From: Natrinema hispanicum
GTDB lineage: Archaea; Halobacteriota; Halobacteria; Halobacteriales; Natrialbaceae
DNA length: 64,000 nucleotides
Direction: 5' to 3'
Assembly: GCF_900111485.1 (NCBI RefSeq)
Contig: NZ_FOIC01000012.1
Span: 1-64,000 of the forward strand
In this document: piece by piece, positions 1 to 64,000 of the stretch
How positions within the stretch are numbered: position 1 is the stretch's first letter
How the letters are laid out: each line of letters begins with the position of its first letter
Translations under genes and position numbers: made by a program
The notes under the pieces: generated by a model
What the model saw: only the letters and a program-made list of their open reading frames with translations
Databases searched by the model: none
What the model was told of the DNA's origin: nothing

Positions 1-643
1 CGTCGAAGCCAAGCGCCATCCCGTAGGCGACGAAGCTGACGACCTCGTGGTCCGGAATTCCGGCGCTGTAGACGCGCAGCCCCTCGAGCAGGAAGCCACC
101 GATACCGAGGGCGAACAACGTCCAGATGAACAGATCGTCCTCGAGAGAGGTGTGGCGGTCCCAGAGACGGTGATTGCGGACCCAGTAGCGCCGGTAGAGG
201 GCCATGCCGATGCCGACGACGAACAGCAGGCCCATCGCATCGACCATGAACTGGTAGGCGAGATAGAAGTCACCGTTCCAAAATGAGAGGCCGAAGAGTT
301 TCTTCGCAGCGTACTCTTCGACCATCAGGATGGAGGTCGCGATAAACAGCGTCAGGAACCCCCAGAGGATAAACGAGTGCATCAAGCCGCCGTAGAGGTC
401 TCTGTTGAACTGCTTCTCGTTCGAAAGCACGATCTTGGCCGCGCTTACGACACGGCGTTGTAGATCATCGACACGAGGGAACGACTCACCATCGCCCTGT
501 GTATACCGGGCGAACCGCTGGTAGACACCGTAGGTGAAGACGGCAACCGTAACGAACGCAAGGAAATAAAACACCGCGTACTCGACACTGGTGATTCCCC
601 AGTATGTCTCCCTTGCGACGTCTGCCTGTGCTAACGTATTCAT
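1..643 (-). CDS. Membrane Fe-S oxidoreductase, NarI/HdrE-like N-terminal domain (partial)
   Basis: The gene starts at 643 on the minus strand and runs off the left edge, so only about 214 N-terminal residues are visible. They hold at least four hydrophobic helices (VEYAVFYFLAF, HSFILWGFLTLFIATSI, FMVDAMGLLFVVGIGMAL, IWTLFALGIGGFLLEG). This is the pattern of the nitrate-reductase-gamma/HdrE-type heme b domain. A His in LMHSFILWG is a likely heme ligand. In haloarchaea such a domain is normally fused to a cytoplasmic CCG-domain Fe-S part related to HdrD/GlpC, which would lie outside the window; that part is inferred. An in-frame TGA just upstream supports the start. The likely role is quinone-linked electron transfer at the cytoplasmic membrane with an unknown partner. 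Confidence 0.72.
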   Translation of the reverse strand, partial: MNTLAQADVARETYWGITSVEYAVFYFLAFVTVAVFTYGVYQRFARYTQGDGESFPRVDDLQRRVVSAAKIVLSNEKQFNRDLYGGLMHSFILWGFLTLFIATSILMVEEYAAKKLFGLSFWNGDFYLAYQFMVDAMGLLFVVGIGMALYRRYWVRNHRLWDRHTSLEDDLFIWTLFALGIGGFLLEGLRVYSAGIPDHEVVSFVAYGMALGFD

Positions 644-788
644 GCACAATGAGGTGGGTGGCTGTGACTTAATTCTTGTTACACTCGTAGCCGATCCCGT
701 TGCAGTCTTGCGGAAATTCCATCACTATTTTTAGTTTATAACATCGGTCTGCGTTCGACTACCCGTTCTCAACGTTATCTGGCAACAG

Positions 789-813
789 GCTTAAATAGAC
801 TCCCGTCGGGAGT
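789..813 (+). promoter_or_regulatory. TATA-like box plus 15-bp inverted repeat before the Cmi4-like gene
   Basis: A haloarchaeal TATA-like element (GCTTAAATAG, about 789-798) is followed at once by ACTCCC-GTC-GGGAGT (799-813), a perfect 6-bp inverted repeat. The repeat lies between the TATA box and the ATG at 822, where the transcription start is expected. That is a classic place for a repressor operator. The function is inferred. Confidence 0.5.
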
Positions 814-821
814 GTCCACCC

Positions 822-1412
822 ATGAACGAGAAAACTGAGGAACTCCGTGATATCTTCACCGACGTGACCGACGGCGAGGACACCATCACCGAATCACAGG
901 AGGATACCCGCGGCTCGCTCGAGCGAGACGAGCGATCGGACGAAGAACGCCTCCGCAGCGTCGTCCAGCAGATGCGCGAGCGCTACGCGTTCGAGACGCC
1001 GCTGTCCGACGACGAGTTGATCACGGTCGCACGAGGGTTCTACGACGACCGAACCGACGCCGACCTCGCTGCCGAGTTGGCGGTCCACGAAGACGTGATT
1101 TTCGACGCGCGGCTGTCCTTGCATCTCATCGATGAGGACGACGCCGACGAAATCGACCTCGCGGTGATCCGCGATCGCGAGGAAGACGACGCGGCGCTCG
1201 CCGCAGAATACGACGTTAGCGAGTCTCAGATCCGTCGGCACCGCCGCGTCGCCGAGGCACAGACCCAGTCCCGAACGGCCAACGACCGCTACCGCGACGA
1301 GTTCGACAGCATCCTTGCCGACGCCGACATCACCGAGCGCATGACCACTGACGTCCGCGAAGACGGCCTCGAGGACGCGACGGAGGGCATGGAAACGGAC
1401 GTGGACTTCTAG
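822..1412 (+). CDS. Conditioned medium-induced protein 4-like (Cmi4) haloarchaeal protein
   Basis: A 196-residue, very acidic soluble protein without signal peptide or membrane segment. From memory it matches the haloarchaeal family annotated as conditioned medium-induced protein 4; the biochemical role is not known. Two regions look like small helix-turn-helix units: one around residues 60-95 (PLSDDELITVARGFYDDRTDADLAAELAVHEDVIFDAR) and one around 105-140 (DEIDLAVIRDREEDDAALAAEYDVSESQIRRHRRV). These repeat the pattern of a helix, then AAEL/AAEYxV, then a recognition-like helix. A DNA-binding or transcription-related role is therefore plausible but inferred. The start is supported by a TATA box 25-33 bases upstream. 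The gene stands alone and is followed by a hairpin cluster. Confidence 0.6.
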   Translation: MNEKTEELRDIFTDVTDGEDTITESQEDTRGSLERDERSDEERLRSVVQQMRERYAFETPLSDDELITVARGFYDDRTDADLAAELAVHEDVIFDARLSLHLIDEDDADEIDLAVIRDREEDDAALAAEYDVSESQIRRHRRVAEAQTQSRTANDRYRDEFDSILADADITERMTTDVREDGLEDATEGMETDVDF

Positions 1413-1439
1413 AACCAACCTTTTACCCTGCGGTCTGCC

Positions 1440-1534
1440 GCGAGCGAGGCGTTTCGCGCCTCGCTCGCAGCGTCCCTCGGTAAAATCTCGAGAGAGCGAA
1501 GCTCTCTCGGACCTCGCGGGAGCTTCGCTCCCGC
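1440..1534. repeat. Cluster of three consecutive perfect stem-loops
   Basis: Three perfect inverted repeats follow each other between two plus-strand genes: 1440-1468 (12-bp arms, 5-base loop), 1489-1509 (9-bp arms, GAA loop) and 1516-1534 (8-bp arms, TTC loop). The sequence is built from GCGAGCGAAGCTCGC-like units common in haloarchaeal intergenic DNA. They could act in termination, mRNA 3'-end stability or as REP-like DNA. No U-tract follows directly. Confidence 0.6.
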
Positions 1535-1690
1535 TTAGGGTTGATCAAAAGCACTCTTCCCTCCGTTCCGCTCACTGCGTTCGCTCCACATCGGTCGTCG
1601 GCCCGCTCGCTCCCTTTAGTCGCTCGCGGATGCAACTCTGTTCTTTCACCTACGCGAGCCTTTATATAGGAAAGCGGGACCAGACGGCCC

Positions 1691-2377
1691 ATGACCCAAA
1701 CCCATGTCGCGTTCAGCGACCTCCGAACCGCCGCCTACTGTGCGCGAAAGTGTTACTATCAGCGCGCGCTGCCGGCCGAAGAGCGCGAGCCACCGCCGGA
1801 AGTCGAGGCGATCCGCGCACTCGAGCCTCGCTATGAATCCCTGCTTGAGGCCTCGCCGGATGCCCTCGCGTCGGAGCCGATCGCCATCTCGCCCGGTCGC
1901 TACCGCGAGCGGCTGGCGGCGACGAGACAGCGCCTCGAGGACACAGGCGACTGGGAACGGCTTCGGAATCCCGACGAGCGGGACGTGTTCGCGACTGGCC
2001 GCCACTGTCGTGGAATCGTTCACAAGGTGCTCGCTGACCCGCTCGAGCCGGTGGTGCTTTCGTCGGGTGCGCCGCCCGAAACCGGCGTCTGGCAATCGCA
2101 GTCGGTTCACGCGGTCGCGGCTGCGAAAGCACTCGCCTGGGAGCATCAAGAATCGGTCGAGCGAGCCTGGCTCGAGTATCCTGCCTACGGTGTGATCCGG
2201 TCGCTCGACATGACGACCAGACGGAAAGCCCAGTATCGCAGCGCACTTCGGACGGTGCGCGAGTTGGACGGGCCACCGCCGCGGACGACGGCCCGTTCGA
2301 AATGCAACGCCTGTGAGTTCGCTTCGGAGTGTGGGGTCAAAACGCGGACCTTGCGGTCACTGCTGGGACTCGGCTAA
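1691..2377 (+). CDS. Orphan Cas4-like protein with degenerate nuclease motif
   Basis: A 228-residue protein with the Cas4 (DUF83, RecB-like PD-(D/E)XK nuclease) layout: Cys17 near the N terminus and a C-terminal cluster Cys205, Cys208, Cys214, together the usual four ligands of a 4Fe-4S cluster. The central nuclease region does not keep the catalytic residues: where GxxD and ExK are expected, the sequence reads GIVHKV (about 108-113) and VVLSSG (121-126). The fold and cluster may remain while the nuclease activity is probably lost. No CRISPR array or other cas gene is in the window. Haloarchaea carry such standalone copies; their role is unknown. A TTTATATA box at about 1660 supports the start at 1691. 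The gene converges with the tsaC-like gene, 8 bases apart. Confidence 0.68.
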   Translation: MTQTHVAFSDLRTAAYCARKCYYQRALPAEEREPPPEVEAIRALEPRYESLLEASPDALASEPIAISPGRYRERLAATRQRLEDTGDWERLRNPDERDVFATGRHCRGIVHKVLADPLEPVVLSSGAPPETGVWQSQSVHAVAAAKALAWEHQESVERAWLEYPAYGVIRSLDMTTRRKAQYRSALRTVRELDGPPPRTTARSKCNACEFASECGVKTRTLRSLLGLG

Positions 2378-2385
2378 CGGGTCGA

Positions 2386-2970
2386 TCAGTGCGTCTCGAG
2401 CCAGGTCTCGATTTCGTCGGCTTGCGCGCCCCGGCGGTGGATCGTCGCCGACGAGACGTCGACGACGGTACTCTCGGTGCCGTCCGTTTCGCCGCCGTCG
2501 AGAACGACTGCGGCGGCCTCGCGGATCTCGGGATCGAGGTCGCCGGGTTCCCGGACGCTCGGTCGACCGCTCACGTTCGCGCTCGTCGCCGTAATCGGCG
2601 TGCCGGCGCGCTCACAGAGTCTGAGCGCGATGGGATGATCCGGCACGCGGACCCCGACGCGGTCGCGACCCGCGGTGAGTTCGTCCGGGACACTCTCGCG
2701 TCGCCGACAGAGGACCGTCACGGGTCCGGGCAGAAACGTCGCCATGAATTGCCGTTCCCGTTCGGTCGCGCGGACGTACTGCAGCGCCGACGGCACCGAC
2801 GGCACCGCAAACGACAGTGGCTTCGATCGATCGCGTCCTTTCACCTCGAAGACCCGCTCGACGGCGTCGGGCTCGAGTGCCGCCGCGCCGAGGCCGTAGA
2901 CGGTCTCGGTGGGGTAGACGACGAGATCCCCGGTGTCGATCGCCTCGGCTGCACGGTCGAATTCGCTCAT
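2386..2970 (-). CDS. L-threonylcarbamoyladenylate synthase (Sua5/YrdC/YwlC family)
   Basis: A 194-residue cytoplasmic enzyme that makes threonylcarbamoyl-AMP from threonine, bicarbonate and ATP, the first step of t6A modification at tRNA position 37. Family motifs are clear: VVYPTETVYGLGA at the start, KGRDRSKPLSF at about 44-54, LPGPVTVL, VGVRVPDHP and TSANVSGRPS. The length is that of the short YrdC-type form without the C-terminal Sua5 domain. I chose the ATG at 2970 because the family begins immediately before the TETVYGLG motif and the longer reading upstream is low-complexity. It is followed downstream by the convergent Cas4-like gene. Confidence 0.9.
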   Translation of the reverse strand: MSEFDRAAEAIDTGDLVVYPTETVYGLGAAALEPDAVERVFEVKGRDRSKPLSFAVPSVPSALQYVRATERERQFMATFLPGPVTVLCRRRESVPDELTAGRDRVGVRVPDHPIALRLCERAGTPITATSANVSGRPSVREPGDLDPEIREAAAVVLDGGETDGTESTVVDVSSATIHRRGAQADEIETWLETH

Positions 2971-3022
2971 TCGATTCGAACTCGGCCGATCTCGAGCAAA
3001 AAGCTGTCGCTCGGGGCTGTGC

Positions 3023-3538
3023 TCACTTGAGACCGAGGTCGGTCTCGAGGTGGTCGTAGTCGGGGAACTCGGGCCAGTCGGTGGCGACCCACGCACTCTC
3101 GACGGTGCGAGCCGCATCGATCGCGAAGAAGGCGATACGGGGTTCGCTGATGCCGGTCATCCCGTCGAGGTCGTGGGCGATGCCGTAGGACTCGGCGACC
3201 TCGTTTCCGGGATCGGCAAAAAACCGGAAGGGGTAGTCGTTGTCCTCGAGAAACCGCGTGACTTCGTAGGGAGTCGAGGCCGTGAGGCCGACGACTTGAC
3301 CCACACGCTCGTCCCAGTCGCGGGCCGTGAGTTCGTCCCAGACGTACTTGGCGAGAAAGGAGCCCGTCATCGGCGTGAACACGAGGACGGTCGGCCCATC
3401 GTGCTCCTCGACGAGCGCTGCGAGCGATCGGTCCTCCCAGAACTCGTCGGTGACCAGCGGCCGAGTGAATGCGGGGGCGGAGTCGCCGGGTTCAGGATGG
3501 TCTGCTGGGCCGAGATCGACGACGTCGAAGCCGAGCAT
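3023..3538 (-). CDS. Cysteine-free redoxin (AhpC/TSA-like fold)
   Basis: A 171-residue protein with the peroxiredoxin/thioredoxin-like layout: PGDSAPAFTRPL at the N terminus, then GPTVLVFTPMTGSFLAKYVWDEL (48-70), VVGLTASTPYEVTRFLEDNDYPFRFFADPGNEVAESYGI in the middle, and a C-terminal SEPRIAFFAIDAARTV strand region. The protein contains no cysteine. At the usual peroxidatic site TxxC it reads SFLA, so Cys is replaced by Ala63. Thiol peroxidase activity is therefore not expected; a structural or partner-binding role is inferred. Its start overlaps the stop of the glutaredoxin gene upstream by one base (TAATG), so the two are cotranscribed. Confidence 0.78.
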   Translation of the reverse strand: MLGFDVVDLGPADHPEPGDSAPAFTRPLVTDEFWEDRSLAALVEEHDGPTVLVFTPMTGSFLAKYVWDELTARDWDERVGQVVGLTASTPYEVTRFLEDNDYPFRFFADPGNEVAESYGIAHDLDGMTGISEPRIAFFAIDAARTVESAWVATDWPEFPDYDHLETDLGLK

Positions 3539-3849
3539 TAGTCCCCACCTCCTGCACTCGCTGCGGCTGCGTCGGGACGGTCGGCGTCACTGTCGCCGTA
3601 GGTCGTCTCGAGATAGCCGACGATGTTTTCGCTCTCGGCCATTGTGACGCCGGTAGTGGCGTCGACGATGACGGGGACGGTCCGAACGCCGGCGACGCGT
3701 TTGACGACGTCCCGGTCGGAATGCATCGGTTCGACGAACCGCGATCGGTAGTCGAGATCGTACTCGCCTAACAGCCGGGCGACCCGCTCGCAGAACGGAC
3801 AGCCCTGCAGCCGGTAAAACGTAATCGGTGGCTCGGCGGTCTCACTCAT
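3538..3849 (-). CDS. Glutaredoxin / GST N-terminal-domain protein with CPFC motif
   Basis: A 103-residue thioredoxin-fold protein. The redox motif Cys17-Pro-Phe-Cys20 follows the first strand (ITFYRLQG), and TVPVIVD carries the cis-Pro after VAGVR. ESENIVGYLETTYG gives the C-terminal helix seen in glutathione S-transferase N-terminal domains. It probably performs dithiol-disulfide exchange in the cytoplasm; haloarchaea use gamma-glutamylcysteine rather than glutathione, so that is the likely low-molecular-weight partner (established for the group, inferred here). The start at 3849 removes six residues of a longer reading and begins with the family-like MSETAEPP. It is cotranscribed with the cysteine-free redoxin. 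Confidence 0.82.
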   Translation of the reverse strand: MSETAEPPITFYRLQGCPFCERVARLLGEYDLDYRSRFVEPMHSDRDVVKRVAGVRTVPVIVDATTGVTMAESENIVGYLETTYGDSDADRPDAAAASAGGGD

Positions 3850-3961
3850 GGGCGAATGTAGCGCCAACGACCGGGTAAACGTGTCGTCGGCGGCGGCGAT
3901 GGCCGTTAGTGATCCTCGAATAGGAAACTGTTAACCGATTCAGGGATAAGGCTGTATATCA

Positions 3962-5365
3962 ATGGCGTTGTCTCCGCCCCTCGAGGCCGTGTTGGCTGTC
4001 TATGAGGTCCCGCTGGTGGGACTCGAGATCGATCAGTCGGTGGTGACGATCCTCGGAGCGCTCGCCCTCGTCGGACTTGTTGGTCTCTCAGCGTTCTTCT
4101 CGTCATCCGAAATCGCGCTGTTTTCGATCCCGAAACACCGCGTGGAAGGAATGGCCGAAGACGGGATTCCTGGCGCAGAGCGCGTGAAGGCGCTCAAGGA
4201 GGACCCGCATCGGCTGCTCGTGACGATCCTCGTCGGGAACAACATCGTCAACATCGCGATGTCGTCGATCGCGACGGCGATCCTCGGGTTGTACCTCGGT
4301 GGTCTGACGGCCGTGACAGTTGCCACGCTCGGGATTACCGCTGTCGTCTTGCTGTTCGGCGAGAGCGCACCCAAGTCCTATGCGGTCGAGAACACCGAAT
4401 CCTGGTCGATTCGCGTCGCCGGGCCGCTGAAAGTCGCCGAGAAGCTGATGTTCCCGCTCGTCGTCCTCTTCGATTATCTCACCAGACAGATCAACCGACT
4501 GACCGGCTCGACGGGGGCAATCGAGACGCCCTACGTCACCCGCGACGAGATTCAGGAGATGATCGAGTCCGGCGAGCGTGAGGGCGTCTTAGAGGAAGAA
4601 GAACACGAGATGCTCCAGCGGATATTTCGATTTAACAACACGATCGTCAAAGAGGTCATGACGCCACGACTGGACATGACGGCCGTCCCGAAAGACGCCG
4701 ACATCGACGAAGCGATCGAGACCTGTATCCAGAGCGGCCACGCTCGCGTACCGGTCTACGAGGGCAGCCTCGACAACGTGCAGGGAGTCGTCCACATCCG
4801 CGATCTCGTCCGCGATCTCAACTACGGCGAGTCCGGCACCGACGAACTCGAGCTCGCCGATCTCATCCAGCCGACGCTGCACGTTCCCGAGTCGAAAAAC
4901 GTCGACGAGTTGCTCTCGGAGATGCGCGAGAACCGGATGCACATGGCGCTCGTCATCGACGAGTTCGGTACCACCGAGGGACTGGTGACCATGGAGGACA
5001 TGATCGAGGAGATCGTCGGTGAGATCTTAGAGGGTGGCGAGGAACAGCCGATCGAGGCGATCGACGAGGATACTGTCCTCGTCCGTGGCGAGGTCAACAT
5101 CGAGGACGTCAACGAAACCCTCGAGATCGATCTGCCCGAGGGCCAAGAGTTCGAGACGATTGCCGGCTTTATTTTCAACCGCGCAGGTCGACTCGTCGAG
5201 GAGGGCGAGGAGATCACCTACGACGGTGTCCGCATTACGGTCGAGACCGTCGAGAACACGCGGATCATGAAAGCGCGACTCAAGAAACTGGCGGTGCCCG
5301 ACGACGACGCTGCAGCGGAACACGACGAGACAAATCCGGTGGAGATCGACGAGAACAATACGTAA
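3962..5365 (+). CDS. CNNM/CorC-type membrane transporter (DUF21-CBS-CorC_HlyC)
   Basis: A 467-residue protein of the hemolysin-C/CorC/CNNM family. Order of domains: a short N-terminal lead, a DUF21 membrane domain with three to four helices (about 25-165, including SAFFSSSEIALFSIPKHR and ILVGNNIVNIAMSSIATAILG), a CBS pair (about 205-345, beginning VMTPRLDMTAVPKDADI and containing HMALVIDEFGTTEGLVTMEDMIEEIVGEI) and a C-terminal CorC_HlyC domain (about 360-440, with FETIAGFIFNRAGRLVEEGEEI). Family members are linked to Mg2+ or other divalent cation transport or sensing; the exact ion is not visible. It is a stand-alone gene converging with the membrane protein at 5377. Confidence 0.88.
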   Translation: MALSPPLEAVLAVYEVPLVGLEIDQSVVTILGALALVGLVGLSAFFSSSEIALFSIPKHRVEGMAEDGIPGAERVKALKEDPHRLLVTILVGNNIVNIAMSSIATAILGLYLGGLTAVTVATLGITAVVLLFGESAPKSYAVENTESWSIRVAGPLKVAEKLMFPLVVLFDYLTRQINRLTGSTGAIETPYVTRDEIQEMIESGEREGVLEEEEHEMLQRIFRFNNTIVKEVMTPRLDMTAVPKDADIDEAIETCIQSGHARVPVYEGSLDNVQGVVHIRDLVRDLNYGESGTDELELADLIQPTLHVPESKNVDELLSEMRENRMHMALVIDEFGTTEGLVTMEDMIEEIVGEILEGGEEQPIEAIDEDTVLVRGEVNIEDVNETLEIDLPEGQEFETIAGFIFNRAGRLVEEGEEITYDGVRITVETVENTRIMKARLKKLAVPDDDAAAEHDETNPVEIDENNT

Positions 5366-5376
5366 TCGCGTCGCGG

Positions 5377-6096
5377 TTACTGCTCCCCGTTGACGATCGC
5401 TGCGACATCGCGTGCGACTGCGGGCGGGACGACGAGTCGACGCGGCCCTTGGACGTACTGTCCGCCCGGCTGGGCGTAGCGAAGCGACAACACGGCGGCA
5501 TCGCCGATCGGGCGAACCGAGACGTCCTCGATCACCGCGAGATCGATCGCCTGTTTCGGCTCGTAGAGGTAGATCGTCTGCGCGTCGCGGTCGAACGTGC
5601 CGACCGACTGCAGAAACGAGGCCAGCACGAGCGCGACGAGCGCAAGCGGGAGTAACAGTGTGACCAGCGCGGTGAATGGGCTGGCACCGACAGCTAGCAA
5701 TTCGTTCTGTGAGATGTATCGGCCGATACCCAGCAGCGAGCCGATAATGATTCCCATCACAACAGTGCCGACGGCAGCGTCCATTGCCCGATCCAGGCGT
5801 GTCCCCGACGGGACATCGCCCGGGAGCCACTCGAGATAGCGCTCGGGCTCGTCCGTGGCGGCGAGTGCGAGGACCGTCGTGGCCAGCGCTGCGAGGAGGG
5901 CGATGACGACGATGCCACCGCCGACTCCGCTGGCCATTCGGTACAGCCGCCAACTGACGACGATACTGATCGCGGCGAAGAACGTGCTGACGCCGAAGGT
6001 CCAGAGCAGCCGAACGGTACGCGAAGTGTTCGCGTCACGTCGCCACTGGACCGCATCGTCGGGGAGTTCGGTGCCGTCGACGGCGTCCTCGTCCAT
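5377..6096 (-). CDS. Haloarchaeal four-helix membrane protein of unknown function
   Basis: A 239-residue protein I do not recognise by name. About residues 25-45 (TVRLLWTFGVSTFFAAISIVV), 52-75 (GIVVIALLAALATTVLALAA), 105-125 (VGTVVMGIIIGSLLGIG) and 135-165 (SPFTALVTLLLPLALVALVLASFL) are membrane helices. The C-terminal 70 residues are soluble and strand-rich (QTIYLYEPKQAIDLAVIEDVSVRPIGDAAVLSLRYAQPG) and resemble small PH-like domains appended to membrane proteins; that resemblance is only visual. The ATG at 6096 avoids 20 basic residues of a longer reading. It is convergent with the CNNM-like gene, 11 bases away. Confidence 0.65.
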   Translation of the reverse strand: MDEDAVDGTELPDDAVQWRRDANTSRTVRLLWTFGVSTFFAAISIVVSWRLYRMASGVGGGIVVIALLAALATTVLALAATDEPERYLEWLPGDVPSGTRLDRAMDAAVGTVVMGIIIGSLLGIGRYISQNELLAVGASPFTALVTLLLPLALVALVLASFLQSVGTFDRDAQTIYLYEPKQAIDLAVIEDVSVRPIGDAAVLSLRYAQPGGQYVQGPRRLVVPPAVARDVAAIVNGEQ

Positions 6097-6142
6097 ACTC
6101 GATGTCACGACCCGTCGTGTAAAGACCGTTCGATGTTGCTTG

Positions 6143-6252
6143 ATACTACCGGACAACAGTCAGTGACTACTCGATCGCGTCTCGACGGCTGTCGCTGTCG
6201 GCGACAGCGTCTCGAGTGCGATCGATGTCTGCACCGTTTTATCCGGCAGTAT
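6143..6252. repeat. 110-bp nested inverted-repeat element (TIR type, copy 1)
   Basis: The ends are ATACTACCGGACAA (left) and the inverted complement of ATACTGCCGGATAA (right). Inside lies a second inverted pair (TCGATCGCG near 6171 against GCGATCGA near 6221) around a perfect CGCTGTC-GGC-GACAGCG hairpin. The whole segment can fold into one long hairpin. A second element with nearly the same ends and length lies at 55977-56085. It has no coding capacity. The arrangement is MITE-like; no obvious target-site duplication is visible. Confidence 0.6.
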
Positions 6253-6271
6253 GAGGACCGCATCCGATCTG

Positions 6272-6345
6272 CTGTCAGTCAGTGCCGGTGGGATCGCGAC
6301 CCGGCCTGCGATTGCCCCGGGTAATTGGGACAGCAGCCCGTCTCA
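6272..6345 (+). repeat. Dispersed intergenic repeat, copy 1
   Basis: A 74-base copy of the repeat that starts CTGTCAGTCAGTGCC, has CCTGCG in the middle and ends GACAGCAGCCCGTCTCA. Its last bases form the stop codon of the phosphate permease gene (6343-6345 on the minus strand). It lies 19 bases from the inverted-repeat element at 6143-6252. Confidence 0.65.
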
Positions 6346-7533
6346 CAGCAGGAGTGCGCTGACAGCGGTGTAGCCGACGTAGGCGACGACGATCGAACCG
6401 GCGAGCGAGCCAACCCATGCGAGGACGGTCACTCCCATCTTGCGAGCGCTGACGCCACCGCCAGCGCCGGCCGCCGCGTACCCGCTGCCGATGATCGCGC
6501 TGACGATGATCTCGTTGAACGAGACCGGGATACCGAAGAACACCGCGGCCTGTGCGATAATAAACGAGGGGATCAGCGCCGCGATCGATCGGCGCGGCCC
6601 CAGCGAGGAGTAGTCCTGCGAGATCGCCTTGATCATCCGCGGTGCACCGGTCCACGACCCGAGCAGTAAGCCAAAGCCGCCGCCGACGAGCATCGCGAGC
6701 AACGGTAACTCGAGTTGGTTCGTGAGCGGAATCAATGGGCCGATCGCGAGCCCGACCTGACTGCCGCCGGCCGAGAAGGCCACGAGGCCGCCGAGGACGA
6801 GTAGGAAGTGCCGTTCGCCGCGTTCGGTTCCGTTGCCGAGATCGAGCGCGATCGCGCCCGCCCACAGCGACGCGATGAGCAGCGTGGCCACAGCGGTACC
6901 GGCAGCCGCGGGGACGGGGAGCGACCTGCCAGATACCTGTGCGATCGATGCGCCGCCGGCCCCCGAGCCGAGGATCGCGAACTCGATGTTGGCGACGATC
7001 GCGCCGACGATGGCGGCCAGCCCGATCACGAGGTGTTCCTCTGCGATCGCGTCGGCCCGCAGGGCTCGAGCGACCGCGTACGCGATAGAGCCGCCGACGA
7101 ACGGCGTCAGCACCCAGAGGGTGGCGATCTCGGTGTATTTCGCCCACGCTGGGTCGCCGCCCATGGCGAGGCCGGTCCCGATGACCGCGCCGGTGACGGT
7201 AAACGCCGTCGCGATCGGATACCCCGTGAATATGCCGGTCGCCACCAGCGCAGCCGCGATGAGCAAGGCGAGCGTGGCGGCGGTCGACGACAGTGTTACC
7301 CCACCGATGAGTTCGGTGCCGACCGCCTCGGAGACGTTTGCCCCCTGCAACACCGCGCCGGAAAAGCCAAGCAACCCGACGAGAAAGCCCGCTCGCATCA
7401 CCGAAATCGCGTTTGCGCCGACTGCCGGGGCAAACGGTGTCGACCCGCTCGAGCCGGCACCGATCGCCCAGGCCATGAAGAGACTCGCGACCGCGGCCAC
7501 GGCGAATGCGCCGGCTGTAGCGATATCGACCAT
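6343..7533 (-). CDS. PiT-family inorganic phosphate permease (first of two)
   Basis: A 396-residue integral membrane protein of the PiT/PHO4 family, which imports phosphate coupled to a cation. About ten hydrophobic helices are visible. The N-terminal signature MAWAIGAGSSGSTPFAPAVGANAISVMRAGFLVG and the internal repeat FSAGGSQVGLAIGPLIPLT in the second half show the two PD001131-type repeats of the family. The related gene at 22494 is a clear paralog. The start is the ATG at 7533. The stop lies inside a copy of the dispersed repeat, and the next gene upstream on the same strand (7620-8342) is 86 bases away, so the two could be cotranscribed. Confidence 0.88.
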   Translation of the reverse strand: MVDIATAGAFAVAAVASLFMAWAIGAGSSGSTPFAPAVGANAISVMRAGFLVGLLGFSGAVLQGANVSEAVGTELIGGVTLSSTAATLALLIAAALVATGIFTGYPIATAFTVTGAVIGTGLAMGGDPAWAKYTEIATLWVLTPFVGGSIAYAVARALRADAIAEEHLVIGLAAIVGAIVANIEFAILGSGAGGASIAQVSGRSLPVPAAAGTAVATLLIASLWAGAIALDLGNGTERGERHFLLVLGGLVAFSAGGSQVGLAIGPLIPLTNQLELPLLAMLVGGGFGLLLGSWTGAPRMIKAISQDYSSLGPRRSIAALIPSFIIAQAAVFFGIPVSFNEIIVSAIIGSGYAAAGAGGGVSARKMGVTVLAWVGSLAGSIVVAYVGYTAVSALLL

Positions 7534-7619
7534 CTACTCCCTTCCTATTGGATGTTCCTACAAGTGTGTGCCGACCTTCGGCTGGCGGTAGGGGCTCGCT
7601 GTCTCTTGTGCCGACGCGG

Positions 7620-8342
7620 TCAGTTCGTCGTCGACTTGGAGTTGTCGTCGGGTTCGGGTGGGGGCTCTGCGCCTTCGATGGCCTCGGCAGCGTCGGTATC
7701 TTTCTCGACTTCGACGTGCCAGCGGTCGATCTCGTCTTCGTACTCGGCGAGGCGATCGGAGACGGCCTCCTTGAGGGTGTCGTCGTTGACGTTGATCTCG
7801 AAGACGAACTGCTCGCCGTTGTCGGCGTTGCGTGCCGACTGCTGGATGTTTGCGCTGACGAGTTCGTTGTCGAAGTAGTATGGTGCGAGTTGGGTCATCA
7901 CGTTCTGGTAGACCGTGTCTTCGACTCGTCGTAGCGCCTTGCGCCCTGCGGAGTCGGCCGCTCGCGCAACGTAGTCGATCGACTCCTTCCAGGTGTCGAC
8001 TGCTGCCCCGGCTTCGTCCTCCTCGAGTTGCTCGTACGACTCCGACAGTTTCTCGCCGGCAGTCTTGATGTCTTCGTCGGGACCTTTCCCGGCCTTTTCA
8101 CCCTTGCCCTCTTCGACGCTAGCCTGATCGGCCGTCTTCTCGCTGACGTCCGACTCGAGGGTCTCGTGGGCTTTTGGACGCCACTCGTCCCACTCCTCGA
8201 AGGCTCCAGTGTAGTCCGTGTCGGCGGCCTGTTCGGAGGCGTGGACATCGATCTCCCGAAGCGCGCGCGTGATGCGTTCGCCGTGTTCGACGATGTCGCC
8301 CCAGTCACCGCGAACCTTGAATCCCGAGATACTCTCTTCCAT
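7620..8342 (-). CDS. Haloarchaeal helical protein (DUF5828-like)
   Basis: A 240-residue acidic, largely alpha-helical soluble protein. I recall it as the haloarchaeal family DUF5828, of unknown function. The first 70 residues (EESISGFKVRGDWGDIVEHGERITRALREI) are the best ordered part. A charged low-complexity stretch around 75-105 (EEGKGEKAGKGPDED) separates them from a helical middle (SYEQLEEDEAGAAVDTWKESIDYVARAAD), and the protein ends in a disordered PPPEPDDNSKSTTN tail. The ATG at 8342 drops a 40-residue basic extension that does not look like coding sequence. It lies upstream of a phosphate permease on the same strand; helical partners such as PhoU regulate phosphate uptake elsewhere, but no PhoU motif is seen here. 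Confidence 0.65.
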   Translation of the reverse strand: MEESISGFKVRGDWGDIVEHGERITRALREIDVHASEQAADTDYTGAFEEWDEWRPKAHETLESDVSEKTADQASVEEGKGEKAGKGPDEDIKTAGEKLSESYEQLEEDEAGAAVDTWKESIDYVARAADSAGRKALRRVEDTVYQNVMTQLAPYYFDNELVSANIQQSARNADNGEQFVFEINVNDDTLKEAVSDRLAEYEDEIDRWHVEVEKDTDAAEAIEGAEPPPEPDDNSKSTTN

Positions 8343-8579
8343 TCGGCTGGCCGACTGATAACGTGCGAACGAGTATAAACTTCTCTGCCGGCACCTGTCA
8401 GGGTGACAATGGCCTTGTTCTCGTTTATCTGGACTCGAGGCCCGCACCAGCCGTGGGGACATGACGGATCACCCATCGTCGAATGCGATCATGTCTCTCG
8501 TGACCGGTAGCCGAGGGGATCGGTGTGAGGCTTGTGGCTGATCGATACTGTGAACTATCCGGCGAGTGGCTGTACGGGT

Positions 8580-9257
8580 ATGCCGATTGAAGACCGGGAT
8601 GATGCCTATCTCATCACGCACGCACTGGCAAAGGATACGCTCTCGCGCCTGCGCGACGTCGAGACCGAGCAGGTCAGCTTCCGGAAGGGGCTGGTCAAAC
8701 TCGGTCGGATCTGTGGCTACGAGATCATCGACGGGCGGATGGAAACCGAGTACGTCGAGATCGAGACGCCGCTCGAGTCGACGATGGGCGAGCGCGTCAA
8801 GGGACTTGACAACGTCGTCATCATCAACGTCTTGCGCGCTGCGACGCCGTTCGTCGAGGGCTTGCTGAAGGCGTTCCCGCGGGCACGACAGGGCGTCATC
8901 AGCGCCAGCCGTGACGAAGAAGCTGGTCGCGAGGAGGACGGCTCGTTCCCTATCACGGTCGACTACGTCAAACTGCCCGAGATCACCGAGGAAGACACGG
9001 TCATCATCGCCGACCCGATGCTCGCAACGGGAAGCACGATGTGTACCGTCCTCGAGCATGTCATCGAGAACTCACCAGAACCCGAGAACCTGATCGTTCT
9101 CTCGGCCGTGTCTGCCCCCGAAGGCCTGCTCCGTGTCGGCGAAGAACACGACGAGGCCGACCTGCTGACGGTCTCGATCGACGACCGCCTCGACGACGAC
9201 GGCTTCATCGTTCCTGGTCTCGGCGATGCCGGCGACCGGGCGTTCCGGACGACGTGA
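8580..9257 (+). CDS. upp: Uracil phosphoribosyltransferase
   Basis: A 225-residue cytoplasmic enzyme that converts uracil and PRPP to UMP (pyrimidine salvage). The PRPP loop [14 protein letters not shown] is at about 146-159, and the uracil-binding C terminus [16 protein letters not shown] is complete. [17 protein letters not shown] near residue 45 and [23 protein letters not shown] near 85 are typical. I chose the ATG at 8580 ([12 protein letters not shown]) over an upstream in-frame start because family members begin here. The length is normal. No operon partner is seen; the upstream neighbour is divergent. Confidence 0.93.
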
Positions 9258-9805
9258 GCCGCTTGCGCGCGCACTCTCACTGAACGGGAACCCGGACTTT
9301 TGATGATCGTCGTCAATCGAACTGCGATGAGCGACAGCGTCGTCGATCCGGGCTCGAGTGTCCGCTCTTCTACTACGGTGCCGTGTCGCAGGTATCGACC
9401 CTGAGCAGTGCGTTTACCGGGCAGCGCTGGATGACTGCGGTGGCGAGGCGGTCACTACCGGCGACGAACGCGAGCGTCTCGGGCGTCCGCTGTCGGGTTC
9501 GATAGCCGACGACGAGGTGTTCCCTCGCGAGACGCACACGGCCGGCCCGGTCGATTCCACAGCCGTTCCTGTCCCTGCGCAGTCGAACACGACGAAGTCG
9601 AGTCTAGATTCCTTTGCCTTCGTTAGGACCAGTCGGATCCGATCGCTACCGACAGTCAGAATACTAATTATATATCTTATATCATGTGATTTGGATAATA
9701 TTGGTGAGCAAACATTTGTTAGTTGTCCATAACTGGCAACAAATGTGGAAATATGACCCTTTAAAATTGATAATGCATAAATAGCCTCGCTATTATCGTG
9801 GAAGT
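9258..9805. other. Long intergenic region, possible zinc-ribbon remnant and AT-rich promoter
   Basis: No convincing gene fills these 548 bases. A plus-strand frame at about 9358-9550 reads LLRCRVAGIDPEQCVYRAALDDCGGEAVTTGDE, with scattered Cys that recall a small rubrerythrin-like zinc protein; it lacks a credible start and loses coding character, so it may be a decayed gene. From about 9655 the DNA turns sharply AT-rich and forms the promoter of the TRAP operon. Confidence 0.4.
9712..9783 (+). promoter_or_regulatory. Promoter and inverted repeat upstream of the TRAP operon
   Basis: ACATTTGTT (9712-9720) and its exact inverse AACAAATGT (9738-9746) form an operator-like dyad with a 17-base spacer. 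Downstream are TTTAAAAT (about 9760) and GCATAAATA (about 9775-9783), the latter about 25 bases before the ATG at 9806 and so the best TATA candidate for a near-leaderless message. The regulator is not known. Confidence 0.5.
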
Positions 9806-10759
9806 ATGTCATACGATCTCAACAGACGACAATTCGTGACAGCAGCAGGTGCTGTCGGTTTGACGGCACTCGCCGGCTGTAGCGGCAGTGACAGTGGAGG
9901 CGGAAACACTCTCTCGTGGCACGCTGGTGGCACTGGCGGCACGTACTACCCACTCTCGAACAACTTCAAGACGATCGTCGAGGACAACACGGACTACTCG
10001 CTGCAGGTACAGTCGACCGGGGCGAGCCTCGAGAACGTCGGTAGCCTCAACCGCGAGGATGCCGACTTTGCGCTGATCCAGAACGACGTCGCGTACTTCG
10101 CGGTCAACGGTACAGGCCCCGAGGACCTCCAGGGCAACCCGATGGAAAACATTCGCGGCGTCGCAACGCTGTATCCCGAAACGATCCACGTCATCACGCA
10201 GGCCGATTCGGGAATCGAGACGATCCAAGACCTCGATGGTGCGACGATCAACACTGGCGACGCGGGCAGCGGGACGCAGGTCAACGCGTTGCAGATCCTC
10301 GAGACCGCCGGTATCGAGGAAGGCGACTTCACCGAACAAAATACCGACTTCGATACGGCGACAGACCAGATTCGCGACGGCGACATCGATGCAGCCTTCG
10401 TCGTCGGCGGGTGGCCGGTCGGCTCCGTCGAGAACCTCGCGACCAGTGCAGGTATTTCACTTGTCGAAATCTCCGGCGAGACGCGTGAGAACGTGATGAA
10501 CGACGCTGAGTGGTTCGCCGAGGACTCGATTCCCGCCGATACCTACAACGGCATCAGCGAGGCCGTCGAGACGGTGTCGATGCAGGCGATGATTGCGACC
10601 CACGACGGTGTCGACGAAGCGGTTGTCGAAGCCGTCACGACGGCGATCTTCGACAACGCCGATGCCATTGATCAGAAGTCCGAGTTCATCACTGTCGACT
10701 CGGCACAGGACGGCATGCCGATTGACCTTCATCCGGGCGCTGCGGCATACTTCGGCTAA
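9806..10759 (+). CDS. TAXI-family TRAP transporter substrate-binding lipoprotein
   Basis: A 317-residue extracytoplasmic receptor of a tripartite ATP-independent periplasmic-type transporter, TAXI subclass. The N terminus has a twin-arginine motif (NRRQF, residues 6-10) followed by a lipobox LAGC with Cys25, so it is a Tat-exported lipoprotein. The mature part starts WHAGGTGGTYYPLSNNFKTIVED, the TAXI hallmark, and continues with TGASLENVGSLNREDADFALIQNDVAYFA and LDGATINTGDAGSGTQVNALQILE. It captures a small organic anion, often a dicarboxylate or glutamate-like compound, and hands it to the permease at 11338; the substrate is not visible. It is the first gene of a three-gene operon. Confidence 0.92.
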   Translation: MSYDLNRRQFVTAAGAVGLTALAGCSGSDSGGGNTLSWHAGGTGGTYYPLSNNFKTIVEDNTDYSLQVQSTGASLENVGSLNREDADFALIQNDVAYFAVNGTGPEDLQGNPMENIRGVATLYPETIHVITQADSGIETIQDLDGATINTGDAGSGTQVNALQILETAGIEEGDFTEQNTDFDTATDQIRDGDIDAAFVVGGWPVGSVENLATSAGISLVEISGETRENVMNDAEWFAEDSIPADTYNGISEAVETVSMQAMIATHDGVDEAVVEAVTTAIFDNADAIDQKSEFITVDSAQDGMPIDLHPGAAAYFG

Positions 10760-10795
10760 GCCAAACAGCGCAACCACCTCCGTAATTTATCGACC

Positions 10796-11341
10796 GTGAA
10801 TCGCCCACCGTACCGCTATCTGGCTGTTATCGTGGCCGTCCTCGTACTGGTTGGAGCAACAGCAACCGTTACATCGACTGCGTCGGCACAGCGAACGCTC
10901 GTCGTCACCGATGCAGACACCGGCGACGAGCTGCTTTCGGTGCCGGTCGACGATGGCGACGTCGTGACGCTCTCGTACACTCACAGCGTCGAGAAGACGA
11001 CCGTCGAAGATATCTACGTCGTCGACGGGACTCAGCTCCGAATGGATCGAATGGTGTTTCATTCACACGGTGCTGGCCTGCCGTCGGATGCACCGATTAA
11101 GACGACCGAGGAGGGACTCGTCCTCGAGTTCGACAAATCGTACGACGAAGTCGGCGTCGTTCCGGGCTGGATCGCCGGACACGAACTCATCGTCGACAGT
11201 GAACGTTACGACTTGGTCTCGCTTTCCGATGACGCAGTCACCCTCTCGGTAACCGAGCGCACGCTCGTCGACGAGCTCCGCCAATCTGCGGCCCGAGCTG
11301 TATCGATAGACGAACCGAGAAGTTCACACATGATACCATGA
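10796..11341 (+). CDS. DUF1850 protein of the TRAP operon
   Basis: A 181-residue protein with one N-terminal hydrophobic segment (about 7-30, YLAVIVAVLVLVGATATVTSTASA), either a signal or an anchor, and a DUF1850 domain. Typical motifs are VTLSYTHSVEKTTVEDIYVVDG (about 60-81) and FHSHGAGLPSDAP (about 89-101). DUF1850 genes regularly sit between TAXI receptors and fused TRAP permeases, so an accessory role in transport is inferred from context. The start is GTG at 10796, 36 bases after the receptor stop. The end overlaps the permease start by four bases (ATGA), showing translational coupling. Confidence 0.85.
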   Translation: MNRPPYRYLAVIVAVLVLVGATATVTSTASAQRTLVVTDADTGDELLSVPVDDGDVVTLSYTHSVEKTTVEDIYVVDGTQLRMDRMVFHSHGAGLPSDAPIKTTEEGLVLEFDKSYDEVGVVPGWIAGHELIVDSERYDLVSLSDDAVTLSVTERTLVDELRQSAARAVSIDEPRSSHMIP

Positions 11342-14043
11342 GTACAGACACACAGGACGCGGAGTCTCTTTCGAACGAAGAACAGGACGAATTACTACAG
11401 GAGGTCGAGCGAAGTCGCTCTCATCAGGGGCTATCGGCTGCATTCGTCGCCCTGATCGGCATCACGTTTTCGGCGTTCCAGATGTGGATCGCAGCCCGCA
11501 GCTACCAGTTCAGCGCGACACTGCCGGGTATCGGGACCGTCGAAATCGCGTCGCTCCAGCCGTTGCAGGTGTACACGATCCACGTCACCTTCGCGCTCGT
11601 CCTCGCGTTTCTGTTGTTCCCGGCGAGCACCGGCGACGGATTCGTTGCCCGCCGTCTCGGCGCAATCGTTCCCGCCGTCAGCGACCGACTCGGTCCGGAC
11701 AGCCCCGTCACGCGGGCCGTCGAACGACTCCGTGACGGCGTCCGGTGGGCAGCTATCGACCCGAGCCTGCGTCGGATCACACCGCTCGACGCCTGTCTCG
11801 CCGTTATCTCGCTGCTCCCGGCCTACTACGTCGTGACCTCGTACGACGAAATCCAGCGGCTGGCGACCTTCGGTATCCAATCCGGTGCGCCACTCGGCGA
11901 GGCCGTCCCGCCACTCGAGCCACTCGCCGCCGTGCTGACCATGATCTTGCCACTCGAGGGGCAGTCCGGCGCGTTCTTGCTTGGCGCGCTCGGCATTCTG
12001 CTCGTGCTTGAGGCGACGCGCCGGACGCTCGGCGTCGTGCTCATGTCGCTGATCGCGTCGTTCATCGTCTACGCCCGCTGGGGGTATTTCATCCCGAGCG
12101 ATTCGGCGATCGGTGCGCTGGCGATCCAGCCCGACACCTGGGCAAGCATCGTCTACGACCTCTGGTACACTACGGAAGCGGGCATCATGAGCACGCCCGT
12201 TTCCGTCAGCGTTCGCTTCATCTACATCTTCATCCTCTTCGGGGCCTTCCTCGAGATGAGCGGTGCCGGTAAGTGGTTCATCGATCTTGCGTACTCGATG
12301 ACCGGCACCAGAAAGGGCGGCCCGGCGAAAGCGAGCGTCGTCTCGAGTGGCTTCATGGGGATGCTCAGCGGCTCGTCGATCGCCAACACGGTGACGACGG
12401 GCGCGTTTACGATCCCGCTGATGAAACGCTCTGGCTACTCACCCGAGTTCTCGGGGGCAGTGGAGGCGTCGGCCTCCTCTGGCGGCCAGGTTCTTCCGCC
12501 CGTGATGGGCGCGGCCGCGTTCCTCATCGTCGAGTTCACTGGAACGGCGTACTCTGACGTGATCATGGCCGCGACCCTGCCTGCGATCGCGTTCTTCTTC
12601 GGGATGTGGGTCATGGTCCACTTCGAGGCGGTCCGTGGCGGAATCGGCGGCCTCGCGCGTGGGGAACTCCCCGACGGCCTCGCGAAGTTCCGCGCCGGCT
12701 GGTTCTATTTGATTCCGCTCGTCCTCCTGATTTACTTCCTGGTCATCGCTCGCCTGTCGATCAACCGCGCCGGCTGGTATACGATCATCGCCATCACCGC
12801 GTTGATCGCCGTCGTAGCCGCCTACGACGAGCGCAGCCGTGTGCCGCTGCTCGGTTCGATCGCCGCGATCACGCTCGCTCACACCGCCGCCTTCGCGACC
12901 TACGGCGTCGGCCTCGTGAGCGCGGTGCAGGTCCTGCTCGGCCTCGAGTCGGCGGCCAATCCGTACGCGCTCGGTGCCGCAGCGGGCGCTGCCACCGCGG
13001 ATCTCGGATCGATCGCGATCGCCGTCAGCACCGTCTTCCTGTTCGCTCGGCCGCAGGCGAACGCACCGCTGCTCGAGCTTGACGACTCGATCGACGAGTC
13101 CGCACGTCGGTCTGCGGCGTCGCTCGGTCGCCCGTCGCTCGCCGACAACGCCGGCTACCGCTTCGGGACGTTCGTCCTGAAATCGATGGACTCGGGCGCA
13201 CGAACCGCGACCACAGTCGTCATCGCCGTCGCGGCCGCGGGCGTCGTCCCCGGCGTGATCAGCGTCTCCGGGCTCGGTCCGAACCTCGCAGCGCTTATCG
13301 ACGCCGTCAGCGGTGGCTCGATCCTGATCCTGCTTGCTCTGACCGGTGTCGCCGCGATCATCTTCGGAATGGGGATGCCCACGACCGCGATGTACATCAT
13401 CCTGGTCGCGATGCTCGGCAGTCCGATGGAGGATCTTGGTGTCTGGGTCGTCGCGGCTCATCTCTTCGTCCTCTACTTCGGCCTAATGGCTGACGTCACG
13501 CCGCCGGTCGCCGTCGCCGCCTTCGCCGGCGCGGGCGTCGCCAAAGCAGATGAACTCAAGACTGCGACCGCCGCGTTCCTCCTCTCGTTGAACAAGATCC
13601 TCGTCCCCTTCGCGTTCGTGTTCTCCCCGGGCATCCTGCTCGCACGGAACGTCAACGGCCAGTGGGGTCTCATCGGCTGGAGCGACGTTACGGAGCTTCG
13701 CTTCTTCCTCCCCGAGGTCGTCGTCCCCATCCTCGGGATGTTCCTCGGCGTCTACGCGCTCGGGGTCACGATCATTGGCTACCAGTACTCGTCGGTCAGC
13801 GCTGGAACACGCACGCTGTACGCGATCGCTTCGATCCTCCTGATGGTGCCCGAAGTGCCGCTGCTCGTCCTCGAGGGCGCACTCGCACTTGCCGGCGTCT
13901 CCGTCGGGCTCACCGGCCTTTCGGCGACGCTCCTGCTTCGCGTGCTCGGCCTGGCGATCCTCGTCTCGCTGTCACACCGCAACTACACGCGACTGTCCGG
14001 GACGGACCTGGAATCCGCCACGCCGAACCCGAGCGAAGCGTAA
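11338..14043 (+). CDS. TRAP transporter fused permease (DctQ-DctM type)
   Basis: A 901-residue polytopic membrane protein in which the small 4-helix subunit and the large 12-helix subunit of a TRAP transporter are fused, as usual for TAXI systems. The N terminus is acidic and cytoplasmic; helices begin near residue 32 (GLSAAFVALIGITFSAFQMWIA). The large-subunit signatures are GLMADVTPPVAVAAFAGAGVAKAD (about 716-739), MGMPTTAMYIILVAMLGSP and SGGQVLPPVMGAAAFLIVEFTG (about 379-400). It uses an ion gradient, probably Na+, to import the substrate delivered by the lipoprotein at 9806. Four-base overlap with the DUF1850 gene. Confidence 0.92.
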   Translation: MSTDTQDAESLSNEEQDELLQEVERSRSHQGLSAAFVALIGITFSAFQMWIAARSYQFSATLPGIGTVEIASLQPLQVYTIHVTFALVLAFLLFPASTGDGFVARRLGAIVPAVSDRLGPDSPVTRAVERLRDGVRWAAIDPSLRRITPLDACLAVISLLPAYYVVTSYDEIQRLATFGIQSGAPLGEAVPPLEPLAAVLTMILPLEGQSGAFLLGALGILLVLEATRRTLGVVLMSLIASFIVYARWGYFIPSDSAIGALAIQPDTWASIVYDLWYTTEAGIMSTPVSVSVRFIYIFILFGAFLEMSGAGKWFIDLAYSMTGTRKGGPAKASVVSSGFMGMLSGSSIANTVTTGAFTIPLMKRSGYSPEFSGAVEASASSGGQVLPPVMGAAAFLIVEFTGTAYSDVIMAATLPAIAFFFGMWVMVHFEAVRGGIGGLARGELPDGLAKFRAGWFYLIPLVLLIYFLVIARLSINRAGWYTIIAITALIAVVAAYDERSRVPLLGSIAAITLAHTAAFATYGVGLVSAVQVLLGLESAANPYALGAAAGAATADLGSIAIAVSTVFLFARPQANAPLLELDDSIDESARRSAASLGRPSLADNAGYRFGTFVLKSMDSGARTATTVVIAVAAAGVVPGVISVSGLGPNLAALIDAVSGGSILILLALTGVAAIIFGMGMPTTAMYIILVAMLGSPMEDLGVWVVAAHLFVLYFGLMADVTPPVAVAAFAGAGVAKADELKTATAAFLLSLNKILVPFAFVFSPGILLARNVNGQWGLIGWSDVTELRFFLPEVVVPILGMFLGVYALGVTIIGYQYSSVSAGTRTLYAIASILLMVPEVPLLVLEGALALAGVSVGLTGLSATLLLRVLGLAILVSLSHRNYTRLSGTDLESATPNPSEA

Positions 14044-14089
14044 CGCACTCGTCGCGTTTCAGTTCGCGCTCACCGTGAGTGGCCGCGGC

Positions 14090-14704
14090 TCACTCGAGAT
14101 CGGCCCGGCCGCTCGTCGCACTGCGAACCCGATCGCAAAACGCCTCTGCGTCCGCACGTGGGACGCGGACGTCAAACTGCACGTCGGCCTCGTAGTCGGC
14201 GTCGAACTCGTAACCCTCACTTTCTAAAATCGAGCGAACCGTTCCCGAGTCGTCGTAGTCGACGGTGATCGACAGCTGCTCGTGTGGCTGTTCTTCGACG
14301 ACGCCCGCCGCCTCGACGGCCTCTTTGACCGCCCGGGAGTAGGCCCGGACGAGGCCGCCGACGCCGAGATTCGTCCCGCCGTAGTAGCGGGTCACGACGA
14401 CCGCACAGTTCTCGAGTTCTTGCTGGGTGAGCACGTTCAGCGCCGGTTTGCCGGCCGAACCGGAGGGCTCGCCCTCGTCGCTTGCGTACTCCCGGAGGAA
14501 GTAGCCCTCGCCGTCATCACCGGTCCGCACGCGATAGGCGGGAACGTTGTGGGTCGCATCGGCGTACTCCTCGCTGACGGCGTCGATAAACGCCTCAGCG
14601 GCGTCGACGGAGTCGACCGGCCGAACGTGGCCGATGAACTCCGAGCCCTGAACGACGAACTTGGCGGTGGCAGCGTCGGCGACTGTCAGATATGCGTCGC
14701 TCAC
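14090..14704 (-). CDS. YigZ/IMPACT-family protein
   Basis: A 204-residue protein with an N-terminal UPF0029/IMPACT domain (about 1-125) and a C-terminal DUF1949 ferredoxin-like domain (about 135-200). Diagnostic segments are VQGSEFIGHVRPV, DATHNVPAYRVR, ASDEGEPSGSAGKPALNVL and VVTRYYGGTNLGVGGLVRAYSRAV. The eukaryotic relative IMPACT regulates Gcn2; in prokaryotes the role is unsettled, possibly linked to translation or nucleic acid binding. The start is GTG at 14704, chosen because MSDAYLTV is the usual family beginning. It converges with the TRAP operon. Confidence 0.9.
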   Translation of the reverse strand: MSDAYLTVADAATAKFVVQGSEFIGHVRPVDSVDAAEAFIDAVSEEYADATHNVPAYRVRTGDDGEGYFLREYASDEGEPSGSAGKPALNVLTQQELENCAVVVTRYYGGTNLGVGGLVRAYSRAVKEAVEAAGVVEEQPHEQLSITVDYDDSGTVRSILESEGYEFDADYEADVQFDVRVPRADAEAFCDRVRSATSGRADLE

Positions 14705-14882
14705 GGGCCGTCACCTCTCGAGTCGGCTTCCCCCTGTCGGTGCTCGAGACTGGCCATAGCGACACTTTTCCGGCCGGTGAAAAGAGCCCGTCGGTCCCCT
14801 CGTCTGGCGGCTGTAGATGGGCTGCCAGGTATGTTTCGCCCCGACCAGTACGTTATTATTTCTCTATGCGGTGTGTGGGCAC

Positions 14883-15293
14883 ATGGAAAGCGAGGCGATC
14901 GATTCCCAACTCGCGGACGAGCTCCGAAGCGTCTGCCGGACGACGGTGGGCGACGAACTCCGTAGTATCACGTACTTTACGGAGGATGTCGTCGAGCAAC
15001 TGTATCTGCGCTCGGATCTGGAGCGAACGGCCGACCTCGTCGGCTTTGCCGACCACGAACGGCGGGGCTTTCACTCGCAGTCGGCCTACCGCAATACGCA
15101 ACTCGGCGAGTATCAGGCGACGATTCGGCTGTTCGAAAACGGCTACCTCTCGCGGGTCATCCGGGGACCATACGGCGTCTGGGTGACGACCGACGCCATG
15201 TCGATCGACCGCTTCGAGGAACTGACGAGCGCGCTCGAGACAGTGCTTACCGACTTCGCGGATGTCGCCGACGCCGAGGCTGCCGACGACTGA
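14883..15293 (+). CDS. Small haloarchaeal protein (DUF7522-like)
   Basis: A 136-residue acidic soluble protein. I recall near-identical patterns in haloarchaeal proteins labelled DUF7522: an N-terminal helix, RSITYFTEDVVEQLYLRSDLE, then ADHERRGFHSQSAYRNTQLGEYQATIRLFENGYLSRVIRGPYGVWVTTD. Function is unknown; the alternating strands and the conserved FEN-GYLSRVI segment suggest a small sensor-like alpha/beta fold. The ATG at 14883 is supported by a TTATTATTT box about 30 bases upstream at 14850. It is convergent with the ACT regulator, with a dispersed repeat between the two stops. Confidence 0.7.
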   Translation: MESEAIDSQLADELRSVCRTTVGDELRSITYFTEDVVEQLYLRSDLERTADLVGFADHERRGFHSQSAYRNTQLGEYQATIRLFENGYLSRVIRGPYGVWVTTDAMSIDRFEELTSALETVLTDFADVADAEAADD

Positions 15294-15302
15294 GACGGAC
15301 GC

Positions 15303-15376
15303 CTGTCAGTCAGTGCCAGTGTACCCACAACCCGTCCTGCGGGCGGGCCGGGACAGCGGGACAGCAGACCGTCTGA
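15303..15376 (+). repeat. Dispersed intergenic repeat, copy 2
   Basis: A 74-base copy from CTGTCAGTCAGTGCC to CAGCAGACCGTCTGA, the same length as copy 1, with CCCGTCCTGCGGG at its centre. It occupies nearly all the space between two convergent genes, a location that would also suit a bidirectional terminator. Confidence 0.65.
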
Positions 15377-15387
15377 GCGACTGGCGG

Positions 15388-15891
15388 CTACTGTAACTCG
15401 ATCTTCCGGACGAATTCGAGGTCGCGGAGTTCGGTGATGACATCGCCCGGGAGTTCCTCGTCGGTAATCAGGTAGAGGCGGGGTTGGTCGGTGAACTCGG
15501 GGTCTTCGCTGATCGTCTGGCGGATCGAGATCCCGTTGTCGGCGAGCGTTCCCGTTACCTCGGCGACGATCCCCTCTTGTTCGGCGTCGTCAGGCGTGAT
15601 CGTCAGCACCGTCAGATCAAGCACTGGCGCAAGGTCCATTAGACTCGGCACTTGCGAGATGTTCTGGAAGATACGTCGGAGTTCGGGATCCTCGAGGATG
15701 ACGTCGGTCGTCGAGTCGACGACCCGTCGATCGATGCCGATCTCGCGGGCAATCCCGGTATTCGGAATTTCGATGCCGCCAGAGACGACGCGCCCGTCGT
15801 CGTTGACGGAGAACCCTCGCTCGAGCAGCAGGCGGATCACGGCCTGCTGACTCGGCGACCCCTCGAACTTCTCCATGATCTCGTCGAACAT
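15388..15891 (-). CDS. ACT-domain amino-acid-binding regulator
   Basis: A 167-residue protein: an N-terminal winged-helix-like part (about 1-65; SPSQQAVIRLLLERGFSVNDDGRVVSGGIEIPNTGIAREIGIDRRVVDSTTDVIL) and a C-terminal ACT domain (about 92-165; VLTITPDDAEQEGIVAEVTGTLADNGISIRQTISEDPEF). This is the archaeal family often annotated as regulator of amino acid metabolism. It probably senses a small amino acid through the ACT domain and binds DNA or an enzyme; target genes are not known. hisB, serA and metX are in the same window but not adjacent enough to assign them as targets. Confidence 0.82.
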   Translation of the reverse strand: MFDEIMEKFEGSPSQQAVIRLLLERGFSVNDDGRVVSGGIEIPNTGIAREIGIDRRVVDSTTDVILEDPELRRIFQNISQVPSLMDLAPVLDLTVLTITPDDAEQEGIVAEVTGTLADNGISIRQTISEDPEFTDQPRLYLITDEELPGDVITELRDLEFVRKIELQ

Positions 15892-16041
15892 CCGTTATCA
15901 CCCCTACGAGTGCGTGGGTATAATGTCCGGCGATCGATCGTGCGCGTGGCCCCACCGCGACGGGTCGTGGTCACAGCCGATCCCGTGTCGACACCGGCGT
16001 CTGACGGATGCTTTTAGAACTCGGCCACGTGATCAGTCAGT

Positions 16042-16782
16042 ATGCGCGAACTTCGGACCTGTGACTTCTGTGCCGCCGACGCCGTCGGCACGTTCGAAAT
16101 CGTCCCGCCCGAACTCGAGCCGACGGAGGCCGAACAACGCCGCGTCGTCTGCTGTCCCGATTGCCGGGATCGACTCGAGACGCTGCTCGAACCGCTGCTC
16201 GCCCGCCTTGGGATCACGGATTCCGACGCGACCGATGACAGCCCACCCACACACGGCTCGGTCGTCACCGCCGCCGACAGCGCGACGACCCGGTCTCGCC
16301 CCGCGTCGGCGAACTCGAACGCGACCGTCACGGACGTTCCCACCGACGAGACGGCCGCTCCCGACGTGTCAGAAGCAGATCCTGCCGACAACGAGGCCGA
16401 TACGGACGTCAGCGAATCTGACACAGACGCTGATGAGTCCGATCCGAACGCCGACGAAGCCGACGAAACCGACGCGGACGCGCCGACCCTCGAGGGCGGT
16501 ATCACGCTCGAGCGCGACGACCAACCGGACGACACCGGCTCAGAAGCTGCGGACGCGGCCGCCGGTGCCGACGCGTCACCCTCGTCGGCGAGCCCGCCAC
16601 GGGCCTATCGCAAGGTCATTCGACTCCTCCGAAACCGCGAGTTCCCCATGCAGCGACGTGCCGTCGAGGAACTGGCTGCGGGTGCCTACGACCTCGAGAG
16701 CGACGAAGCCGAAGCGATCGTCGAGTACGCGATCGATGACGGCGAGTTCGTCGAAAACCGAGGGGAACTGCACCGTCCGTAA
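16042..16782 (+). CDS. Haloarchaeal zinc-ribbon protein with acidic linker
   Basis: A 246-residue protein not recognised as a named family. The N terminus has two Cys pairs (CDFC at 7-10 and CCPDC near 44-48) that can bind zinc. Residues from about 70 to 185 are a low-complexity acidic linker full of Asp, Ala, Thr and Ser, surely disordered. The C-terminal 55 residues (PRAYRKVIRLLRNREFPMQRRAVEELAAGAYDLESDEAEAIVEYAIDDGEFVENRGELHRP) look like a small winged-helix domain. The arrangement of two small nucleic-acid-type domains joined by a long tether suggests a regulatory role, which is inference. A CTTTTAGAAC element about 28 bases upstream supports the start. It converges with hisB. Confidence 0.72.
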   Translation: MRELRTCDFCAADAVGTFEIVPPELEPTEAEQRRVVCCPDCRDRLETLLEPLLARLGITDSDATDDSPPTHGSVVTAADSATTRSRPASANSNATVTDVPTDETAAPDVSEADPADNEADTDVSESDTDADESDPNADEADETDADAPTLEGGITLERDDQPDDTGSEAADAAAGADASPSSASPPRAYRKVIRLLRNREFPMQRRAVEELAAGAYDLESDEAEAIVEYAIDDGEFVENRGELHRP

Positions 16783-16803
16783 CACAGCGGCGGTCGCGAG
16801 CCG

Positions 16804-17391
16804 CTACAGCGTGCCCTTCGTGCTCGGCGTTCCTTGCCGTCGCTCGTCGATCCGGGTCGCATCGTCGAGGCTCCGGGTCAGCGCCTTGAACAGCGCCTCG
16901 ACCTCGTGGTGGGCGTTCTCGCCGCTGACCTCGAGGTGAAGCGTCAGGCCGGCGTTCATCGCCAGCGACTCGCCGAAGTGACGCGCCATGTCGCTGGTAA
17001 AGTCGCCGATCTGCTCCTGAGAGAACGTCCCGTCGAAATAAAAGCGCGGCCGGCCGCTCACGTCGACGACGGCGCTTGCGACGGCCTCGTCGAGGGGCAC
17101 TTTCCGGTCGGCGTACCGGACGATCCCAGAGCGATCGCCCAGCGCCTCGTCGAACGCCTCGCCGAGGACGATCGCCACGTCCTCGACCGTGTGGTGGTCG
17201 TCGACCTCGAGGTCGCCGTCACACTCGACCTCGAGATCGAACAGGCCGTGTTTGGCGAACGACGTCAGCATGTGATCGAAGAAGCCGATACCGGTGTCGA
17301 TCGCGGCCGTCCCGGTTCCGTCGATCGTCAGCGTACACTCGATCGACGTCTCGGCCGTCTCGCGCGTGCGGGTCGCCGTTCGCTCGCTCAT
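16804..17391 (-). CDS. hisB: Imidazoleglycerol-phosphate dehydratase
   Basis: A 195-residue enzyme of histidine synthesis that dehydrates imidazoleglycerol phosphate to imidazoleacetol phosphate, using two Mn ions. Metal-binding segments are present in both repeats: [16 protein letters not shown] (about 32-47) and [17 protein letters not shown] (about 62-78), then [14 protein letters not shown] and [14 protein letters not shown]. The length fits the monofunctional enzyme. The ATG at 17391 removes a 36-residue extension without family similarity. Other his genes in the window, hisA and hisI, lie elsewhere, so the pathway is not an operon here. Confidence 0.95.
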
Positions 17392-17655
17392 GTCGAACGC
17401 ATACCGCCCCCGATACAAGGGGGTTCCGCTCGCTGCCCAGTGACGCCGGTTCGGACCTTTTTCCTCTTCGTTTGACACTAGTTCAAGAAGAACTCTCAAA
17501 ATCAGTTATAAAATGTCTGGGCGGTTCTTACACGGTATAAAAACATTAGCTCGATTACAACATTCACGTAAAACGGACCGAAACCGCGCCAATCTTCGAC
17601 CCGTTATATGGGCCCTGTGGTGAATGGTGTGTTCAAGAAGAGGTGCTCCGTCTCG

Positions 17656-17922
17656 ATGTCAAACTCCCCCGTTTCGAACGACTCGATCGCCCCGTCAAGC
17701 CCTGAGCCGGAGGCCAAGCGCGATCGGTCGAACTGGATCCTCCGTTCGCTCAAGGGCCCAACGCAGTTTCTCTCGTTCTGGGCCGCGATCGCGCTCCCGT
17801 TCGTCCATCTCCCACTGCTCACACAGGGGCTCGGTGATCCCGACGTGACGCTGGCATTTTTCCTCTTGCTCGCCGCCAACGTCTTTGCTCTCTACGTCGG
17901 TCACGGATACAAACAAGAGTGA
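17656..17922 (+). CDS. Small two-helix membrane protein
   Basis: An 88-residue protein of unknown function. A disordered N-terminal third (SNSPVSNDSIAPSSPEPEAKRDRSN) is followed by two hydrophobic helices at about 36-56 (TQFLSFWAAIALPFVHLPLL) and 63-82 (VTLAFFLLLAANVFALYVGH). No catalytic motif is seen. The ATG at 17656 gives a typical small haloarchaeal membrane protein; an upstream in-frame start would add 16 residues. Upstream 17500-17600 is AT-rich with two TATA-like stretches (GTTATAAAA, GGTATAAAAA) that can serve this gene and the divergent hisB. Confidence 0.65.
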   Translation: MSNSPVSNDSIAPSSPEPEAKRDRSNWILRSLKGPTQFLSFWAAIALPFVHLPLLTQGLGDPDVTLAFFLLLAANVFALYVGHGYKQE

Positions 17923-17933
17923 ACCGGTCGTCT

Positions 17934-18003
17934 CTCGGTCAGTGCCGGCCGGCCGCGACTGTCCTGCGGTCCCGCCGGGACCCAGTGACAGGAACCCGTC
18001 TCA
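17934..18003 (+). repeat. Dispersed intergenic repeat, copy 3
   Basis: A 70-base copy, CTCGGTCAGTGCC to CAGGAACCCGTCTCA, with GTCCTGCGGTCC in the centre. It begins 11 bases after a gene stop. A second fragment of the end motif (CACCCAGTGACAG) recurs at about 18019-18031. Confidence 0.6.
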
Positions 18004-18096
18004 GTTTCGGCCGTGTCGGCACCCAGTGACAGTCGTCCAGCTGCGTCGTCTCCCCACTCCGAACTGTTATCCTATCCGCCGTCGACATATCGGTAG

Positions 18097-19593
18097 ATGG
18101 CGCTTCGCGTCGATTGGCGCTCGAGTTGTAGCCTCGCCGGGACAGTCCTCAAGTGGCTCTCGGTCCCGACGGTCGCGCCGCTTGCCCTCGCCATCGTCGA
18201 CGGGGACGATCCGCTGCCGTTTCTCGTCATGTTCGCCGTCACCGTCGTCCTTGGGACCGGCCTTGAGTCACTGACCGACGACCGCGAGATCGACCAGCGG
18301 GAGGCCTTTTTGATGGTTGCGCTGACGTGGCTCGGTGTCGCGCTGGTCGGGGCGATCCCGTTTCTCGTCGCGGGGACGGGCGTGTTCGCACGGCCGGTCA
18401 ACGCCGTTTTCGAGAGCATGAGCGGCGTGACGACGACTGGCGCGACCGTGATCGCGGACTTTGGGGTTCACTCCCGGGCGCTCTTGCTCTGGCGGGCGCT
18501 CCTCCAGTGGCTTGGCGGCCTCGGAATCCTGATCGTCGCGATCGGCCTGTTCTCACATCTACTCGTCGGCGGTGCCCAACTGATGGAGACCGAAACCCAG
18601 ACTCGAAGCGTCCACAAACTCCATCCCCACCTCGACCAGACGGCTCGTCTCATCTGGGGACTCTATGTCGGATTGACGGTCCTGACGACGGTCGTGCTCT
18701 TCGCCTTTCACCTCGCCGGCCTCGCACCCGAGATGGACCTCTACAACGCCGTCGCACACGCCCTGACCAGTGTCTCGACTGCGGGTTTCTCGCCACAGCC
18801 CGATAGTATCGGCGCGTTCTCGCCGCTCGTCCAGTGGACGCTCATTCCCGTCATGATCGTCGGCGCGACCAACTTCGTGGTCCTGTATGCCGTCACACAG
18901 GGGAATCTCCGTCGGCCGCTCGAGTCCGCCGAGTTCCGGTTTTATATCGGGATCCTCACGTCGATTACGACGATCGTCATCGCCACCCTCGCGCTCGATC
19001 CCGATATTGCGATGGGGCTCGAGCCGACGCTTCGCCATGGCCTGTTCAACGTGGTGTCGATGGTGACGACGACGGGCTATGCCTCGGCGAACTTCGACCT
19101 CTGGTCGCCCGGCGCGAAACACATGTTGTTTCTCTGTATGTTCACTGGCGGGATGGCCGGCTCGACGACGTGTTCGATCAAGTCGCTGCGCTGGCTGGTG
19201 GTCCTCAAGGCGTTCCGCCGAAACCTGTTTCTGGCCGTTCACCCGGACGCCGTTCGGCCGCTTCGACTCGACGAGACGGTGGTCGACGAGGAGACTGTCC
19301 GTGACGTCTTTACGTACGTTACTCTCGCGCTGGTCATCTTCTTCCTGCTGACGGTCGTCATCGTTGTCGACGCCGCCCGCGTCGGCTCTCCCGTCAACGA
19401 GTTCGACGCGCTCGGGGCGGCCGCCTCGATCTTTCTCAACATCGGTCCCGCGTTCGGCGTCGCCGGTCCGTTCGACAACTACCTCGCGTTCTCGCCGCTG
19501 ACCCGAACCGTGATGATCGTCATGATGTGGATCGGCCGCATCGAAATCGTCCCCGTGCTCGTCCTGTTGACTCCCGAGTTCTGGGAGCGCTAA
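18097..19593 (+). CDS. TrkH-family potassium uptake permease
   Basis: A 498-residue membrane protein of the Trk/Ktr K+ transporter family, with four pore repeats. Selectivity-filter-like segments are visible: ESMSGVTTTGATVIADFGV (about 107-125), SVSTAGFSPQPDSIG (about 226-240), NVVSMVTTTGYASANFD (about 318-334) and SIFLNIGPAFGVAGPFDNY (about 445-463). LLWRALLQWLGGLGILIVAIGLF is also diagnostic. K+ uptake is central to the salt-in strategy of haloarchaea. The cytoplasmic TrkA partner is not next to it. The start is the ATG at 18097. Confidence 0.92.
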   Translation: MALRVDWRSSCSLAGTVLKWLSVPTVAPLALAIVDGDDPLPFLVMFAVTVVLGTGLESLTDDREIDQREAFLMVALTWLGVALVGAIPFLVAGTGVFARPVNAVFESMSGVTTTGATVIADFGVHSRALLLWRALLQWLGGLGILIVAIGLFSHLLVGGAQLMETETQTRSVHKLHPHLDQTARLIWGLYVGLTVLTTVVLFAFHLAGLAPEMDLYNAVAHALTSVSTAGFSPQPDSIGAFSPLVQWTLIPVMIVGATNFVVLYAVTQGNLRRPLESAEFRFYIGILTSITTIVIATLALDPDIAMGLEPTLRHGLFNVVSMVTTTGYASANFDLWSPGAKHMLFLCMFTGGMAGSTTCSIKSLRWLVVLKAFRRNLFLAVHPDAVRPLRLDETVVDEETVRDVFTYVTLALVIFFLLTVVIVVDAARVGSPVNEFDALGAAASIFLNIGPAFGVAGPFDNYLAFSPLTRTVMIVMMWIGRIEIVPVLVLLTPEFWER

Positions 19594-19673
19594 ACGCCGG
19601 GGCTGTCGATGGTCCGCTCACGGTTGCACTGCGACCACTGAGCGAAGCGTCCCGCTCGAGCCACTAGTCCCGT

Positions 19674-20426
19674 CTAGTCGTCTCCCTCGATCGCAGCTTG
19701 TGCTTCGTCGAGCGTGAACGCGCCCTCGTACAACGCGCTGCCGACGACGACTGCGGCGGCACCGGTCTCTGCAAGCGCTCGGACGTCCGCGAGCGTCGCG
19801 ACGCCACCGCTGGCGATCACGGGGATATCTGTCGCGTCGACCAGTTCGCGGACGGGCTCGGTCGCGACGCCCTCGAGTTGGCCCTCGACGTCGACGTTCG
19901 TAAAGAGGATCGCGGCGGCCCCGAGGTCGTCGTAGCGTTCGGCGGCCTCGACCGGCGAAATCTCCGCTCCTTCGGTCCAGCCTTCGACGACGACTTCGCC
20001 GTCTTTCGCGTCGAGGCTGACGACGACGCTGTCGGGATATTCCTCGCTGATCTCGGCGACGATCTCGGGGTTCTCGACCGCCGCGGTGCCGAGGATGACC
20101 CGATCGACGCCGCGCTCAAGAAGATCGACAGCGTCGTCGGCGGTGCGGATCCCACCACCCAGTTGTGTCGGGACGCCGACGGCCTCGATCACCGCATCAA
20201 TGGCGTCGGCGTTCGCGCGCTCGCCCTCGAACGCGCCGTCGAGATCCACGAGATGCAGCGTCTCGGCACCGGCGTCGATCCACCGCTGGGCGGCCTCGAC
20301 GGGGTCGCCGTAGGTCTTTTCGGTGCCACGTTCCCCCTGAACGAGTTGGACGACCTCGCCGTCCTGAACGTCGACTGCCGGGATCACCTCGAACTCTTCG
20401 CGCGCGTCGTCGGCGTCGGTGTGCAT
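19674..20426 (-). CDS. hisA: Phosphoribosylformimino-5-aminoimidazole carboxamide ribotide isomerase
   Basis: A 250-residue TIM-barrel enzyme of histidine synthesis that isomerises ProFAR to PRFAR. Catalytic Asp in PAVDVQDGEVVQLVQGERG (about 15-33), LHLVDLDGAFEG, TQLGGGIRTADDAVDLLERGVDRVILGTAAVENP and the second phosphate loop ASGGVATLADVRAL are all present. Length and order are normal. I chose the ATG at 20426 because the 154 upstream in-frame residues overlap the divergent promoter and permease gene. The stop is TAG. It diverges from the SLC13 permease with 117 bases between starts. Confidence 0.95.
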   Translation of the reverse strand: MHTDADDAREEFEVIPAVDVQDGEVVQLVQGERGTEKTYGDPVEAAQRWIDAGAETLHLVDLDGAFEGERANADAIDAVIEAVGVPTQLGGGIRTADDAVDLLERGVDRVILGTAAVENPEIVAEISEEYPDSVVVSLDAKDGEVVVEGWTEGAEISPVEAAERYDDLGAAAILFTNVDVEGQLEGVATEPVRELVDATDIPVIASGGVATLADVRALAETGAAAVVVGSALYEGAFTLDEAQAAIEGDD

Positions 20427-20543
20427 ACTCGAGTGCGCGAGGCCGGCGCGAGTAAAGGCGACGGTTTCGCCGACCGCCATCGCCGCGACACTGTTCCTAC
20501 TCTCGACAGAATCGTTACAAGTGTGGTCGGTGTCGGTCGCCCT

Positions 20544-22406
20544 ATGCCGATGTCGGCGTGCGATTTTATCGCACAGACGACTGTCTCTCAACCCGACCTG
20601 ACGACGGACGCGCTCGTCGTCTTTGGCGTCGTCGGCCTCGCACTCGTGCTCTTTCTCACCGAGCGCCTGCCCATCGACGTGACTGCGATCCTGTTGATCG
20701 TGAGTTTGGTCGTGCTCGAGCCCTGGACGGGTGTCGATCCCGCGACCGGCATCTCGGGCTTTGCGAACGAGGCGACGATCACCGTGCTGGCGATGCTCAT
20801 ATTGAGCGGTGGCATCAGCCGAACTGGCCTCGTTCAGGAACTCGGCCGGCGGATGGCTGGGTTCGCGGGCGACAGCCTTCGCAGGCAACTGTTCGCGACC
20901 GTCGCCGCGACCGGCCCCGTGTCGGGGTTTTTGAATAACACGCCGGTAGTCGCCCTGCTGGTGCCGGTCGTCACAGACGTTGCGAACCGCGGGAACACGT
21001 CGCCGTCGAAGCTGCTCATCCCGCTGTCGTACGCCTCACAGATGGGCGGGATGCTCACGCTTATCGGCACCTCGACGAACATCCTCGCCAGCGACGTCAG
21101 CGCACGCCTTGGCTCTCAGTACCCCGAACTGCACCGATTCTCGATGTTCGAGTTCACGAAGCTCGGCGTGATCGTCGTCCTCGTCGGCTCGCTCTATCTG
21201 ATCTTCGTCGGGCACCGCCTGCTTCCTGAGCGCGTCCCGCCGCGGGCCGACTACCTCGAGGAGTACGACGTCGAAGATTACGTCGCCGACGTCGCCGTCG
21301 TACCGGGTTCCCCGCTGGTCGGCCAGACGGTCCGCGAGGCGACCGCCATCCTCGGGTCCGATGTCGACATCGTTCAGGTCGTCCACGACGAGGCCCGATC
21401 GGTCGCGCCCCGGCAGGCAACCCAACTGGCCGAAGGCGACGTCCTTGTCGTCCGGACCGACCGCGACGCTATCGCGACGCTCGAGGGCGTCGAAGGGGTC
21501 GAGCCGGTCGGTCGCGCAACCGCCGTCGACGACCTCGCAGCGCCGGCCGAGGCGGGCATCATCACGGAACTGGTCGTCTCGCTCGACTCGCGGCTCGTCG
21601 GCGAGCGGCTCGATCCCGAGGCCTTCCGCGAGGAGTTCAATGCGGCCGTCCTCGGCCTTCGCCACCATGGCGACCTCGTCGCTGACCGCATCGTCGGCAC
21701 GCGCCTCGACGTCGGTGACACGTTGCTCGTCCAGGTCCCGCCGGACACGCTCGACCGGCTTGCCCGCCGCGACGACGTGATCGTCGCGCGCGAGCCACCC
21801 CGACCCGAGTATCGCGCGGACAAGGCCCCGATCGCGGTCGCCATCATGATCGGCGTCGTCGCCGTCGCCGCTCTCGAACTCTACCCGATCCTCATCGCCG
21901 CGCTCGCCGGCGTCGTCGCGATGGTCGTCACCGGCGTCTTAGAGCCCAACGAACTCTACGACGCCGTCGAGTGGGACATCATCTTCTTGCTTGCTGGTGT
22001 GATTCCATTGGGGATCGCGCTCGAGAAGACCGGCGGCGCGGCGTATCTCGCCTGGCTGGTCGTCCAGTCCGCGGGGTTCCTGCCGACGATCGTCGTGCTG
22101 TGGCTGTTCTACGTTCTGACCGGGCTGCTCACGGAGGTCATCAGCAACAACGCCAGCGTCGTCCTCCTGCTCCCGGTCGCGGCGGCCGCGGCGACGGGCA
22201 TCGGTGCGAACCCGTTCGCGTTCGTGCTGGCGGTGACGTTCGCCGCGAGCACTGCCTTTCTCGGCCCGATCGGCTATCAGACGAACCTCTTCGTCTACGG
22301 CCCCGGCGGCTATCGCTTCAGCGACTACGCGCGGATCGGCGCGCCGCTCCAGCTCGTGTTGTCGATCGTCACCGTCCTCGGGATCGCGGTCTTCTGGGGC
22401 CTCTAA
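20544..22406 (+). CDS. SLC13-family permease with two TrkA-C domains
   Basis: A 620-residue transporter of the divalent anion:Na+ symporter (DASS) type. N-terminal helices (about 15-230) include ISGFANEATITVLAMLILSGGISRTGLV and the signature SYASQMGGMLTLIGTSTNILASD. Two cytoplasmic TrkA-C (RCK_C) domains lie at about 250-335 and 345-425 (TRLDVGDTLLVQVPPDTLDRL). A second membrane half (about 435-618) has LTEVISNNASVVLLLPVAAAAATGIGANPFAFVLA and GPIGYQTNLFVYGPGGYRFSDYARIG. Substrates in the family are sulfate or dicarboxylates; the choice is not visible. ATG 20544 and 20550 are both possible starts. Confidence 0.9.
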   Translation: MPMSACDFIAQTTVSQPDLTTDALVVFGVVGLALVLFLTERLPIDVTAILLIVSLVVLEPWTGVDPATGISGFANEATITVLAMLILSGGISRTGLVQELGRRMAGFAGDSLRRQLFATVAATGPVSGFLNNTPVVALLVPVVTDVANRGNTSPSKLLIPLSYASQMGGMLTLIGTSTNILASDVSARLGSQYPELHRFSMFEFTKLGVIVVLVGSLYLIFVGHRLLPERVPPRADYLEEYDVEDYVADVAVVPGSPLVGQTVREATAILGSDVDIVQVVHDEARSVAPRQATQLAEGDVLVVRTDRDAIATLEGVEGVEPVGRATAVDDLAAPAEAGIITELVVSLDSRLVGERLDPEAFREEFNAAVLGLRHHGDLVADRIVGTRLDVGDTLLVQVPPDTLDRLARRDDVIVAREPPRPEYRADKAPIAVAIMIGVVAVAALELYPILIAALAGVVAMVVTGVLEPNELYDAVEWDIIFLLAGVIPLGIALEKTGGAAYLAWLVVQSAGFLPTIVVLWLFYVLTGLLTEVISNNASVVLLLPVAAAAATGIGANPFAFVLAVTFAASTAFLGPIGYQTNLFVYGPGGYRFSDYARIGAPLQLVLSIVTVLGIAVFWGL

Positions 22407-22493
22407 TGGGAGGTTCGAATGCATCCTCGAGCGAGCGCTGGTGGCTCACCGAAACAGTCGCGCTTTTAGGCGCGGACTGCGTGACTCTCGGAT

Positions 22494-23675
22494 GTGCCGG
22501 AAGTACTGCTTATCGTAGGAATACTCACCGCGGTTTTCGTCGGCTACAACATCGGCGGATCGACGACGGGCCCCGCGTTCGGACCCGCTGTCGGCGCGAA
22601 CGTAATCACGAAGGTGATGGCTGCCGGGCTGATGTCGATTTTCTTCTTCCTCGGAGCCTACACCATCGGTCCGAAGGTCGTCACCACGCTCGGCGAGGAA
22701 CTCGTCACTGACACCGCCATCTTTACGCTGCGGTCGAACGTCGCCGTGCTCTTCTTTATCGGCGGCGCACTATTCATCGGCAACTACGCGGGCGTCCCCG
22801 CCTCGACGTCGATGACTGCGGTCGGAGCGATCGCCGCACTGGGGATGGCGACCGGCGAACTCAACTGGGACGTACTCGGCGAGATCGTCGTCTGGTGGGT
22901 CGTCGCGCCGATCGTCGGCTTCTGGGTGGCTGGCGTGGTCGGGCGATACTTCTACCCTCGGATCAACGCCTGGGTCGCCATCGAGGAGAAAGAGGGCGGC
23001 CGACCGATGGTCTCGGTCGATCGATCGGGACTTGCCCCCCGGCTCCAGTTCGGCGTCGACGCCGATCGCCGGGAGATCACCGGTGCGTTGACCGTCGTCG
23101 CCATCGGCTGTCTGATGGGCTTTTCCTCGGGAACGAGCAACATCGCCAACGCGATCGCGCCGATCTACGGCACCGGCGACGTCGACATGACAACGCTGAT
23201 CCTGATCGGCTCCGCAGCGGTTGCCGTCGGCTGCTTTACGATCGCCCGACGCACGCTCGATACGCTGGGCAATGACATCACGAACCTCCCGCTGACGGCG
23301 GCGATCGTCGTCGCCGTCATCAGTTCGGGAATCGTCGTCGGTCTCTCGTCGATCGGCGTCCCGGCGAGTTTCGTCGTCATCGCGACCATGAGCATCGTCG
23401 GACTGGGTTGGGGCCGGGCTACCCGGACGACGACGCTGTCCGATGCCGCTCGCGGCGAGGAGACACCGGTCTCGGTCGGCGCGCTGACTGCCGAAGAAAC
23501 CGGCGAACGATCCCCCGAGATCGGCGAGGAGGAACCCGAGGACATCCCGCAGGCATCGGACCTGTTCGATCCCTCGACGACGGCACGGGTCATTCTCATG
23601 CAAAACGTCGTGCCGGCGATCTCGACGGTCGGTGCCTATCTGACGTTCCGGTTCCTGCCGATCTTCGGGTTCTGA
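22494..23675 (+). CDS. PiT-family inorganic phosphate permease (second of two)
   Basis: A 393-residue paralog of the permease at 6343. The two family repeats are GYNIGGSTTGPAFGPAVGANVITKVMAAGLMSIFFFLGAY at the N terminus and LMGFSSGTSNIANAIAPIYGTGDVD in the second half, the latter with the SNxANAxxP phosphate-transport signature. About ten helices are visible, with a hydrophilic loop at about 325-365 (EETPVSVGALTAEETGERSPEIGEEEPED). The start is GTG at 22494, preceded by a TTTTAGGCG element about 30 bases upstream. Two different PiT copies in one window suggest different affinities or a second anion; inference only. Confidence 0.88.
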   Translation: MPEVLLIVGILTAVFVGYNIGGSTTGPAFGPAVGANVITKVMAAGLMSIFFFLGAYTIGPKVVTTLGEELVTDTAIFTLRSNVAVLFFIGGALFIGNYAGVPASTSMTAVGAIAALGMATGELNWDVLGEIVVWWVVAPIVGFWVAGVVGRYFYPRINAWVAIEEKEGGRPMVSVDRSGLAPRLQFGVDADRREITGALTVVAIGCLMGFSSGTSNIANAIAPIYGTGDVDMTTLILIGSAAVAVGCFTIARRTLDTLGNDITNLPLTAAIVVAVISSGIVVGLSSIGVPASFVVIATMSIVGLGWGRATRTTTLSDAARGEETPVSVGALTAEETGERSPEIGEEEPEDIPQASDLFDPSTTARVILMQNVVPAISTVGAYLTFRFLPIFGF

Positions 23676-23893
23676 TCGGAGCCGGCCGGGACGTGATCGA
23701 CACCGTGCGTCCGAACCCGGCGATCATTGTAATCAACTGGTCGTCCGTGAGACGGATTCTCACTTTCCCCGTAGTTCCTGCTTTCGTTCACCGAGTCCTG
23801 TCTGTCTTGGGTTCGAATTAGTCGATCCTGACTCAAAGACGATTGAGGTCTGAACAGCAAGCTATACCAGTACGGCGCTCGAACCGTGAAGTG

Positions 23894-24283
23894 ATGCCCA
23901 CGGTAGAATACCTCAACTACGAAGTACTGGACGACCAGGGCTGGGACATGGACGACGACGACCTCTTCGAGCAGGCCGCTGATGCTGGCCTCGGCGAAGA
24001 GGACTACGGTACGCTCGACGTCGCCGAGGGCGAATACATCCTCGAGGCGGCCGAGATGCAGGGCTACGACTGGCCCTTCTCGTGCCGCGCCGGTGCCTGT
24101 GCAAACTGTGCAGCAATCGTCAAGGAAGGCGAGATCCAGATGGACATGCAGCAGATCCTCTCCGACGAGGAAGTCGAGGACAAGAACGTCCGTCTGACCT
24201 GCATCGGCTCGGCCGAGACCGACGAGGTCAAGATCGTCTACAACGCAAAGCACCTCGACTACCTGCAGAACCGCGTCATTTAA
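23894..24283 (+). CDS. Halobacterial-type 2Fe-2S ferredoxin
   Basis: A 129-residue plant-type [2Fe-2S] ferredoxin. Cluster ligands are Cys64, Cys69, Cys72 and Cys103 (CxxxxCxxC, then Cys in LTCIGSA). The first 45 residues include the very acidic insertion ([27 protein letters not shown]) that is known as the salt-adapted domain of haloarchaeal ferredoxins. It is the main electron carrier for 2-oxoacid:ferredoxin oxidoreductases in these cells. I chose the ATG at 23894; the upstream in-frame stretch lies in a noncoding region. Confidence 0.95.
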
Positions 24284-24515
24284 ACGGCACGCACCGCGTC
24301 GCGTGACGGCTGCCCCGCGTCGGGGTAGTTTCTTGTTCACTGAGTTCTACTGCGTAGCCTGTCGTCTCACCATTTAAACGCAACCGTGCGGTGACGATCA
24401 TCATTGCGTCTCTGATCGCCGAATCGCGGTTACGAGCCACTCCGATTGGTCTGCAATTGTACAACGGCTGGTGCGTTCCCGACAGGCCGAAAACGTAACG
24501 GCACCGCGCTCGAGA

Positions 24516-25526
24516 GTGCCCTACGTGACGCTCGCTGGCACCGTGGCGACGGGTCCGGATCTCCTTCGACTGCTCGTCGTCCCGGTCTTTGCCTGGACCG
24601 CTGTCCGCGACCTCGCGACCAGACGGATCTCGAGTAGCGTTTGGATCCCGCTGTCCCTTCTCGGGACCGCGGCGCTGGTCTGGGATGGCTGGATCGCCTG
24701 GAACGCTGGCCAGTACGCGTGGAGCTATGAGTTCCTGCTGCCGACAGCGATCAGTCTGGGGCTGGTCGTTCCGATCGCCTACCTGTTCTGGTGGATCGGC
24801 GGCTTCGGCGGGGCCGACGCGAAGGCGCTGCTCGTGTTGGCCGTCTGCTTCCCGACGTTTCCCGAGTATACGCTCGGGTCGTGGACGGTCCCGCTCGAGA
24901 CACCGCCACTCGGGGCGTTTTCGTTTACGATCCTGACGAACGCCGTCCTCGTCGGGGTCGTGTTGCCGCTGGCCCTCGCTGTTCGCAACGCGGTCGCGGG
25001 CCGGATCGCGCCGGTGATGGTCATCGGCTGGCCGATCTCCTGGGAGCGGATTCCGGACACGCACGGCAGTCTTCTCGAAACACCGACAGGACGTACCCGT
25101 CGCGGGCTCGACCTCGACGCCCTGCGGATGTACCTCCGCTGGCGTGGCCTCTCGCTTGCGGACCTGCGTGAACACCCCGATCGATACCGCGATCCGGCGA
25201 CGCTGCCCGCGGAGCCAAATCCGCCGACCGACGGGGCCGTAAGCGCGGACGTCTCGGTCCGTGGCGATGGCAGGACACTCGAGTCTGATGGCGACGACAC
25301 CTTGCCGACCGCCGCCGACGATCCGTGGGGTGCTGCGGCCTTTCTCGACGACATCGACGGCTCGGCGTATGGGACGACACCGGAGACGCTTCGGGATGGA
25401 CTCGAGGTGCTCGTGACCGAAGAGACGGTCTGGATCTCGCCAGGCACGCCGTTTCTCGTGCCGGTATTCGCCGGGCTGGTGATCGCGCTCGGCTATGGTG
25501 ATCTGTTACTGGGGACGCTGCTATAG
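24516..25526 (+). CDS. A24-family prepilin peptidase (preflagellin/pilin type)
   Basis: A membrane aspartyl protease of about 336 residues that cleaves class III signal peptides of archaeal pilins or archaellins at the cytoplasmic face. The first catalytic Asp lies in FAWTAVRDLATRRISSSVWIP and the second in the GxGD-like motif WIGGFGGADAKALLVLAV. Six or so helices are visible, with the C-terminal third being a cytoplasmic, Asp/Thr-rich extension followed by a final helix (FLVPVFAGLVIALGYGDLLLGTLL). That extension makes it longer than the bacterial catalytic core. The start is uncertain: GTG at 24516 is preferred, GTG at 24471 would add 15 residues. The stop overlaps the convergent small gene at 25521 by six bases. 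Confidence 0.82.
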   Translation: MPYVTLAGTVATGPDLLRLLVVPVFAWTAVRDLATRRISSSVWIPLSLLGTAALVWDGWIAWNAGQYAWSYEFLLPTAISLGLVVPIAYLFWWIGGFGGADAKALLVLAVCFPTFPEYTLGSWTVPLETPPLGAFSFTILTNAVLVGVVLPLALAVRNAVAGRIAPVMVIGWPISWERIPDTHGSLLETPTGRTRRGLDLDALRMYLRWRGLSLADLREHPDRYRDPATLPAEPNPPTDGAVSADVSVRGDGRTLESDGDDTLPTAADDPWGAAAFLDDIDGSAYGTTPETLRDGLEVLVTEETVWISPGTPFLVPVFAGLVIALGYGDLLLGTLL

Positions 25527-25724
25527 AGTGCGCTCGTACAGCGGGACGACCACCGTCCAGACGAGCACGAACGCCGTTCCGACGCCGATCAACGCCAGCC
25601 ACGGCTCGCCGCTGCCGGTCGGGGGCCCACTCGCAAGGAGGAGGAACGTCCCTACAAAGAGCAGACACGAGACGAGGACGCTGCCCAGCTCGAGGGCCGT
25701 GGCGATCAGCTCGGCGAGAGTCAT
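25521..25724 (-). CDS. Small two-helix membrane protein
   Basis: A 67-residue protein with two membrane helices (about 13-32, SVLVSCLLFVGTFLLLASG, and 42-60, WLALIGVGTAFVLVWTVVV), no motif and no known family that I recognise. The ATG at 25724 fits. Its stop lies inside the end of the convergent prepilin peptidase gene, so the two transcripts must overlap at their 3' ends. Confidence 0.55.
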   Translation of the reverse strand: MTLAELIATALELGSVLVSCLLFVGTFLLLASGPPTGSGEPWLALIGVGTAFVLVWTVVVPLYERTL

Positions 25725-25807
25725 ACGCGATATGTCCAGTCGGACGGTAAAAACGTCACGGCACTTGTGTATCGACCCGATCGCGAACGCTGACGAGCGT
25801 GGCCAAT

Positions 25808-26227
25808 TCAGGCTCGAGATTCGATATCGGCGGCGACGTCGTCGAGTTCGTCATCGGCAAGGTCGGGTCGCTGGCCGAACATGGCGTGGATGGGACCGTC
25901 GTCGTCGTCCTCGAAGCGGGGAACGATGTGGCAGTGAACGTGGGGCACTTCCTGGCCTGCGGCCTCGCCGTTGTTGAACGCGACGGTCGTCGCGTCGGCA
26001 TCGACAGCGTCCTCAACGGCGGGGACCATGCGGTGGATGGTCGCGTAGAGATCCGTTGCGATGTCCTCGGGCACGTCGTTGACTCGTTCGTACTCGTCTT
26101 TCGGGATCACCAGCGTGTGTCCGGGAGCCAGCGGATTCGCGTCCAAAAACGCGACCGTGGTCTCGTCTTCGTAGACGATTCGCGCTGGGATCTCTCCCTC
26201 GACGATCTGACTGAAGATCGTACTCAT
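25808..26227 (-). CDS. HIT-family nucleotide hydrolase/transferase
   Basis: A 139-residue protein of the histidine-triad superfamily (HINT-like). The triad reads His96-Val-His98-Cys-His100 within VPHVHCHIVPRF. The N terminus CxxF-like part is STIFSQIVEGEIPARIVYED, and LDANPLAPGHTLVIPK is the other family block. Members hydrolyse AMP-linked amines or dinucleoside polyphosphates; the natural substrate here is not known. The C-terminal 25 residues are acidic. It stands alone, with a dispersed repeat upstream. Confidence 0.93.
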   Translation of the reverse strand: MSTIFSQIVEGEIPARIVYEDETTVAFLDANPLAPGHTLVIPKDEYERVNDVPEDIATDLYATIHRMVPAVEDAVDADATTVAFNNGEAAGQEVPHVHCHIVPRFEDDDDGPIHAMFGQRPDLADDELDDVAADIESRA

Positions 26228-26360
26228 ACGCCAGTGTGTGTCGCCTCGCCGTATGAAGGTTTCCCGAGCGCGCTCGAGACTCGCTCACCGCTGGCGACGG
26301 TCGTCGAGACGCGATCGAGTAGCTGCGGACTCGTCTCGCGGTCTCATACGGGTTCTATAC

Positions 26361-26422
26361 CCATGTCCCGGCACAATCGTACGACGGGTTGGGCCGGAAA
26401 CGACTGACAGCAGTCCGTATCA
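26361..26422 (+). repeat. Dispersed intergenic repeat, copy 7 (diverged)
   Basis: A roughly 62-base, more diverged copy: CCATGTCCCGGCACAATCG at the start, GGGCCGGAAACGACTGACAGCAG in the middle and GTCCGTATCA at the end. The last three bases are the stop codon of the small zinc-ribbon gene on the minus strand, just as copy 1 supplies the stop of the phosphate permease. Confidence 0.5.
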
Positions 26423-26545
26423 GGGCATGCGAAACGGCGTGTATCCACACGTCCGACATTCGAACGTGTGCTGGTGATTCATGAGCTTGCCAGCACATTC
26501 CGGGCAGGTGTAGGCCGTTCGCGCGAACTTTTCGCTGGAAGACAT
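26420..26545 (-). CDS. 41-residue zinc-ribbon microprotein
   Basis: A short open frame from ATG 26545 to TGA at 26420 encodes 41 residues: SSSEKFARTAYTCPECAGKL, then MNHQHTFECRTCGYTPFRMP. Four cysteines in CPEC and CRTC form a complete zinc-ribbon. It belongs to the type of small CPxCG-related zinc finger proteins known to be abundant in haloarchaea; functions of most are unknown. TTTAATATA about 24-30 bases upstream supports expression. Its stop codon is provided by a dispersed repeat copy. Confidence 0.75.
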   Translation of the reverse strand: MSSSEKFARTAYTCPECAGKLMNHQHTFECRTCGYTPFRMP

Positions 26546-26692
26546 GGTATGTGGTACCGCATGACGGTATATTAAATCTGCCCGTTGTATGATACTACCG
26601 CGAGTGAGGACTCTAGAGACGGTTATATACTCAATATGGCGGCGAGCACGACTCGAGTCGCGAGGAATCGAGGCTGGGGCGGGCTGAGACGA

Positions 26693-27373
26693 TCACGCAC
26701 ACAGCCCGTCGATCGTCTCGCGGATCGCCGTGCGGTACTCCGTCGGCTCGTATCCCAGTCGGCCGATCCAGACGTCTTGGTACGATGGGTGGAGAATCGG
26801 GACGAGCCACACGTCGAGGCGCGCACACCACACCGGCTCGAGCACGCTGTCGAGAAACCCCTCGAGGTCTCGTCCCTCAGCGGCGAGGACGCTCGTCGTC
26901 GCGTGTTTGCCGGTCGCGAGCACCACAGTCGGGTCGATTGTCTCGAGTTCGGCCAACAGATGCGTTCGACAGGTCGCCCGCTCGTCGGCCGTCGGTTCGC
27001 GGTTCGTGGAGGGATCGTCGGGGTCTGCGGGAAAGCACTTGACCGCGTTCGTATAGTATGCGTCCTCGTCGTAGCCGAGTCGCTCGAGCAGCCGGCGGAT
27101 GCGCCGCCCGGAGTGACGCGAGGTGTAGGCCTTGCCGGTCCAGTTGCCGCCTCGCCATCGCTCCGCGTCTGGGTTCCCGTAGCCGGGTGCCTCGCCGACG
27201 ACGACGATGTCGGCGTCGCAGTCGCCGGTCCCCCACGAAATGCACTCGCGAGCGTCGGCGAGGGCAGGACAGCGCGAACAGTCGGCTGCGAGGACGTTGC
27301 GACTGGTCGGATAGACTGGTTCGCCGGCTTCCGAGTCGGTGTCGCCGTTGGTGTCAGCGTCGGACGCGGGCAC
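26693..27373 (-). CDS. Uracil-DNA glycosylase superfamily, Fe-S type
   Basis: A 226-residue DNA repair enzyme of the iron-sulfur UDG group (family 4/5-like) that removes uracil from DNA. The catalytic loop GEAPGYGNPDAE is at about 60-71, the uracil-recognition and leucine-loop regions include TNAVKCFPADPDDPSTNREPT and LVPILHPSYQ (about 195-204). Cys32 and Cys35 (DCSRC) together with Cys in VKCFP and ERATCR can ligate a 4Fe-4S cluster. The start is GTG at 27373; no other credible start precedes the Cys pair. Confidence 0.85.
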   Translation of the reverse strand: MPASDADTNGDTDSEAGEPVYPTSRNVLAADCSRCPALADARECISWGTGDCDADIVVVGEAPGYGNPDAERWRGGNWTGKAYTSRHSGRRIRRLLERLGYDEDAYYTNAVKCFPADPDDPSTNREPTADERATCRTHLLAELETIDPTVVLATGKHATTSVLAAEGRDLEGFLDSVLEPVWCARLDVWLVPILHPSYQDVWIGRLGYEPTEYRTAIRETIDGLCA

Positions 27374-27491
27374 GCTCGAGCGTCCGTCGCCGAGGCAGTA
27401 ATGGGAGTCGGTTCGGCGCGACCATGGTCGTGTGATCGCGTCGCACGCGAGGGGACAGGTTTACCTTGGCTGGGTGGCTACCTGCGTGCTA

Positions 27492-27722
27492 ATGACATCG
27501 ATCGGTCCGGAACTGCTCACGGAATCACTCTCGCTGCTCGTCTACACCGTCATCGCCGGCGTGTTGACGGTCGGCGGTGCACTCGTCGAACAGGCCAGCC
27601 TCCAGCATCTCGGTGCCGGCGAGGCGATGATCGCGCTGTGGCTGGCTGCCCTGGGCGGCGTCATGCTCTATGCGGGCGTGTACGGGCTCGGCTACCAGAA
27701 GGTCCTCGCGAAATACGTCTAA
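27492..27722 (+). CDS. Small three-helix-like membrane protein
   Basis: A 76-residue hydrophobic protein with two to three helices (LLTESLSLLVYTVIAGVLTVGGALVEQ, then EAMIALWLAALGGVMLYAGVYGLGYQ). It ends in KVLAKYV. No known motif. The ATG at 27492 is preferred over an upstream in-frame start 20 residues earlier. It precedes ileS by 92 bases on the same strand. Confidence 0.6.
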   Translation: MTSIGPELLTESLSLLVYTVIAGVLTVGGALVEQASLQHLGAGEAMIALWLAALGGVMLYAGVYGLGYQKVLAKYV

Positions 27723-27814
27723 GCGATCACGACTCGGGTTTGTGTTGACCAGCGGGGCGCGGCGGAACCCGCAATATCGATTCCTCTTTACTGCCGGAGG
27801 CGATTAGGTCGGAT

Positions 27815-30800
27815 ATGAGCAGGTTCGGCGAGGTCGACGACCAGTACGACCCAGACGAACTCGAGCAACGGGTTTTCGAGTACTGGGACGACGTCGACGC
27901 CTACGAGCAGACGGTCGAGCACCGATCGGACGGTGAGTCCTTTTTCTTCGTCGACGGCCCGCCGTACACGTCGGGGTCGGCGCACATGGGAACCACCTGG
28001 AACAAGTCGCTGAAAGACGTCTACCTGCGATACCTGCGGATGCAGGGCTACGACGTCACGGATCGGCCGGGCTACGACATGCACGGGCTGCCGATCGAGA
28101 CCCGCGTCGAAGAGCGCCTTGGCTTCGAGAACAAGAAAGACATCGAGGAGTTCGGCGAGGAGAACTTCATCCAGGAATGTAAGGACTACGCCAACGAGCA
28201 ACTCGAGGGCCTGCAGTCCGACTTCCAGGACTTCGGCGTCTGGATGGACTGGGACAACCCCTACAAGACCCTCGAGCCGGAGTACATGGAAGCGGCCTGG
28301 TGGGGCTTTTCGAACGCCGCCGACCGCGGCTTAGTCGAGCAGGGCCACCGCTCGATTTCGCAGTGTCCCCGGTGTGAGACCGCCATCGCGAACAACGAAG
28401 TCGAGTACGAGGACGTCGAGGACCCCTCGATTTACGTCAAATTCGATCTCGCCGAGCGCGAGGGCTCGATCGTCATCTGGACGACGACGCCGTGGACGAT
28501 CCCCGCGAACACCTTCGTCGCGGTCGACGAAGAGGGCGATTACGTCGGCGTCCGCGCCGAGAAAGACGGCGAGGAGGAACTCCTCTATCTCGCCGACGCG
28601 AAACACGAAGAAGTCCTGAAAGAGGGCCGCTACGACGACTACGAAGTCGTCGAGGAACTCTCCGGCGAGGAGCTCCTCGGCTGGTCCTACGAGCATCCGC
28701 TCGCAGCGGAAGTCCCCGACCACGTCGACGCCGAGGGCGTCTTCGAGGTCTACGCTGCCGACTACGTCGACACCCACGGTGACGGCACTGGCCTCGTCCA
28801 CTCCGCGCCCGGCCACGGTGAAGTCGACTTCGAGCGCGGCCGCGAACTCGGCTTCCCGATCTTCTGTCCGGTCGGTGGCGACGGCGTCTACACCGAAGAA
28901 GCTGGCAAGTACGAAGGCCAGTTCGTCAAGGACGCCGACGACGAAATCACCGCCGACCTCGAGGACAACGGCGCGTTGCTGGCTTCCGGTACCGTCCACC
29001 ACAGCTACGGCCACTGTTGGCGCTGTGACACGGGCATCCTCCAGATCGTCACCGACCAGTGGTTCATCACGATCACGGATATCAAAGACGACCTGCTCGA
29101 GAACATCGAGGACAGCGAGTGGCACCCCGAGTGGGCTCGCGACAGCCGCTTCCGTGACTTCGTCGAGGAAGCGCCGGACTGGAACGTCTCTCGCCAGCGC
29201 TACTGGGGCATTCCGCTGCCGGTCTGGACGCCCGAAGATCGGGACGACGACGAGGATATGATCGTCATCGGCACTCGCGAAGAACTCGCCGAGCGCGTCG
29301 ATCAGGACGTCAACCCTGACGAAGTCGACCTCCACAAGGACACGGTCGACGACCTGACGATCACCGAGGACGGCACCACCTACACCCGCGTTCCCGACGT
29401 CTTCGACGTCTGGCTCGACTCCTCGGTCGCGTCGTGGGGCACCCTCGATTATCCCTCGGACGACAGCCAATTCGACGAACTCTGGCCCGCTGACCTGATT
29501 CTCGAGGCCCACGACCAGACCCGCGGCTGGTTCTGGTCCCAGCTCGGGATGGGCACCGCCGCACTCGGCGAAAGCCCCTATCAGGAGGTCCTGATGCACG
29601 GCCACGCGCTCATGCCCGACGGCCGCGCGATGAGCAAGTCCAAGGACATCTTAGTCGACCCCCACGAGGCGATCGACCGCCACGGCCGAGACGTCATGCG
29701 GCTATTCCTCCTCTCGAACAACCCGCAGGGCGAGGACATGCGCTTCGACTGGGACGGGATGCAGACGATGGAGAACCACCTCCGGACGCTGTGGAACGTC
29801 TTCCGGTTCCCGCTGCCGTACATGCGTCTGGACGACTTCGACCCCACCGAAACGACGCTCGAGGACGTTGACGATGCCCTCGAGCCCCTCGACGAGTGGG
29901 TGCTCGCCCGACTGCAATCCACGAAAGCCGAGATGACCGCCCACTTCGAGGACTTCCGCCAGGACAAGGCCGTTGATGAACTCCTTGAGTTCGTCGTCGA
30001 GGACGTCTCCCGGTTCTACGTCCAGGCCGTCCGCGAGCGCATGTGGGACGAAGCGGACAGCGCCTCGAAGCAGGCCGCCTACGCGACGATCTATCGCGTG
30101 CTGCGAGAGAGCGTCGCCCTGCTCGCGCCGTACGCCCCCTTTATCAGCGAGGAGATCTACGGCACGCTCACCGGTGAGGACGGGTTCGACACCGTCCACA
30201 TGGAAGATTGGCCCGACGTTGACGAGCATTGGGAAGATCAGCAACTCGAGGAGGACGTTTCCCTCCTCCGCGCCATCGAGGAAGCCGGTGCGAACGCCCG
30301 CCAGCAGGCGGGTCGCAAACTCCGCTGGCCGGTCCCGCGTGTGGTCGTCGCCGCCGACGACGAGCGCGTCGTCGCGGCCGTCGAGCGACACACCGGCCTG
30401 CTCGAGGAACGGCTCAACGCCCGTGAGATCGAACTCGTCTCGCCGGAGGACCGGTGGGGCGAACTCCAGTATAGCGCCGAGGCCGACATGAGCGAACTCG
30501 GCCCGACCTTCGGTGGTCGCGCCGGTCAGGTCATGAATGCACTCAACGAGGCCCGGATCGACGAGCCAACGCTCGAGAACCTCGAATCTGCCGTCGCGGA
30601 TGTCCTCGAAGACGACGAGGAACTCGAGGAGTCGATGGTTTCGTTCGTTACCCAGACGCCCGACGACATCGCCGGTACTGCCTTCGGCACCGACGGTGAC
30701 GACCGCGGCGTCGCCTACGTCGACGCCTCCCTGACTGATGACATCGAAAGTGAGGGCTACGCTCGCGAGGTCATCCGCCGCGTTCAGGAGATGCGCAAGG

Positions 30801-31021
30801 ATCTCGATCTCGACGTCGAAGAGCGGATCGCACTCGACCTCGCAATCGACGACGACCGCGTCGCCGACCTCGTCGCCGAGCGCGCGGACCTGATCAACGA
30901 GGAAGTCCGCGCCGACGAGCGCCGCACAGTCGAGGACGGCCACCGCAAGGAGTGGGATGTTGACGGTGTGACGATGGAGATTGCGCTCGAGGCGCTGGCG
31001 GCTGCTGAGGCCTCGGAATAG
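27815..31021 (+). CDS. ileS: Isoleucine--tRNA ligase
   Basis: A 1068-residue class I aminoacyl-tRNA synthetase charging tRNA-Ile. The HIGH-type signature is SGSAHMGT (about residues 54-61) and the KMSKS-type signature AMSKSKD is near 605. The editing (CP1) domain lies between, with TTPWTIPANTFVAV. The anticodon-binding region follows at about 690-900 and an archaeal-type C-terminal part ends with the acidic helix EIALEALAAAEASE. Length and order are those of archaeal IleRS. A copy of the 3' end recurs 200 bases downstream, after a terminator-like hairpin. Confidence 0.96.
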   Translation: MSRFGEVDDQYDPDELEQRVFEYWDDVDAYEQTVEHRSDGESFFFVDGPPYTSGSAHMGTTWNKSLKDVYLRYLRMQGYDVTDRPGYDMHGLPIETRVEERLGFENKKDIEEFGEENFIQECKDYANEQLEGLQSDFQDFGVWMDWDNPYKTLEPEYMEAAWWGFSNAADRGLVEQGHRSISQCPRCETAIANNEVEYEDVEDPSIYVKFDLAEREGSIVIWTTTPWTIPANTFVAVDEEGDYVGVRAEKDGEEELLYLADAKHEEVLKEGRYDDYEVVEELSGEELLGWSYEHPLAAEVPDHVDAEGVFEVYAADYVDTHGDGTGLVHSAPGHGEVDFERGRELGFPIFCPVGGDGVYTEEAGKYEGQFVKDADDEITADLEDNGALLASGTVHHSYGHCWRCDTGILQIVTDQWFITITDIKDDLLENIEDSEWHPEWARDSRFRDFVEEAPDWNVSRQRYWGIPLPVWTPEDRDDDEDMIVIGTREELAERVDQDVNPDEVDLHKDTVDDLTITEDGTTYTRVPDVFDVWLDSSVASWGTLDYPSDDSQFDELWPADLILEAHDQTRGWFWSQLGMGTAALGESPYQEVLMHGHALMPDGRAMSKSKDILVDPHEAIDRHGRDVMRLFLLSNNPQGEDMRFDWDGMQTMENHLRTLWNVFRFPLPYMRLDDFDPTETTLEDVDDALEPLDEWVLARLQSTKAEMTAHFEDFRQDKAVDELLEFVVEDVSRFYVQAVRERMWDEADSASKQAAYATIYRVLRESVALLAPYAPFISEEIYGTLTGEDGFDTVHMEDWPDVDEHWEDQQLEEDVSLLRAIEEAGANARQQAGRKLRWPVPRVVVAADDERVVAAVERHTGLLEERLNAREIELVSPEDRWGELQYSAEADMSELGPTFGGRAGQVMNALNEARIDEPTLENLESAVADVLEDDEELEESMVSFVTQTPDDIAGTAFGTDGDDRGVAYVDASLTDDIESEGYAREVIRRVQEMRKDLDLDVEERIALDLAIDDDRVADLVAERADLINEEVRADERRTVEDGHRKEWDVDGVTMEIALEALAAAEASE

Positions 31022-31036
31022 AACTGCCGAGCGGTG

Positions 31037-31125
31037 CGAGGGCTGAGCGACTGCGAAGCCCTCGGAAGCGAACGGGGAGCAAAGCGACCCGTGAGCAGCG
31101 AGGCAGCTTTTTGGTCCAGATTTTT
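31037..31125 (+). terminator. Hairpin and T-tracts after ileS
   Basis: CGAGGGCT (31037-31044) pairs with AGCCCTCG (31057-31064) around a 12-base loop. Two TTTTT tracts follow at 31108-31112 and 31121-31125. Archaeal termination relies mainly on T-tracts, so this stretch is a good terminator candidate for ileS. Confidence 0.55.
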
Positions 31126-31170
31126 GCGTGAGCGGTCGCGAGCACTGCGAGCGATCCGAACGGAAAAAGG

Positions 31171-31219
31171 TGGATGCAGAGATCGCACTCGAGGCGCTGG
31201 CGGCTGTGGAAGCGTATGA
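31171..31219 (+). pseudogene. Duplicated 3' end of ileS
   Basis: This segment repeats the last 17 codons of ileS: both copies share the 19 identical bases CTCGAGGCGCTGGCGGCTG (30986-31004 and 31188-31206) and both encode the peptide pattern EIALEALAA-x-EA-x-E followed by TAG. No start codon or ribosome access is evident, so it is a noncoding remnant. The rest of 31022-31325 holds the terminator and otherwise nothing I can name. Confidence 0.6.
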
Positions 31220-31325
31220 GTAGCGACTCACAGCGATTCGGTTTGATTTGCACTGGTTCGGGAGAGCAATCTTGACAGCCACGTTGCCGTAACTGTCTTG
31301 CGCGCTGACTGACCAGCAATGGGTA

Positions 31326-33407
31326 GTGAGTTCTCGAGTCCCCGCCCTCGCGTTTGTTGTCGTGCTCGTCTGTAGCCTGCCAGCCGGCGTCGGTATCCTC
31401 GAGCCGGCGCAGGCAGCTGCACCCACTGAGGCCGCCGATCCCGGCGGCGACGTGGTCGTGGGCCCCAGTGAGACTCTGCGTGCGGTCGGAACCCGGACGA
31501 GCGCCGAGGACGTGTTCGACCGCACGACCGTTCTCAGACATCGCCCCGACGACCCCGACGTATTCGAGACGGAAACGACGTTTCACGTCCCCGACGCCGT
31601 CACCGAGTTCGAGATCGGGCTCCAACAGGGTGCGACCGTCGAATCGGTGACGGGCCTCGAGCGGACGGGCGAGCGGACCTACGCGTGGACCGGCGCGACC
31701 GACCGGCCGACGATCCGCTACACGATGCCGGCCGACCGGCGGGGCGGGACGTACGGAACGCGCTCGTCGGAGACGGGATACACGTTCGTCGACACCGGCG
31801 ACTGGGGGATCGTCGCGGTGCCATCGCTCAATGTCTCCCTGCGACGGACTGACCCGGTCGGCATCGAGGAGACGGTAACCGTCGACGGCCCGGGCGCGAC
31901 CAGCGGCGACATCGCCGTCTTCGGCGACGTAACGACCTACGAGCGAGCGACCGATGGCGGGACGATCCGACTGGTCGTCCCCGACGTGGCACGGCTCGAG
32001 GAGTCGCCGGACGCGATCCTGGCGGCATTGGCGGACGCACGCAACAGTCTCGCGGTGGGGATGCGACGCGACGAGGTGGTCGTGATCGCAGCACCGACCG
32101 GGGCCGATTGGGGGCCACGCGGGATTCAGTACGGCCGCGCCGATGCGTGGGTCGTTGCCGACGCCACGCTCGATGAGCCGAACCCGGCCTGGCTTCACGA
32201 GTACGTCCACGTCCGGCAGCGCTTCTCGAATGCGGCGACCGACACCACGCCGAAGACGGCGTGGCTTATCGAAGCCCAGGCCGACTATTACGCGGGGCTG
32301 CTCGCCTTCGAGCGCGGTCGCACTGCCTTCGACGACTTCAGCGCCCTCCTCGAGCGCGGCGAGCGATCGCCGTACGCCGACGGGGTGTTGGTCGATCGCT
32401 CGACGTGGGCAGATCCGAAGACGGACTACGCAAAGGGAGCACTCGTCTACGGCGAGCTCGACCGCCGACTGCGGCTCGCGACTGACGGCGACCGGACGCT
32501 CGAGGACGTTTTCCGCTCGTTGAACGCTCAGGAGGGCAGAATCACCGAGGTTGACTTCCTGCAGACGCTCGAAGAGTACGGCGGGGCTGACGTCCGGGAC
32601 GCTGCCGAACGATACACCCAAACCGAGGCGACGCCCGAGATGTGGACCCGGAGCCAGCACGCAGCGGCCTTCGACCAGCCGGTCGCGGAGTTTGAGTCCG
32701 AGTTGGAGACGGACTCTCTCGAGGTGGCGGGCCGGGAGTGGCCACGGTGGAACGCCTCGGGGTCGACGGGAACTGCCGATGAAGCTGGCGACGTGATCGC
32801 GGTCCCAGCCGGTAAACAGGTATCCCTGCCGGTCACGGTCACCAACGTCGGCAGCCGAGCCGGTGCGTACGATGCGACGCTGCAGGTCGACGGCCGCCCG
32901 GTCGACACCCGCCGGGATCGACTTGCAGTCGGCGAAACGGCACAGAACCGCCTCTCGTGGACGCCGGCCGAGCCTGGCGCGTCCACGCTTCGCGTCGGCT
33001 CCGAGCGGCTGACCGCCGTCGTTCGCTCGGATGCGAGCGTGACCGTCACCGACCTGCACGTTTCGCCCGAGCGCGTCGATTCCGGCGAGCCGGTGACGGT
33101 GACTGCGACGGTCGAGGCTGCCGACGAGCGCCCGGCAGCGGCCGTCCTCGAGTTCCGGACCGTCGAGGGTATCGTCGCCGAGCGTCCCGTGGCGCTTCGG
33201 GTCGGGGAGTCGACGACGGTGGAGGCGGATCTTCGGTTCGACGAGGTGGGCCGGTACCAGATCGCGGTTGGTGACCGAACCACTACCGCGCGCGTCGGCA
33301 GTGGGCCGGCCGCGGCGATCGAGACGGTGCCCGGCTTCGGCGTTCCGGCTGCGCTCGTCGCGGTCGCGATGCTCCTCATCGTCGCAGTGCGATCGCGCCA
33401 GTACTGA
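31326..33407 (+). CDS. Surface-anchored gluzincin-like metallopeptidase with PGF-CTERM tail
   Basis: A 693-residue exported protein. An N-terminal Sec-type signal (about 4-30, VPALAFVVVLVCSLPAGVGILEPAQA) leads into a beta-rich domain (about 50-230). The zinc motif His291-Glu-Tyr-Val-His295 with a downstream Glu316 (WLIEAQADYY) matches the gluzincin layout HExxH-x20-E, as in M1-like or M61-like peptidases. A CARDB-type beta-sandwich follows (about 490-660). The end PGFG (from 669), a hydrophobic helix and RSRQY form a PGF-CTERM signal, expected to be processed by archaeosortase A and replaced by a lipid anchor. The start is GTG at 31326. Substrate unknown. Confidence 0.78.
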   Translation: MSSRVPALAFVVVLVCSLPAGVGILEPAQAAAPTEAADPGGDVVVGPSETLRAVGTRTSAEDVFDRTTVLRHRPDDPDVFETETTFHVPDAVTEFEIGLQQGATVESVTGLERTGERTYAWTGATDRPTIRYTMPADRRGGTYGTRSSETGYTFVDTGDWGIVAVPSLNVSLRRTDPVGIEETVTVDGPGATSGDIAVFGDVTTYERATDGGTIRLVVPDVARLEESPDAILAALADARNSLAVGMRRDEVVVIAAPTGADWGPRGIQYGRADAWVVADATLDEPNPAWLHEYVHVRQRFSNAATDTTPKTAWLIEAQADYYAGLLAFERGRTAFDDFSALLERGERSPYADGVLVDRSTWADPKTDYAKGALVYGELDRRLRLATDGDRTLEDVFRSLNAQEGRITEVDFLQTLEEYGGADVRDAAERYTQTEATPEMWTRSQHAAAFDQPVAEFESELETDSLEVAGREWPRWNASGSTGTADEAGDVIAVPAGKQVSLPVTVTNVGSRAGAYDATLQVDGRPVDTRRDRLAVGETAQNRLSWTPAEPGASTLRVGSERLTAVVRSDASVTVTDLHVSPERVDSGEPVTVTATVEAADERPAAAVLEFRTVEGIVAERPVALRVGESTTVEADLRFDEVGRYQIAVGDRTTTARVGSGPAAAIETVPGFGVPAALVAVAMLLIVAVRSRQY

Positions 33408-33443
33408 CGGGAAGCAATAGGTGGCCTCGGGTCCGTTTCGTCG

Positions 33444-33908
33444 TTACTCGAGATCGACGCGGAACCGACATTTGTCGGCTTCGTCGTCGACACAGGCTGT
33501 TTCGGTGACGGTCGCGTCGCCGTCGAACGCGGCGACGACTCCTTCGAGAACGCCGTGGGCCATGCCACAGTAGGTGGTGTCGCGGTGGGTCTCGTAGGTG
33601 ACGACCCCGTGATCGAACTCGTGGCGGGAGGAAATCGCAGGCAGCGACACGTCATCGGTAGCGGTTTCGACATCGTCGTAGACTCGCTCGAGTTCGGCGA
33701 GCAGGTCCGACGCCTCCCAGTCGGGGCTGACGTGGGCGCTGAACGTCGAGAGAAGGTCGGGTGCGAGCGTGCGGCCGACGTCGCGTTCGATCGCGCGTCT
33801 GTCCTGGGTGGCCATCCCCGATAGCGTCTCGAGGATGGCGTCGATCTCGGCGTCGTCGGTTTGGTCGACGACGTACTCCTTGAGGGTCTTGTGGACGAGT
33901 CCGTGCAT
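33444..33908 (-). CDS. Short H-NOX-like (heme NO-binding-like) protein
   Basis: A 154-residue protein beginning MHGLVHKTLKEYV, close to the start of H-NOX/HNOB domains. Near residue 103 it reads VVTYETHRDTTYCGMAHGVLEGVVAAF, which aligns by eye with the YxSxR block (Y105, T107, R109) and the following GLLxGxxxxF helix. The C terminus ETACVDDEADKCRFRVD resembles the end of HNOB and V4R domains. The protein is shorter than the usual 180 or so residues, and no His is found about 30 residues before YxSxR, where the proximal heme ligand is expected. It may be a heme-free relative. ATG 33908 removes 11 residues of a longer reading. Confidence 0.62.
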   Translation of the reverse strand: MHGLVHKTLKEYVVDQTDDAEIDAILETLSGMATQDRRAIERDVGRTLAPDLLSTFSAHVSPDWEASDLLAELERVYDDVETATDDVSLPAISSRHEFDHGVVTYETHRDTTYCGMAHGVLEGVVAAFDGDATVTETACVDDEADKCRFRVDLE

Positions 33909-34010
33909 TGATACGCTCGTGCAGATTCCGCCGCAGTTCACACAGCCGATACCGCACCGTGTGAAACGCTAACCGCTAGGCCACGTGCGGGCGAGTACTT
34001 ACCCGTTTAC

Positions 34011-34868
34011 TCACAGGTGCGATGCGATCGCCGGCGCGACCGAGACGGTGCTGACACCGCGCTCGATGGTGTCGGTGCCGTAGATCGCTTCGACGCCAGC
34101 CCGCGAGAGCTTCGTGACGGCGTTGCGAGCCAGCAGCGGGTGGACGCAGGTGATAAAGACGCGGCCGACCGATCGCTCCCGGAGGACGCCGACGGCTTCG
34201 CTCATCGTCGAGCCCGTCGCGATGATGTCGTCGACCACGACGACGTCGCGATCTGCCACGTCGACGTCGCTCGGTGTGATCTCGACGTCGGTGCCGGAGT
34301 GGCGCACCTTCTCGAAGTAGTCGGTCTCGCCCGCGCCGTAGGCATTTTGGACCGTCTCGGCGAGGTCGATCGCGCCCGCGTCGGGCGAGAGGAACACCGG
34401 GTCCACGAGGTCGCCGGGTAAGGGCTCGGCCAGTCGGCCCGCGGCGTCGACGGCCGTCGCCGTCGGCTCGAAGAACTCACAGACTGCCTCCTCGTGGGGA
34501 TCGACCGTCAGCACCCGGTCTGCGCCGGTCGAAATCGCCCGCGCCACCGCGCGCGCGGAGATGGGATGACCCGGCTCGAACGCCTTGTCCTGCCGGCCAT
34601 AGCCCATGTACGGCAGGACGGTGACGACCTCCTCGACGCCAGCCTCGCGGACGGCATCCTGCAACTGGAGTACCTCGAGGTGGGCGTCGCTCGAGACGGT
34701 CGAGGCGACGATGACCGCCCGGTCGGGCTCTGCGTCGGCGACGCCGGGAGCGGCCGCGAGCAGTTCGCCGTCGGGGAAGCTGTCGTACTCGACGGCGGCG
34801 AGCGGTTCATCGAGCTCACGAGCGAGTGCTGCGGCGAGTGCCTGAGACGTGGATCCACTGACGATCAT
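34011..34868 (-). CDS. prs: Ribose-phosphate pyrophosphokinase (PRPP synthetase)
   Basis: A 285-residue enzyme making PRPP from ribose 5-phosphate and ATP, used by purine, pyrimidine, histidine and tryptophan synthesis and by upp in this window. The metal-binding motif RVLTVDPHEEAVCEFFEP is at about 117-134 and the PRPP loop DVVVVDDIIATGSTM at about 205-219. YMGYGRQDKAFEPGHPISARAVARAI is the ATP-binding flexible region. The ATG at 34868 (MIVSGSTSQALAAALA) matches the usual archaeal beginning. It is the archaeal short form. Confidence 0.94.
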   Translation of the reverse strand: MIVSGSTSQALAAALARELDEPLAAVEYDSFPDGELLAAAPGVADAEPDRAVIVASTVSSDAHLEVLQLQDAVREAGVEEVVTVLPYMGYGRQDKAFEPGHPISARAVARAISTGADRVLTVDPHEEAVCEFFEPTATAVDAAGRLAEPLPGDLVDPVFLSPDAGAIDLAETVQNAYGAGETDYFEKVRHSGTDVEITPSDVDVADRDVVVVDDIIATGSTMSEAVGVLRERSVGRVFITCVHPLLARNAVTKLSRAGVEAIYGTDTIERGVSTVSVAPAIASHL

Positions 34869-34958
34869 AGTCGGTGGCACACTCCGGGGGCTAAACCAGC
34901 TTTCGTTCTGTGTTGCGTTCGCCCCTTGCGTGTCGGCCTCGTCGGTCGGTGCGAGTAG

Positions 34959-35480
34959 CTACGCGTCAGTGTCGCCGTCGCTCGTGTCGTCGCCACTGCA
35001 CGGACCGCTGCTCGTATCGCTCAGGACCGTCAGTTCCCCGTTTCGATCGACCCGGACGAAGAGGTTCAGACACGACGGCTCGTTCCAGTCGGCCGGCGTC
35101 ACCTCGACCGGCTCGCCCTGATCCAGTCGCACCGTCACGCGGAACTGCCCCGGTTCGGACGGCCAATTTCGCTCGAGGGTTGCCCCGCCGCCGGCCGCGA
35201 GGTTCTCGGTCGCCCACGATTCGATCGTCCGGTCGAACTCGACGATGACGTCGACCGTGTGGGCTGTACTGTCGAGGTTGTCGACAGTGATGTCTCCGAG
35301 GAGCGTCCCGCCAGTATTGACCGTCGCGCTCCCATCGGCCCCGTCGTTGCCAGCGGATTCGTTATCTTCGCTCCCATCGGTTCCATCCGTTTCGTCGCCG
35401 CTGCCCGTACAGCCGGCGACAGCACCGGTACAGACGGTGCCGGTCGCAGCTAGCAGCCGTCGTCGTGAGAGATCGCTCAT
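34959..35480 (-). CDS. Tat-exported lipoprotein of unknown function
   Basis: A 173-residue lipoprotein: SRRRLLAATG twin-arginine region, hydrophobic core and lipobox VAGC with Cys24. After an acidic low-complexity linker (about 25-60) comes one compact beta-domain (about 62-155; LLGDITVDNLDSTAHTVDVIVEFDRTIESWATENLAAGGGATLERNWPSEPGQFRVTVRLD), which looks like a small Ig-like or FxLYD-type extracellular domain. The C-terminal SSGPCSGDDTSDGDTDA tail is disordered. Function unknown. It follows prs on the same strand by 90 bases. Confidence 0.75.
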   Translation of the reverse strand: MSDLSRRRLLAATGTVCTGAVAGCTGSGDETDGTDGSEDNESAGNDGADGSATVNTGGTLLGDITVDNLDSTAHTVDVIVEFDRTIESWATENLAAGGGATLERNWPSEPGQFRVTVRLDQGEPVEVTPADWNEPSCLNLFVRVDRNGELTVLSDTSSGPCSGDDTSDGDTDA

Positions 35481-35599
35481 TTATTGACGGCTGTCATTCA
35501 GCATCGTTAACTCTTGTATACTCCGTCTCCGCTCTCTCTGGGAATGCGACGCTCGCGTGTTGGTCGCCGGTACCGCTGCGAGAACCAACTGTGGTGGGT

Positions 35600-36475
35600 C
35601 TACTGCCGCTCCGGTCGCACAGCAAGCCCCGACACGTCCCTGACGCCCAACGCTCGCGTCCGCCACTCCCCGTCGCTCCACGCGAGGAACGTCCCCTCGT
35701 CCGTGACGGCGTAGGTCGTCTCGCCGTAGCCGACGCCGACGATCTGTTCGCTCGAGCCGTCGATCGCGTGCCACTCGTCGGCAACGAACTCGTAGACGCC
35801 GTCTGCGGCGACCGCGTGGGCGCGGACGAGCTCGCCCCGCTCCGAGCGCGGATCCGCGGCGACGGTCTCGAACGCGCACTCGAGCACGGTCATCCAGCCG
35901 TTGCCGAGTTTGTAGAGGCCGTCTGCGGTGGCCGCGAGTGGCACACCGGCAGCCGAGACGTCACGCACGCCCGACAACCCGGCGTGTGCGAGGCCATCGT
36001 CGCCGACCCGATAGACGCCGTCGGCCGTGCCGACGAGATCTTCGTCGATCGCTCGCACCGCCGTCTCGAGGTCGTCCGAAAGCGTCGTCCACTCGTCGGT
36101 CCCGGCTGTGCGACGCGCGACGCGACCGTCCGGCCCGGCTGCGAGCACGTCGTCGCCATCGAAGCCGACGGCGACCGCCGGGCCGAAGCCAGTCTCGACG
36201 AACGACTCGTCGTCGGCCACGACCGGCGCGTCACCCTCGCGGTCGGACGTGGATTCCGCCTCGAGTGCGAGGACGCGAACGTCCTCGGCCGTCGCGACGG
36301 CGATAGCGTCGGGGCTCGCTGCGACGTCTCGAGCACCACAGCGTTCACAGAGGCCGAATTCGCCGACGGTGTCGCCGGCGACCCGGACGCGAACGACGCC
36401 CATCGCGCTTGCGACGTAGGCCGTAACCGCCCCTTGCCGATCGCCGTAGACGCGTTTTTCCTCGATCGATTGCAT
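35600..36475 (-). CDS. HVO_0234-family beta-propeller protein
   Basis: A 291-residue cytoplasmic protein that I recall as the haloarchaeal family named after Haloferax HVO_0234. Repeats of about 40 residues with small-residue-rich strands are visible, such as GDDVLAAGPDGRVARRTAGTDEWTTLSDDLETAVRAIDEDLVGTADGVYRVGDDGLAHAG, typical of a beta-propeller. A Cys pair CERC lies near residue 44. No enzymatic motif. The start at 36475 (MQSIEEKRVYGDRQGAVTAYV) is well defined. It is divergent from the glmM-like gene, with a dispersed repeat copy in the space between. Confidence 0.75.
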   Translation of the reverse strand: MQSIEEKRVYGDRQGAVTAYVASAMGVVRVRVAGDTVGEFGLCERCGARDVAASPDAIAVATAEDVRVLALEAESTSDREGDAPVVADDESFVETGFGPAVAVGFDGDDVLAAGPDGRVARRTAGTDEWTTLSDDLETAVRAIDEDLVGTADGVYRVGDDGLAHAGLSGVRDVSAAGVPLAATADGLYKLGNGWMTVLECAFETVAADPRSERGELVRAHAVAADGVYEFVADEWHAIDGSSEQIVGVGYGETTYAVTDEGTFLAWSDGEWRTRALGVRDVSGLAVRPERQ

Positions 36476-36540
36476 ACAGGAACGTGACAGGGATGGCCCG
36501 AAAACGTTCCGCCCTCATCTGGACGACTATCAGTTCGCGC

Positions 36541-36599
36541 CGACACACCCCAATCCGCCATGTGGGTACGCCGGGAGCCAGTGACAGCAGCCCGTCTCA
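36541..36599 (+). repeat. Dispersed intergenic repeat, copy 5 (3' part)
   Basis: The final part is intact (CCAGTGACAGCAGCCCGTCTCA, 36578-36599) while the upstream part is diverged (CCATGTGGGTACGCCGGG). It sits in the divergent promoter space between the beta-propeller and glmM-like genes, so it cannot be only a terminator. Confidence 0.6.
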
Positions 36600-36654
36600 G
36601 CCTTCGGATCGAGTTGCGGAATCCCTTTGGGGAGTCCGCCCGGACTAGCGCGTG

Positions 36655-38031
36655 ATGCAAGTCTTCGGATCGAGTGGGACGCGGGGCGTCGCCAACGAAG
36701 AGCTGACGCCCGCGTTCGTCCTACGCGTCGCGAAAGCGGCGGGGACGACCTGGGGTGACGGCCACGGTGGGGACCGAGTCGCGATCGCTCGAGATACCCG
36801 CTATACGGGGCGCATGCTGGCCGATGCGGCCGCCAGCGGGCTCGCGAGTACGGGTGCCGACGTCGACCGTCTCGGGGTCGTCCCCACGCCGGGGGCACAG
36901 GCCTACGCCGAACGCGAAGGGGTGCCGGTCGTGGTCATCACAGCCTCGCACAACCCACCCCAGTACAACGGCGTCAAACTCGTCGGGCCCGACGGTGTCG
37001 AACTCTCAGTCGCCGCACTCGAGGAGATCGAAGAAACCCTGCTCGCCGAATCGTTTTCCGTCGCCTCGTGGGACGAGACGGGGCGCGTTCGCGAGATCGA
37101 CGGTGTCGGCCGGGCATATGTCGACGAACTCCTCGCAGCGACCGACCGGAAGACGATCGCCGACGCCGACCTCACCGTTGCACTCGATCCGGGCCACGGT
37201 GCGGGTTCATTGACGAGTCCCGAATTCTTCCGGAAACTGGGCTGTCGCGTCGTCACCGTCAACAGCCAGCCGGACGGCCACTTCCCCGGCCGCGACCCAG
37301 AGCCCGTCCCCGACAACCTCACCGATCTCGGCCGACTCGTCCGCGCGACCGACGCCGATGTCGGCGTTGCCCACGACGGTGACGCCGACCGGGCGATCTT
37401 CTTCGACGAAGCCGGCGAGTACGTCGAGGGTGACGCCACCCTCGCCGCGCTCGCGGCTGCCGAACTCGAGGCCGGCGACACGGCCGTCTCGGCGGTCAAC
37501 GTCTCCCAGCGCCTCGTCGACGTCGTCAACGACGTCGGGGCCGATCTCGAGCTCACCCCGATCGGCTCGACGAACATCATCACCCGCATTCAGGAACTCA
37601 CGGCAAACGACAGCCACGTGCCGATCGCCGGCGAGGGCAACGGCGGGATCTTCTTCCCCGACTACCGGCTCTCGCGAGATGGGGCCTACACGGCCGCGCG
37701 CTTTCTCGAGTTAGTCGCCGAGAAGCCGGTCAGCGAGCTCGTCGCGCCCTACGACGGCTACGTCAACGTCCGACACAACGTCGAATACGAGTCGACAGCC
37801 GAACGCGACACGATGCTCGATGCGGCGGCCAACCAGGCCCAGGCTGCCGACGCCGACCTCAACACCCGCGACGGCTACCGACTGGATTACGGTGACGCGT
37901 GGGTGCTCGCCCGTCCCTCCGGCACCGAACCGCTCGTCCGGATCTACGCCGAAGCCCGTGATGGAAATCGCGCCGAAGCTCTCGCCAGCGATATATACGA
38001 GGCGCTGGCCGCTGCGAAAGCCGACGCGTAA
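36655..38031 (+). CDS. glmM: Phosphoglucosamine mutase / phosphohexomutase
   Basis: A 458-residue alpha-D-phosphohexomutase. It starts MQVFGSSGTRGVANEELTP; the phosphoserine loop is TASHNPPQYNG with Ser98; the Mg-binding loop DGDADRAIFF is at about 242-251; the sugar-binding loop GEGNGGIFFPDYRLSRDG and the phosphate-binding RPSGTEPLVRIYAEA complete the set. It interconverts glucosamine 6- and 1-phosphate, feeding UDP-GlcNAc and surface glycan synthesis. A phosphomannomutase activity cannot be excluded in this family. GTG at 36652 directly precedes the chosen ATG. Confidence 0.88.
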   Translation: MQVFGSSGTRGVANEELTPAFVLRVAKAAGTTWGDGHGGDRVAIARDTRYTGRMLADAAASGLASTGADVDRLGVVPTPGAQAYAEREGVPVVVITASHNPPQYNGVKLVGPDGVELSVAALEEIEETLLAESFSVASWDETGRVREIDGVGRAYVDELLAATDRKTIADADLTVALDPGHGAGSLTSPEFFRKLGCRVVTVNSQPDGHFPGRDPEPVPDNLTDLGRLVRATDADVGVAHDGDADRAIFFDEAGEYVEGDATLAALAAAELEAGDTAVSAVNVSQRLVDVVNDVGADLELTPIGSTNIITRIQELTANDSHVPIAGEGNGGIFFPDYRLSRDGAYTAARFLELVAEKPVSELVAPYDGYVNVRHNVEYESTAERDTMLDAAANQAQAADADLNTRDGYRLDYGDAWVLARPSGTEPLVRIYAEARDGNRAEALASDIYEALAAAKADA

Positions 38032-38073
38032 CGCCGGGTTCCGTTGCTCGAGTCCGTGCGGTCGACACCCTGA

Positions 38074-39573
38074 TCACGACGAGGCCCACTCCCGAAGCTC
38101 GCCGTCGACGACGACTTCGTCCCCAACGTCGTCGAACGTGACGCCGCCGTAGGCGACGCGACTGTCAGGGCCGACATAGAGCCCCACAGTACCACAGTCG
38201 GCCGCTCGAGCAGTGGTAAGCGTTGCGTCGACGTTCTCCCTGAATCGGAACGATTGATGGTCTGCGCCCGTCGCGGTTACGGTGCTCAATTTCAGGTCGG
38301 CCATATCGTCGAAGATAATCGCGTTCGTAAACGGGCCGTCGACGGTGACGTTTGCTATCGCAGCGCCGTCGAATCCGGCCGCGTACAGCCCCGAGCCGCT
38401 GGCGATGTCGCTGTCGGTGGTTCTAATCGTGACGTTGTTGATCGTCAACCCCTGACGGCCGTCCTCGATTTCTCCTAGCGTGATCCCTCGTGCGTTCTCG
38501 AGACACGAGACGCGGTCGATCGTCAGATCCACGATCTGCTCGTCCGGATCGGCTCTGATCGCCGTATACTCACAGCCGGTGATCTGGCCGTCCGTGATGG
38601 TGAGCGATTCGTTCGTCCCGCGGTGAAGGTGGATGCCGTAGTCGGGGTCGTTCGATGGGGCGATCTCGAAGTTCGTGAGGGTGCAGTCTCTGGTCGGCGT
38701 CCCGTCGTCCGCGACGAGCGCGTCGGTGCTGCCGTCCCAGACGCTGTTCCAGCTCGTATCCGGCTGTTGACTGTCGAACTGCACTGGCGCATCTGACTCA
38801 CCCTCGCCGCCGCGGGTCGCCCAGTAGCCGTCGATGACGACGTTTTTCGACGACACGACGTCGATGTGGTGGTAGTAGATGCGGTCGCCGTAGATCCGCT
38901 CCAGCCGGACGTTTGCCGCGTGGGCAGGCATGATGCCCGTCGACTCCGGCGAATCGATTCGGACGTTGCAAACGCCCCAGTTCGACGCGCCGTCGTATCC
39001 CGGCTCGTCGTAGCCCATATTCGAGAGCAGTGCCCGCCCGTTCTCACCGTCGGGACGGATCCCGACGAGGACGGTCGAACGGCCCGCACCGAGCACGATC
39101 GTGTCGTCGCCGATCAGTGGCGTCCGCTCGAGGAGATAGCGCCCGGGCGGGAAGTACACGATCCCGCCACCGGCGTCGGCGACGTCCTCGAGGAGGTCGT
39201 GGACTGCCTGACCGACGGCGGTCTCCCCGTCGCCTTCGATGCCGTGGGCCTCGACGTTCCACACGGGGGTCTCTTCGGTGCGAGCGTGGGCGAACTGGGC
39301 TGCCTCGAAGTGGCTCGTTCCCGGTACCGGCTGCTCGTCGCTTCCGCGGCCGCTGAAATACACCCAGTCGTCGCTCGCGGCGTCCCAGCGCCAGGTAATT
39401 CCTTGATCGGTCGCGTGGTACAGTTCGTCGTCGTACTCGCCAGTTGCCGGTCGCTCGCTGATCGGCCCGTGGACGATCGCATGCGCGTCGATCGCCTCGA
39501 CTGCGTCGGTGTGGTCCCACTGTTCGCCCTGCTCGTACGTTCCCAGTCCGAGACGCGGCGTGTGATCGACCAT
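38074..39573 (-). CDS. Right-handed parallel beta-helix protein (pectate-lyase/tail-spike-like)
   Basis: A 499-residue protein. Its first 75 residues (PRLGLGTYEQGEQWDHTDAVEAIDAHAIVHGPISERPATGEYDDELYHATDQGITWRWDAASDDWVYFSG) resemble, from memory, head-binding or particle domains of viral tail-fibre-like proteins. The rest is a beta-helix: GGGIVYFPPGRYLLERTPLIGDDTIVLGAGRSTVLVGI is the usual entry, then rungs with repeated Ile/Val-x-Asn/Asp-xxx patterns to the end. Glycan binding or cleavage is the common role; catalytic residues cannot be assigned. It lacks its own signal peptide, yet lies two bases after a 47-residue Tat lipoprotein frame. An in-frame TGA precedes the ATG at 39573. Confidence 0.75.
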   Translation of the reverse strand: MVDHTPRLGLGTYEQGEQWDHTDAVEAIDAHAIVHGPISERPATGEYDDELYHATDQGITWRWDAASDDWVYFSGRGSDEQPVPGTSHFEAAQFAHARTEETPVWNVEAHGIEGDGETAVGQAVHDLLEDVADAGGGIVYFPPGRYLLERTPLIGDDTIVLGAGRSTVLVGIRPDGENGRALLSNMGYDEPGYDGASNWGVCNVRIDSPESTGIMPAHAANVRLERIYGDRIYYHHIDVVSSKNVVIDGYWATRGGEGESDAPVQFDSQQPDTSWNSVWDGSTDALVADDGTPTRDCTLTNFEIAPSNDPDYGIHLHRGTNESLTITDGQITGCEYTAIRADPDEQIVDLTIDRVSCLENARGITLGEIEDGRQGLTINNVTIRTTDSDIASGSGLYAAGFDGAAIANVTVDGPFTNAIIFDDMADLKLSTVTATGADHQSFRFRENVDATLTTARAADCGTVGLYVGPDSRVAYGGVTFDDVGDEVVVDGELREWASS

Positions 39574-39575
39574 GG

Positions 39576-39719
39576 TTACTCACTCCCGTATGCGTCTCCG
39601 TACGTCGTTCCGTACCCGGAACCGGATTCGACGGCCGCACTGTTCGCACAGCCTGCAAGCGTGAGCATTCCCGACGTTGCGATGAGGACGTCCCGTCGTC
39701 CCGGTCCTGAATCGTTCAT
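39576..39719 (-). CDS. 47-residue Tat lipoprotein (signal-peptide-sized)
   Basis: A short gene encodes GRRDVLIATSGMLTLAGC with a twin-arginine motif at 8-9 and lipobox Cys24, followed by only 23 residues rich in Gly, Ser and Tyr (ANSAAVESGSGYGTTYGDAY and GSE). It ends TAA two bases before the ATG of the beta-helix gene, so the two are surely cotranscribed. It may be a genuine tiny surface lipoprotein or the detached export signal of the beta-helix protein after a frameshift. Confidence 0.72.
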   Translation of the reverse strand: MNDSGPGRRDVLIATSGMLTLAGCANSAAVESGSGYGTTYGDAYGSE

Positions 39720-39771
39720 GCTCTCTGACTCGTCTTCCGCCGTATAAACTACCTGTTAGGCGGCCGACTGC

Positions 39772-40443
39772 TTAGTTGGTGTCCGCGAGTTGTCCGTCGA
39801 TCGCGGCGCTGACGGTATCCCACGCATAATTCTCGAGGAGTTCGCCATCGACGAAGACTGCTGGCGTTCCGGGCACGCCGCGGTCGTCTCCCGTCTGTTT
39901 GTCTGCCTCGACGACCTCGCGGTACGCCTCTTCTTTGGCCGCTGTGGCGACCGTACAGCCGTCGACGCCGTTGTCGTCGGCGACCTCGCGGATGAACTGG
40001 TAGCCGTCCTCGATGAGCCGGGATTGCTGCTCGTAGATCCCCTTGGCAAAGGAAAAGAACGTCTCGGCGTCGGTCCGATCCTGTACTGCGCGGGCGGCCG
40101 AGGCAGCACGCCACGACCAGTTTTCATCGACGGGGATCGGATAGTCGAAATAGCGATAGCGGATCTCACCGGGCTCGATGTAGGTCGATTCGATCTGTGG
40201 ATAGACGTCATTAGTGAACGTCGCACAGTGTCCACAGGCGAAGTCCTCGAAGACGTCGACGGTGACGGAGGCGTCTTCCGGACCCAGTGCGGGACGGGGC
40301 AGCGAATTGACCGTCTCGACTTCTGTGCCGTCGCAGTCGCTGGGAAACGAGCCGCCGCCGGAACCGCCGAGACAGCCGGCCGTCGTCGACAGCGCGATCG
40401 TTCCACCGAGTGCAGCGAGGGTTGACCGCCGCGTCGTTCGCAT
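39772..40443 (-). CDS. DsbA-like thioredoxin-fold lipoprotein
   Basis: A 223-residue extracytoplasmic thiol oxidoreductase. TRRSTLAALGG is a Tat-type start and TAGC gives the lipid-modified Cys24. The active site is Cys70-Gly-His-Cys73 in FEDFACGHCATF, a DsbA-like CxHC pair, and GVPGTPAVFVDGELLENYAWD holds the cis-Pro loop. The helical insertion (ENWSWRAASAARAVQDRTDAETFFSFAKGIYEQQ) matches DsbA/DsbG-type folds (thioredoxin_4). It likely forms or isomerises disulfides in exported proteins. It stands alone on the minus strand, 52 bases before the small lipoprotein gene. Confidence 0.9.
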   Translation of the reverse strand: MRTTRRSTLAALGGTIALSTTAGCLGGSGGGSFPSDCDGTEVETVNSLPRPALGPEDASVTVDVFEDFACGHCATFTNDVYPQIESTYIEPGEIRYRYFDYPIPVDENWSWRAASAARAVQDRTDAETFFSFAKGIYEQQSRLIEDGYQFIREVADDNGVDGCTVATAAKEEAYREVVEADKQTGDDRGVPGTPAVFVDGELLENYAWDTVSAAIDGQLADTN

Positions 40444-40539
40444 AGTCGTGCGAACGGCCCAGTGTCATATATACGGTGCCGTTTGCGGGCGCGGTTCCAC
40501 GGGGGTATCCCCTGTCCAGTCGCGCCTGCCGGGTCGCCC

Positions 40540-41718
40540 TCACACTGGATCGTCGACGGCCAGTGCATCCTCGAGTCGCTCCTGTTCGGCCTGCAGCGTC
40601 TCGAGTTCGTCGGCGACGCGGCCGTCGGCCAGCCGCTCGCGTTCGGCGGGCGAGAGCTGATCGACGGCCCGGGCTGCGGTCTGCAGACGGTCGTAGTCGG
40701 GATCGGTCGCGAGCAGCCGCACCTCACGTAAAGCTGCGACGACGTCCTCGTCGGCGATTCGCGCGACGAACGGCTGATACTCTCGCGTCCGGGCTTGCAG
40801 GGCACCCGCAGGCTCGGGCGGCCAGTCGATCGTCAGCGGTTCGGCGTTGATCCCTTCGAGATACGTCTGCTGGGTCGCGACGTTGCGTTTGAGTTCGTCA
40901 GCGCTCTCGACGTAATGCGAGAGCTTCGAGCGTGAGTAGTCGGCGTACTCGAGCAACTCGGGAATCGTATATTCGCCGGCCGGATTCTCGCGGACGTACG
41001 CCGCCAGGTCGTCGGGTGGGCGCTCGTAGCTCACGAACGGGTACCACCGGCTTCGCTCGAGCAGGGCGAACACCTCGCGAGCGCTGGTCTCGAGGCGATA
41101 CGCTCGAAATGCCTCGCGGATCGCCTCGTTGTAGCGTTCGATCGGCTCGCGGAGTCGCTCGACCGGGGCGTCGAGATCCGCGTCCGCGAGTTCGAGCAGC
41201 CGCTCGCGTGTGTCGATCTCGTCATCGATCGTCCGCAGTCGTTTGCTCGCGGCTTTGCGGGCCTCCACCAGTGCTTCGCGGGCAGCCTCGCGTTCGTCGA
41301 GCATGTCTGCGTATTTTGCTGCCGGTTCGAGGGCGTCGCGAGCCCGCTCGAAATCGGCTTCGCTCAGCCGGCGTTTGTCGATCGCCTCGAGGGCGTCCTC
41401 GAAGGACTCGTATTCGGGGAGGTCTTCGTCGAGTCCGGAGACCAGCCCGTCGAACTTGCCCTCGAGTTCGATGTATGCCTGAAAATTCTCCTTGCCGGTC
41501 CCGGTCGCGCGGTCGACGTAGTCCTCTAACAGGTCGGTCGCGGTCCGATACGCGGTGGCGACCGTCTCGACGGTGTCCGCGTCGTGATCTGCAATCTGCG
41601 CGTTGATCGTCTCGAGGCGGTCGCGGGCGTCCTCGAGGGCCTCGAGCGGTGTCGGGTCGTCGTCGCGACTGTCGGCGGCATCGGAGCGGGCGTCAGAGGG
41701 CGGGACGCGCTCGCTCAT
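40540..41718 (-). CDS. Haloarchaeal coiled-coil protein (DUF7118-like)
   Basis: A 392-residue, highly charged, nearly all-helical soluble protein. Heptad-rich stretches cover about 25-85 (LEALEDARDRLETINAQIADHDADTVETVATAYRTATDLLEDYV), 130-200 and the C terminus (VADELETLQAEQERLEDALAV). A short mixed section at about 235-270 (SRWYPFVSYERPPDDLAAYVRENPAGEYTIPELLEYADYSRSKLSHYV) may be a winged-helix unit. I recall this as DUF7118; no function is established. Its start is 3 bases after the hisI stop, so it is the second gene of a hisI operon. Confidence 0.7.
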   Translation of the reverse strand: MSERVPPSDARSDAADSRDDDPTPLEALEDARDRLETINAQIADHDADTVETVATAYRTATDLLEDYVDRATGTGKENFQAYIELEGKFDGLVSGLDEDLPEYESFEDALEAIDKRRLSEADFERARDALEPAAKYADMLDEREAAREALVEARKAASKRLRTIDDEIDTRERLLELADADLDAPVERLREPIERYNEAIREAFRAYRLETSAREVFALLERSRWYPFVSYERPPDDLAAYVRENPAGEYTIPELLEYADYSRSKLSHYVESADELKRNVATQQTYLEGINAEPLTIDWPPEPAGALQARTREYQPFVARIADEDVVAALREVRLLATDPDYDRLQTAARAVDQLSPAERERLADGRVADELETLQAEQERLEDALAVDDPV

Positions 41719-41721
41719 CGG

Positions 41722-42090
41722 TTACTCGTAGACGGTGTCCGGGTCGAACACTTGCTCGCCGACGTTCTCTCCCTCGATCGTTCGGTAGAAACACGACCGG
41801 TGGCCGGTGTGACACGCCCCGCCTTCCTGGTCGACCAGATAGAGCAGGGTGTCGGCGTCACAGTCGACGCGAATCTCCTGAACGGCTTGGACGTGGCCGC
41901 TCGTCGCCCCTTTCTCCCACAGCTCGTCGCGGCTTCGCGAGTAGTAGTGAGCGCGACCGGTCTCGCGAGTTCGCTCGAGCGCTTCTGGCGAGACGTAGGC
42001 AAGCATCAGTACCTCGCCGGTGTCGGCGTCCTGTGCCACGGCGGGGACGAGGCCGTCCTCACCGAAGTCGACTGCAACGTCGTCGTCCAT
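41722..42090 (-). CDS. hisI: Phosphoribosyl-AMP cyclohydrolase
   Basis: A 122-residue zinc enzyme of histidine synthesis opening the purine ring of phosphoribosyl-AMP. Zn ligands are Cys77 (VDCDADTLL), Cys93 and Cys100 ([14 protein letters not shown]). [41 protein letters not shown] is the family core. It is the single-domain form without HisE. ATG at 42090. First gene of an operon with the coiled-coil protein. Confidence 0.95.
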
Positions 42091-42183
42091 ACTCGAGACG
42101 TTGGTCGTCCGAGCGATAGGTCTTTTGCCGCCGGGAGCGCGAGCGGCGAAAAATAGCGCGTGCGTCGCGTTCGTCGTCCGTCG

Positions 42184-43770
42184 TTAGTTCTGGCCGTTCA
42201 GCGTGATGTCGCTGACGCCGATGACACGCTCGTCGTCCTCGAGTTCCGCTTTCGCTTCTGCGGGAACCTCGCTGTCGACGTTGTAGACGGTCAGGGCCTC
42301 GCCGCCGATGGTCTCGCGGGCGTTGAACATACCGGCGATGTTGACGTCGTGGTTGCCCATCACGGAGCCGATGAGGCCGATGACGCCGGGTTCGTCGGTG
42401 TTGCGCGTGATGACCATCCGGCCGTGGGGGATGGCGTCGACGCGGTAGCCGTCGATGCGGACGATGCGTGGGTCGTCACCCGCAAAGAGGGTGCCGTCGA
42501 CGGACACGTCGTCGTCGTCGTTGCTGACGGTCACGGAGATCAGGCTCTGGAAGTCCTCGGCCTGGCGGGTCTTGGACTCGGTGACGTCGACGCCCCGGTC
42601 CTCGGCGATCTGCGGTGCGTTGACTGCGTTGACCTGCCACTCGAGGGGTTCGAAGACGCCCTTGAGTGCGCTTGCGGTGACGAACTCGACGTCTTCGTCG
42701 GCGATCTCGCCCTCGTAGACGACTTCGACGTCCTCGATGCGGCCCTCGAGCAGTTGCGCGGCGACCTTGCCGGCGGTTTCGGCGAGGTCGATGTAGGGCT
42801 CGACACGGGGGAACGCGCTCTCGTCGATCGAGGGGGCGTTCAGGGCGTTGGCGACCGGCTCGCCGGCGATTGCGGCGTTGACCTGCTCGGCGGTGGAGGT
42901 CGCGACGTTCTCCTGGGCGGCCTCCGTCGATGCGCCGAGGTGGGGCGTGACGATGACGTCGTCGTGCTCGAGCAGCGGCGAGTCCTCGGAGAGTGGCTCC
43001 TCGGCGAAGACGTCCAGTGCCGCGCCAGCAAGCGTGCCGTCCTCGACCTTGGCAGCGAGTGCGTCCTCCTGGATGATGCCGCCACGGCCGACGTTGACGA
43101 TGTAGCCGTCCTCGAGGAGGTCGAGTTCCTCTTCGCCGATCATGCCCTCCGTCTCGGGGGTCAGCGGCGTGTGGATGGTCAGGAAGTCAGCGCGCTCGAG
43201 ACATGGCTCGAAGTCGACAAGTTCGGCACCGAGGCGGCCGGCGCGCTCCTCGGAGATGTAGGGATCGAAGGCGACGAGGTCCATCCCGAGCGAGTCGAGC
43301 TTTTTGGCGACCTCTTGGCCGACGCGGCCGAGGCCGACGATGCCGAGGGTCTTGCCGTTGAGTTCGGCACCGAGGTAGTCGCTTTTGGCCCATTCGCCGT
43401 TTTTCAGGCGGATGTGTGCCTGTGGGATCGAGCGGGCGGCCGCGAACGTCATCGCGACGGTGTGCTCGGCGGCTGCGCGCACGTTGCCCTCGGGAGCGTT
43501 AGCGACGATGACACCTTCGTCCGTGGCGGCGTCGATGTCGATGTTGTCGACACCGATGCCCGCTCGACCGACGATAACCAGTTCCTCGGCGGCCGCGAGG
43601 ACCTCGTCGGTGACTTCGGTCCCGGAGCGAACGATGAGCCCGTTGGCGTCCGAGACTGCCTCGAGGAGGTCGTCTCCCTCGAGTTCGTAGCCCGTTTCGA
43701 CCTCGTGGCCGGCGTCTCTGAGTACGTCCAGACCCGCATCCGCGATCGGATCCGTGACGAGAACCTTCAT
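42184..43770 (-). CDS. serA: D-3-phosphoglycerate dehydrogenase
   Basis: A 528-residue NAD-dependent enzyme that starts serine synthesis by oxidising 3-phosphoglycerate. The nucleotide fold has LGIVGLGRVGQEVAKKLDSLGMDLVAFDPYIS (about 142-172); catalytic Arg, Glu and His are in NVGRGGIIQEDALAAKVEDGTLAGAALDVFAEEPL and VIVTPHLGASTEAAQENVA. An intervening domain (about 315-445) and a C-terminal ACT domain (about 452-525; MVITRNTDEPGVIGLIGSVMGNHDVNIAGMFN) make it the long type. The ATG at 43770 is chosen; a 97-residue extension upstream is unrelated. Divergent from the stress protein gene; serB-like lies close by. Confidence 0.95.
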   Translation of the reverse strand: MKVLVTDPIADAGLDVLRDAGHEVETGYELEGDDLLEAVSDANGLIVRSGTEVTDEVLAAAEELVIVGRAGIGVDNIDIDAATDEGVIVANAPEGNVRAAAEHTVAMTFAAARSIPQAHIRLKNGEWAKSDYLGAELNGKTLGIVGLGRVGQEVAKKLDSLGMDLVAFDPYISEERAGRLGAELVDFEPCLERADFLTIHTPLTPETEGMIGEEELDLLEDGYIVNVGRGGIIQEDALAAKVEDGTLAGAALDVFAEEPLSEDSPLLEHDDVIVTPHLGASTEAAQENVATSTAEQVNAAIAGEPVANALNAPSIDESAFPRVEPYIDLAETAGKVAAQLLEGRIEDVEVVYEGEIADEDVEFVTASALKGVFEPLEWQVNAVNAPQIAEDRGVDVTESKTRQAEDFQSLISVTVSNDDDDVSVDGTLFAGDDPRIVRIDGYRVDAIPHGRMVITRNTDEPGVIGLIGSVMGNHDVNIAGMFNARETIGGEALTVYNVDSEVPAEAKAELEDDERVIGVSDITLNGQN

Positions 43771-43899
43771 GTGCGAGCAAACCGTGCGGAGCACGTAAAC
43801 CCTTCCGTTGTCGCGCCCGGTGGCAAAATTTGTCTCCATTCTCTCGAATGTTGTGAGGTACCACCTACCATTATCCGGACGACGCACGTACGGTCGGGC

Positions 43900-44355
43900 A
43901 TGTACGAGCGCATCCTGTTGCCGACCGACGCGGCGGAGGGGACCGAACTCGCTATCGACCACGCCGTCGCCGTCGCCGATCACGCTGGGGCCGAGCTTCA
44001 CCTTCTCTATGTTGTCGACAGCGACGTCTACAGTTCCTACAGCGGCGACGAGTACGTCCACGAGTTCGAAGGGTTAGAGGCCGCCCTCGAGCAGGTCGGT
44101 GAAGCGGCCCTCGAGTCGGCCGCCGAGGCAGCCGCGGAGGCGGACGTCGAGACGACCACGGTCGTCAGACACGGCGATCCCCACAAGCAGATCCTCGAGT
44201 ACGCCGACGAGGCGGACGTCGACCTGCTTGTCATGGGCTCGAAAGAACGATCCGGTGAGTACCGCCAGCTGCTGGGTAGCGTCACGGATCGTGTCGCGCG
44301 GTTGGCTTCGCGGCCGGTGACGATCGTCAAGACGCCGGTCGACGGCGAGGAGTAG
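43900..44355 (+). CDS. Universal stress protein (UspA family)
   Basis: A 151-residue Rossmann-like protein beginning MYERILLPTDAAEGTELAIDHAV. The C-terminal ATP-binding pattern G-x2-G-x9-G-(S/T) is represented by LVMGSKERSGEYRQLLGSVTDRVARLASRPVTIVK, so it is probably an ATP-binding Usp. The exact stress or ligand is not visible. It shares a divergent promoter region with serA and precedes the HAD phosphatase by 62 bases on the same strand. Confidence 0.9.
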   Translation: MYERILLPTDAAEGTELAIDHAVAVADHAGAELHLLYVVDSDVYSSYSGDEYVHEFEGLEAALEQVGEAALESAAEAAAEADVETTTVVRHGDPHKQILEYADEADVDLLVMGSKERSGEYRQLLGSVTDRVARLASRPVTIVKTPVDGEE

Positions 44356-44417
44356 TCGGTCACGATCGCGAGTCGAAACCTGAACTGGTTTATCCGGTGA
44401 CCCACAAGCGGCGAGCA

Positions 44418-45062
44418 ATGACAGTCGTCGCTTTCGACTTCGATGGAACGCTTTCCGACTCCGAAATGACCGTCCTGCTCGGTGACCGCTGTGGCGTCGC
44501 CGATGACATGGCCGAGATCACCGAGCGCGCGATGAACGACGAAATCGGCTACGCCGAGAGTCTGCGCTCGCGTGCGTCCCTGCTCGAGAGCCTCCCCAAA
44601 GCAGAGGCCGAAGCGGCCTTCGACGAGGTCGTCCTCCGCGAGGGAGCCGCCGATCTCATCGAGGAACTGAACGACGCCGGCGTCACGACCGCCATTCTCA
44701 CCGGCGGATTCGAGCGCGGTGTTGCGGCCGCCCTCGAGCGTGAAGGCGTCTCCGTCGACCACATCGTCTCGAACCGGCTGCCGATGAACGGTGACGAGCT
44801 CACCGGCGACGTCGAGGGGCCGCTGATCGAGGGCACCAAAGACGACGCGCTCGAGGACCTCGCCGACGACGTCGGCGTCGACCTCGACGAAACCGTGGCG
44901 GTCGGCGACGGTGCAAACGATCTGCCGATGCTCAAGGTCGCTGGCCTCGCGATCGGCTTCGAACCCAAACCGGCGGTCGAACCCCACTGTGATGTCGTCG
45001 TCACGTCGATGGACGAGGCCCGCGAGACGCTGATCGAGGAGACCGTCCTCGCCGAGCCCTAA
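44418..45062 (+). CDS. serB: HAD phosphatase, phosphoserine phosphatase type
   Basis: A 214-residue HAD-superfamily hydrolase. Motif I is AFDFDGTLSDSEMT (the first Asp is the nucleophile), motif II TTAILTGGFERGV, motif III/IV VGDGANDLPMLKVAGLAIGFEPKPAV. The order and the GDGANDLPML block match SerB, which removes phosphate in the last step of serine synthesis. Nearness to serA supports this. The cap is the small helical type (about 25-75). ATG at 44418 (MTVVAFDF) is chosen over one seven residues upstream. Confidence 0.82.
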   Translation: MTVVAFDFDGTLSDSEMTVLLGDRCGVADDMAEITERAMNDEIGYAESLRSRASLLESLPKAEAEAAFDEVVLREGAADLIEELNDAGVTTAILTGGFERGVAAALEREGVSVDHIVSNRLPMNGDELTGDVEGPLIEGTKDDALEDLADDVGVDLDETVAVGDGANDLPMLKVAGLAIGFEPKPAVEPHCDVVVTSMDEARETLIEETVLAEP

Positions 45063-45188
45063 TCGGCCAGGACCAATGCTGAATTAGGCCGCCTACTAGG
45101 GAGTTGTGGCCCCGCGACGACGGTTCGATGTGTCGCTCCCGTCGTCGCTTCCCGTTCTACTCACGGTTTCAGTTATATTCCCAGTGTT

Positions 45189-45239
45189 CACTGACTGTCA
45201 GTGCTAACTGCCCATTTCCCGACCGAGAGAGTTTTAACT
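45189..45239 (+). promoter_or_regulatory. 15-bp dyad upstream of TATA, small membrane protein promoter
   Basis: CACTGAC-T-GTCAGTG (45189-45203) is a perfect 7-bp inverted repeat. A TATA-like GAGTTTTAACTC follows at about 45229-45239, roughly 25 bases before the ATG at 45259. The dyad is 25 or so bases upstream of it, a position that would fit an activator. It also resembles the CAGTCAGTG part of the dispersed repeat, so it could be a fragment of that. Confidence 0.4.
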
Positions 45240-45258
45240 CACAACTGAGTAAGCGACT

Positions 45259-45657
45259 ATGATGATGTGGCAAGACCTCGTATTCATGATTGGGAGCAGC
45301 CTTTCGATCGTTTTCCTCGCACCAACGCTCCGTGACTCGAGTGCGCGTGTTCCCCTCGGCACGAGCCTGCCGTCGATGGGAATCGGCTTCGTCTATGCGA
45401 CGACGTTTTTCACGCTTGGGATGAGCTTCTCCGCTGCGGGCGCGCTCGCGGCTGGGACCATGTGGTCACTGATCGCGCTGTTCCGTTCGCCACAGGGTGT
45501 CTCGATGAAACTCGTCGCGCGTGAAAACCTCGCCCTGTTCGTCGCCGATCTGCAATACTGGCTCGACCGTCGCCGCTCCGGTCGGCCGACCACCGAACAG
45601 TACGTCTCGTTCGATCACGGGTCCTCGAACGCCTATGGACAGGGTAACGGCCGCTAA
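45259..45657 (+). CDS. Three-helix membrane protein of unknown function
   Basis: A 132-residue protein with helices at about 5-25 (LVFMIGSSLSIVFLAPTL), 42-60 (MGIGFVYATTFFTLGMSF) and 61-78 (AAGALAAGTMWSLIALF), followed by a cytoplasmic-looking tail with QYWLDRRRSGRPTTEQYVSFDHGSSNAYGQGNGR. I do not recognise the family. Three ATG codons follow each other at 45259, 45262 and (after the frame TGG pattern) the family start could be any of the first two. Confidence 0.65.
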   Translation: MMMWQDLVFMIGSSLSIVFLAPTLRDSSARVPLGTSLPSMGIGFVYATTFFTLGMSFSAAGALAAGTMWSLIALFRSPQGVSMKLVARENLALFVADLQYWLDRRRSGRPTTEQYVSFDHGSSNAYGQGNGR

Positions 45658-45753
45658 TTCTCTTTTCCGATCGTACTGACCTGGCGTCGCTTGACTACCC
45701 GTCGGCCAATAGCAGAGATACCAGCGCCAGCAGCGCAGGGCCTCGAGACCCGA

Positions 45754-46962
45754 TTACCTCGAAAACAGGCTCGTGTGAACCGGCGCGAACTCCCCTGTTT
45801 CGTCGGGTTGTTCCGGGGCCGTGTCGGTAATCGAGCTGCCGCCGAGGCCGTCAGCGAGCAGATCCGACAGCGGCGGCCCGACGGTTTCGGGTTCGACGAG
45901 GAAGGCGTCGTGGCCGTGGTCGGACTCGATCACGTGGTGGGCGACATCGACGTCGGCCTCGCGTGCCGACTCGGAGAGTGACTCGGCCTGTTCGACAGTG
46001 AAGTGCCAGTCGCCGGTAAACGACAGCACGAGGAGTTCGCCCTCGAAGGCCGCCAGCGCGTCGGCGTCGGACTCATAGCCCGCCGCGAGGTCGAAGTCGT
46101 CCATCGCGCGCGTCATGTAGAGGTAGCTGTTGGCGTCGAACCGATCGGTGAACTTGTCGGCCTGATAGTCCAGATAGGACTCGACCTCCCGATAGGGGAA
46201 GAAGGCGGCCGCGGGGTCCGGCGGTTCCTCGCGAACGGTTTCGCGACCTGCCGATCGGCGGCCGAACTTTCGGCCCATCGAGGCCTTCGAGAGGTACATG
46301 ATGTGGCCGATCTGGCGGGCACGAGCCAGTCCCGCTTCGGGCTCGGGGCCGCCGTAGTAGTGACCGCCGTTCCAGTTGGGATCGGACGTAATTGCCCGTC
46401 GGGCGACGGTATCGAGCGCGAGACACTGCGGATCAAGTTTGGCGGCGGTGGCGACCGCGCCGGCCCGTTCGACGTCGTCGGGATACCGTCGTAACCAATC
46501 GAGGACGTTCATGCCGCCGACGCTGCCGCCGACGACGGCGTGGAGCCGGCCGATTCCCAGTTCGTCCAGCAGTTGGCGCTGGGCGCGGGTCCAATCACCG
46601 ATCGTGACTGGCGGGAAGTCGGTGCCGTAAGGCTCGCCCGTCTCCGGATTCTCGCTTGCGGGCCCGGTCGTCCCGTAACACGACCCGGGCGTGTTCGCAC
46701 AGATCACGTAGTACTCGCTGGTGTCGACCGCCTTCCCGGGCCCGACGACGTCGCCCCACCAGGCGCGGGCCTGACCTGCGGTCTCGTCGCCGGCGTCCGG
46801 CCGGCGGGCAACGTGGGCGCTGCCAGTGAGTGCGTGACAGATCAACACCGCGTTATCGCCGGTAAAATCGCCGTAGGTCTCGTAGGCTACCTCGAGGCTG
46901 GGGATCGACTCCCCGCACTCGAACTGGAACTCGCCGAGATCGATCGTATCTTTCGTTGTCAT
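45754..46962 (-). CDS. metX: Homoserine O-acetyltransferase
   Basis: A 402-residue alpha/beta-hydrolase enzyme of methionine synthesis that acetylates homoserine with acetyl-CoA. Nucleophile elbow [16 protein letters not shown] (about 150-165), [11 protein letters not shown] near the N terminus, [11 protein letters not shown], and the catalytic Asp/His near the C terminus ([14 protein letters not shown]) are all present. The length is normal. The start overlaps the metY stop by four bases (ATGA), so the two are translated together. The last 20 residues ([16 protein letters not shown]) are family-like. Confidence 0.94.
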
Positions 46963-48356
46963 CGTGTCTCACCATCCGATCGACAGGCTCGCGTCGCGGC
47001 TTCGATCGCCTGCTCGAGGTCGGCTAGAATGTCTTCGGGATCCTCGATCCCGACCGACAGCCGGATCAGGTCCTCGGTGACGCCAGCCTCTTCCCGTTCC
47101 TCGGGCGAGAGCTGGCCGTGCGTCGTGCTCGCCGGGTGGATCACCAGCGTCTTCGCGTCGCCGATGTTCGCGAGGAAGGAAGCCAACTCGACCTCGTCGC
47201 AGAAGGTCTTGCCCGCTTCGAACCCACCGCGAGACTCCGTCTCGCGTGCAGACGAGTGTGACTCGTCGACCCCCTTGAGTCCGAAAGCAACCATCCCGCC
47301 GAAGTCCTCGAGATACTGCGAGGCGTTGTCGTGGGTCGGATGATCCTCGAGACCGGGGTGGGTGACCCAGGCGACGTCCTCGTGGTCATCGAGGTACTCC
47401 GCGACGATGGCGGCGTTCTCACAGTGTTTCTCGACGCGAAGTGGCAGCGATTCCAGTCCCTGCAGTGTCTGCCAGGCGTCGAAGGGAGACTGCTGGTTGC
47501 CGAGACTGCGCAGCGAGCGGAAGCGAGCGGCGGCGGCGAAGGGTGCATCCGAGAAGTCCCGCGAGAAGTCAGTATCGTGGTAGGCGTGGTTTTGGCCGGC
47601 AATTTCGTCATATCCGTGCTCTCCCCACGGGAACGAACCACCGTCGATCAGGACGCCGCCGACGGTCGTTCCCGAGCCGTGGAGCCACTTAGTCGTCGAT
47701 TCCCAGACGACGTCGGCCCCGTGCTCTAAGGGTCGACACAGTGCCGGCGTCGCGAACGTGTTGTCGACGACCAGCGGCACGCCGTTGTCGTGGGCGATGT
47801 CGGCAACGCGCTCGAAGTCCGGCGTCACGAGCGAGGGGTTGCCGATCGTCTCGACGTGGACGAAGGCGGTGTCCTCGTCGATCGCCTCCTCGTAGGCGTC
47901 GTACTCGAGGGTGGGAACGAATTTCGGCTCGATGTTCCGGCGCGTGGCCGTCTTCGAGAAGTAGGTGGATGTCCCGCCGTAGGTGTCGGTCGAGCAGACG
48001 ATGTTGTCGCCCGCCTCGGCAAGGATCAGCACTGCAGAATCGAGCGCGGCCATGCCGCTGCCCGTCGCGACCGCGCCCGCGCCGCCCTCGAGTGCAGCAA
48101 GGCGCTCCTCGAGGACCGTAACGGTCGGGTTGGCGATCCGAGAGTAGATGTAGCCGTCGTCCTCTAAGGCGTAGCGGTCGGCGGCGGTGTCAGCGTCTTC
48201 GAAGACGTAGGAGGTGGTCTGGTAGATCGGTGGTGCCCTCGCGCCGGTCGTCGGATCGGGAGACTGGCCGGCGTGGACGCTGCGCGTGCCGAGCCCGCGC
48301 CCGCCACGCTCGGCGTCGGAGTCGGCCTCGTGCCCGTCGCTCGCGTCGTCGCTCAT
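46959..48356 (-). CDS. metY: O-acetylhomoserine aminocarboxypropyltransferase (sulfhydrylase)
   Basis: A 465-residue PLP enzyme of the Cys/Met metabolism family that turns O-acetylhomoserine plus sulfide into homocysteine. The PLP lysine is in [61 protein letters not shown] is the typical start of the fold and [24 protein letters not shown] follows. The first 20 residues are an acidic extension. It is the promoter-proximal gene of metY-metX. I chose the ATG at 48356, which places a perfect palindrome directly before it. Confidence 0.93.
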
Positions 48357-48360
48357 GTTT

Positions 48361-48372
48361 AGTATGCATACT
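48361..48372. promoter_or_regulatory. 12-bp perfect palindrome before metY
   Basis: AGTATGCATACT at 48361-48372 is fully symmetric and lies four bases upstream of the metY start on the minus strand, where a short-leader transcript would begin. This is a credible operator for the met operon. The regulator is not identified. Confidence 0.5.
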
Positions 48373-48514
48373 GCTCCATCCTCATATGCGTCGCAGTAAC
48401 GGCAAAAACAGCAGACTAGAGAATAACTCTCATTCACCGTCGGCCAGCGCCGCTCCGGGAGCCGTTTCGTCTGCAGGCTCAATCTCTATTGAAAGACAAG
48501 CCGGCTGTCAACGT

Positions 48515-48853
48515 GTGCAGACCGTTTTCCACCTCATCGCTGCCGATCCACAGCAACAACAGACGGCGCTCACCATCGCTGAGAACCTCACCGAAGACGA
48601 CTCGGTCGAGATCGACGATATCGCAATCGTTGCGCAGGGTGACGGAATTGAGCCGCTCACAGCCGGCGGAGATGGCAGTGATATGGTTGAATCGCTGCTC
48701 GAGAGCGGTCTCTCAGTCAAAGCCTGCAGTAACACCCTCGACCTGAAGGACCTCGCGGAGTCTGATCTCGTCGATGGCGTCGAACCCGTCCCCTCCGGCG
48801 GCGGTGAACTCACACGACTCCAGAGCGAGGGATACGCCTACATCCGGCCGTAG
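48515..48853 (+). CDS. DsrE/DsrF-like protein
   Basis: A 112-residue protein of the DsrE family: MQTVFHLIAADPQQQQTALTIAENL at the start, DDIAIVAQGDGIEPLTAGG, then SGLSVKACSNTLDLKDLAESDLVDGVEPVPSGGGELTRLQSEGYAYIRP. The single conserved Cys (KACSNTL, about residue 73) is the position used for sulfur relay in the family. A sulfur-transfer link with the divergent metY-metX operon is tempting, as metY consumes sulfide, but this is inferred from neighbourhood only. The start is GTG at 48515. Confidence 0.85.
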   Translation: MQTVFHLIAADPQQQQTALTIAENLTEDDSVEIDDIAIVAQGDGIEPLTAGGDGSDMVESLLESGLSVKACSNTLDLKDLAESDLVDGVEPVPSGGGELTRLQSEGYAYIRP

Positions 48854-48944
48854 CGTCGGTCACACTGTGGCTCCCGGCGGTCGACACGACGTCACGCCGA
48901 AGTAGAACGGACGCTTCATAGGCCCGTAGCGTCAACGACTGTCC

Positions 48945-50174
48945 GTGCACTCGAGCGACCGCGATCGGATCGTCCTCGCCGTCCTCGTCTTCGCGGTGTT
49001 GTTCTCGCAGCTACTGCTCTATCCGGGCGTGTCGACGCTCGTCGCGACGCTTGGGGCCGACGAGACGACCTCGGCCTTTGCCGCAAGCGCGCTCGACGCG
49101 AGCATGTGGTTTCTGATCGCCGAGTTCGCCGCCTATGTCGCGTTCGTCGGCGTCTGGGGAATCGTGAGCGATACGACCGGCCGGCGGACACCGTTTATCG
49201 TCGCCGGCGCGATTGCCGGCGCGGTCGGCTACGCTGCTCTCGCCGCCGTCCCTACGCTGGGCTCGATCCCCTTCGCGGGCGTGCTCGCTCTTCGCGTCTT
49301 CCAGGGGGCGATGACCGTTGGGGCGTTCTCGCTGACGATGACGATGCTGATGGACCTAGAGGGCGGGCACGGCCGGAACATGGGCGCGGCCGGAATCGCC
49401 ATCGGCTCCGGGGCTGCACTCGGCGCGCCAATCGGCGGCCAACTGACCGAGCTCGATCCGCGCGCGCCGCTGGTCGTCGCCGCCGGCTTGCTCGTCTGCG
49501 TGAGCCTCGCCGTCTCGCGCGTCGACGACCGGACGCCCGACACGCGCCGGACCGCTCGCGCGCTCATCGACGGGGTTCGCCGGCAGCCGACGCTTTCCGT
49601 CCCGTACGCCTTCGGGTTCGTCGACCGGCTCACGGCCGGCTTCTTCGCGCTCGTGGGGACGCTGTACTTCCAACAGCAGTTCGGCCTCGACGCCGGACTG
49701 ACCGGGCTCATGTTGGCGTGCTTTTTCGCGCCCTTCGCTCTCCTGCAATACCCCATGGGCGCGCTCTCGGATCGGATCGGGCGGACGATCCCGATCGTCG
49801 TCGGCTCGCTGTGTTACGGCGTCGGCATCATCGCCGTCGGTGCTGCGCCGTCGATCCCGACCGCCGCGATCGCGATGATCGCCGTCGGCGTCCTCGGCGC
49901 GTTAGTCGCCCCCGCGACGATGGCGCTGGTCTCCGATCTGGCCGACGAGAGCGAGCGCGGCCTCGCCATGGCCGGGTTCAACCTCGCCGGCAGCCTCGGC
50001 TTCCTCGGCGGCTTCCTCCTCGGTGGCACCGTCGCCGGCCGCTATGGCTACGATATTGCCTTTCTCGTCGTCGGCGGCCTCGAGATCACTATCGCCGTCG
50101 TTACGGTCCCGATTTTCCTGCGACTCTCGCTCGAGACCGATCGGGTTCGCTCGAGCGGCCGTGGTGACGCCTGA
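48945..50174 (+). CDS. Major facilitator superfamily permease
   Basis: A 409-residue MFS transporter with about 12 helices. The loop 2-3 motif is GIVSDTTGRRTPFIVAGA (about 73-90) and the corresponding second-half motif is GALSDRIGRTIPIVVGS (about 271-287). RVFQGAMTVGAFSLTMTMLMDLE and GAALGAPIGGQL fit drug/H+ or sugar-type exporters. The substrate is unknown. The start is GTG at 48945. Codon use is normal for the window, unlike the second MFS gene at 56180. Confidence 0.85.
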   Translation: MHSSDRDRIVLAVLVFAVLFSQLLLYPGVSTLVATLGADETTSAFAASALDASMWFLIAEFAAYVAFVGVWGIVSDTTGRRTPFIVAGAIAGAVGYAALAAVPTLGSIPFAGVLALRVFQGAMTVGAFSLTMTMLMDLEGGHGRNMGAAGIAIGSGAALGAPIGGQLTELDPRAPLVVAAGLLVCVSLAVSRVDDRTPDTRRTARALIDGVRRQPTLSVPYAFGFVDRLTAGFFALVGTLYFQQQFGLDAGLTGLMLACFFAPFALLQYPMGALSDRIGRTIPIVVGSLCYGVGIIAVGAAPSIPTAAIAMIAVGVLGALVAPATMALVSDLADESERGLAMAGFNLAGSLGFLGGFLLGGTVAGRYGYDIAFLVVGGLEITIAVVTVPIFLRLSLETDRVRSSGRGDA

Positions 50175-50244
50175 TACAGACGTTCATATTATAGAATTGA
50201 CCATAACAAAGAGGACTCCGTAGTGAACGGTAAGTACTGCTAAA

Positions 50245-50427
50245 TTAGTTATCGATCAGTCTCAGAACAGTGAAAATGATCAGGATGAGTGGGAGAATAT
50301 ACACAAGGAGAATAGCAACTGTCCCTAGAATCATATTAATTGCACCGCCTCCTCCTGAGCTTGTTTGTATGTAGACTAGTATGACAAACCAGAGTGTTAC
50401 TAACTGAATAACCGGTATATCGTCCAT
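50245..50427 (-). CDS. Small two-helix membrane protein in AT-rich island
   Basis: A 60-residue protein with two helices (IQLVTLWFVILVYIQ at about 7-21 and ILGTVAILLVYILPLILIIFTVL at about 33-55) separated by TSSGGGGAINM. No known family. Base composition around it (50175-51000) is clearly more AT-rich than the rest of the window, suggesting recent transfer. Confidence 0.5.
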   Translation of the reverse strand: MDDIPVIQLVTLWFVILVYIQTSSGGGGAINMILGTVAILLVYILPLILIIFTVLRLIDN

Positions 50428-50481
50428 CTCCTATCAATCAAAAACAATTTACCTAACAAGGTATTTTCGATAAGGACACGT

Positions 50482-50886
50482 TCAAACGGCCCACCTTCGC
50501 GTCAGGGTTCCTGACGGAGTAATATCAAACGTCAGACCACCACCCTCACTCTCGTCACCCGGATAGTAGTGGAAGCTGTCTTGTTCTGTTAGACCACCAT
50601 CGTCTCTGAAGAGGCTGTACTCTATAACATACTGCTGTCGTTCAGCAACGTCTTTACGGACAGTTTGCTCGTCTGGCTCAACACTGATCGATCCTGAGAA
50701 CACCCGGGCTTCGCCTCTGGAGAGGTCTCCATCTGTTCGTGAAAAGGCCATTTCGATTGTATAGGGACTCTCGGACCGGTTAAAGACGGTCACGGAGAGC
50801 ATCGGGGGATCAGAGAGCAGCCCCGTACATCCAGCAAGCCCCGAGCAGAGCGGAATCGTGCCCGAAACAACGGTACGACGTTTCAT
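50482..50886 (-). CDS. Tat-type lipoprotein in AT-rich island
   Basis: A 134-residue lipoprotein: KRRTVVSGTIPLCSGLAGC with Cys20 at the lipobox, then one beta-sandwich-like domain (about 28-125; LSVTVFNRSESPYTIEMAFSRTDGDLSRGEARVFSGSISVEPDEQTVRKDV), similar in plan to other small haloarchaeal surface lipoproteins. Function unknown. Codon use has many A/T-ending codons, unlike neighbours, and it sits with a small membrane protein on the same strand 54 bases away. Confidence 0.65.
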   Translation of the reverse strand: MKRRTVVSGTIPLCSGLAGCTGLLSDPPMLSVTVFNRSESPYTIEMAFSRTDGDLSRGEARVFSGSISVEPDEQTVRKDVAERQQYVIEYSLFRDDGGLTEQDSFHYYPGDESEGGGLTFDITPSGTLTRRWAV

Positions 50887-51014
50887 ACAATAAATGTCTG
50901 TTCAATCAATAAGTAATTTTAGAGGTGTTTGTCTGCCCATCAATACAATTAAAACAATCCATCTGTGAGTCTTTTTGTGACACGCTCACGGATACCTGTT
51001 AGCCCGTTTTGACG

Positions 51015-51064
51015 CATCCATGTCGTGTGGGTGCGCCAAGACGCAGTGATAGCAGACCGTACGA
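51015..51064 (+). repeat. Dispersed intergenic repeat, copy 6 (diverged)
   Basis: The copy reads CATCCATGTCGTGTGGGTGC at the start, then GCCAAGACGCAGTGATAGCAG and ACCGTACGAA at the end. It lies in the divergent space between the lipoprotein and the PPC gene. It shares CCATGT at its start with copies 5 and 7. Confidence 0.45.
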
Positions 51065-51153
51065 ACGCCGCGGCGGACTGCAACCCATCAACGGCCGTGG
51101 TAGTCTTGCGACGCGACCGGTGGGCTTTTTCTGCCGGCCGACACAGTAGCGGT

Positions 51154-51573
51154 ATGCACTATCGCGCCGTCGAGACGACCGACGAGTACGTCGCCCGCCT
51201 CGAGACGGGTGCCGACTGGCGGGCCGAGATCGAGTCCCTCGCCGACGCGGTCGACGCCGATGCCGCCTGGTTTACCGCGCTCGGCGCGGTCCAGGACGCC
51301 GAACTGTGGTTCTACGATCAGGACGAGTGTGCGTACGAGCCGATCGAATTCGACGAGCCCCTCGAGGTCGCGAGCTGCGTCGGCAACGTCTCGCTGCTCG
51401 AGGACGAGCGCTTCGCGCACACCCACGTCGTCCTCTCCGGGCCCGACGGCAACGCGGTCGCCGGCCACCTGAACGAGGCGACGGTCTGGGCCGGCGAGGT
51501 CCACATGCGCGTCTTCGATGAGCCACTCGAGCGCGAACACGACGAGACGACCGACCTCGACCTCTGGCTCTGA
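51154..51573 (+). CDS. PPC/PCC-domain (DUF296) protein
   Basis: A 139-residue single-domain protein of the PPC family, a trimeric fold also found in plant AT-hook proteins. RFAHTHVVLSGPDGNAVAGHLNEATVWAGEVHMRVFDEPL (about 87-126) is the signature, with His residues that can form a metal site in the trimer. It is sometimes annotated as a DNA-binding protein; direct DNA binding is unproven. It ends one base before the polymerase start, so the two are one transcription unit. ATG at 51154. Confidence 0.9.
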   Translation: MHYRAVETTDEYVARLETGADWRAEIESLADAVDADAAWFTALGAVQDAELWFYDQDECAYEPIEFDEPLEVASCVGNVSLLEDERFAHTHVVLSGPDGNAVAGHLNEATVWAGEVHMRVFDEPLEREHDETTDLDLWL

Positions 51574-51574
51574 C

Positions 51575-54500
51575 ATGCGGGCGGAAGACGAACGCTACTT
51601 CGAACGGCTCGAGTCCCAGTTAGACGATGCGTTCGACGTGGCCGAGCGAGCCAAACGACGGGGTGGCGATCCGAAACCCGAAGTCGAGATCCCGACCGCA
51701 CGCGACATGGCCGACCGCGTCGAGAACATTCTGGGCATCGACGGCGTCGCCGAACGGGTCCGCGAACTCGAAGGCGAGATGAGCAGGGAAGAAGCTGCCC
51801 TCGAGCTCGCGGAAGATTTCGCCGAGGGCCGGGTCGGTGACTACGAGTCGAAAGCCGGTAAGGTCGAGGGGGCGGTTCGCACTGCGGTCGCTCTGCTGAC
51901 TGAAGGTGTCGTCGCCGCGCCGATCGAGGGGATCGACAAGGTCGAAATCCTCCAGAACGACGACGGCACCGAGTTCGTCAACGTCTACTACGCCGGCCCG
52001 ATTCGCTCTGCGGGTGGGACCGCACAGGCGCTGTCGGTACTCGTCGCCGACTACACCCGCGCGCTCGTGGGGATCGACCAGTACAAGGCTCGAGACGACG
52101 AGATCGAGCGCTACGCCGAGGAGATCTCGCTGTACGACAAGGAGACCGGCCTCCAGTACACGCCCAAGGACAAGGAGACGAAGTTCATCGCCGAGCACAT
52201 GCCGATCATGCTGGATGGAGAGGCCACCGGCGACGAGGAGGTCTCTGGCTTTCGCGACTTAGAGCGGGTCGACACCAACAGCGCCCGCGGTGGGATGTGT
52301 CTGGTCCTCGCGGAGGGGATCGCGCTGAAAGCGCCGAAGATCCAGCGCTACACCCGAAACCTGGATGAGGTCGACTGGCCGTGGCTGCAGGATCTCATCG
52401 ACGGGACCTACTACGACGACGCTGCGGATACGGACGACGAGGGGAGCGACACGGATGCGGACGCGGACGACGAGGGAGACGGCAACGAGGAAGACGCAGC
52501 CGCCGACGGAGACGATGCCGCGGACGACGAACCCGAGGGCCCCCCGCGCGTCGAGGAGTCGACGAAGTTCCTCCGCGATCTGATCGCCGGTCGGCCCGTC
52601 TTCTCTCATCCCTGTGCAGAGGGCGGCTTCCGGCTGCGCTACGGTCGGGCGCGCAACCACGGCTTCGCGACCGCCGGCGTCCATCCCGCTGCGATGCATC
52701 TGGTCGACGACTTCCTCGCGACGGGGACCCAGATCAAGACCGAACGCCCTGGGAAAGCCGCGGGCGTCGTCCCCGTCGACTCCATCGAGGGGCCGACCAT
52801 CAAACTCGCGAACGGCGACGTTCGGCGAATCGACGACCCCCAAGACGCCCTCGAGATCCGCAATGGTGTCGAGAAGATCCTCGATCTCGGCGAGTATCTC
52901 GTCAATTACGGCGAGTTCGTCGAAAACAATCACCCACTCGCGCCCGCGTCCTACACCTATGAGTGGTGGGTGCAGGATCTCGCGGCCGCCGGTGCGGACG
53001 TCCAGGCCTTCGAGGACGATCCCCGGATCGATCTCGAGTTCCCCGACGCCGAGGAGGCCCTCGAGTGGACCGCGGAATACGACGCCCCTCTCCATCCGGA
53101 GTATACGTACCTCTGGCACGACCTGTCCGTCGACGCCTTCTGTATGCTTGCCGAGGCCGTCGCTGACGGTCGGATTCGAGACGAGACGCTCATCCTCGAC
53201 TATACCGAGCCGGTCCGCGACGCGCTCGAGACGATCGTCATCGAACATCGCCAGCGCGAGAGCGAGGGCCACATCGAGATCGACGACTGGCGGCCGTTCG
53301 TCCACACGGTCGGCTGTGAACCCCGCCAGACCGTCGCCGACGGCGCGACGCTCGAGCCAGAGCAAGCGCCAACGGTCGAACTCGAGCGCACCTGGACTGA
53401 CGACGACCTCTCCGAACGCGCGCGGACGTGGGGACACGAGGCCGCGGGCGACAACGCCATCGAGGCGGTCAACGAGGTCGCTCCCTTCCAGGTTCGCGAG
53501 CGGTCCCCCACCCGGATCGGCAACCGGATGGGCCGCCCCGAGAAGTCAGAGCGCCGTGACCTGAGTCCGCCCGTCCACACGCTGTTCCCGATCGGCGAGG
53601 CCGGTGGCGCACAGCGTAACGTCGCCGACGCCGCCAAACACGCCGAGACGATGTCGGACACCCCCGGCGTCGTCGAACTCCAGATCGGCCGCCAGTGCTG
53701 TGAGACCTGTGGCACGGAGACGTTCAAAAACCGCTGTCCCGACTGCAACGAGCGGACGACGCCGGACTATCGCTGTCCTGACTGCGACCAGCGCCTCGAG
53801 CCCGACGACGCCGGCCGCGTCGAGTGCGATCGCTGCGAGCGCGAGGGAACCTGCGTCGAGACCCGCGAGATCGACGTTCACGATGAGTTCCGGAGCGCCC
53901 TCGAGTCGGTCGGCGAACGCGAGAACGCCTTCGAGATCCTGAAAGGTGTCAAGGGACTCTCCTCGCAGAACAAGGTCCCCGAACCGATCGAGAAAGGGAT
54001 CCTGCGGGCGAAACACGACGTGAGCGCGTTCAAAGACGGCACCGTTCGCTACGACATGACCGACCTGCCGGTCACGTCAGTTCGGGCAAGCGAACTCGAC
54101 GTCGACGTCGGCCAGCTCCAGGCCCTTGGCTACGAGGAAGACATCCACGGCGAACCGCTCACTCACGAGGACCAGCTGGTCGAACTCAAAGTGCAGGACA
54201 TCGTCCTTTCCGACGGTGCGGCCGAGCACATGCTCCAGACCGCCGACTTCATCGACGACCTCTTGGCACAGTATTACGGCCTCGAGCCGTTTTACGAGTT
54301 CGAGGACCGCCAGGACCTCGTCGGTGAACTCGTCTTCGGGATGGCACCGCACACGTCGGCAGCAACTGTCGGACGTGTGATTGGCTTTACGAGCGCGGCG
54401 GTCGGATACGCGCATCCGTACTTTCACGCCGCGAAACGAAGGAACTGTGACGGTGACGAAGATTGCGTGATGCTGCTTCTCGACGGACTTCTCAACTTCA

Positions 54501-55192
54501 GTAAGTCTTTTCTGCCAAACCAGCGCGGGGGGAAGATGGACGCCCCGCTGGTCATGTCCTCGCGGATCGACCCCTCCGAGATCGACGACGAGGCCCACAA
54601 CATGGACGTCGTCTCCCAGTACCCCCGCGAGTTCTACCTCGCGACCCGCGAGCAGGCCGACCCCGAGGACGTCGACGTCGAGATCGCCGAGGACACGCTC
54701 GGCACCGACACCGAGTACACTGGCTTCGAACACACTCACGACACCACCGACATCGCGATGGGCCCCGATCTCTCGGCGTACAAGACGCTGGGCTCGATGA
54801 TGGACAAGATGGACGCCCAACTCGAGCTCTCACGGAAGCTCCGGGCGGTCGACGAGACCGACGTCGCCGAGCGGGTTATCGAGTACCACTTCCTGCCGGA
54901 CCTGATCGGGAACCTGCGGGCCTTCTCACGTCAGGAGACGCGGTGTCTCGACTGCGGCGAGAAGTTCCGTCGGATGCCCCTGACCGGCGACTGTCGCGAG
55001 TGTGGCGGCCGCGTCAATCTCACCGTCCACAAGGGCTCGGTCAACAAGTACATGCAGACCGCGATTCAGGTCGCCGAGGAGTACGACTGTCGCGACTACA
55101 CGAAACAGCGACTCGAGGTCCTCGAACGGTCGCTCGAGAGTATTTTCGAAAATGACAAGAACAAGCAAAGCGGGATCGAGGACTTCATGTGA
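51575..55192 (+). CDS. polC: DNA polymerase D large subunit DP2
   Basis: A 1205-residue catalytic subunit of the euryarchaeal replicative polymerase. The N-terminal region has FVNVYYAGPIRSAGGTAQALSVLVADY (about 143-168). A haloarchaeal acidic insertion lies at about 280-330. A Cys-rich zinc region follows at about 705-770 (CCETCGTETFKNRCPDC, YRCPDCDQ). The active site motif is NCDGDED at 957-963, its Asp residues 959 and 961 matching the catalytic pair known from Pyrococcus. A C-terminal zinc motif (CLDCGEKFRRMPLTGDCRECGG) ends near 1145, and the tail QSGIEDFM-like end may bind PCNA. No intein is present. The codons around 929-981 differ sharply from the rest. Confidence 0.96.
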   Translation: MRAEDERYFERLESQLDDAFDVAERAKRRGGDPKPEVEIPTARDMADRVENILGIDGVAERVRELEGEMSREEAALELAEDFAEGRVGDYESKAGKVEGAVRTAVALLTEGVVAAPIEGIDKVEILQNDDGTEFVNVYYAGPIRSAGGTAQALSVLVADYTRALVGIDQYKARDDEIERYAEEISLYDKETGLQYTPKDKETKFIAEHMPIMLDGEATGDEEVSGFRDLERVDTNSARGGMCLVLAEGIALKAPKIQRYTRNLDEVDWPWLQDLIDGTYYDDAADTDDEGSDTDADADDEGDGNEEDAAADGDDAADDEPEGPPRVEESTKFLRDLIAGRPVFSHPCAEGGFRLRYGRARNHGFATAGVHPAAMHLVDDFLATGTQIKTERPGKAAGVVPVDSIEGPTIKLANGDVRRIDDPQDALEIRNGVEKILDLGEYLVNYGEFVENNHPLAPASYTYEWWVQDLAAAGADVQAFEDDPRIDLEFPDAEEALEWTAEYDAPLHPEYTYLWHDLSVDAFCMLAEAVADGRIRDETLILDYTEPVRDALETIVIEHRQRESEGHIEIDDWRPFVHTVGCEPRQTVADGATLEPEQAPTVELERTWTDDDLSERARTWGHEAAGDNAIEAVNEVAPFQVRERSPTRIGNRMGRPEKSERRDLSPPVHTLFPIGEAGGAQRNVADAAKHAETMSDTPGVVELQIGRQCCETCGTETFKNRCPDCNERTTPDYRCPDCDQRLEPDDAGRVECDRCEREGTCVETREIDVHDEFRSALESVGERENAFEILKGVKGLSSQNKVPEPIEKGILRAKHDVSAFKDGTVRYDMTDLPVTSVRASELDVDVGQLQALGYEEDIHGEPLTHEDQLVELKVQDIVLSDGAAEHMLQTADFIDDLLAQYYGLEPFYEFEDRQDLVGELVFGMAPHTSAATVGRVIGFTSAAVGYAHPYFHAAKRRNCDGDEDCVMLLLDGLLNFSKSFLPNQRGGKMDAPLVMSSRIDPSEIDDEAHNMDVVSQYPREFYLATREQADPEDVDVEIAEDTLGTDTEYTGFEHTHDTTDIAMGPDLSAYKTLGSMMDKMDAQLELSRKLRAVDETDVAERVIEYHFLPDLIGNLRAFSRQETRCLDCGEKFRRMPLTGDCRECGGRVNLTVHKGSVNKYMQTAIQVAEEYDCRDYTKQRLEVLERSLESIFENDKNKQSGIEDFM

Positions 55193-55408
55193 CCCGATCT
55201 TTTACGCTGCGCCCCTGACTTACAGCCACCTGCCACGCTGTTCTTGTTCGTGTGTCATACCGTGCGCTCGGTCGCTTGCGGAACAGCAACCGCTCACACC
55301 GCGGCCAATGGCCTGCCCGCCCCCGTTGGGCGGAAGCGAGGTGTGACTCGAGCAACCCCCGCATAATGCGTGCTGTGACTTTATTCCCGTCGCCGGCGTG
55401 GTCGGTCT

Positions 55409-55747
55409 ATGGTCAACACTGGCGAGACACCGGCATCGGAAGGCGAGGAAGCGGCCGTCGAGGCGGTTCGGAAACTCAACTTCGGGCAGACGGTCTACGA
55501 CGGGGACGGTAACGAACTCGGCCACATCCGTGGCTTCGAGCAGAGTGGCTTTTTTGTCACGACACGCGAAGGTGCCGAAGCGATGAGCGTCGAACACGCT
55601 CGGTCGGGCCACGAGTTCGGCGAAGCGCACCTGATGTGGCGCTGTATGGAGTGTGGCGAAATGGGCGATATCGACGGTGGACTCCCCGACGAGTGCCCGA
55701 ACTGTGGGACCGGGCGCGAAGAACTGATGTACTGGACCGAAGACTGA
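55409..55747 (+). CDS. Rubredoxin-like haloarchaeal protein (DUF7130-like), copy 1
   Basis: A 112-residue protein: a basic beta-domain (about 22-72; KLNFGQTVYDGDGNELGHIRGFEQSGFFVTTREG, PRC-barrel-like pattern) and a rubredoxin-like C-terminal zinc or iron site with CMEC and CPNC pairs, ending EELMYWTED. I recall the label DUF7130. A second, clearly paralogous copy is at 58192. The SGHEFGEAxLMWRCxECGE block is identical in plan in both. Redox or metal-dependent regulation is inferred. Confidence 0.78.
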   Translation: MVNTGETPASEGEEAAVEAVRKLNFGQTVYDGDGNELGHIRGFEQSGFFVTTREGAEAMSVEHARSGHEFGEAHLMWRCMECGEMGDIDGGLPDECPNCGTGREELMYWTED

Positions 55748-55890
55748 GCGGGCTCGAGGCGAGTCGATTCAGTCCGGAGTTGGCAGCGGCGCGACCTGAA
55801 GCGGAGACTATTGGGTTTCGCGGGGGCTGTGATGCGTGGTTTTGGATACGTCGGTAGGTACCCATTTCAAATCGACGTTCAGACGCTTTA

Positions 55891-55963
55891 CTGTCACTGT
55901 GTGCCGGTGGACCCGCGACCGTCCTGCGGGTGTACCGGCACTGACTGACAGCAGGCTGTCTCA
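55891..55963 (+). repeat. Dispersed intergenic repeat, copy 4
   Basis: A 73-base copy from CTGTCACTGTGTGCC to CAGCAGGCTGTCTCA. Here the internal dyad is best kept: GTGCCGGTG near the start faces TACCGGCAC further on, around GACCGTCCTGCGGG. Only 13 bases separate it from the inverted-repeat element at 55977. The remaining parts of 55748-56179 hold AT-rich promoter sequence for the MFS gene. Confidence 0.65.
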
Positions 55964-55976
55964 CTCGTGGGCACTG

Positions 55977-56085
55977 ATACTGTCGGACAGCAGTCAGTGA
56001 GAAGTCGCTCGCGAAAACCGGCTGTTGACGGCGGTGACGGCCGAATATGAGCGAGCGATCTTCAAATAGTTCTGTCCGACAGTAT
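55977..56085. repeat. 109-bp nested inverted-repeat element (TIR type, copy 2)
   Basis: The ends ATACTGTCGGACAG (55977-55990) and CTGTCCGACAGTAT (56072-56085) are a perfect 14-bp inverted repeat. A second inverted pair, GAAG-TCGCTCGC against GCGAGCGATCTTC (one base gap), lies inside. Length, ends and nested structure match the element at 6143-6252, and 21 of the first 24 bases agree. There is no reading frame inside. Confidence 0.65.
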
Positions 56086-56179
56086 GACGAACGGCTCTCC
56101 CTGTTCGGTACAGCAGTATTACGAAACGCGAGAATGATCATAACACAACATCCATTCTTCCGGGATATCCATACCAGAT

Positions 56180-57409
56180 ATGGCTGTTCCGCTCCGAAAT
56201 TCCGCTGATCTTCCCTCTCCGAGCGTTCTGAAATACTATCTCTACAAATCGACAAAAGCGGTTGAATTTTATCGGCCAATTATGTATCTCTTCTTTCTCG
56301 CCCAGGGACTCACCTTCACGCAGATCGCCATTCTTGAAGCGATATACAATCTGACGACGCTGCTGGGGGAGATTCCGACAGGCTATATCGGTGACCGTGT
56401 TGGTCGGCGCAACAGTCTCCTTATCGGAACCGCCCTCATTTCACTCACACTGCTCGGGATCGGGCTATCCAGTTCCTTCGGGGCACTTGTGGTCCTGTAC
56501 GTGTGTTGGTCGACAGGTTACAACTTTCGCTCGGGAAGCGAAGATGCCTGGCTGTACGATACGCTCACCGACGACCTCTCGGAAGACGAGTTCGCACACG
56601 TCCGTGGGCGGGGAGAGTCCGTTTCACTGGCGATTGGCGCAGGTGCGGCGATCGTCGGTGGCTATCTCGGAAGTATTGACCTCTCGTACCCGTGGTTCGT
56701 CGCTGCCACAGTCACGGCAATCGGTGTGTTCGTCCTCCTAACAATAGACGAACCTGAAACCTACGAACAAGCCGATACTACGGAACTGAGTTTTCGGCAG
56801 ACACTCTCGATGATCCGTCGGACGGTCTCACAGCGTAACATCCGAGCGTTCGTTCTGTATTACTACGTTCTCTATGCGGCGGTGACGTACCTCGTGTTCG
56901 TGTTTCTCCAACCGATTTTCGAGACAGTCGTTCTCGACTTTGGTGTGTCGCAGACGCAGGTTAAATCACTGCTCGGATGGTTCTACGCGGCGTATAGTCT
57001 TTTCGGCGCAGGGCTGAGCTACTACACTGGTGCGATTCGCGACCGTCTCGGACTGCGACTGTGGTTTCTGGGACTGCCCTTCGTCGTCGGCGGGGCACTG
57101 GTGGGGATGTATTTCGTCCCGGTTCTTGCCTTGCCGACGTTCCTACTGGTTCGCGGGCTTTCTGATGTGACCCGATCGTTCGCTAGCCAGTACATCAACG
57201 ATCATCTCGAGACGATGGGACGTGCGACTGTTCTCAGCGCGATGGCGATGGTCAGCGGACTCGCAGTTGTCCCCTTCCAACTTGGGAGTGGCATCATCTC
57301 CGACATCGTCACCCCATTGTTCGCTCTCGCCGTGGCTGGGGTCATCCTCATCATTAGTTCGACAGGGATCTTGCTCTGGGAGACACCTATCGAACGAGAA
57401 CCGACGTAA
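56180..57409 (+). CDS. Foreign-looking MFS permease
   Basis: A 409-residue MFS transporter with 12 helices. FFLAQGLTFTQIAILEAIYNLTTLLGEIPTGYIGDRVGRRNSLLIG (about 35-80) contains the loop 2-3 motif. TGYNFRSGSEDAWLYDTLTDDLSEDEFAHVRGRG is characteristic of a group of MFS exporters of unknown substrate. Many codons end in A or T (for instance GTT, CTT, GAA, TAT, ATT early in the gene), unlike its neighbours, so it has probably been acquired. It lies between the two rubredoxin-like paralogs, with an inverted-repeat element upstream and a nikR-like gene 60 bases downstream. Confidence 0.85.
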   Translation: MAVPLRNSADLPSPSVLKYYLYKSTKAVEFYRPIMYLFFLAQGLTFTQIAILEAIYNLTTLLGEIPTGYIGDRVGRRNSLLIGTALISLTLLGIGLSSSFGALVVLYVCWSTGYNFRSGSEDAWLYDTLTDDLSEDEFAHVRGRGESVSLAIGAGAAIVGGYLGSIDLSYPWFVAATVTAIGVFVLLTIDEPETYEQADTTELSFRQTLSMIRRTVSQRNIRAFVLYYYVLYAAVTYLVFVFLQPIFETVVLDFGVSQTQVKSLLGWFYAAYSLFGAGLSYYTGAIRDRLGLRLWFLGLPFVVGGALVGMYFVPVLALPTFLLVRGLSDVTRSFASQYINDHLETMGRATVLSAMAMVSGLAVVPFQLGSGIISDIVTPLFALAVAGVILIISSTGILLWETPIEREPT

Positions 57410-57469
57410 TACCGAACCGAAGGGTCGCTCTCCTCAGAACTCTTATCCAAGGGCGACGAACAGAACCCG

Positions 57470-57859
57470 ATGCGAACGAGCTTCAATATTCCAGATGCAG
57501 TCGTCGAAGAGTTCGACCAGGTCTGGCAAGATGAGGGACTCGCCAACCGATCACGAGCAGTCCGTGAAGCGATGCAGGAGTACATCGAATCGCATTCACA
57601 ACTCGAGGACTTGACGGACGATGTCATCGCACTCGTCGCCTTCGACTACCGTCATCACGAGGTGATCGGGGAACTCCACGGTGTCCAACACGAGTATCAA
57701 GACGTGATCCTCAACACTAGTCACACCCACCAGGGAGAGTGGTGTCTCGAGTCGCTGTTCTGTCAGGGTGCCGGCGAGCGGGTCCGAGAACTGACCTACC
57801 GGCTTCGTGATTTCGACGGCGTGAACCGGGTGAAAATCATGGTCCTCAGAGATAACTGA
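57470..57859 (+). CDS. nikR: NikR-like nickel-responsive regulator
   Basis: A 129-residue protein with an N-terminal ribbon-helix-helix (about 1-45; MRTSFNIPDAVVEEFDQVWQDEGLANRSRAVREAM) and a C-terminal ACT-like metal domain. Candidate nickel ligands are His74 (VQHEY), His85 and His87 (SHTHQGEW) and Cys92. In the classical H-x-H-x5-C pattern there are five residues before the Cys; here there are four. The metal specificity is therefore less certain. It usually represses nickel uptake genes; none is adjacent, but the MFS gene just upstream is on the same strand. Confidence 0.82.
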   Translation: MRTSFNIPDAVVEEFDQVWQDEGLANRSRAVREAMQEYIESHSQLEDLTDDVIALVAFDYRHHEVIGELHGVQHEYQDVILNTSHTHQGEWCLESLFCQGAGERVRELTYRLRDFDGVNRVKIMVLRDN

Positions 57860-57889
57860 GAGCGGCGGAAGATCCGCAAATACTGTCGC

Positions 57890-58108
57890 TCAGTCTGCTG
57901 GCGTTGCCGCGGGCTTGGCAGGTTCAGTTGACGTGTTCGGATAGAGGTAAACCAACACGACGATCAAGACGATCTGAACTGCCTCGTCGACGTAGTCGAC
58001 CACCCCGTATTCCGACTTGGCCACGAGCCAGATCGGGATCTGGACGGCCGTATACGGGACGCCGATGAGGTAGAGAAGGTGGCGTCGGTGGTTACGGAAA
58101 AATAGCAC
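57890..58108 (-). CDS. Small two-helix membrane protein
   Basis: A 72-residue protein: a short basic start (LFFRNHRRH), helix 1 at about 10-30 (LLYLIGVPYTAVQIPIWLVAK), helix 2 at about 40-56 (DEAVQIVLIVVLVYLY), then a proline/alanine-rich tail (PNTSTEPAKPAATPAD). No known family. The start is GTG at 58108. It converges with nikR. Confidence 0.55.
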   Translation of the reverse strand: MLFFRNHRRHLLYLIGVPYTAVQIPIWLVAKSEYGVVDYVDEAVQIVLIVVLVYLYPNTSTEPAKPAATPAD

Positions 58109-58191
58109 ACGTACGCCGGTTGCAACTCCTGCGGTGCAGCAATTCTATATAGCGGATAGGGATTTATTCTGACGGCGGGCGTAGATCGACG

Positions 58192-58497
58192 ATGGTGACA
58201 CACATGGCGATCGAAAACTCACAACTCGCGTTCGGAACGACGGTCTATACCCAAGACGGTACGGAAATCGGCCAAATTCGCGGTGTCGACGAGGACGGGA
58301 TCTACGTCACGCTCCGTGACGGAATCGAGGGACTGAGCGTCGAACACGTTCGATCGGGCCACGAGTTCGGCGAAGCGGAGCTCATGTGGCGCTGCTGGGA
58401 GTGTGGCGAGCTCGGTCGCCTCGAGAGCGATCTCCCCGACGCATGTCCGTCCTGCGGTGCCAAGCGTGAGGAGCTGTACTACTGGACTGAAGACTGA
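58192..58497 (+). CDS. Rubredoxin-like haloarchaeal protein (DUF7130-like), copy 2
   Basis: A 101-residue paralog of the protein at 55409. LAFGTTVYTQDGTEIGQIRGVDEDGIYVTLRDGIEGLSVEHVRSGHEFGEAELMWRCWECGELGRLESDLPDACPSCGAKREELYYWTED aligns over its entire length with copy 1 without gaps in the core. CWEC and CPSC form the rubredoxin-like knuckles. ATG codons at 58192 and 58204 are both possible. A TTTATTC box at about 58161 supports either. It precedes the ketopantoate reductase gene by 49 bases. Confidence 0.78.
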   Translation: MVTHMAIENSQLAFGTTVYTQDGTEIGQIRGVDEDGIYVTLRDGIEGLSVEHVRSGHEFGEAELMWRCWECGELGRLESDLPDACPSCGAKREELYYWTED

Positions 58498-58546
58498 GCG
58501 CAGCCGGACAACAACCGTTTTTATCCCGCTCGCTCCACCTCGAGCC

Positions 58547-59455
58547 ATGGACATCGTCGTCTTCGGGGCTGGCAGCCTCGGGAGTCTCGTCGGCGGGCTG
58601 CTCGCACGCGACCACGACGTCACGCTCGTCGCCCGCGAGGCCCACGCTCGTGCCGTTCGTGAGTCGGGACTGCGTCTCGAGGGTGCCGTCGACGACGGGC
58701 CGTCCCGTGTGGTCCCCGCGGCGACGACCGACGGGACGGGACTCGAGGCCGATCTCGCCGTCGTCACGGTCAAATCCTTCGACACCGCCGCGGCAGCCGA
58801 CACACTCGCGACAGGGTCGATCGAGGCCGTGCTTTCGCTCCAAAACGGGATGGGAAACGAAGCGACGCTCGCAACGCGGCTCGATGCCTCAGTACTCGCT
58901 GGCACGGCGACCTACGGCGCGATCCTCCAGGAACCGGGGATCGTCGAGTGTACGGGTCCCGGCGAGATCGTGCTGGGGCCACGAGACGGGGGCTCCTCAG
59001 CACGTGCAGAGCGGGTCGGCGAGGCCTTTGCCGCGGCTGGCCTCGAGACGACCGTCGCCGACGATATGCCTCGCCGGCTCTGGGAAAAACTCGCGGTCAA
59101 CGCCGGGATCAACCCTGTCACGGCCCTGACCGCCACTGAAAACGAGGCGGTCCGCGCCGAGCCAGCGGCCGACCTCGCACACACAGCGACCCGCGAAACG
59201 GCACGGGTCGCACGTGCTTGTGACGTGTCGCTGTCGAACCGCGAGGCACTGGCCGCAATGGAAACCGTCGCCGAGGCGACGGCCGCGAACACGTCCTCGA
59301 TGGCCCAGGATCTCGCCGCCCAACGGCGCACCGAAATCGATGCGATCAACGGCTACGTCGTCGAGCAAGCGGCCGAGAATGGGCTCGAAGTGCCGACGAA
59401 TCGAACGCTTACGGCGCTGATCCGGACGTGGGAACAGGGTCGTGGCCTTCGGTGA
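58547..59455 (+). CDS. panE: 2-dehydropantoate 2-reductase (ketopantoate reductase)
   Basis: A 302-residue NAD(P)H-dependent enzyme that reduces ketopantoate to pantoate on the way to coenzyme A. The Rossmann loop is VVFGAGSLGSLVGGLLARDH (about 4-23). SLQNGMGNE (about 94-102), GTATYGAILQEPG and the catalytic-Lys helix LWEKLAVNAGINPVTALTATEN (about 178-199) are diagnostic. The C-terminal domain includes SSMAQDLAAQRRTEIDAINGYVVEQAAENGLEVPTNRTL, the usual substrate region. Normal length. ATG at 58547. Confidence 0.92.
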   Translation: MDIVVFGAGSLGSLVGGLLARDHDVTLVAREAHARAVRESGLRLEGAVDDGPSRVVPAATTDGTGLEADLAVVTVKSFDTAAAADTLATGSIEAVLSLQNGMGNEATLATRLDASVLAGTATYGAILQEPGIVECTGPGEIVLGPRDGGSSARAERVGEAFAAAGLETTVADDMPRRLWEKLAVNAGINPVTALTATENEAVRAEPAADLAHTATRETARVARACDVSLSNREALAAMETVAEATAANTSSMAQDLAAQRRTEIDAINGYVVEQAAENGLEVPTNRTLTALIRTWEQGRGLR

Positions 59456-59587
59456 GCGATAGTCGCCACTGCACACCCAATCCCACGACAACCCTCCGAT
59501 TAGTGTGACTCGGTTCAGTTGGCGCGCTATCGCTGCGATCGTTCTCGAAAATACCGAACCCGACGGATCGAACGCGCTAAACGGGGA

Positions 59588-59950
59588 TTAGAACGGTGCT
59601 TCCGGTCCTTCGTCGGCTTCGCCGTCGTCGTCGACGGTCTCGCCGGGGAAGGAGGGGCTCATGCCGCCGCCCATGTCACTCTCGCCGTCCATGCCAGTGG
59701 AGGCGTTGACCTTCTCAATCTCGGGGATCTCTTTGACCATGCGGCTCTTGATCGCCTGGATCGTCATCGGCGAAATGCCACAGCCACTGCAGGCACCGCC
59801 GAGGGCGATGCTGACCACGCCGTTTTCGCGATCGAGGTCCTGAATCGCTGCGCTACCGCCGTGCATCTGAATCTGCGGGAAGTTCCGTCGCAGGAAGTTC
59901 GTCACGCGCTCCTCGAGGTCGTCCCCGTCGTTTTGGGTCTCGGTGCTCAT
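59588..59950 (-). CDS. NifU-family Fe-S scaffold protein
   Basis: A 120-residue protein whose first 85 residues form the NifU C-terminal-type domain. Cys54 and Cys57 (GGACSGCGIS) are the pair that holds a transient Fe-S cluster, and LEERVTNFLRRNFPQIQMHGGSAAIQDLDRENGVVSIALGG leads to it. The final 35 residues are a Gly/Asp/Glu-rich haloarchaeal tail (MDGESDMGGGMSPSFPGETVDDDGEADEGPEAPF). It likely delivers clusters to proteins such as the ferredoxin or UDG in this window. ATG at 59950 removes three residues. Confidence 0.9.
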   Translation of the reverse strand: MSTETQNDGDDLEERVTNFLRRNFPQIQMHGGSAAIQDLDRENGVVSIALGGACSGCGISPMTIQAIKSRMVKEIPEIEKVNASTGMDGESDMGGGMSPSFPGETVDDDGEADEGPEAPF

Positions 59951-60033
59951 GGACCCCACTTGGGTATCAGCCCCCCTAAACCTTCCGTCCTCACCGTTCG
60001 GCCGTCGGTGACGCCGACGGCTCTGGGCCCGCG

Positions 60034-60351
60034 TTAGGCGAAGCCGAACACGCGCTGAAGTTCGGCTTCGATCTCCTCGACGTGGCGCTCGAGGACCTGC
60101 TCGAAGCGCTCCTCGTCGACGAGCACGCCCGAGAGCCGACCGTAGGGGTCGTCGGGAAGCTCGACGCGGAACTCGCCGTCGCTCTCGTAGAAGGGCTCGC
60201 TCTCGTTGAGCACCTGCTGGTCGATCGCGTGGACGAGCTCGGAGTCGTACTGGTCGTTCATCCGGTTGAACGCGTTTTTGTACGCCTGCTGAAGCTCGGG
60301 GAAGTAGTTGGCGTACTTGTCTTCGAACTGCTCGGGGTCGAAGTCGGCCAT
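60034..60351 (-). CDS. Small haloarchaeal protein (DUF5783-like)
   Basis: A 105-residue acidic alpha/beta protein I recall as DUF5783. It starts ADFDPEQFEDKYANYFPELQQAYKNAFNRMNDQYDSELVHAIDQQVLNESEPFYESDGEFRVELPDDPYGRLSGVLVDEERFEQVLERHVEEIEAELQRVFGFA: helix, strands with a conserved PYG, then a long helix. Function is unknown. The ATG at 60351 is preferred over an upstream one 18 residues earlier. Confidence 0.72.
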   Translation of the reverse strand: MADFDPEQFEDKYANYFPELQQAYKNAFNRMNDQYDSELVHAIDQQVLNESEPFYESDGEFRVELPDDPYGRLSGVLVDEERFEQVLERHVEEIEAELQRVFGFA

Positions 60352-60545
60352 ATCCGACCAGAGGGTGAGCGACGACAAAAGTCGGACGATCGGTTCGTTC
60401 GACACCGAGTCACCCTGGTCTGGTCTGTCCCTGCCGTCCGATCAGCAGTTTCGGTACCAGTCCGCTGAAACTGTATTGGGTGCCTATACAGAGGCCCGCG
60501 TATGCAAGCGGAACGGCCACTCCGACCCTTGGCGACTCCGAGAAC

Positions 60546-60944
60546 ATGGGTACCAAACAGGAGCCCATTCCACCCGAAGCGCTCCCGCCGGGATGGGGAC
60601 TGGCGAAACTCGATGACGATCGGTTCGTCTACCGGCATGGCAACCCTGTGATCGAGCTGATCGCGGACAGTACCCATCCCGATCGCTCCCATCCAGCGCT
60701 CGGGCTCTGTCGGTGCTGGGAGCTTCGCTACCAGCTCTTCCTTACGGATTCGACGATCGCTCGATCGATCGCTCACGTCTCGACGCGCCAAGCCGCCCTC
60801 GACGGCTTACTCGAGTGTATGCATAGCATCCACGAGGCCGCCGACACAGCCATCGATCCGGTCGCGGTCGAAGCGATACTCGACCGCGTCAGTTTCTCCG
60901 AACTCGTTCCAGACGAGGCGTCGTCGCCGGATCGCCGGCGGTAG
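60546..60944 (+). CDS. Haloarchaeal hypothetical protein
   Basis: A 132-residue protein not recognised as a named family. PPEALPPGWGLAKLDDDRFVYRHGNPVIELIADSTHPDRSHPALGLCRCWELRYQLFLTDSTIARSIAHVSTRQAALDGLLECMHSIHEAADTAIDPV suggests a beta-sheet first half and a helical second half. A CRCWELRY segment has a Cys pair. There is no signal or membrane segment. ATG at 60546. Its own strand neighbours are not close enough for an operon; it converges with the two-gene minus-strand operon below. Confidence 0.62.
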   Translation: MGTKQEPIPPEALPPGWGLAKLDDDRFVYRHGNPVIELIADSTHPDRSHPALGLCRCWELRYQLFLTDSTIARSIAHVSTRQAALDGLLECMHSIHEAADTAIDPVAVEAILDRVSFSELVPDEASSPDRRR

Positions 60945-60995
60945 GTTCGTTTCGCTTGCCGAGCCGTTCGCTCCAGCTGTGTAGGATTGGTATTA

Positions 60996-61790
60996 CTAGA
61001 CACGCCGCGTCAGGTGTGCTCGAACCGTCCGTTGACAGTCGCCACAGATGCCGTACAGCTGTGTCGCGGTCGACAGCAGCGGGTATCGAGCGGGACCGCT
61101 CGCGTAGATCGATTCGATGACTGATCGATACTGTGGTCCGCTCGGCTCGTCTCGAGGCGTCGACCCGGTAAGCTGTGCTTGCCGCCGGCTGAGACACGTC
61201 TTGAGGCGATCCTGATACGTCTCGAGCCGCTCGTGTTTGGCTCGCAAGTCGTCGAAGCCACACTGTAAGAACGACTCGTCAACCGTCATCTGTAGCCAGC
61301 CGACGATTTCGTCGATCTCCGCAATTGCCGTCTCGAGCGTCGACCGTTCTTCCCGTACGATCTCCCGTCGAGCCGCAAGCTCCCGGCGGCTGGTCGACAC
61401 TGGCTCGAGCACCGCGGCTTTGAGTGGCGGCGTCCAGCCGGTGTCGGTCGCGAGTGCGCCGGCGACGTCTTCGGTCAGCGTGGTTGCCATCGCCTCGAAC
61501 CGCGATTCGTCCTCGCAGCCGCTACTGTGTTGTCTGACGGTTTCGTCGAACGCCGTCCTGACAGAAGCACAGTGATCGTCCGATGCCGAGGGGGTCGCTC
61601 CACGTCCCTGAATCGCCTGCGTCGCCATCGGCGCTGCCGCCTGTTGGGCCTGCAACGCAGTCGGTTGTGCGGCTGGAACCGCCCGAACGCGGTCGGCGAA
61701 CGCCTCGAGTGCCGCGTCGCGATCCGCGAGCGTCTCCCACTCCTCGGCGAGACACTCGAGCGCTCGGTGGGCCGTCGTCGCCCCCGTCAT
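60996..61790 (-). CDS. Haloarchaeal helical protein (DUF7260-like), second gene of the iron-box operon
   Basis: A 264-residue mostly helical protein. I recall the label DUF7260. AEEWETLADRDAALEAFADRVRAVPAA is the N-terminal family-like block; about 130-195 is a coiled coil (TSRRELAARREIVREERSTLETAIAEIDEIVGWLQ, then DLRAKHERLETYQDRLKTCLSRRQ). The end has a Cys pair (YGICGDCQRTVRAHLTRRV) that could hold a metal. No transmembrane helix. It overlaps the upstream gene by four bases (ATGA), so both are expressed together under the same two palindromic boxes. Role unknown. Confidence 0.65.
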   Translation of the reverse strand: MTGATTAHRALECLAEEWETLADRDAALEAFADRVRAVPAAQPTALQAQQAAAPMATQAIQGRGATPSASDDHCASVRTAFDETVRQHSSGCEDESRFEAMATTLTEDVAGALATDTGWTPPLKAAVLEPVSTSRRELAARREIVREERSTLETAIAEIDEIVGWLQMTVDESFLQCGFDDLRAKHERLETYQDRLKTCLSRRQAQLTGSTPRDEPSGPQYRSVIESIYASGPARYPLLSTATQLYGICGDCQRTVRAHLTRRV

Positions 61791-62707
61791 CGATCCTCCG
61801 CGTGGGCGCGAGTGCAGACGAGGCCGCCACTCGTCCGCTCGTCGGTCGTGACCACGAACTGCCAGTCGCCGTCGCCGAGCGCGGTAACCTCGTGTACACC
61901 CAGCGATGCCGTCGATGGTGCCGTCCGACGCAGGATGTCGATCCCGATCGGTAGCGTCGGAAACCGCCGCTCGCCGCTGTCGATCGCGTACTCCCGCAGG
62001 GTAACGGTCCAGACGCTCTCGCTGGTCCCAGCGGCTGACTCGCGTGTCACGCCGTACGCGCCGATCAGCGACAGCGAATCCAGATATGCGAGGCTCGTCG
62101 CGACCGGATCGTCGGCTGGATCGACCGGTGAGAGGTTCGCTGCTGCCGCCCGCAGCAATCGGGTTCGCTCGGTCGCCGTGAGGTGTCGATCGAGTTCGGC
62201 TGCGATCGTCTCGAGCAACACCAGACAGAGCGCGTTTCGGTCGGTCGTCGCCTCGGCAGCGGCCAGATACGTGTCCATGATCGCCCGCTCGACGCGCTCG
62301 TGATCGCGACTCGAGAGCGCCTCGAAGACGGCACCGGAGACATCGTGGCAGAACCCGATCAGCGGGCCGTCAGTCGTCCCAGCGTGTGTTTGATCGGCCG
62401 ACCGGCGTCGCTCCCGTGCTGTCGTTGCGTGCCCGGGCGTGTCACTGGTCTGTCCCTCGATATCCGCTCGCGTCTGTTGGACGATTGGATCGTAAAACGG
62501 GAGTTGTGGATCGTATCGTCTGAGGGCGGCGCGGTACTGTTCGGTCGCGCGTGCGGCGTCCGCTGCGTCCGGACGGGTCGCGAACCGCCGCCCGGCGACC
62601 GGGACGGGCTGTTCGCCGGAGCGAGCACAGACGACGTTGTATTCCCCGTCGTCGCTGGCCAGCCGTTCGATGGAGCGGCGAATCTCTCTGAGCGTCGTTC
62701 CGACCAT
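61787..62707 (-). CDS. Haloarchaeal protein (DUF7551-like), first gene of the iron-box operon
   Basis: A 306-residue soluble protein. The beginning (VGTTLREIRRSIERLASDDGEYNVVCARSGEQPVPVAGRRFATRPDAADAARATEQYRAALRRYDPQLPFYDPIV) matches from memory the haloarchaeal family labelled DUF7551. A disordered charged linker (about 85-110) follows, then a helical domain (about 118-215; IGFCHDVSGAVFEALSSRDHERVERAIMDTYLAAAEATTDRNALCLVLLETIAAELDRHL) and a strand-rich end (SVWTVTLREYAIDSGERRFPTLPIGIDIL). No enzymatic motif is seen. ATG at 62707. Two TTTAGG-N4-CCTAAA-type boxes lie just upstream, so regulation by a DtxR-family repressor is likely. Confidence 0.65.
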   Translation of the reverse strand: MVGTTLREIRRSIERLASDDGEYNVVCARSGEQPVPVAGRRFATRPDAADAARATEQYRAALRRYDPQLPFYDPIVQQTRADIEGQTSDTPGHATTARERRRSADQTHAGTTDGPLIGFCHDVSGAVFEALSSRDHERVERAIMDTYLAAAEATTDRNALCLVLLETIAAELDRHLTATERTRLLRAAAANLSPVDPADDPVATSLAYLDSLSLIGAYGVTRESAAGTSESVWTVTLREYAIDSGERRFPTLPIGIDILRRTAPSTASLGVHEVTALGDGDWQFVVTTDERTSGGLVCTRAHAEDR

Positions 62708-62732
62708 GATTGTCTCCAGTAGGTTCGTATGC

Positions 62733-62784
62733 TTTAGGCCAACCTAAACCACTATAAGTTCTCCGGATTTTAGGCAGACCTAAT
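62733..62784 (-). promoter_or_regulatory. Two DtxR/IdeR-like palindromes around a TATA box
   Basis: Box 1, TTTAGGCCAACCTAAA (62733-62748), and box 2, TTTAGGCAGACCTAAT (62769-62784), share the form TTAGG-N4-CCTAA with centres 36 bases apart. A TATA-like CTTATAGT lies between them (62751-62758, read on the minus strand). Box 1 covers the region between TATA and the start at 62707; box 2 is just upstream of TATA. This bracket is the expected arrangement for an iron-responsive DtxR-type repressor. Confidence 0.6.
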
Positions 62785-63026
62785 AGTGGCTAGGCTCCAC
62801 GGTGGTAGCCAAAAGCGATTGTCGGATCGGCACGTAGCTACTCATTCACGGCTATTGTGGCCGGTTTCAGCCGCCTCGAGCCACGCTCGCTGTCGGCAGA
62901 CGTAAACTGGATAATGATATATTGAATACGCCTGCAGACCGGCTGTCGGTGGCAGCACAGTGTTTATACCGGATAACAAGTTATTGGCAGTAGCGACGTC
63001 TGTCGTTCACTGACAGTTGGCTCCCC

Positions 63027-63776
63027 ATGACTACGCAGATCCCGTTCGCGATCGACTTTCACGTCCATTCCGAGGACTCCTACGACGGCCACGAGCCGGT
63101 CGAACTCATCCTCGAGCACGCCGCTGACATCGGTCTCGACGGGGTGGTCATCACTGACCACGACGAGATCGACGAGTCGCTGCGTGCTGCTGCTCTCGCA
63201 CCCGAGTACGATCTGATCGGGATTCCCGGCGTCGAAGTCTCGACCAAACACGGCCACCTGCTGGCGATCGGCGTCGAGAACCGACCGGAGCCCGGCCAGG
63301 CGTTCATGGACACTGTCCAGACCGTCCGCGAACTGGGCGGCGTCGCGATCGTCCCTCATCCATTCCAGCGTAGCCGCCACGGCGTTCGGAAACGCCATAT
63401 TGCTGATGCCGACGCGATCGAGACCTACAACTCGATGGTCTTTACGGGATACCGAAATCGGCGCGCGCGCCTCTTTGCGAATCGACGGGACTATCCCCAG
63501 ATCGGAGCCAGCGACGCCCACTACCTCCCCAACGTGGGCAAATCCTACACCGAAGTCCTCGTCACGCCCGACACGGCGTCCCCGACGAAAACCGACATCG
63601 ACGGCGACGATCTCATCGCGGCGATTCTCGAGGGCCGAACGCAAATCTACGGCAAGCGGACGCCGATTCGCAAAAGTGCCGTCCAGTACGGAAAGGGCGC
63701 GGTGCGCAAGTCGGCGTACGTGTTTACTTCGCGCGCCCCGTTACTGCCGACCGTACCGGCGTCGATGGACCGATAG
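63027..63776 (+). CDS. PHP-domain metal-dependent phosphoesterase
   Basis: A 249-residue protein of the PHP superfamily. Metal-binding motifs: FHVHSEDSYDG (about 10-20), ITDHDEID (about 45-52), GVEVSTKHGHLLAIG (about 70-84), HPFQRSRHG and the late GASDAHYLPNVG (about 167-178). It is of the short type related to TrpH/YciV and PHP-associated proteins; it may hydrolyse 3'-5' nucleotide or other phosphoesters. The C-terminal 40 residues are basic. Upstream 62785-63026 holds an AT-rich stretch and a TTTATA box at about 62963; nothing else was recognised there. Confidence 0.88.
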   Translation: MTTQIPFAIDFHVHSEDSYDGHEPVELILEHAADIGLDGVVITDHDEIDESLRAAALAPEYDLIGIPGVEVSTKHGHLLAIGVENRPEPGQAFMDTVQTVRELGGVAIVPHPFQRSRHGVRKRHIADADAIETYNSMVFTGYRNRRARLFANRRDYPQIGASDAHYLPNVGKSYTEVLVTPDTASPTKTDIDGDDLIAAILEGRTQIYGKRTPIRKSAVQYGKGAVRKSAYVFTSRAPLLPTVPASMDR

Positions 63777-63791
63777 CCTGGGTCGCCCGGA

Positions 63792-64000
63792 TCAGGACAG
63801 TTGCTCGCCGACGAGTTCGTCAGCGTGTTTGATGAATGCTCCTTTGTGCTCACTGGGAATCGTCGCCCCTGCTGCGACGTCGTGGCCGCCGCCGTCGCCG
63901 CCGACTGCTCTCGAGGCCTCGCCCATCACAACCGAGAGATCGAGTCCCTGCCGGACGAGCGAGTGGGTGCCGCGTGCGGAGACTTTCAGCTCGTCGTCGT
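63792..64000 (-). CDS. DHH-family phosphoesterase / RecJ-like (C-terminal fragment)
   Basis: The last 68 or so residues of a minus-strand gene run off the right edge. They contain HSLVRQGLDLSVVMGEASRAVGGDGGGHDVAAGATIPSEHKGAFIKHADELVGEQLS. The GGGHDVAAGATIP block is the DHHA1 motif of RecJ-like exonucleases and related phosphoesterases. In archaea such proteins act with the replication machinery or degrade short oligonucleotides. The catalytic DHH half lies outside the window. The stop is TGA at 63792-63794. Confidence 0.82.
   Translation of the reverse strand, partial: DDELKVSARGTHSLVRQGLDLSVVMGEASRAVGGDGGGHDVAAGATIPSEHKGAFIKHADELVGEQLS

Follow-up and report, generated by a model that had tools for sequence, protein, structure and literature searches.

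A low-GC3 codon patch at an empty intein site in the polymerase D gene of Natrinema hispanicum: a probable scar of intein homing

In the gene for the DNA polymerase D large subunit (DP2, PolC) of Natrinema hispanicum, a patch of codons rich in A or T endings surrounds an intein insertion point that is empty in this genome and occupied in several relatives. We regard this patch as probably a co-conversion scar, i.e., the result of recurrent exchange with diverged relatives that was stimulated by homing endonucleases and included alleles that are now intein-free. The observations behind this reading are the position and extent of the patch, its excess of synonymous divergence, linked codon blocks with the weakest linkage around the insertion point, and the recurrence of similar footprints at the intein sites of other genes. 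The trigger would be the homing endonuclease of the inteins at the pol-IIa site (and at pol-IIb, 87 bp downstream), which would cut an empty DP2 gene at or near the insertion point, after which the break would be repaired from a homologous allele, possibly that of another species, and ~30–35 codons (roughly 100 bp) on each side would be overwritten, with or without the intein. If invasion, loss, and exchange have followed one another repeatedly across the haloarchaea, both flanks would depart from the history of the host and intein-free alleles would be scarred as well, presumably through past or abortive homing.

The patch and the two insertion points in DP2

The DP2 gene is located on the forward strand at positions 51518–55192 of the window, which is the whole stretch of 64,000 nucleotides that was analyzed. 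Its frame of 1224 aa is open throughout, with an unbroken DP2 match (Pfam PF03833, PF24844, and PF24846; NCBIfam TIGR00354 and PRK04023), and this allele is free of inteins, as the original prediction had stated. The low-GC3 patch (forward strand, 54359–54517, codons 948–1000) has 23 of its 53 codons ending in A or T (A/T3 codons), and a recount of three successive 53-codon stretches returned exactly the predicted values (8 before, 23 in the patch, 0 after), with a gene-wide share of 17.2% (210/1224). This is the top value among all 53-codon windows of DP2; of 5000 shuffles of synonymous codons within the gene, 0 reached 23 at the place of the patch and 13 did so at any position. Throughout the 64 kb, 69 of the 13,710 53-codon windows taken from 45 GC3-rich ORFs reach 23, all of them confined to four ORFs. 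Since 4 of these 45 ORFs contain a stretch of at least 23, composition alone would not mark the patch out: its count is uncommon but not unique in the window, and what is unusual is that one flank drops to 0. Two further sharp A/T3-rich stretches were noticed, one in a universal-stress-domain protein (42157–44352, codon ~519, 24/53) and another in a CitMHS-type transporter (19668–22403, codon ~249, 22/53), each with ~9–10 such codons on either side.

The patch is centered on the pol-IIa insertion point (forward strand, 54445–54446), which lies between Asn976 and Cys977 (TGT, 54446–54448), is empty here, and is exactly occupied in relatives by inteins of 177–515 aa. The predicted centering on the NCDGDED motif was correct in position, but the residues are 976–982 and not 957–963, a shift of 19. 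The placement of an intein site at the Cys of this motif was right: residue 977 is the break point in two NCBIfam models of DP2 (PRK14714 and PRK14715), and 5 of the 29 Natrinema genomes carry inteins exactly before Cys977 (180, 494, 494, 508, and 508 aa). The second insertion point, pol-IIb (forward strand, 54532–54533, before Lys1006, codon +29), is also empty here and is occupied in six relatives (L087, L091, L093, L094, L104, and L105) by inteins of 515–517 aa with the junctions GG^S...HN^SMDAP. In the alleles invaded at pol-IIb the first downstream residue is Ser, in empty alleles mostly Lys, and this Ser is probably co-converted, as has been described for a residue at MCM-d (see below). 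The pol-IIa and pol-IIb alleles of Halobacteria were catalogued by Soucy et al. 2014 (PMC4071816), in whose listing 75 halobacterial pol-IIa inteins are found. Gene and insertion points are those considered here and the genus is among the named carriers; that study worked from intein presence and intein trees, and flanking synonymous sites are not described in the parts of it that were consulted. The genome of N. hispanicum itself has an MCM gene (G000:C50:48865-50949) in which an intein of 472 aa sits at Walker A (GDPGTGK^), thus an intein-free DP2 coexists with a large intein elsewhere in the same genome.

Synonymous divergence and the spread of the patch

Between relatives, the codons from about −32 to +35 around the pol-IIa site have an elevated synonymous diversity, in intein-free and intein-bearing genes alike, and the profiles drop sharply past +39, which places the whole footprint at 54350–54553 of the forward strand (codons −32 to +35 around Cys977). 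Measured over 41 codons, the maximum of synonymous diversity in DP2 lies at +14/+16 from the insertion point in the genus and the family and at −5 in other families, and the A/T3 maximum at −9/−6. In 21 independent close pairs compared over −230 to +110 (the duplicate genomes L216, L228, and L230 being left out), synonymous divergence amounts to 0.322 within ~35 codons of the site and to 0.096 outside, i.e., 418 of 1298 patch codons vs. 403 of 4210 flank codons differ synonymously (odds ratio 4.5, p = 5e−78), with a rise from about −48 and a drop at +40. The 13 pairs of unlike intein state (for instance L016, without intein, and L031, with intein, which differ in 29/65 patch and 17/214 flank codons) are as divergent in the patch as the 8 intein-free pairs (0.323 vs. 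0.320). At a given flank divergence, the divergence of the patch is uneven among the 21 pairs (chi-square 34.9, 20 df, p = 0.02), as would be expected from episodic replacement. Close relatives are therefore separated by a cluster of differences that adjoins the insertion point, one of the features expected of a co-conversion tract.

The patch was present in all 37 DP2 genes first compared (29 from the genus and 8 further ones from the family), with or without inteins, at 12–24 A/T3 codons per 53. Class-wide it forms a mosaic: of 111 haloarchaeal DP2 genes, 79 have an A/T3 excess > 0.10, namely 56 of the 68 without an intein, 21 of the 29 with a large intein, and 2 of the 14 with a mini-intein. 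The 111 genes remained out of 115 after exclusion of L076, L080, L104, and L105 (A/T-rich genomes or a pol-IIb intein in the flank), and L058 and L067 were left out because the motif was not found in the chosen ORF. The patch is carried by 30 of 48 named intein-free loci and is absent from some Halobacteria genes (e.g., L056, L070, and L073). In Halorubrum (30 of 52 genus genomes, some large-intein loci of which stop inside the intein and miss the right side) the flanks have 2–11% A/T3 and most patches 20–50%, mini-intein alleles included. The small A/T3 excess of mini-intein alleles in the class sample counts against the co-conversion reading, yet the mini-intein alleles of Halorubrum keep the patch.

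This spread changes the picture from which the analysis started. The patch had been proposed to be a conversion tract left by the gain and loss of an intein, an idea against which the same low-GC3 patch in all haloarchaeal DP2 genes, distant intein-free ones included, was to count; such a distribution was largely what emerged, apart from the genes that lack the patch. A single gain and loss was dropped because the patch is common to all of the first genes and to most of the class, and a one-event conversion private to N. hispanicum is not supported, given the relatives that carry the same patch. The location at the pol-IIa site held, and so did the behavior as conversion from diverged relatives.

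The A/T3-rich codons coincide partly by position between Natrialbaceae and Halorubrum (r = 0.74, n = 53 codons), which site-specific selection could produce too. Selection on the nucleotides themselves, whether for slow codons that assist folding of the catalytic site, for an RNA or DNA element or for a small overlapping gene, could keep A/T endings in place and would agree with codons that are nearly fixed among 60 Natrialbaceae and 24 Halorubrum genes, i.e., CAT at His-11 (56/60 and 22/24), CCG at Pro-10 (59/60 and 24/24), and ACT at Thr-27 (56/60 and 21/24). However, synonymous diversity at the patch is the highest and not the lowest, for which reason nucleotide constraint was dropped as the main cause; several Halobacteria do without the patch, and the footprints in PolB, MCM, and RFC described below occur at intein sites only. 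In addition, 40 intein-free DP2 genes of non-haloarchaeal Halobacteriota (methanogen side) with the same motif have no A/T3 or diversity peak, a control that is near synonymous saturation (0.57) and informative mainly for A/T3. Altogether, we hold nucleotide selection to be an improbable explanation of the footprint. As for the A/T richness itself, codons of this kind at fixed positions that are shared between families would still allow for selection or for one A/T-rich source in common. L076 and L080, both A/T-rich haloarchaeal genes, make unlikely sources of the patch, as 24/50 and 15/48 of their codons equal the family consensus, as in controls. At Arg codon −24 (54374–54376), where CGT is used here, the rare AGA is the commonest codon in the same Natrialbaceae (29) and Halorubrum (18) genes.

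With regard to the low GC3, co-conversion would account for it if the exchanged tract escaped long residence in any one host. Mean A/T3 is 0.31 in inteins and 0.13 in genes, which agrees with a tract that stays only briefly in any host, as the intein does.

Import of linked blocks versus mutation in place

Repeated cutting by the endonuclease followed by error-prone, A/T-biased repair could create a local hotspot without any import, and would explain the centering on intein sites, the A/T3 excess, and the raised divergence in intein-free alleles. The kind of changes seen in close pairs argues against it. Switches between TCN and AGY codons of Ser were counted in 6 of 68 patch vs. 1 of 159 flank comparisons (p = 0.003), a rate as high as between distant flanks (1503/18927), and multi-base codon changes make up 31 of 418 differences in the patch vs. 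13 of 403 in the flanks. In the pair L061/L063 all 10 third-position differences between A/T and G/C run in one direction, on one side of the site only, a coordinated reversal, while in L014/L033 blocks of amino acids are altered together.

Induced mutation is equally at odds with half-tracts that are common to distant hosts, also of different families, and end at the insertion point, on the left in L060/L068, L119/L231, L037/L357, and L089/L351, and on the right in L016/L020 and L370/L371. For instance, L060 and L068 differ in 3/31 codons on the left (with 11 common A/T3 codons), in 11/29 on the right, and in 30/134 of the flank, and Haloarcula salina L370 differs from Halarchaeum L371 in 17/31 on the left, 2/26 on the right, and 44/117 of the flank. 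The codons on each side are also linked, with low linkage around the site: beyond host distance (n = 179), adjacent 12-codon blocks reach 0.18–0.24 within either side and 0.07 across the insertion point, values upstream of −60 are mostly ≤ 0, and linkage is ~0 after column shuffling. Under control for A/T3 the linkage persists, with right-hand values down to 0.05–0.13 and a minimum that broadens to 0..+8; a clear dip at the insertion point was not seen in the 52 intein-bearing alleles alone. This block scan supersedes a weak correlation of left and right 32-codon distances (partial 0.10 and not significant in the genus, 0.15 and 0.18 elsewhere), which some control windows equal. Taken together, the Ser switches, the half-tracts, and the block linkage favor import over point mutation, and linked blocks with shared half-tracts are the form in which import is expected to appear. 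The mutational explanation is already weakened, and we give it only a small chance of being correct.

The presumed import was not traced back to a single donor or element. A near-identical donor of the whole tract (distance ≤ 0.14) was found in 0 of 15,350 distant pairs, 23 identical sequences having been left out of the search. In the 17 large-intein alleles of the family, the correlation of local with host distance is ~0 at the patch and mostly 0.3–0.7 elsewhere in the gene, so the patch is losing the signal of its host. After correction for host distance, patch distance is likewise unrelated to that of the inteins (partial r 0.03, 29 large inteins), which gives no support to tract and intein as a lasting travelling pair; as the tract does not follow the history of the element, we describe it as a scar of repeated exchange and not as the tract of one identified intein. 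Patch distances between families are over-dispersed, a signal that is confounded with overall A/T3 and appears in weaker form in controls too.

Separate trees for patch and flanks had been suggested as a check in the original prediction. The patch does reject the tree obtained from the remainder of DP2 (AU test, self-chosen window trees), but so do all 14 DP2 windows, the patch having the largest delta lnL (115.6, the next being 93.9); since every window rejects, topology tests say nothing special about the patch. The same 14 rejections, together with the wide recombination of haloarchaea, would be in line with ordinary homologous exchange that is independent of inteins and merely commoner in strongly conserved coding blocks. 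Such exchange should raise other conserved blocks as well, but those of AlaRS, RpoB', and RIR1 are flat, there is no rise in equally conserved stretches of DP2 (codons −140 to −125 and +40 to +53), and MCM and RFC peak only at the Walker motifs that carry inteins. Of the alternatives considered, we find this one the least probable.

Other intein sites, known homing systems and implications

The footprint expected from co-conversion recurs in other Natrinema genes with inteins. In PolB, the 41-codon synonymous peak is at codon 659, between the intein at 632 and the YGDTDS motif, a second polB intein site in the literature that is not occupied in the loci used here. MCM has its 41-codon synonymous peak at 344, with an intein after 336, and a bump at 391–405, with an intein at 401. 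For RFC a peak was predicted before testing and was located at codon 90, the intein being at the Walker A motif GPAGTGK^T. The MCM and RFC profiles stem mostly from intein-free alleles, as the intein-bearing loci are cut by locus ends. Close pairs differ in 88/299 site vs. 149/1312 flank codons in PolB (3 pairs) and in 75/361 vs. 177/1631 in MCM (5 pairs); over all MCM sequences, the A/T3 maximum is at the N-terminus, away from the intein site. Profiles were flat, with no peak, in AlaRS (10 close pairs) and RpoB' (8 close pairs), and the RIR1 site, where 2 of 28 genes have inteins and these are of 150 aa only, has no peak either (47/603 vs. 576/7576, 9 pairs). Elsewhere in RIR1, codons ~106–120 (28 Natrinema genes, L251 numbering) have a diversity of 0.42 vs. 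0.22 expected and an A/T3 of 0.27, with no intein seen, and in RFC minor rises of synonymous diversity occur at codons 211–225 and 316–330 (L423–L449), at a distance from Walker A, the site that is occupied.

The polB intein of Haloferax has been demonstrated experimentally to home by gene conversion, for which it needs flanking homology (PMC3024317), and the endonucleases of MCM inteins cleave target sites from further species of Haloferax (PMC3024317, PMC10643990). As in our proposal, the endonuclease there drives gene conversion into homologous alleles, and for MCM-d a flanking change from Pro to Ser was co-converted (PMC10643990, PMC3024317). These reports deal with laboratory homing or single residues, and the parts consulted hold no class-wide synonymous footprint in empty alleles. 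A similar pattern is found in the tract of the angiosperm mitochondrial cox1 group I intron (PMC3192709), where runs of synonymous third-position changes lie beside a homing insertion site and, according to the parts of that paper considered here, occasionally persist when the element has been lost. That tract is one-sided, minimally 3–21 bp and longer in some lineages, and is diagnostic of intron presence, whereas the haloarchaeal scar extends ~100 bp to both sides, is equally strong in empty and occupied alleles, affects several nuclear-type replication genes of archaea, and differs in base composition. Co-conversion at homing elements is thus already known, and the class-wide synonymous scar in empty alleles would be the new part; no paper in the mostly open-access literature searched deals with such a footprint at the intein sites of haloarchaea.

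With somewhat more doubt than confidence, we suggest that, wherever an intein site is subject to active homing, the ~100 bp to its left and right form a moving gene pool common to the haloarchaea, which would pass from one genus or family to another more often than other parts of the gene, would be ill-adapted to the codons of any host (hence A/T-rich), and would persist without inteins, in which case codon scans of intein-free genomes would reveal past endonuclease activity, including sites that are as yet unknown. An old question on the persistence of homing elements is whether an empty intein site was never invaded, was cured, or was cut and repaired, and a scar in empty alleles would, if our reading is true, make their invasion history testable from sequence alone. 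In that case replication genes of different families would have their most conserved codons rewritten by selfish elements with the protein unchanged, and trees and codon statistics from such conserved blocks can mislead. The traffic of inteins may therefore be readable even in genes that have no intein.

Follow-up and report, generated by a model that had tools for sequence, protein, structure and literature searches.

The window analysed here is a stretch of 64,000 nucleotides from Natrinema hispanicum (positions 1 to 64,000 of contig NZ_FOIC01000012.1). It carries a two-gene operon with a pair of short palindromes at its promoter, which we describe below as putative iron boxes:

62770..62783, distal iron box TTAGGCAGACCTAA, upstream of the TATA/BRE region, exact match
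62752..62769, minus strand, core promoter AATCCGGAGAACTTATAG, a BRE-like purine stretch and the TATA-like CTTATAG (62758-62752)
62733..62748, proximal iron box TTTAGGCCAACCTAAA (core 62734-62747, TTAGGCCAACCTAA), between the TATA box and the start codon, exact match
61787..62707, minus strand, gene 1, 306 aa, DUF7552 (residues 5-79, Pfam 4.4e-34) and DUF7551 (residues 116-301, Pfam 4.3e-63)
60996..61790, minus strand, gene 2, 264 aa, an all-helical DUF7260 protein (Pfam 9.6e-60)

Both boxes are exact copies of TTAGGYNNRCCTAA; they lie 36 bp apart, one on either side of the TATA-like word, so the view of the initial annotation that the palindromes bracket the TATA box is correct. The palindrome is perfect over 6+6 bases in the proximal box (TTTAGG..CCTAAA) and over 5+5 only in the distal one. 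In shuffled windows, a box with up to one mismatch is expected by chance 0.16 times per window. Gene 1 starts at 62707, 25 bp past the proximal box, and the start of gene 2 overlaps its end by 4 bp. A gene for a PHP-domain protein (PHP and PHP_C; 63027-63776, plus strand) lies on the opposite strand about 240 bp beyond the distal box; we do not think that it is part of the operon.

The description of the operon as DUF7551-like/DUF7260-like holds, with scores far above the curated Pfam cut-offs (213.2 bits against 52.6 for DUF7551, 202.5 against 27 for DUF7260), and has to be extended by the DUF7552 domain of gene 1 (117 against 27). Neither protein matches any NCBIfam model. The initial annotation also spoke of two helical proteins with Cys pairs, which proved accurate in part. 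The model of the gene 2 product is all-helical (pLDDT 85.7), while the gene 1 product is predicted to be alpha/beta, its model showing an alpha/beta N-terminal domain and a C-terminal domain (pLDDT 87.5). Among orthologues, the gene 1 protein has no Cys pairs; it keeps three separate cysteines (C27, C120, C161) and H121, all near-invariant, and the only conserved Cys/His columns of DUF7551 (120, 121, 136 and 161) all fall within its first third. A CxxC is indeed present in gene 2, within the C-terminal motif CxxCQRxVRxHL, but only its first Cys is invariant. A sequence search of the PDB with DUF7551 returned zero matches. The matches of DUF7260 were two de novo designed helical-bundle proteins, which we take as chance, and its model found only spectrin-like and other helical bundles, at levels seen for unrelated helical proteins.

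The resemblance of the palindromes to DtxR/IdeR half-sites, proposed at the outset, is well supported. The one-dimer IdeR/DtxR site is the 14-bp TTAGGNNNNCCTAA, and the classical two-dimer site is the 19-bp TTAGGTTAGSCTAACCTAA (PMC8464063). Both boxes of the window match the one-dimer consensus exactly, and the flanks of the window boxes lack the second overlapping CCTAA of the two-dimer site. As with the actinobacterial operators, the targets include iron-uptake genes (see below); unlike them, the boxes are separate 14-bp units on the two sides of an archaeal TATA box, at a distance of 36 bp. Two genuine members of the DtxR family are encoded in the genome:

C65:159482, three-domain, SirR-like (HTH, metal/dimerisation and FeoA domains)
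C53:13101, two domains

The third, FeoA/SH3-type domain of the first is a further likeness to the actinobacterial system. The choice between the two regulators by co-occurrence failed, both paralogues being found in 20 of 21 genomes. In one relative (G154) an exact box precedes the three-domain gene by about 120 bp, and the protein retains a Ser-Pro-Thr stretch in the recognition helix, presumably as in IdeR; these are weak hints which would favour the three-domain protein as the candidate regulator. The haloarchaeal DtxR-family iron regulators cited in two sources include Idr1/Idr2, SirR, Idr and TroR of Halobacterium and Haloferax (PMC11349517, PMC11218638); they belong to the same regulator family and act on the same kind of target genes as presumed here.

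The genome search for the motif, which the initial annotation had called for, found exact boxes enriched; most precede siderophore and ferric transporters or one of a handful of other genes. Exact TTAGGN4CCTAA sites number 17 in the genome; 16 of these are TTAGGYNNRCCTAA, for which the reversed control gives 0. Over 21 genomes of the family the exact boxes total 172, against 9 for the control. With one mismatch allowed there is no enrichment in the genome (28 against 36 for the reversed control); only the exact motif is enriched. Genes next to the boxes were called from the genomic DNA and then named by Pfam. They comprise, on contig C74, a FecCD permease and the FecE ATPase that goes with it, a pair of Peripla_BP_2 binding proteins, and a DUF5059-cupredoxin lipoprotein; on C54, a binding protein and a permease of a ferric-type ABC transporter; on C53, an ABC ATPase with a TOBE domain; on C65, a DUF7552-only paralogue of gene 1 (167 aa), whose called start lies 137 bp downstream of its box (L020:6359-6999). 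On C71 an exact box directly precedes a 57-aa ORF, and a second box with one mismatch lies 26 bp further upstream (L022:5623-5845); the ORF is close to DUF7331, under the family cut-off, and adjoins the gene of the Dps ferritin DpsA, which has its own box with one mismatch.

Boxes stand at promoters of iron-acquisition and iron-storage genes, as do DtxR-type iron operators, but not every box has an iron-linked neighbour. A few precede genes without an obvious iron link (a methyltransferase, a GMC oxidoreductase pair, glycosyltransferases). Of the four Peripla_BP_2 genes in the genome, only the two of the C74 cluster have boxes nearby, and there is none near the second FecCD gene (C70). Two observations on single loci may be added. 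The lipoprotein of the C74 siderophore cluster (DUF5059 and cupredoxin, 824 aa) has paired boxes 34 bp apart upstream (L023:6572-9099), and an iron role for DUF5059 is suggested. On C54, an exact box stands just upstream of the GMC oxidoreductase/Gluconate_2-dh3 pair, and another just upstream of a family-2 glycosyltransferase (L019:3222-5428).

Of 146 genomes examined in the order, 61 contain DUF7551, and the orthologue sample comprised 80 named loci in 37 genus-level groups, the closest being from Natrinema hispanicum and N. limicola (90-91% identity). The boxes are conserved before the orthologous operons: an exact box occurs within 300 bp upstream in 37/80, while none of the 29 control palindromes, permuted at constant composition, occurs in any of the 80. 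If one mismatch is tolerated and the search is extended to 3.5 kb, taking in upstream operon genes, a box is found in 65/80 (control mean 0.8) and at one locus or more in 34 of the 37 groups. Two outcomes that the initial annotation named as refuting its view, no enrichment of the motif near iron genes and no conservation of the boxes, therefore did not occur. Orthologues without a box of their own lie mostly within or behind box-bearing operons, where the order in relatives is substrate-binding protein, FAD oxidoreductase, FecCD, FecE, DUF7551 and DUF7260; the oxidoreductase is a relative of thioredoxin reductases, and six loci also contain a DtxR-family gene. For comparison, in Haloferax mediterranei an ABC transporter and an NAD(P)/FAD oxidoreductase are part of the iron-uptake set (PMC11218638). 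Orthologues of the operon sit inside siderophore ABC import operons (FecCD/FecE/Peripla_BP_2) and share their boxes, whereas the two genes of the window stand alone, detached, with no transporter encoded.

The geometry of the promoter is conserved as well. Box pairs at the orthologous loci are almost always 34-37 bp apart; among 19 spacings between exact boxes, 17 are 35-36, one is 34 and one is 55. A TATA-like word is enclosed by 42 of 45 such pairs, against 3.7% of random 22-mers. Many single-box orthologues have the box at -15, directly before the start codon, the position to be expected for haloarchaeal transcripts that are leaderless. Both layouts fit a repressor that would block the core promoter.

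We presume that the palindromes are paired operators for an iron-sensing repressor of the DtxR/IdeR family, one dimer per box, clamping the BRE/TATA region. With ferrous iron plentiful, the holo-repressor would block TBP/TFB or the polymerase; with iron scarce, it would leave, and the operon would be transcribed along with the siderophore and ferric ABC transporters. We infer the identity of the metal, the identity of the repressor and the direction of regulation; the metal is taken to be iron from the targets of the boxes, every assignable one of which points to it. Both proteins probably act in the cytoplasm as helpers of ferric-chelate import, and DUF7552, DUF7551 and DUF7260 can be assigned to iron acquisition by the conserved boxes and by relatives inside iron-uptake clusters. 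Speculatively, iron may be received or released from the imported chelate via Cys27, Cys120, His121 and Cys161 of the DUF7552-DUF7551 protein, with DUF7260 as a helical partner in that step. Judged from the comparative evidence, the regulatory part of this explanation is in our opinion very probable. As to the handling of iron by the operon proteins, the scales tip only slightly in its favour. Taken as a whole, an iron-repressed operon under a DtxR-family regulator, encoding helpers of ferric-chelate uptake, is a reading that we hold with good confidence.

The alternative that survives best retains the iron control and drops the iron handling: the proteins would merely respond to iron and act, for example, in redox or stress signalling or in iron sparing, with the H-NOX/V4R-like fold of DUF7551 as a ligand sensor. 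The top structural matches of the DUF7551 model are indeed mostly H-NOX domains, with BcsD and the MopR/DmpR sensor domains also listed, all at Foldseek E >0.008. The similarity to H-NOX is weak: Foldseek gives E 0.012, and VIA a Z of about 6.5 over 117-291, with about 155 residues at an rmsd of 4.5. The model aligns with the H-NOX/V4R fold (the H-NOX domain of soluble guanylate cyclase beta, the MopR/DmpR sensors) over its full length from N to C, but at a Z under the level that separates real relatives. A Pfam search of the gene 1 protein at E up to 1 did not include H-NOX (HNOB), and DUF7551 has no conserved His near the position of the H-NOX proximal haem ligand, about 105 residues into the domain. 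Membership of DUF7551 in H-NOX is not supported, neither a sequence match nor the ligand His having been found; the predicted fold resembles H-NOX/V4R weakly, as a lead only.

Also in favour of this alternative are the retention of the gene by Haloferax without a box and the absence of DUF7260 near many orthologues (it is found near DUF7551 in 32 of 80 loci). None of the 8 Haloferax orthologues has a box nearby, although three sampled Haloferax genomes hold 15-23 boxes each; these orthologues have lost it, which speaks against the iron-repressor reading as well. At the Haloferax loci L125, L136-L139, L141, L147 and L158 the TATA promoter upstream of 5001 is kept, and an FAD oxidoreductase lies downstream. 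Against a purely responsive role stands the fact that unrelated genera repeatedly have the gene within a siderophore ABC operon or behind one, and we regard this alternative as possible, though rather unlikely.

Another proposal is that a manganese-sensing regulator of the DtxR family (MntR/TroR-like) binds the boxes, and that the operon belongs to the homeostasis of manganese or of mixed metals. The family does include manganese sensors, and the best NCBIfam match of the three-domain regulator is the manganese MntR model, below its cut-off; however, the actinobacterial iron DtxR model also matches this protein. The assignable box neighbours are siderophore and ferric transporters and the Dps ferritin, and no manganese importer was among the genes named next to a box. 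We consider a manganese system improbable. That the palindromes are chance or a structural feature with no regulatory role, for which only their short length speaks, is ruled out for practical purposes by the control palindromes (no orthologue reached, against 37 of 80), the fixed spacing and the multi-genome enrichment (172 against 9).

Returning to the ferric-chelate reading, its most specific form is that DUF7552-DUF7551 is a new iron-repressed cytoplasmic protein binding the metal or ferric chelate, with an H-NOX/V4R-like fold and a Cys/Cys/Cys/His site, which would release siderophore iron together with DUF7260 and the thioredoxin-reductase-like flavoprotein. We offer it as a tentative idea with the chances against it. 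If true, it would be an archaeal counterpart of the siderophore-iron reductases, unrelated in sequence to the known ones.

The regulatory principle is already known; new, within the literature searched, are the assignment of uncharacterised families to the iron regulon and the geometry of the paired boxes. In that literature we found no paper on DUF7551, DUF7552 or DUF7260. The promoter architecture of two one-dimer boxes, set 34-37 bp apart on either side of the TATA box, offers a way to delimit haloarchaeal iron regulons, and three haloarchaeal families are placed in an iron-acquisition regulon. The DUF7552-DUF7551 and DUF7260 genes are direct candidates for the step that frees iron from imported ferric chelates in haloarchaea.
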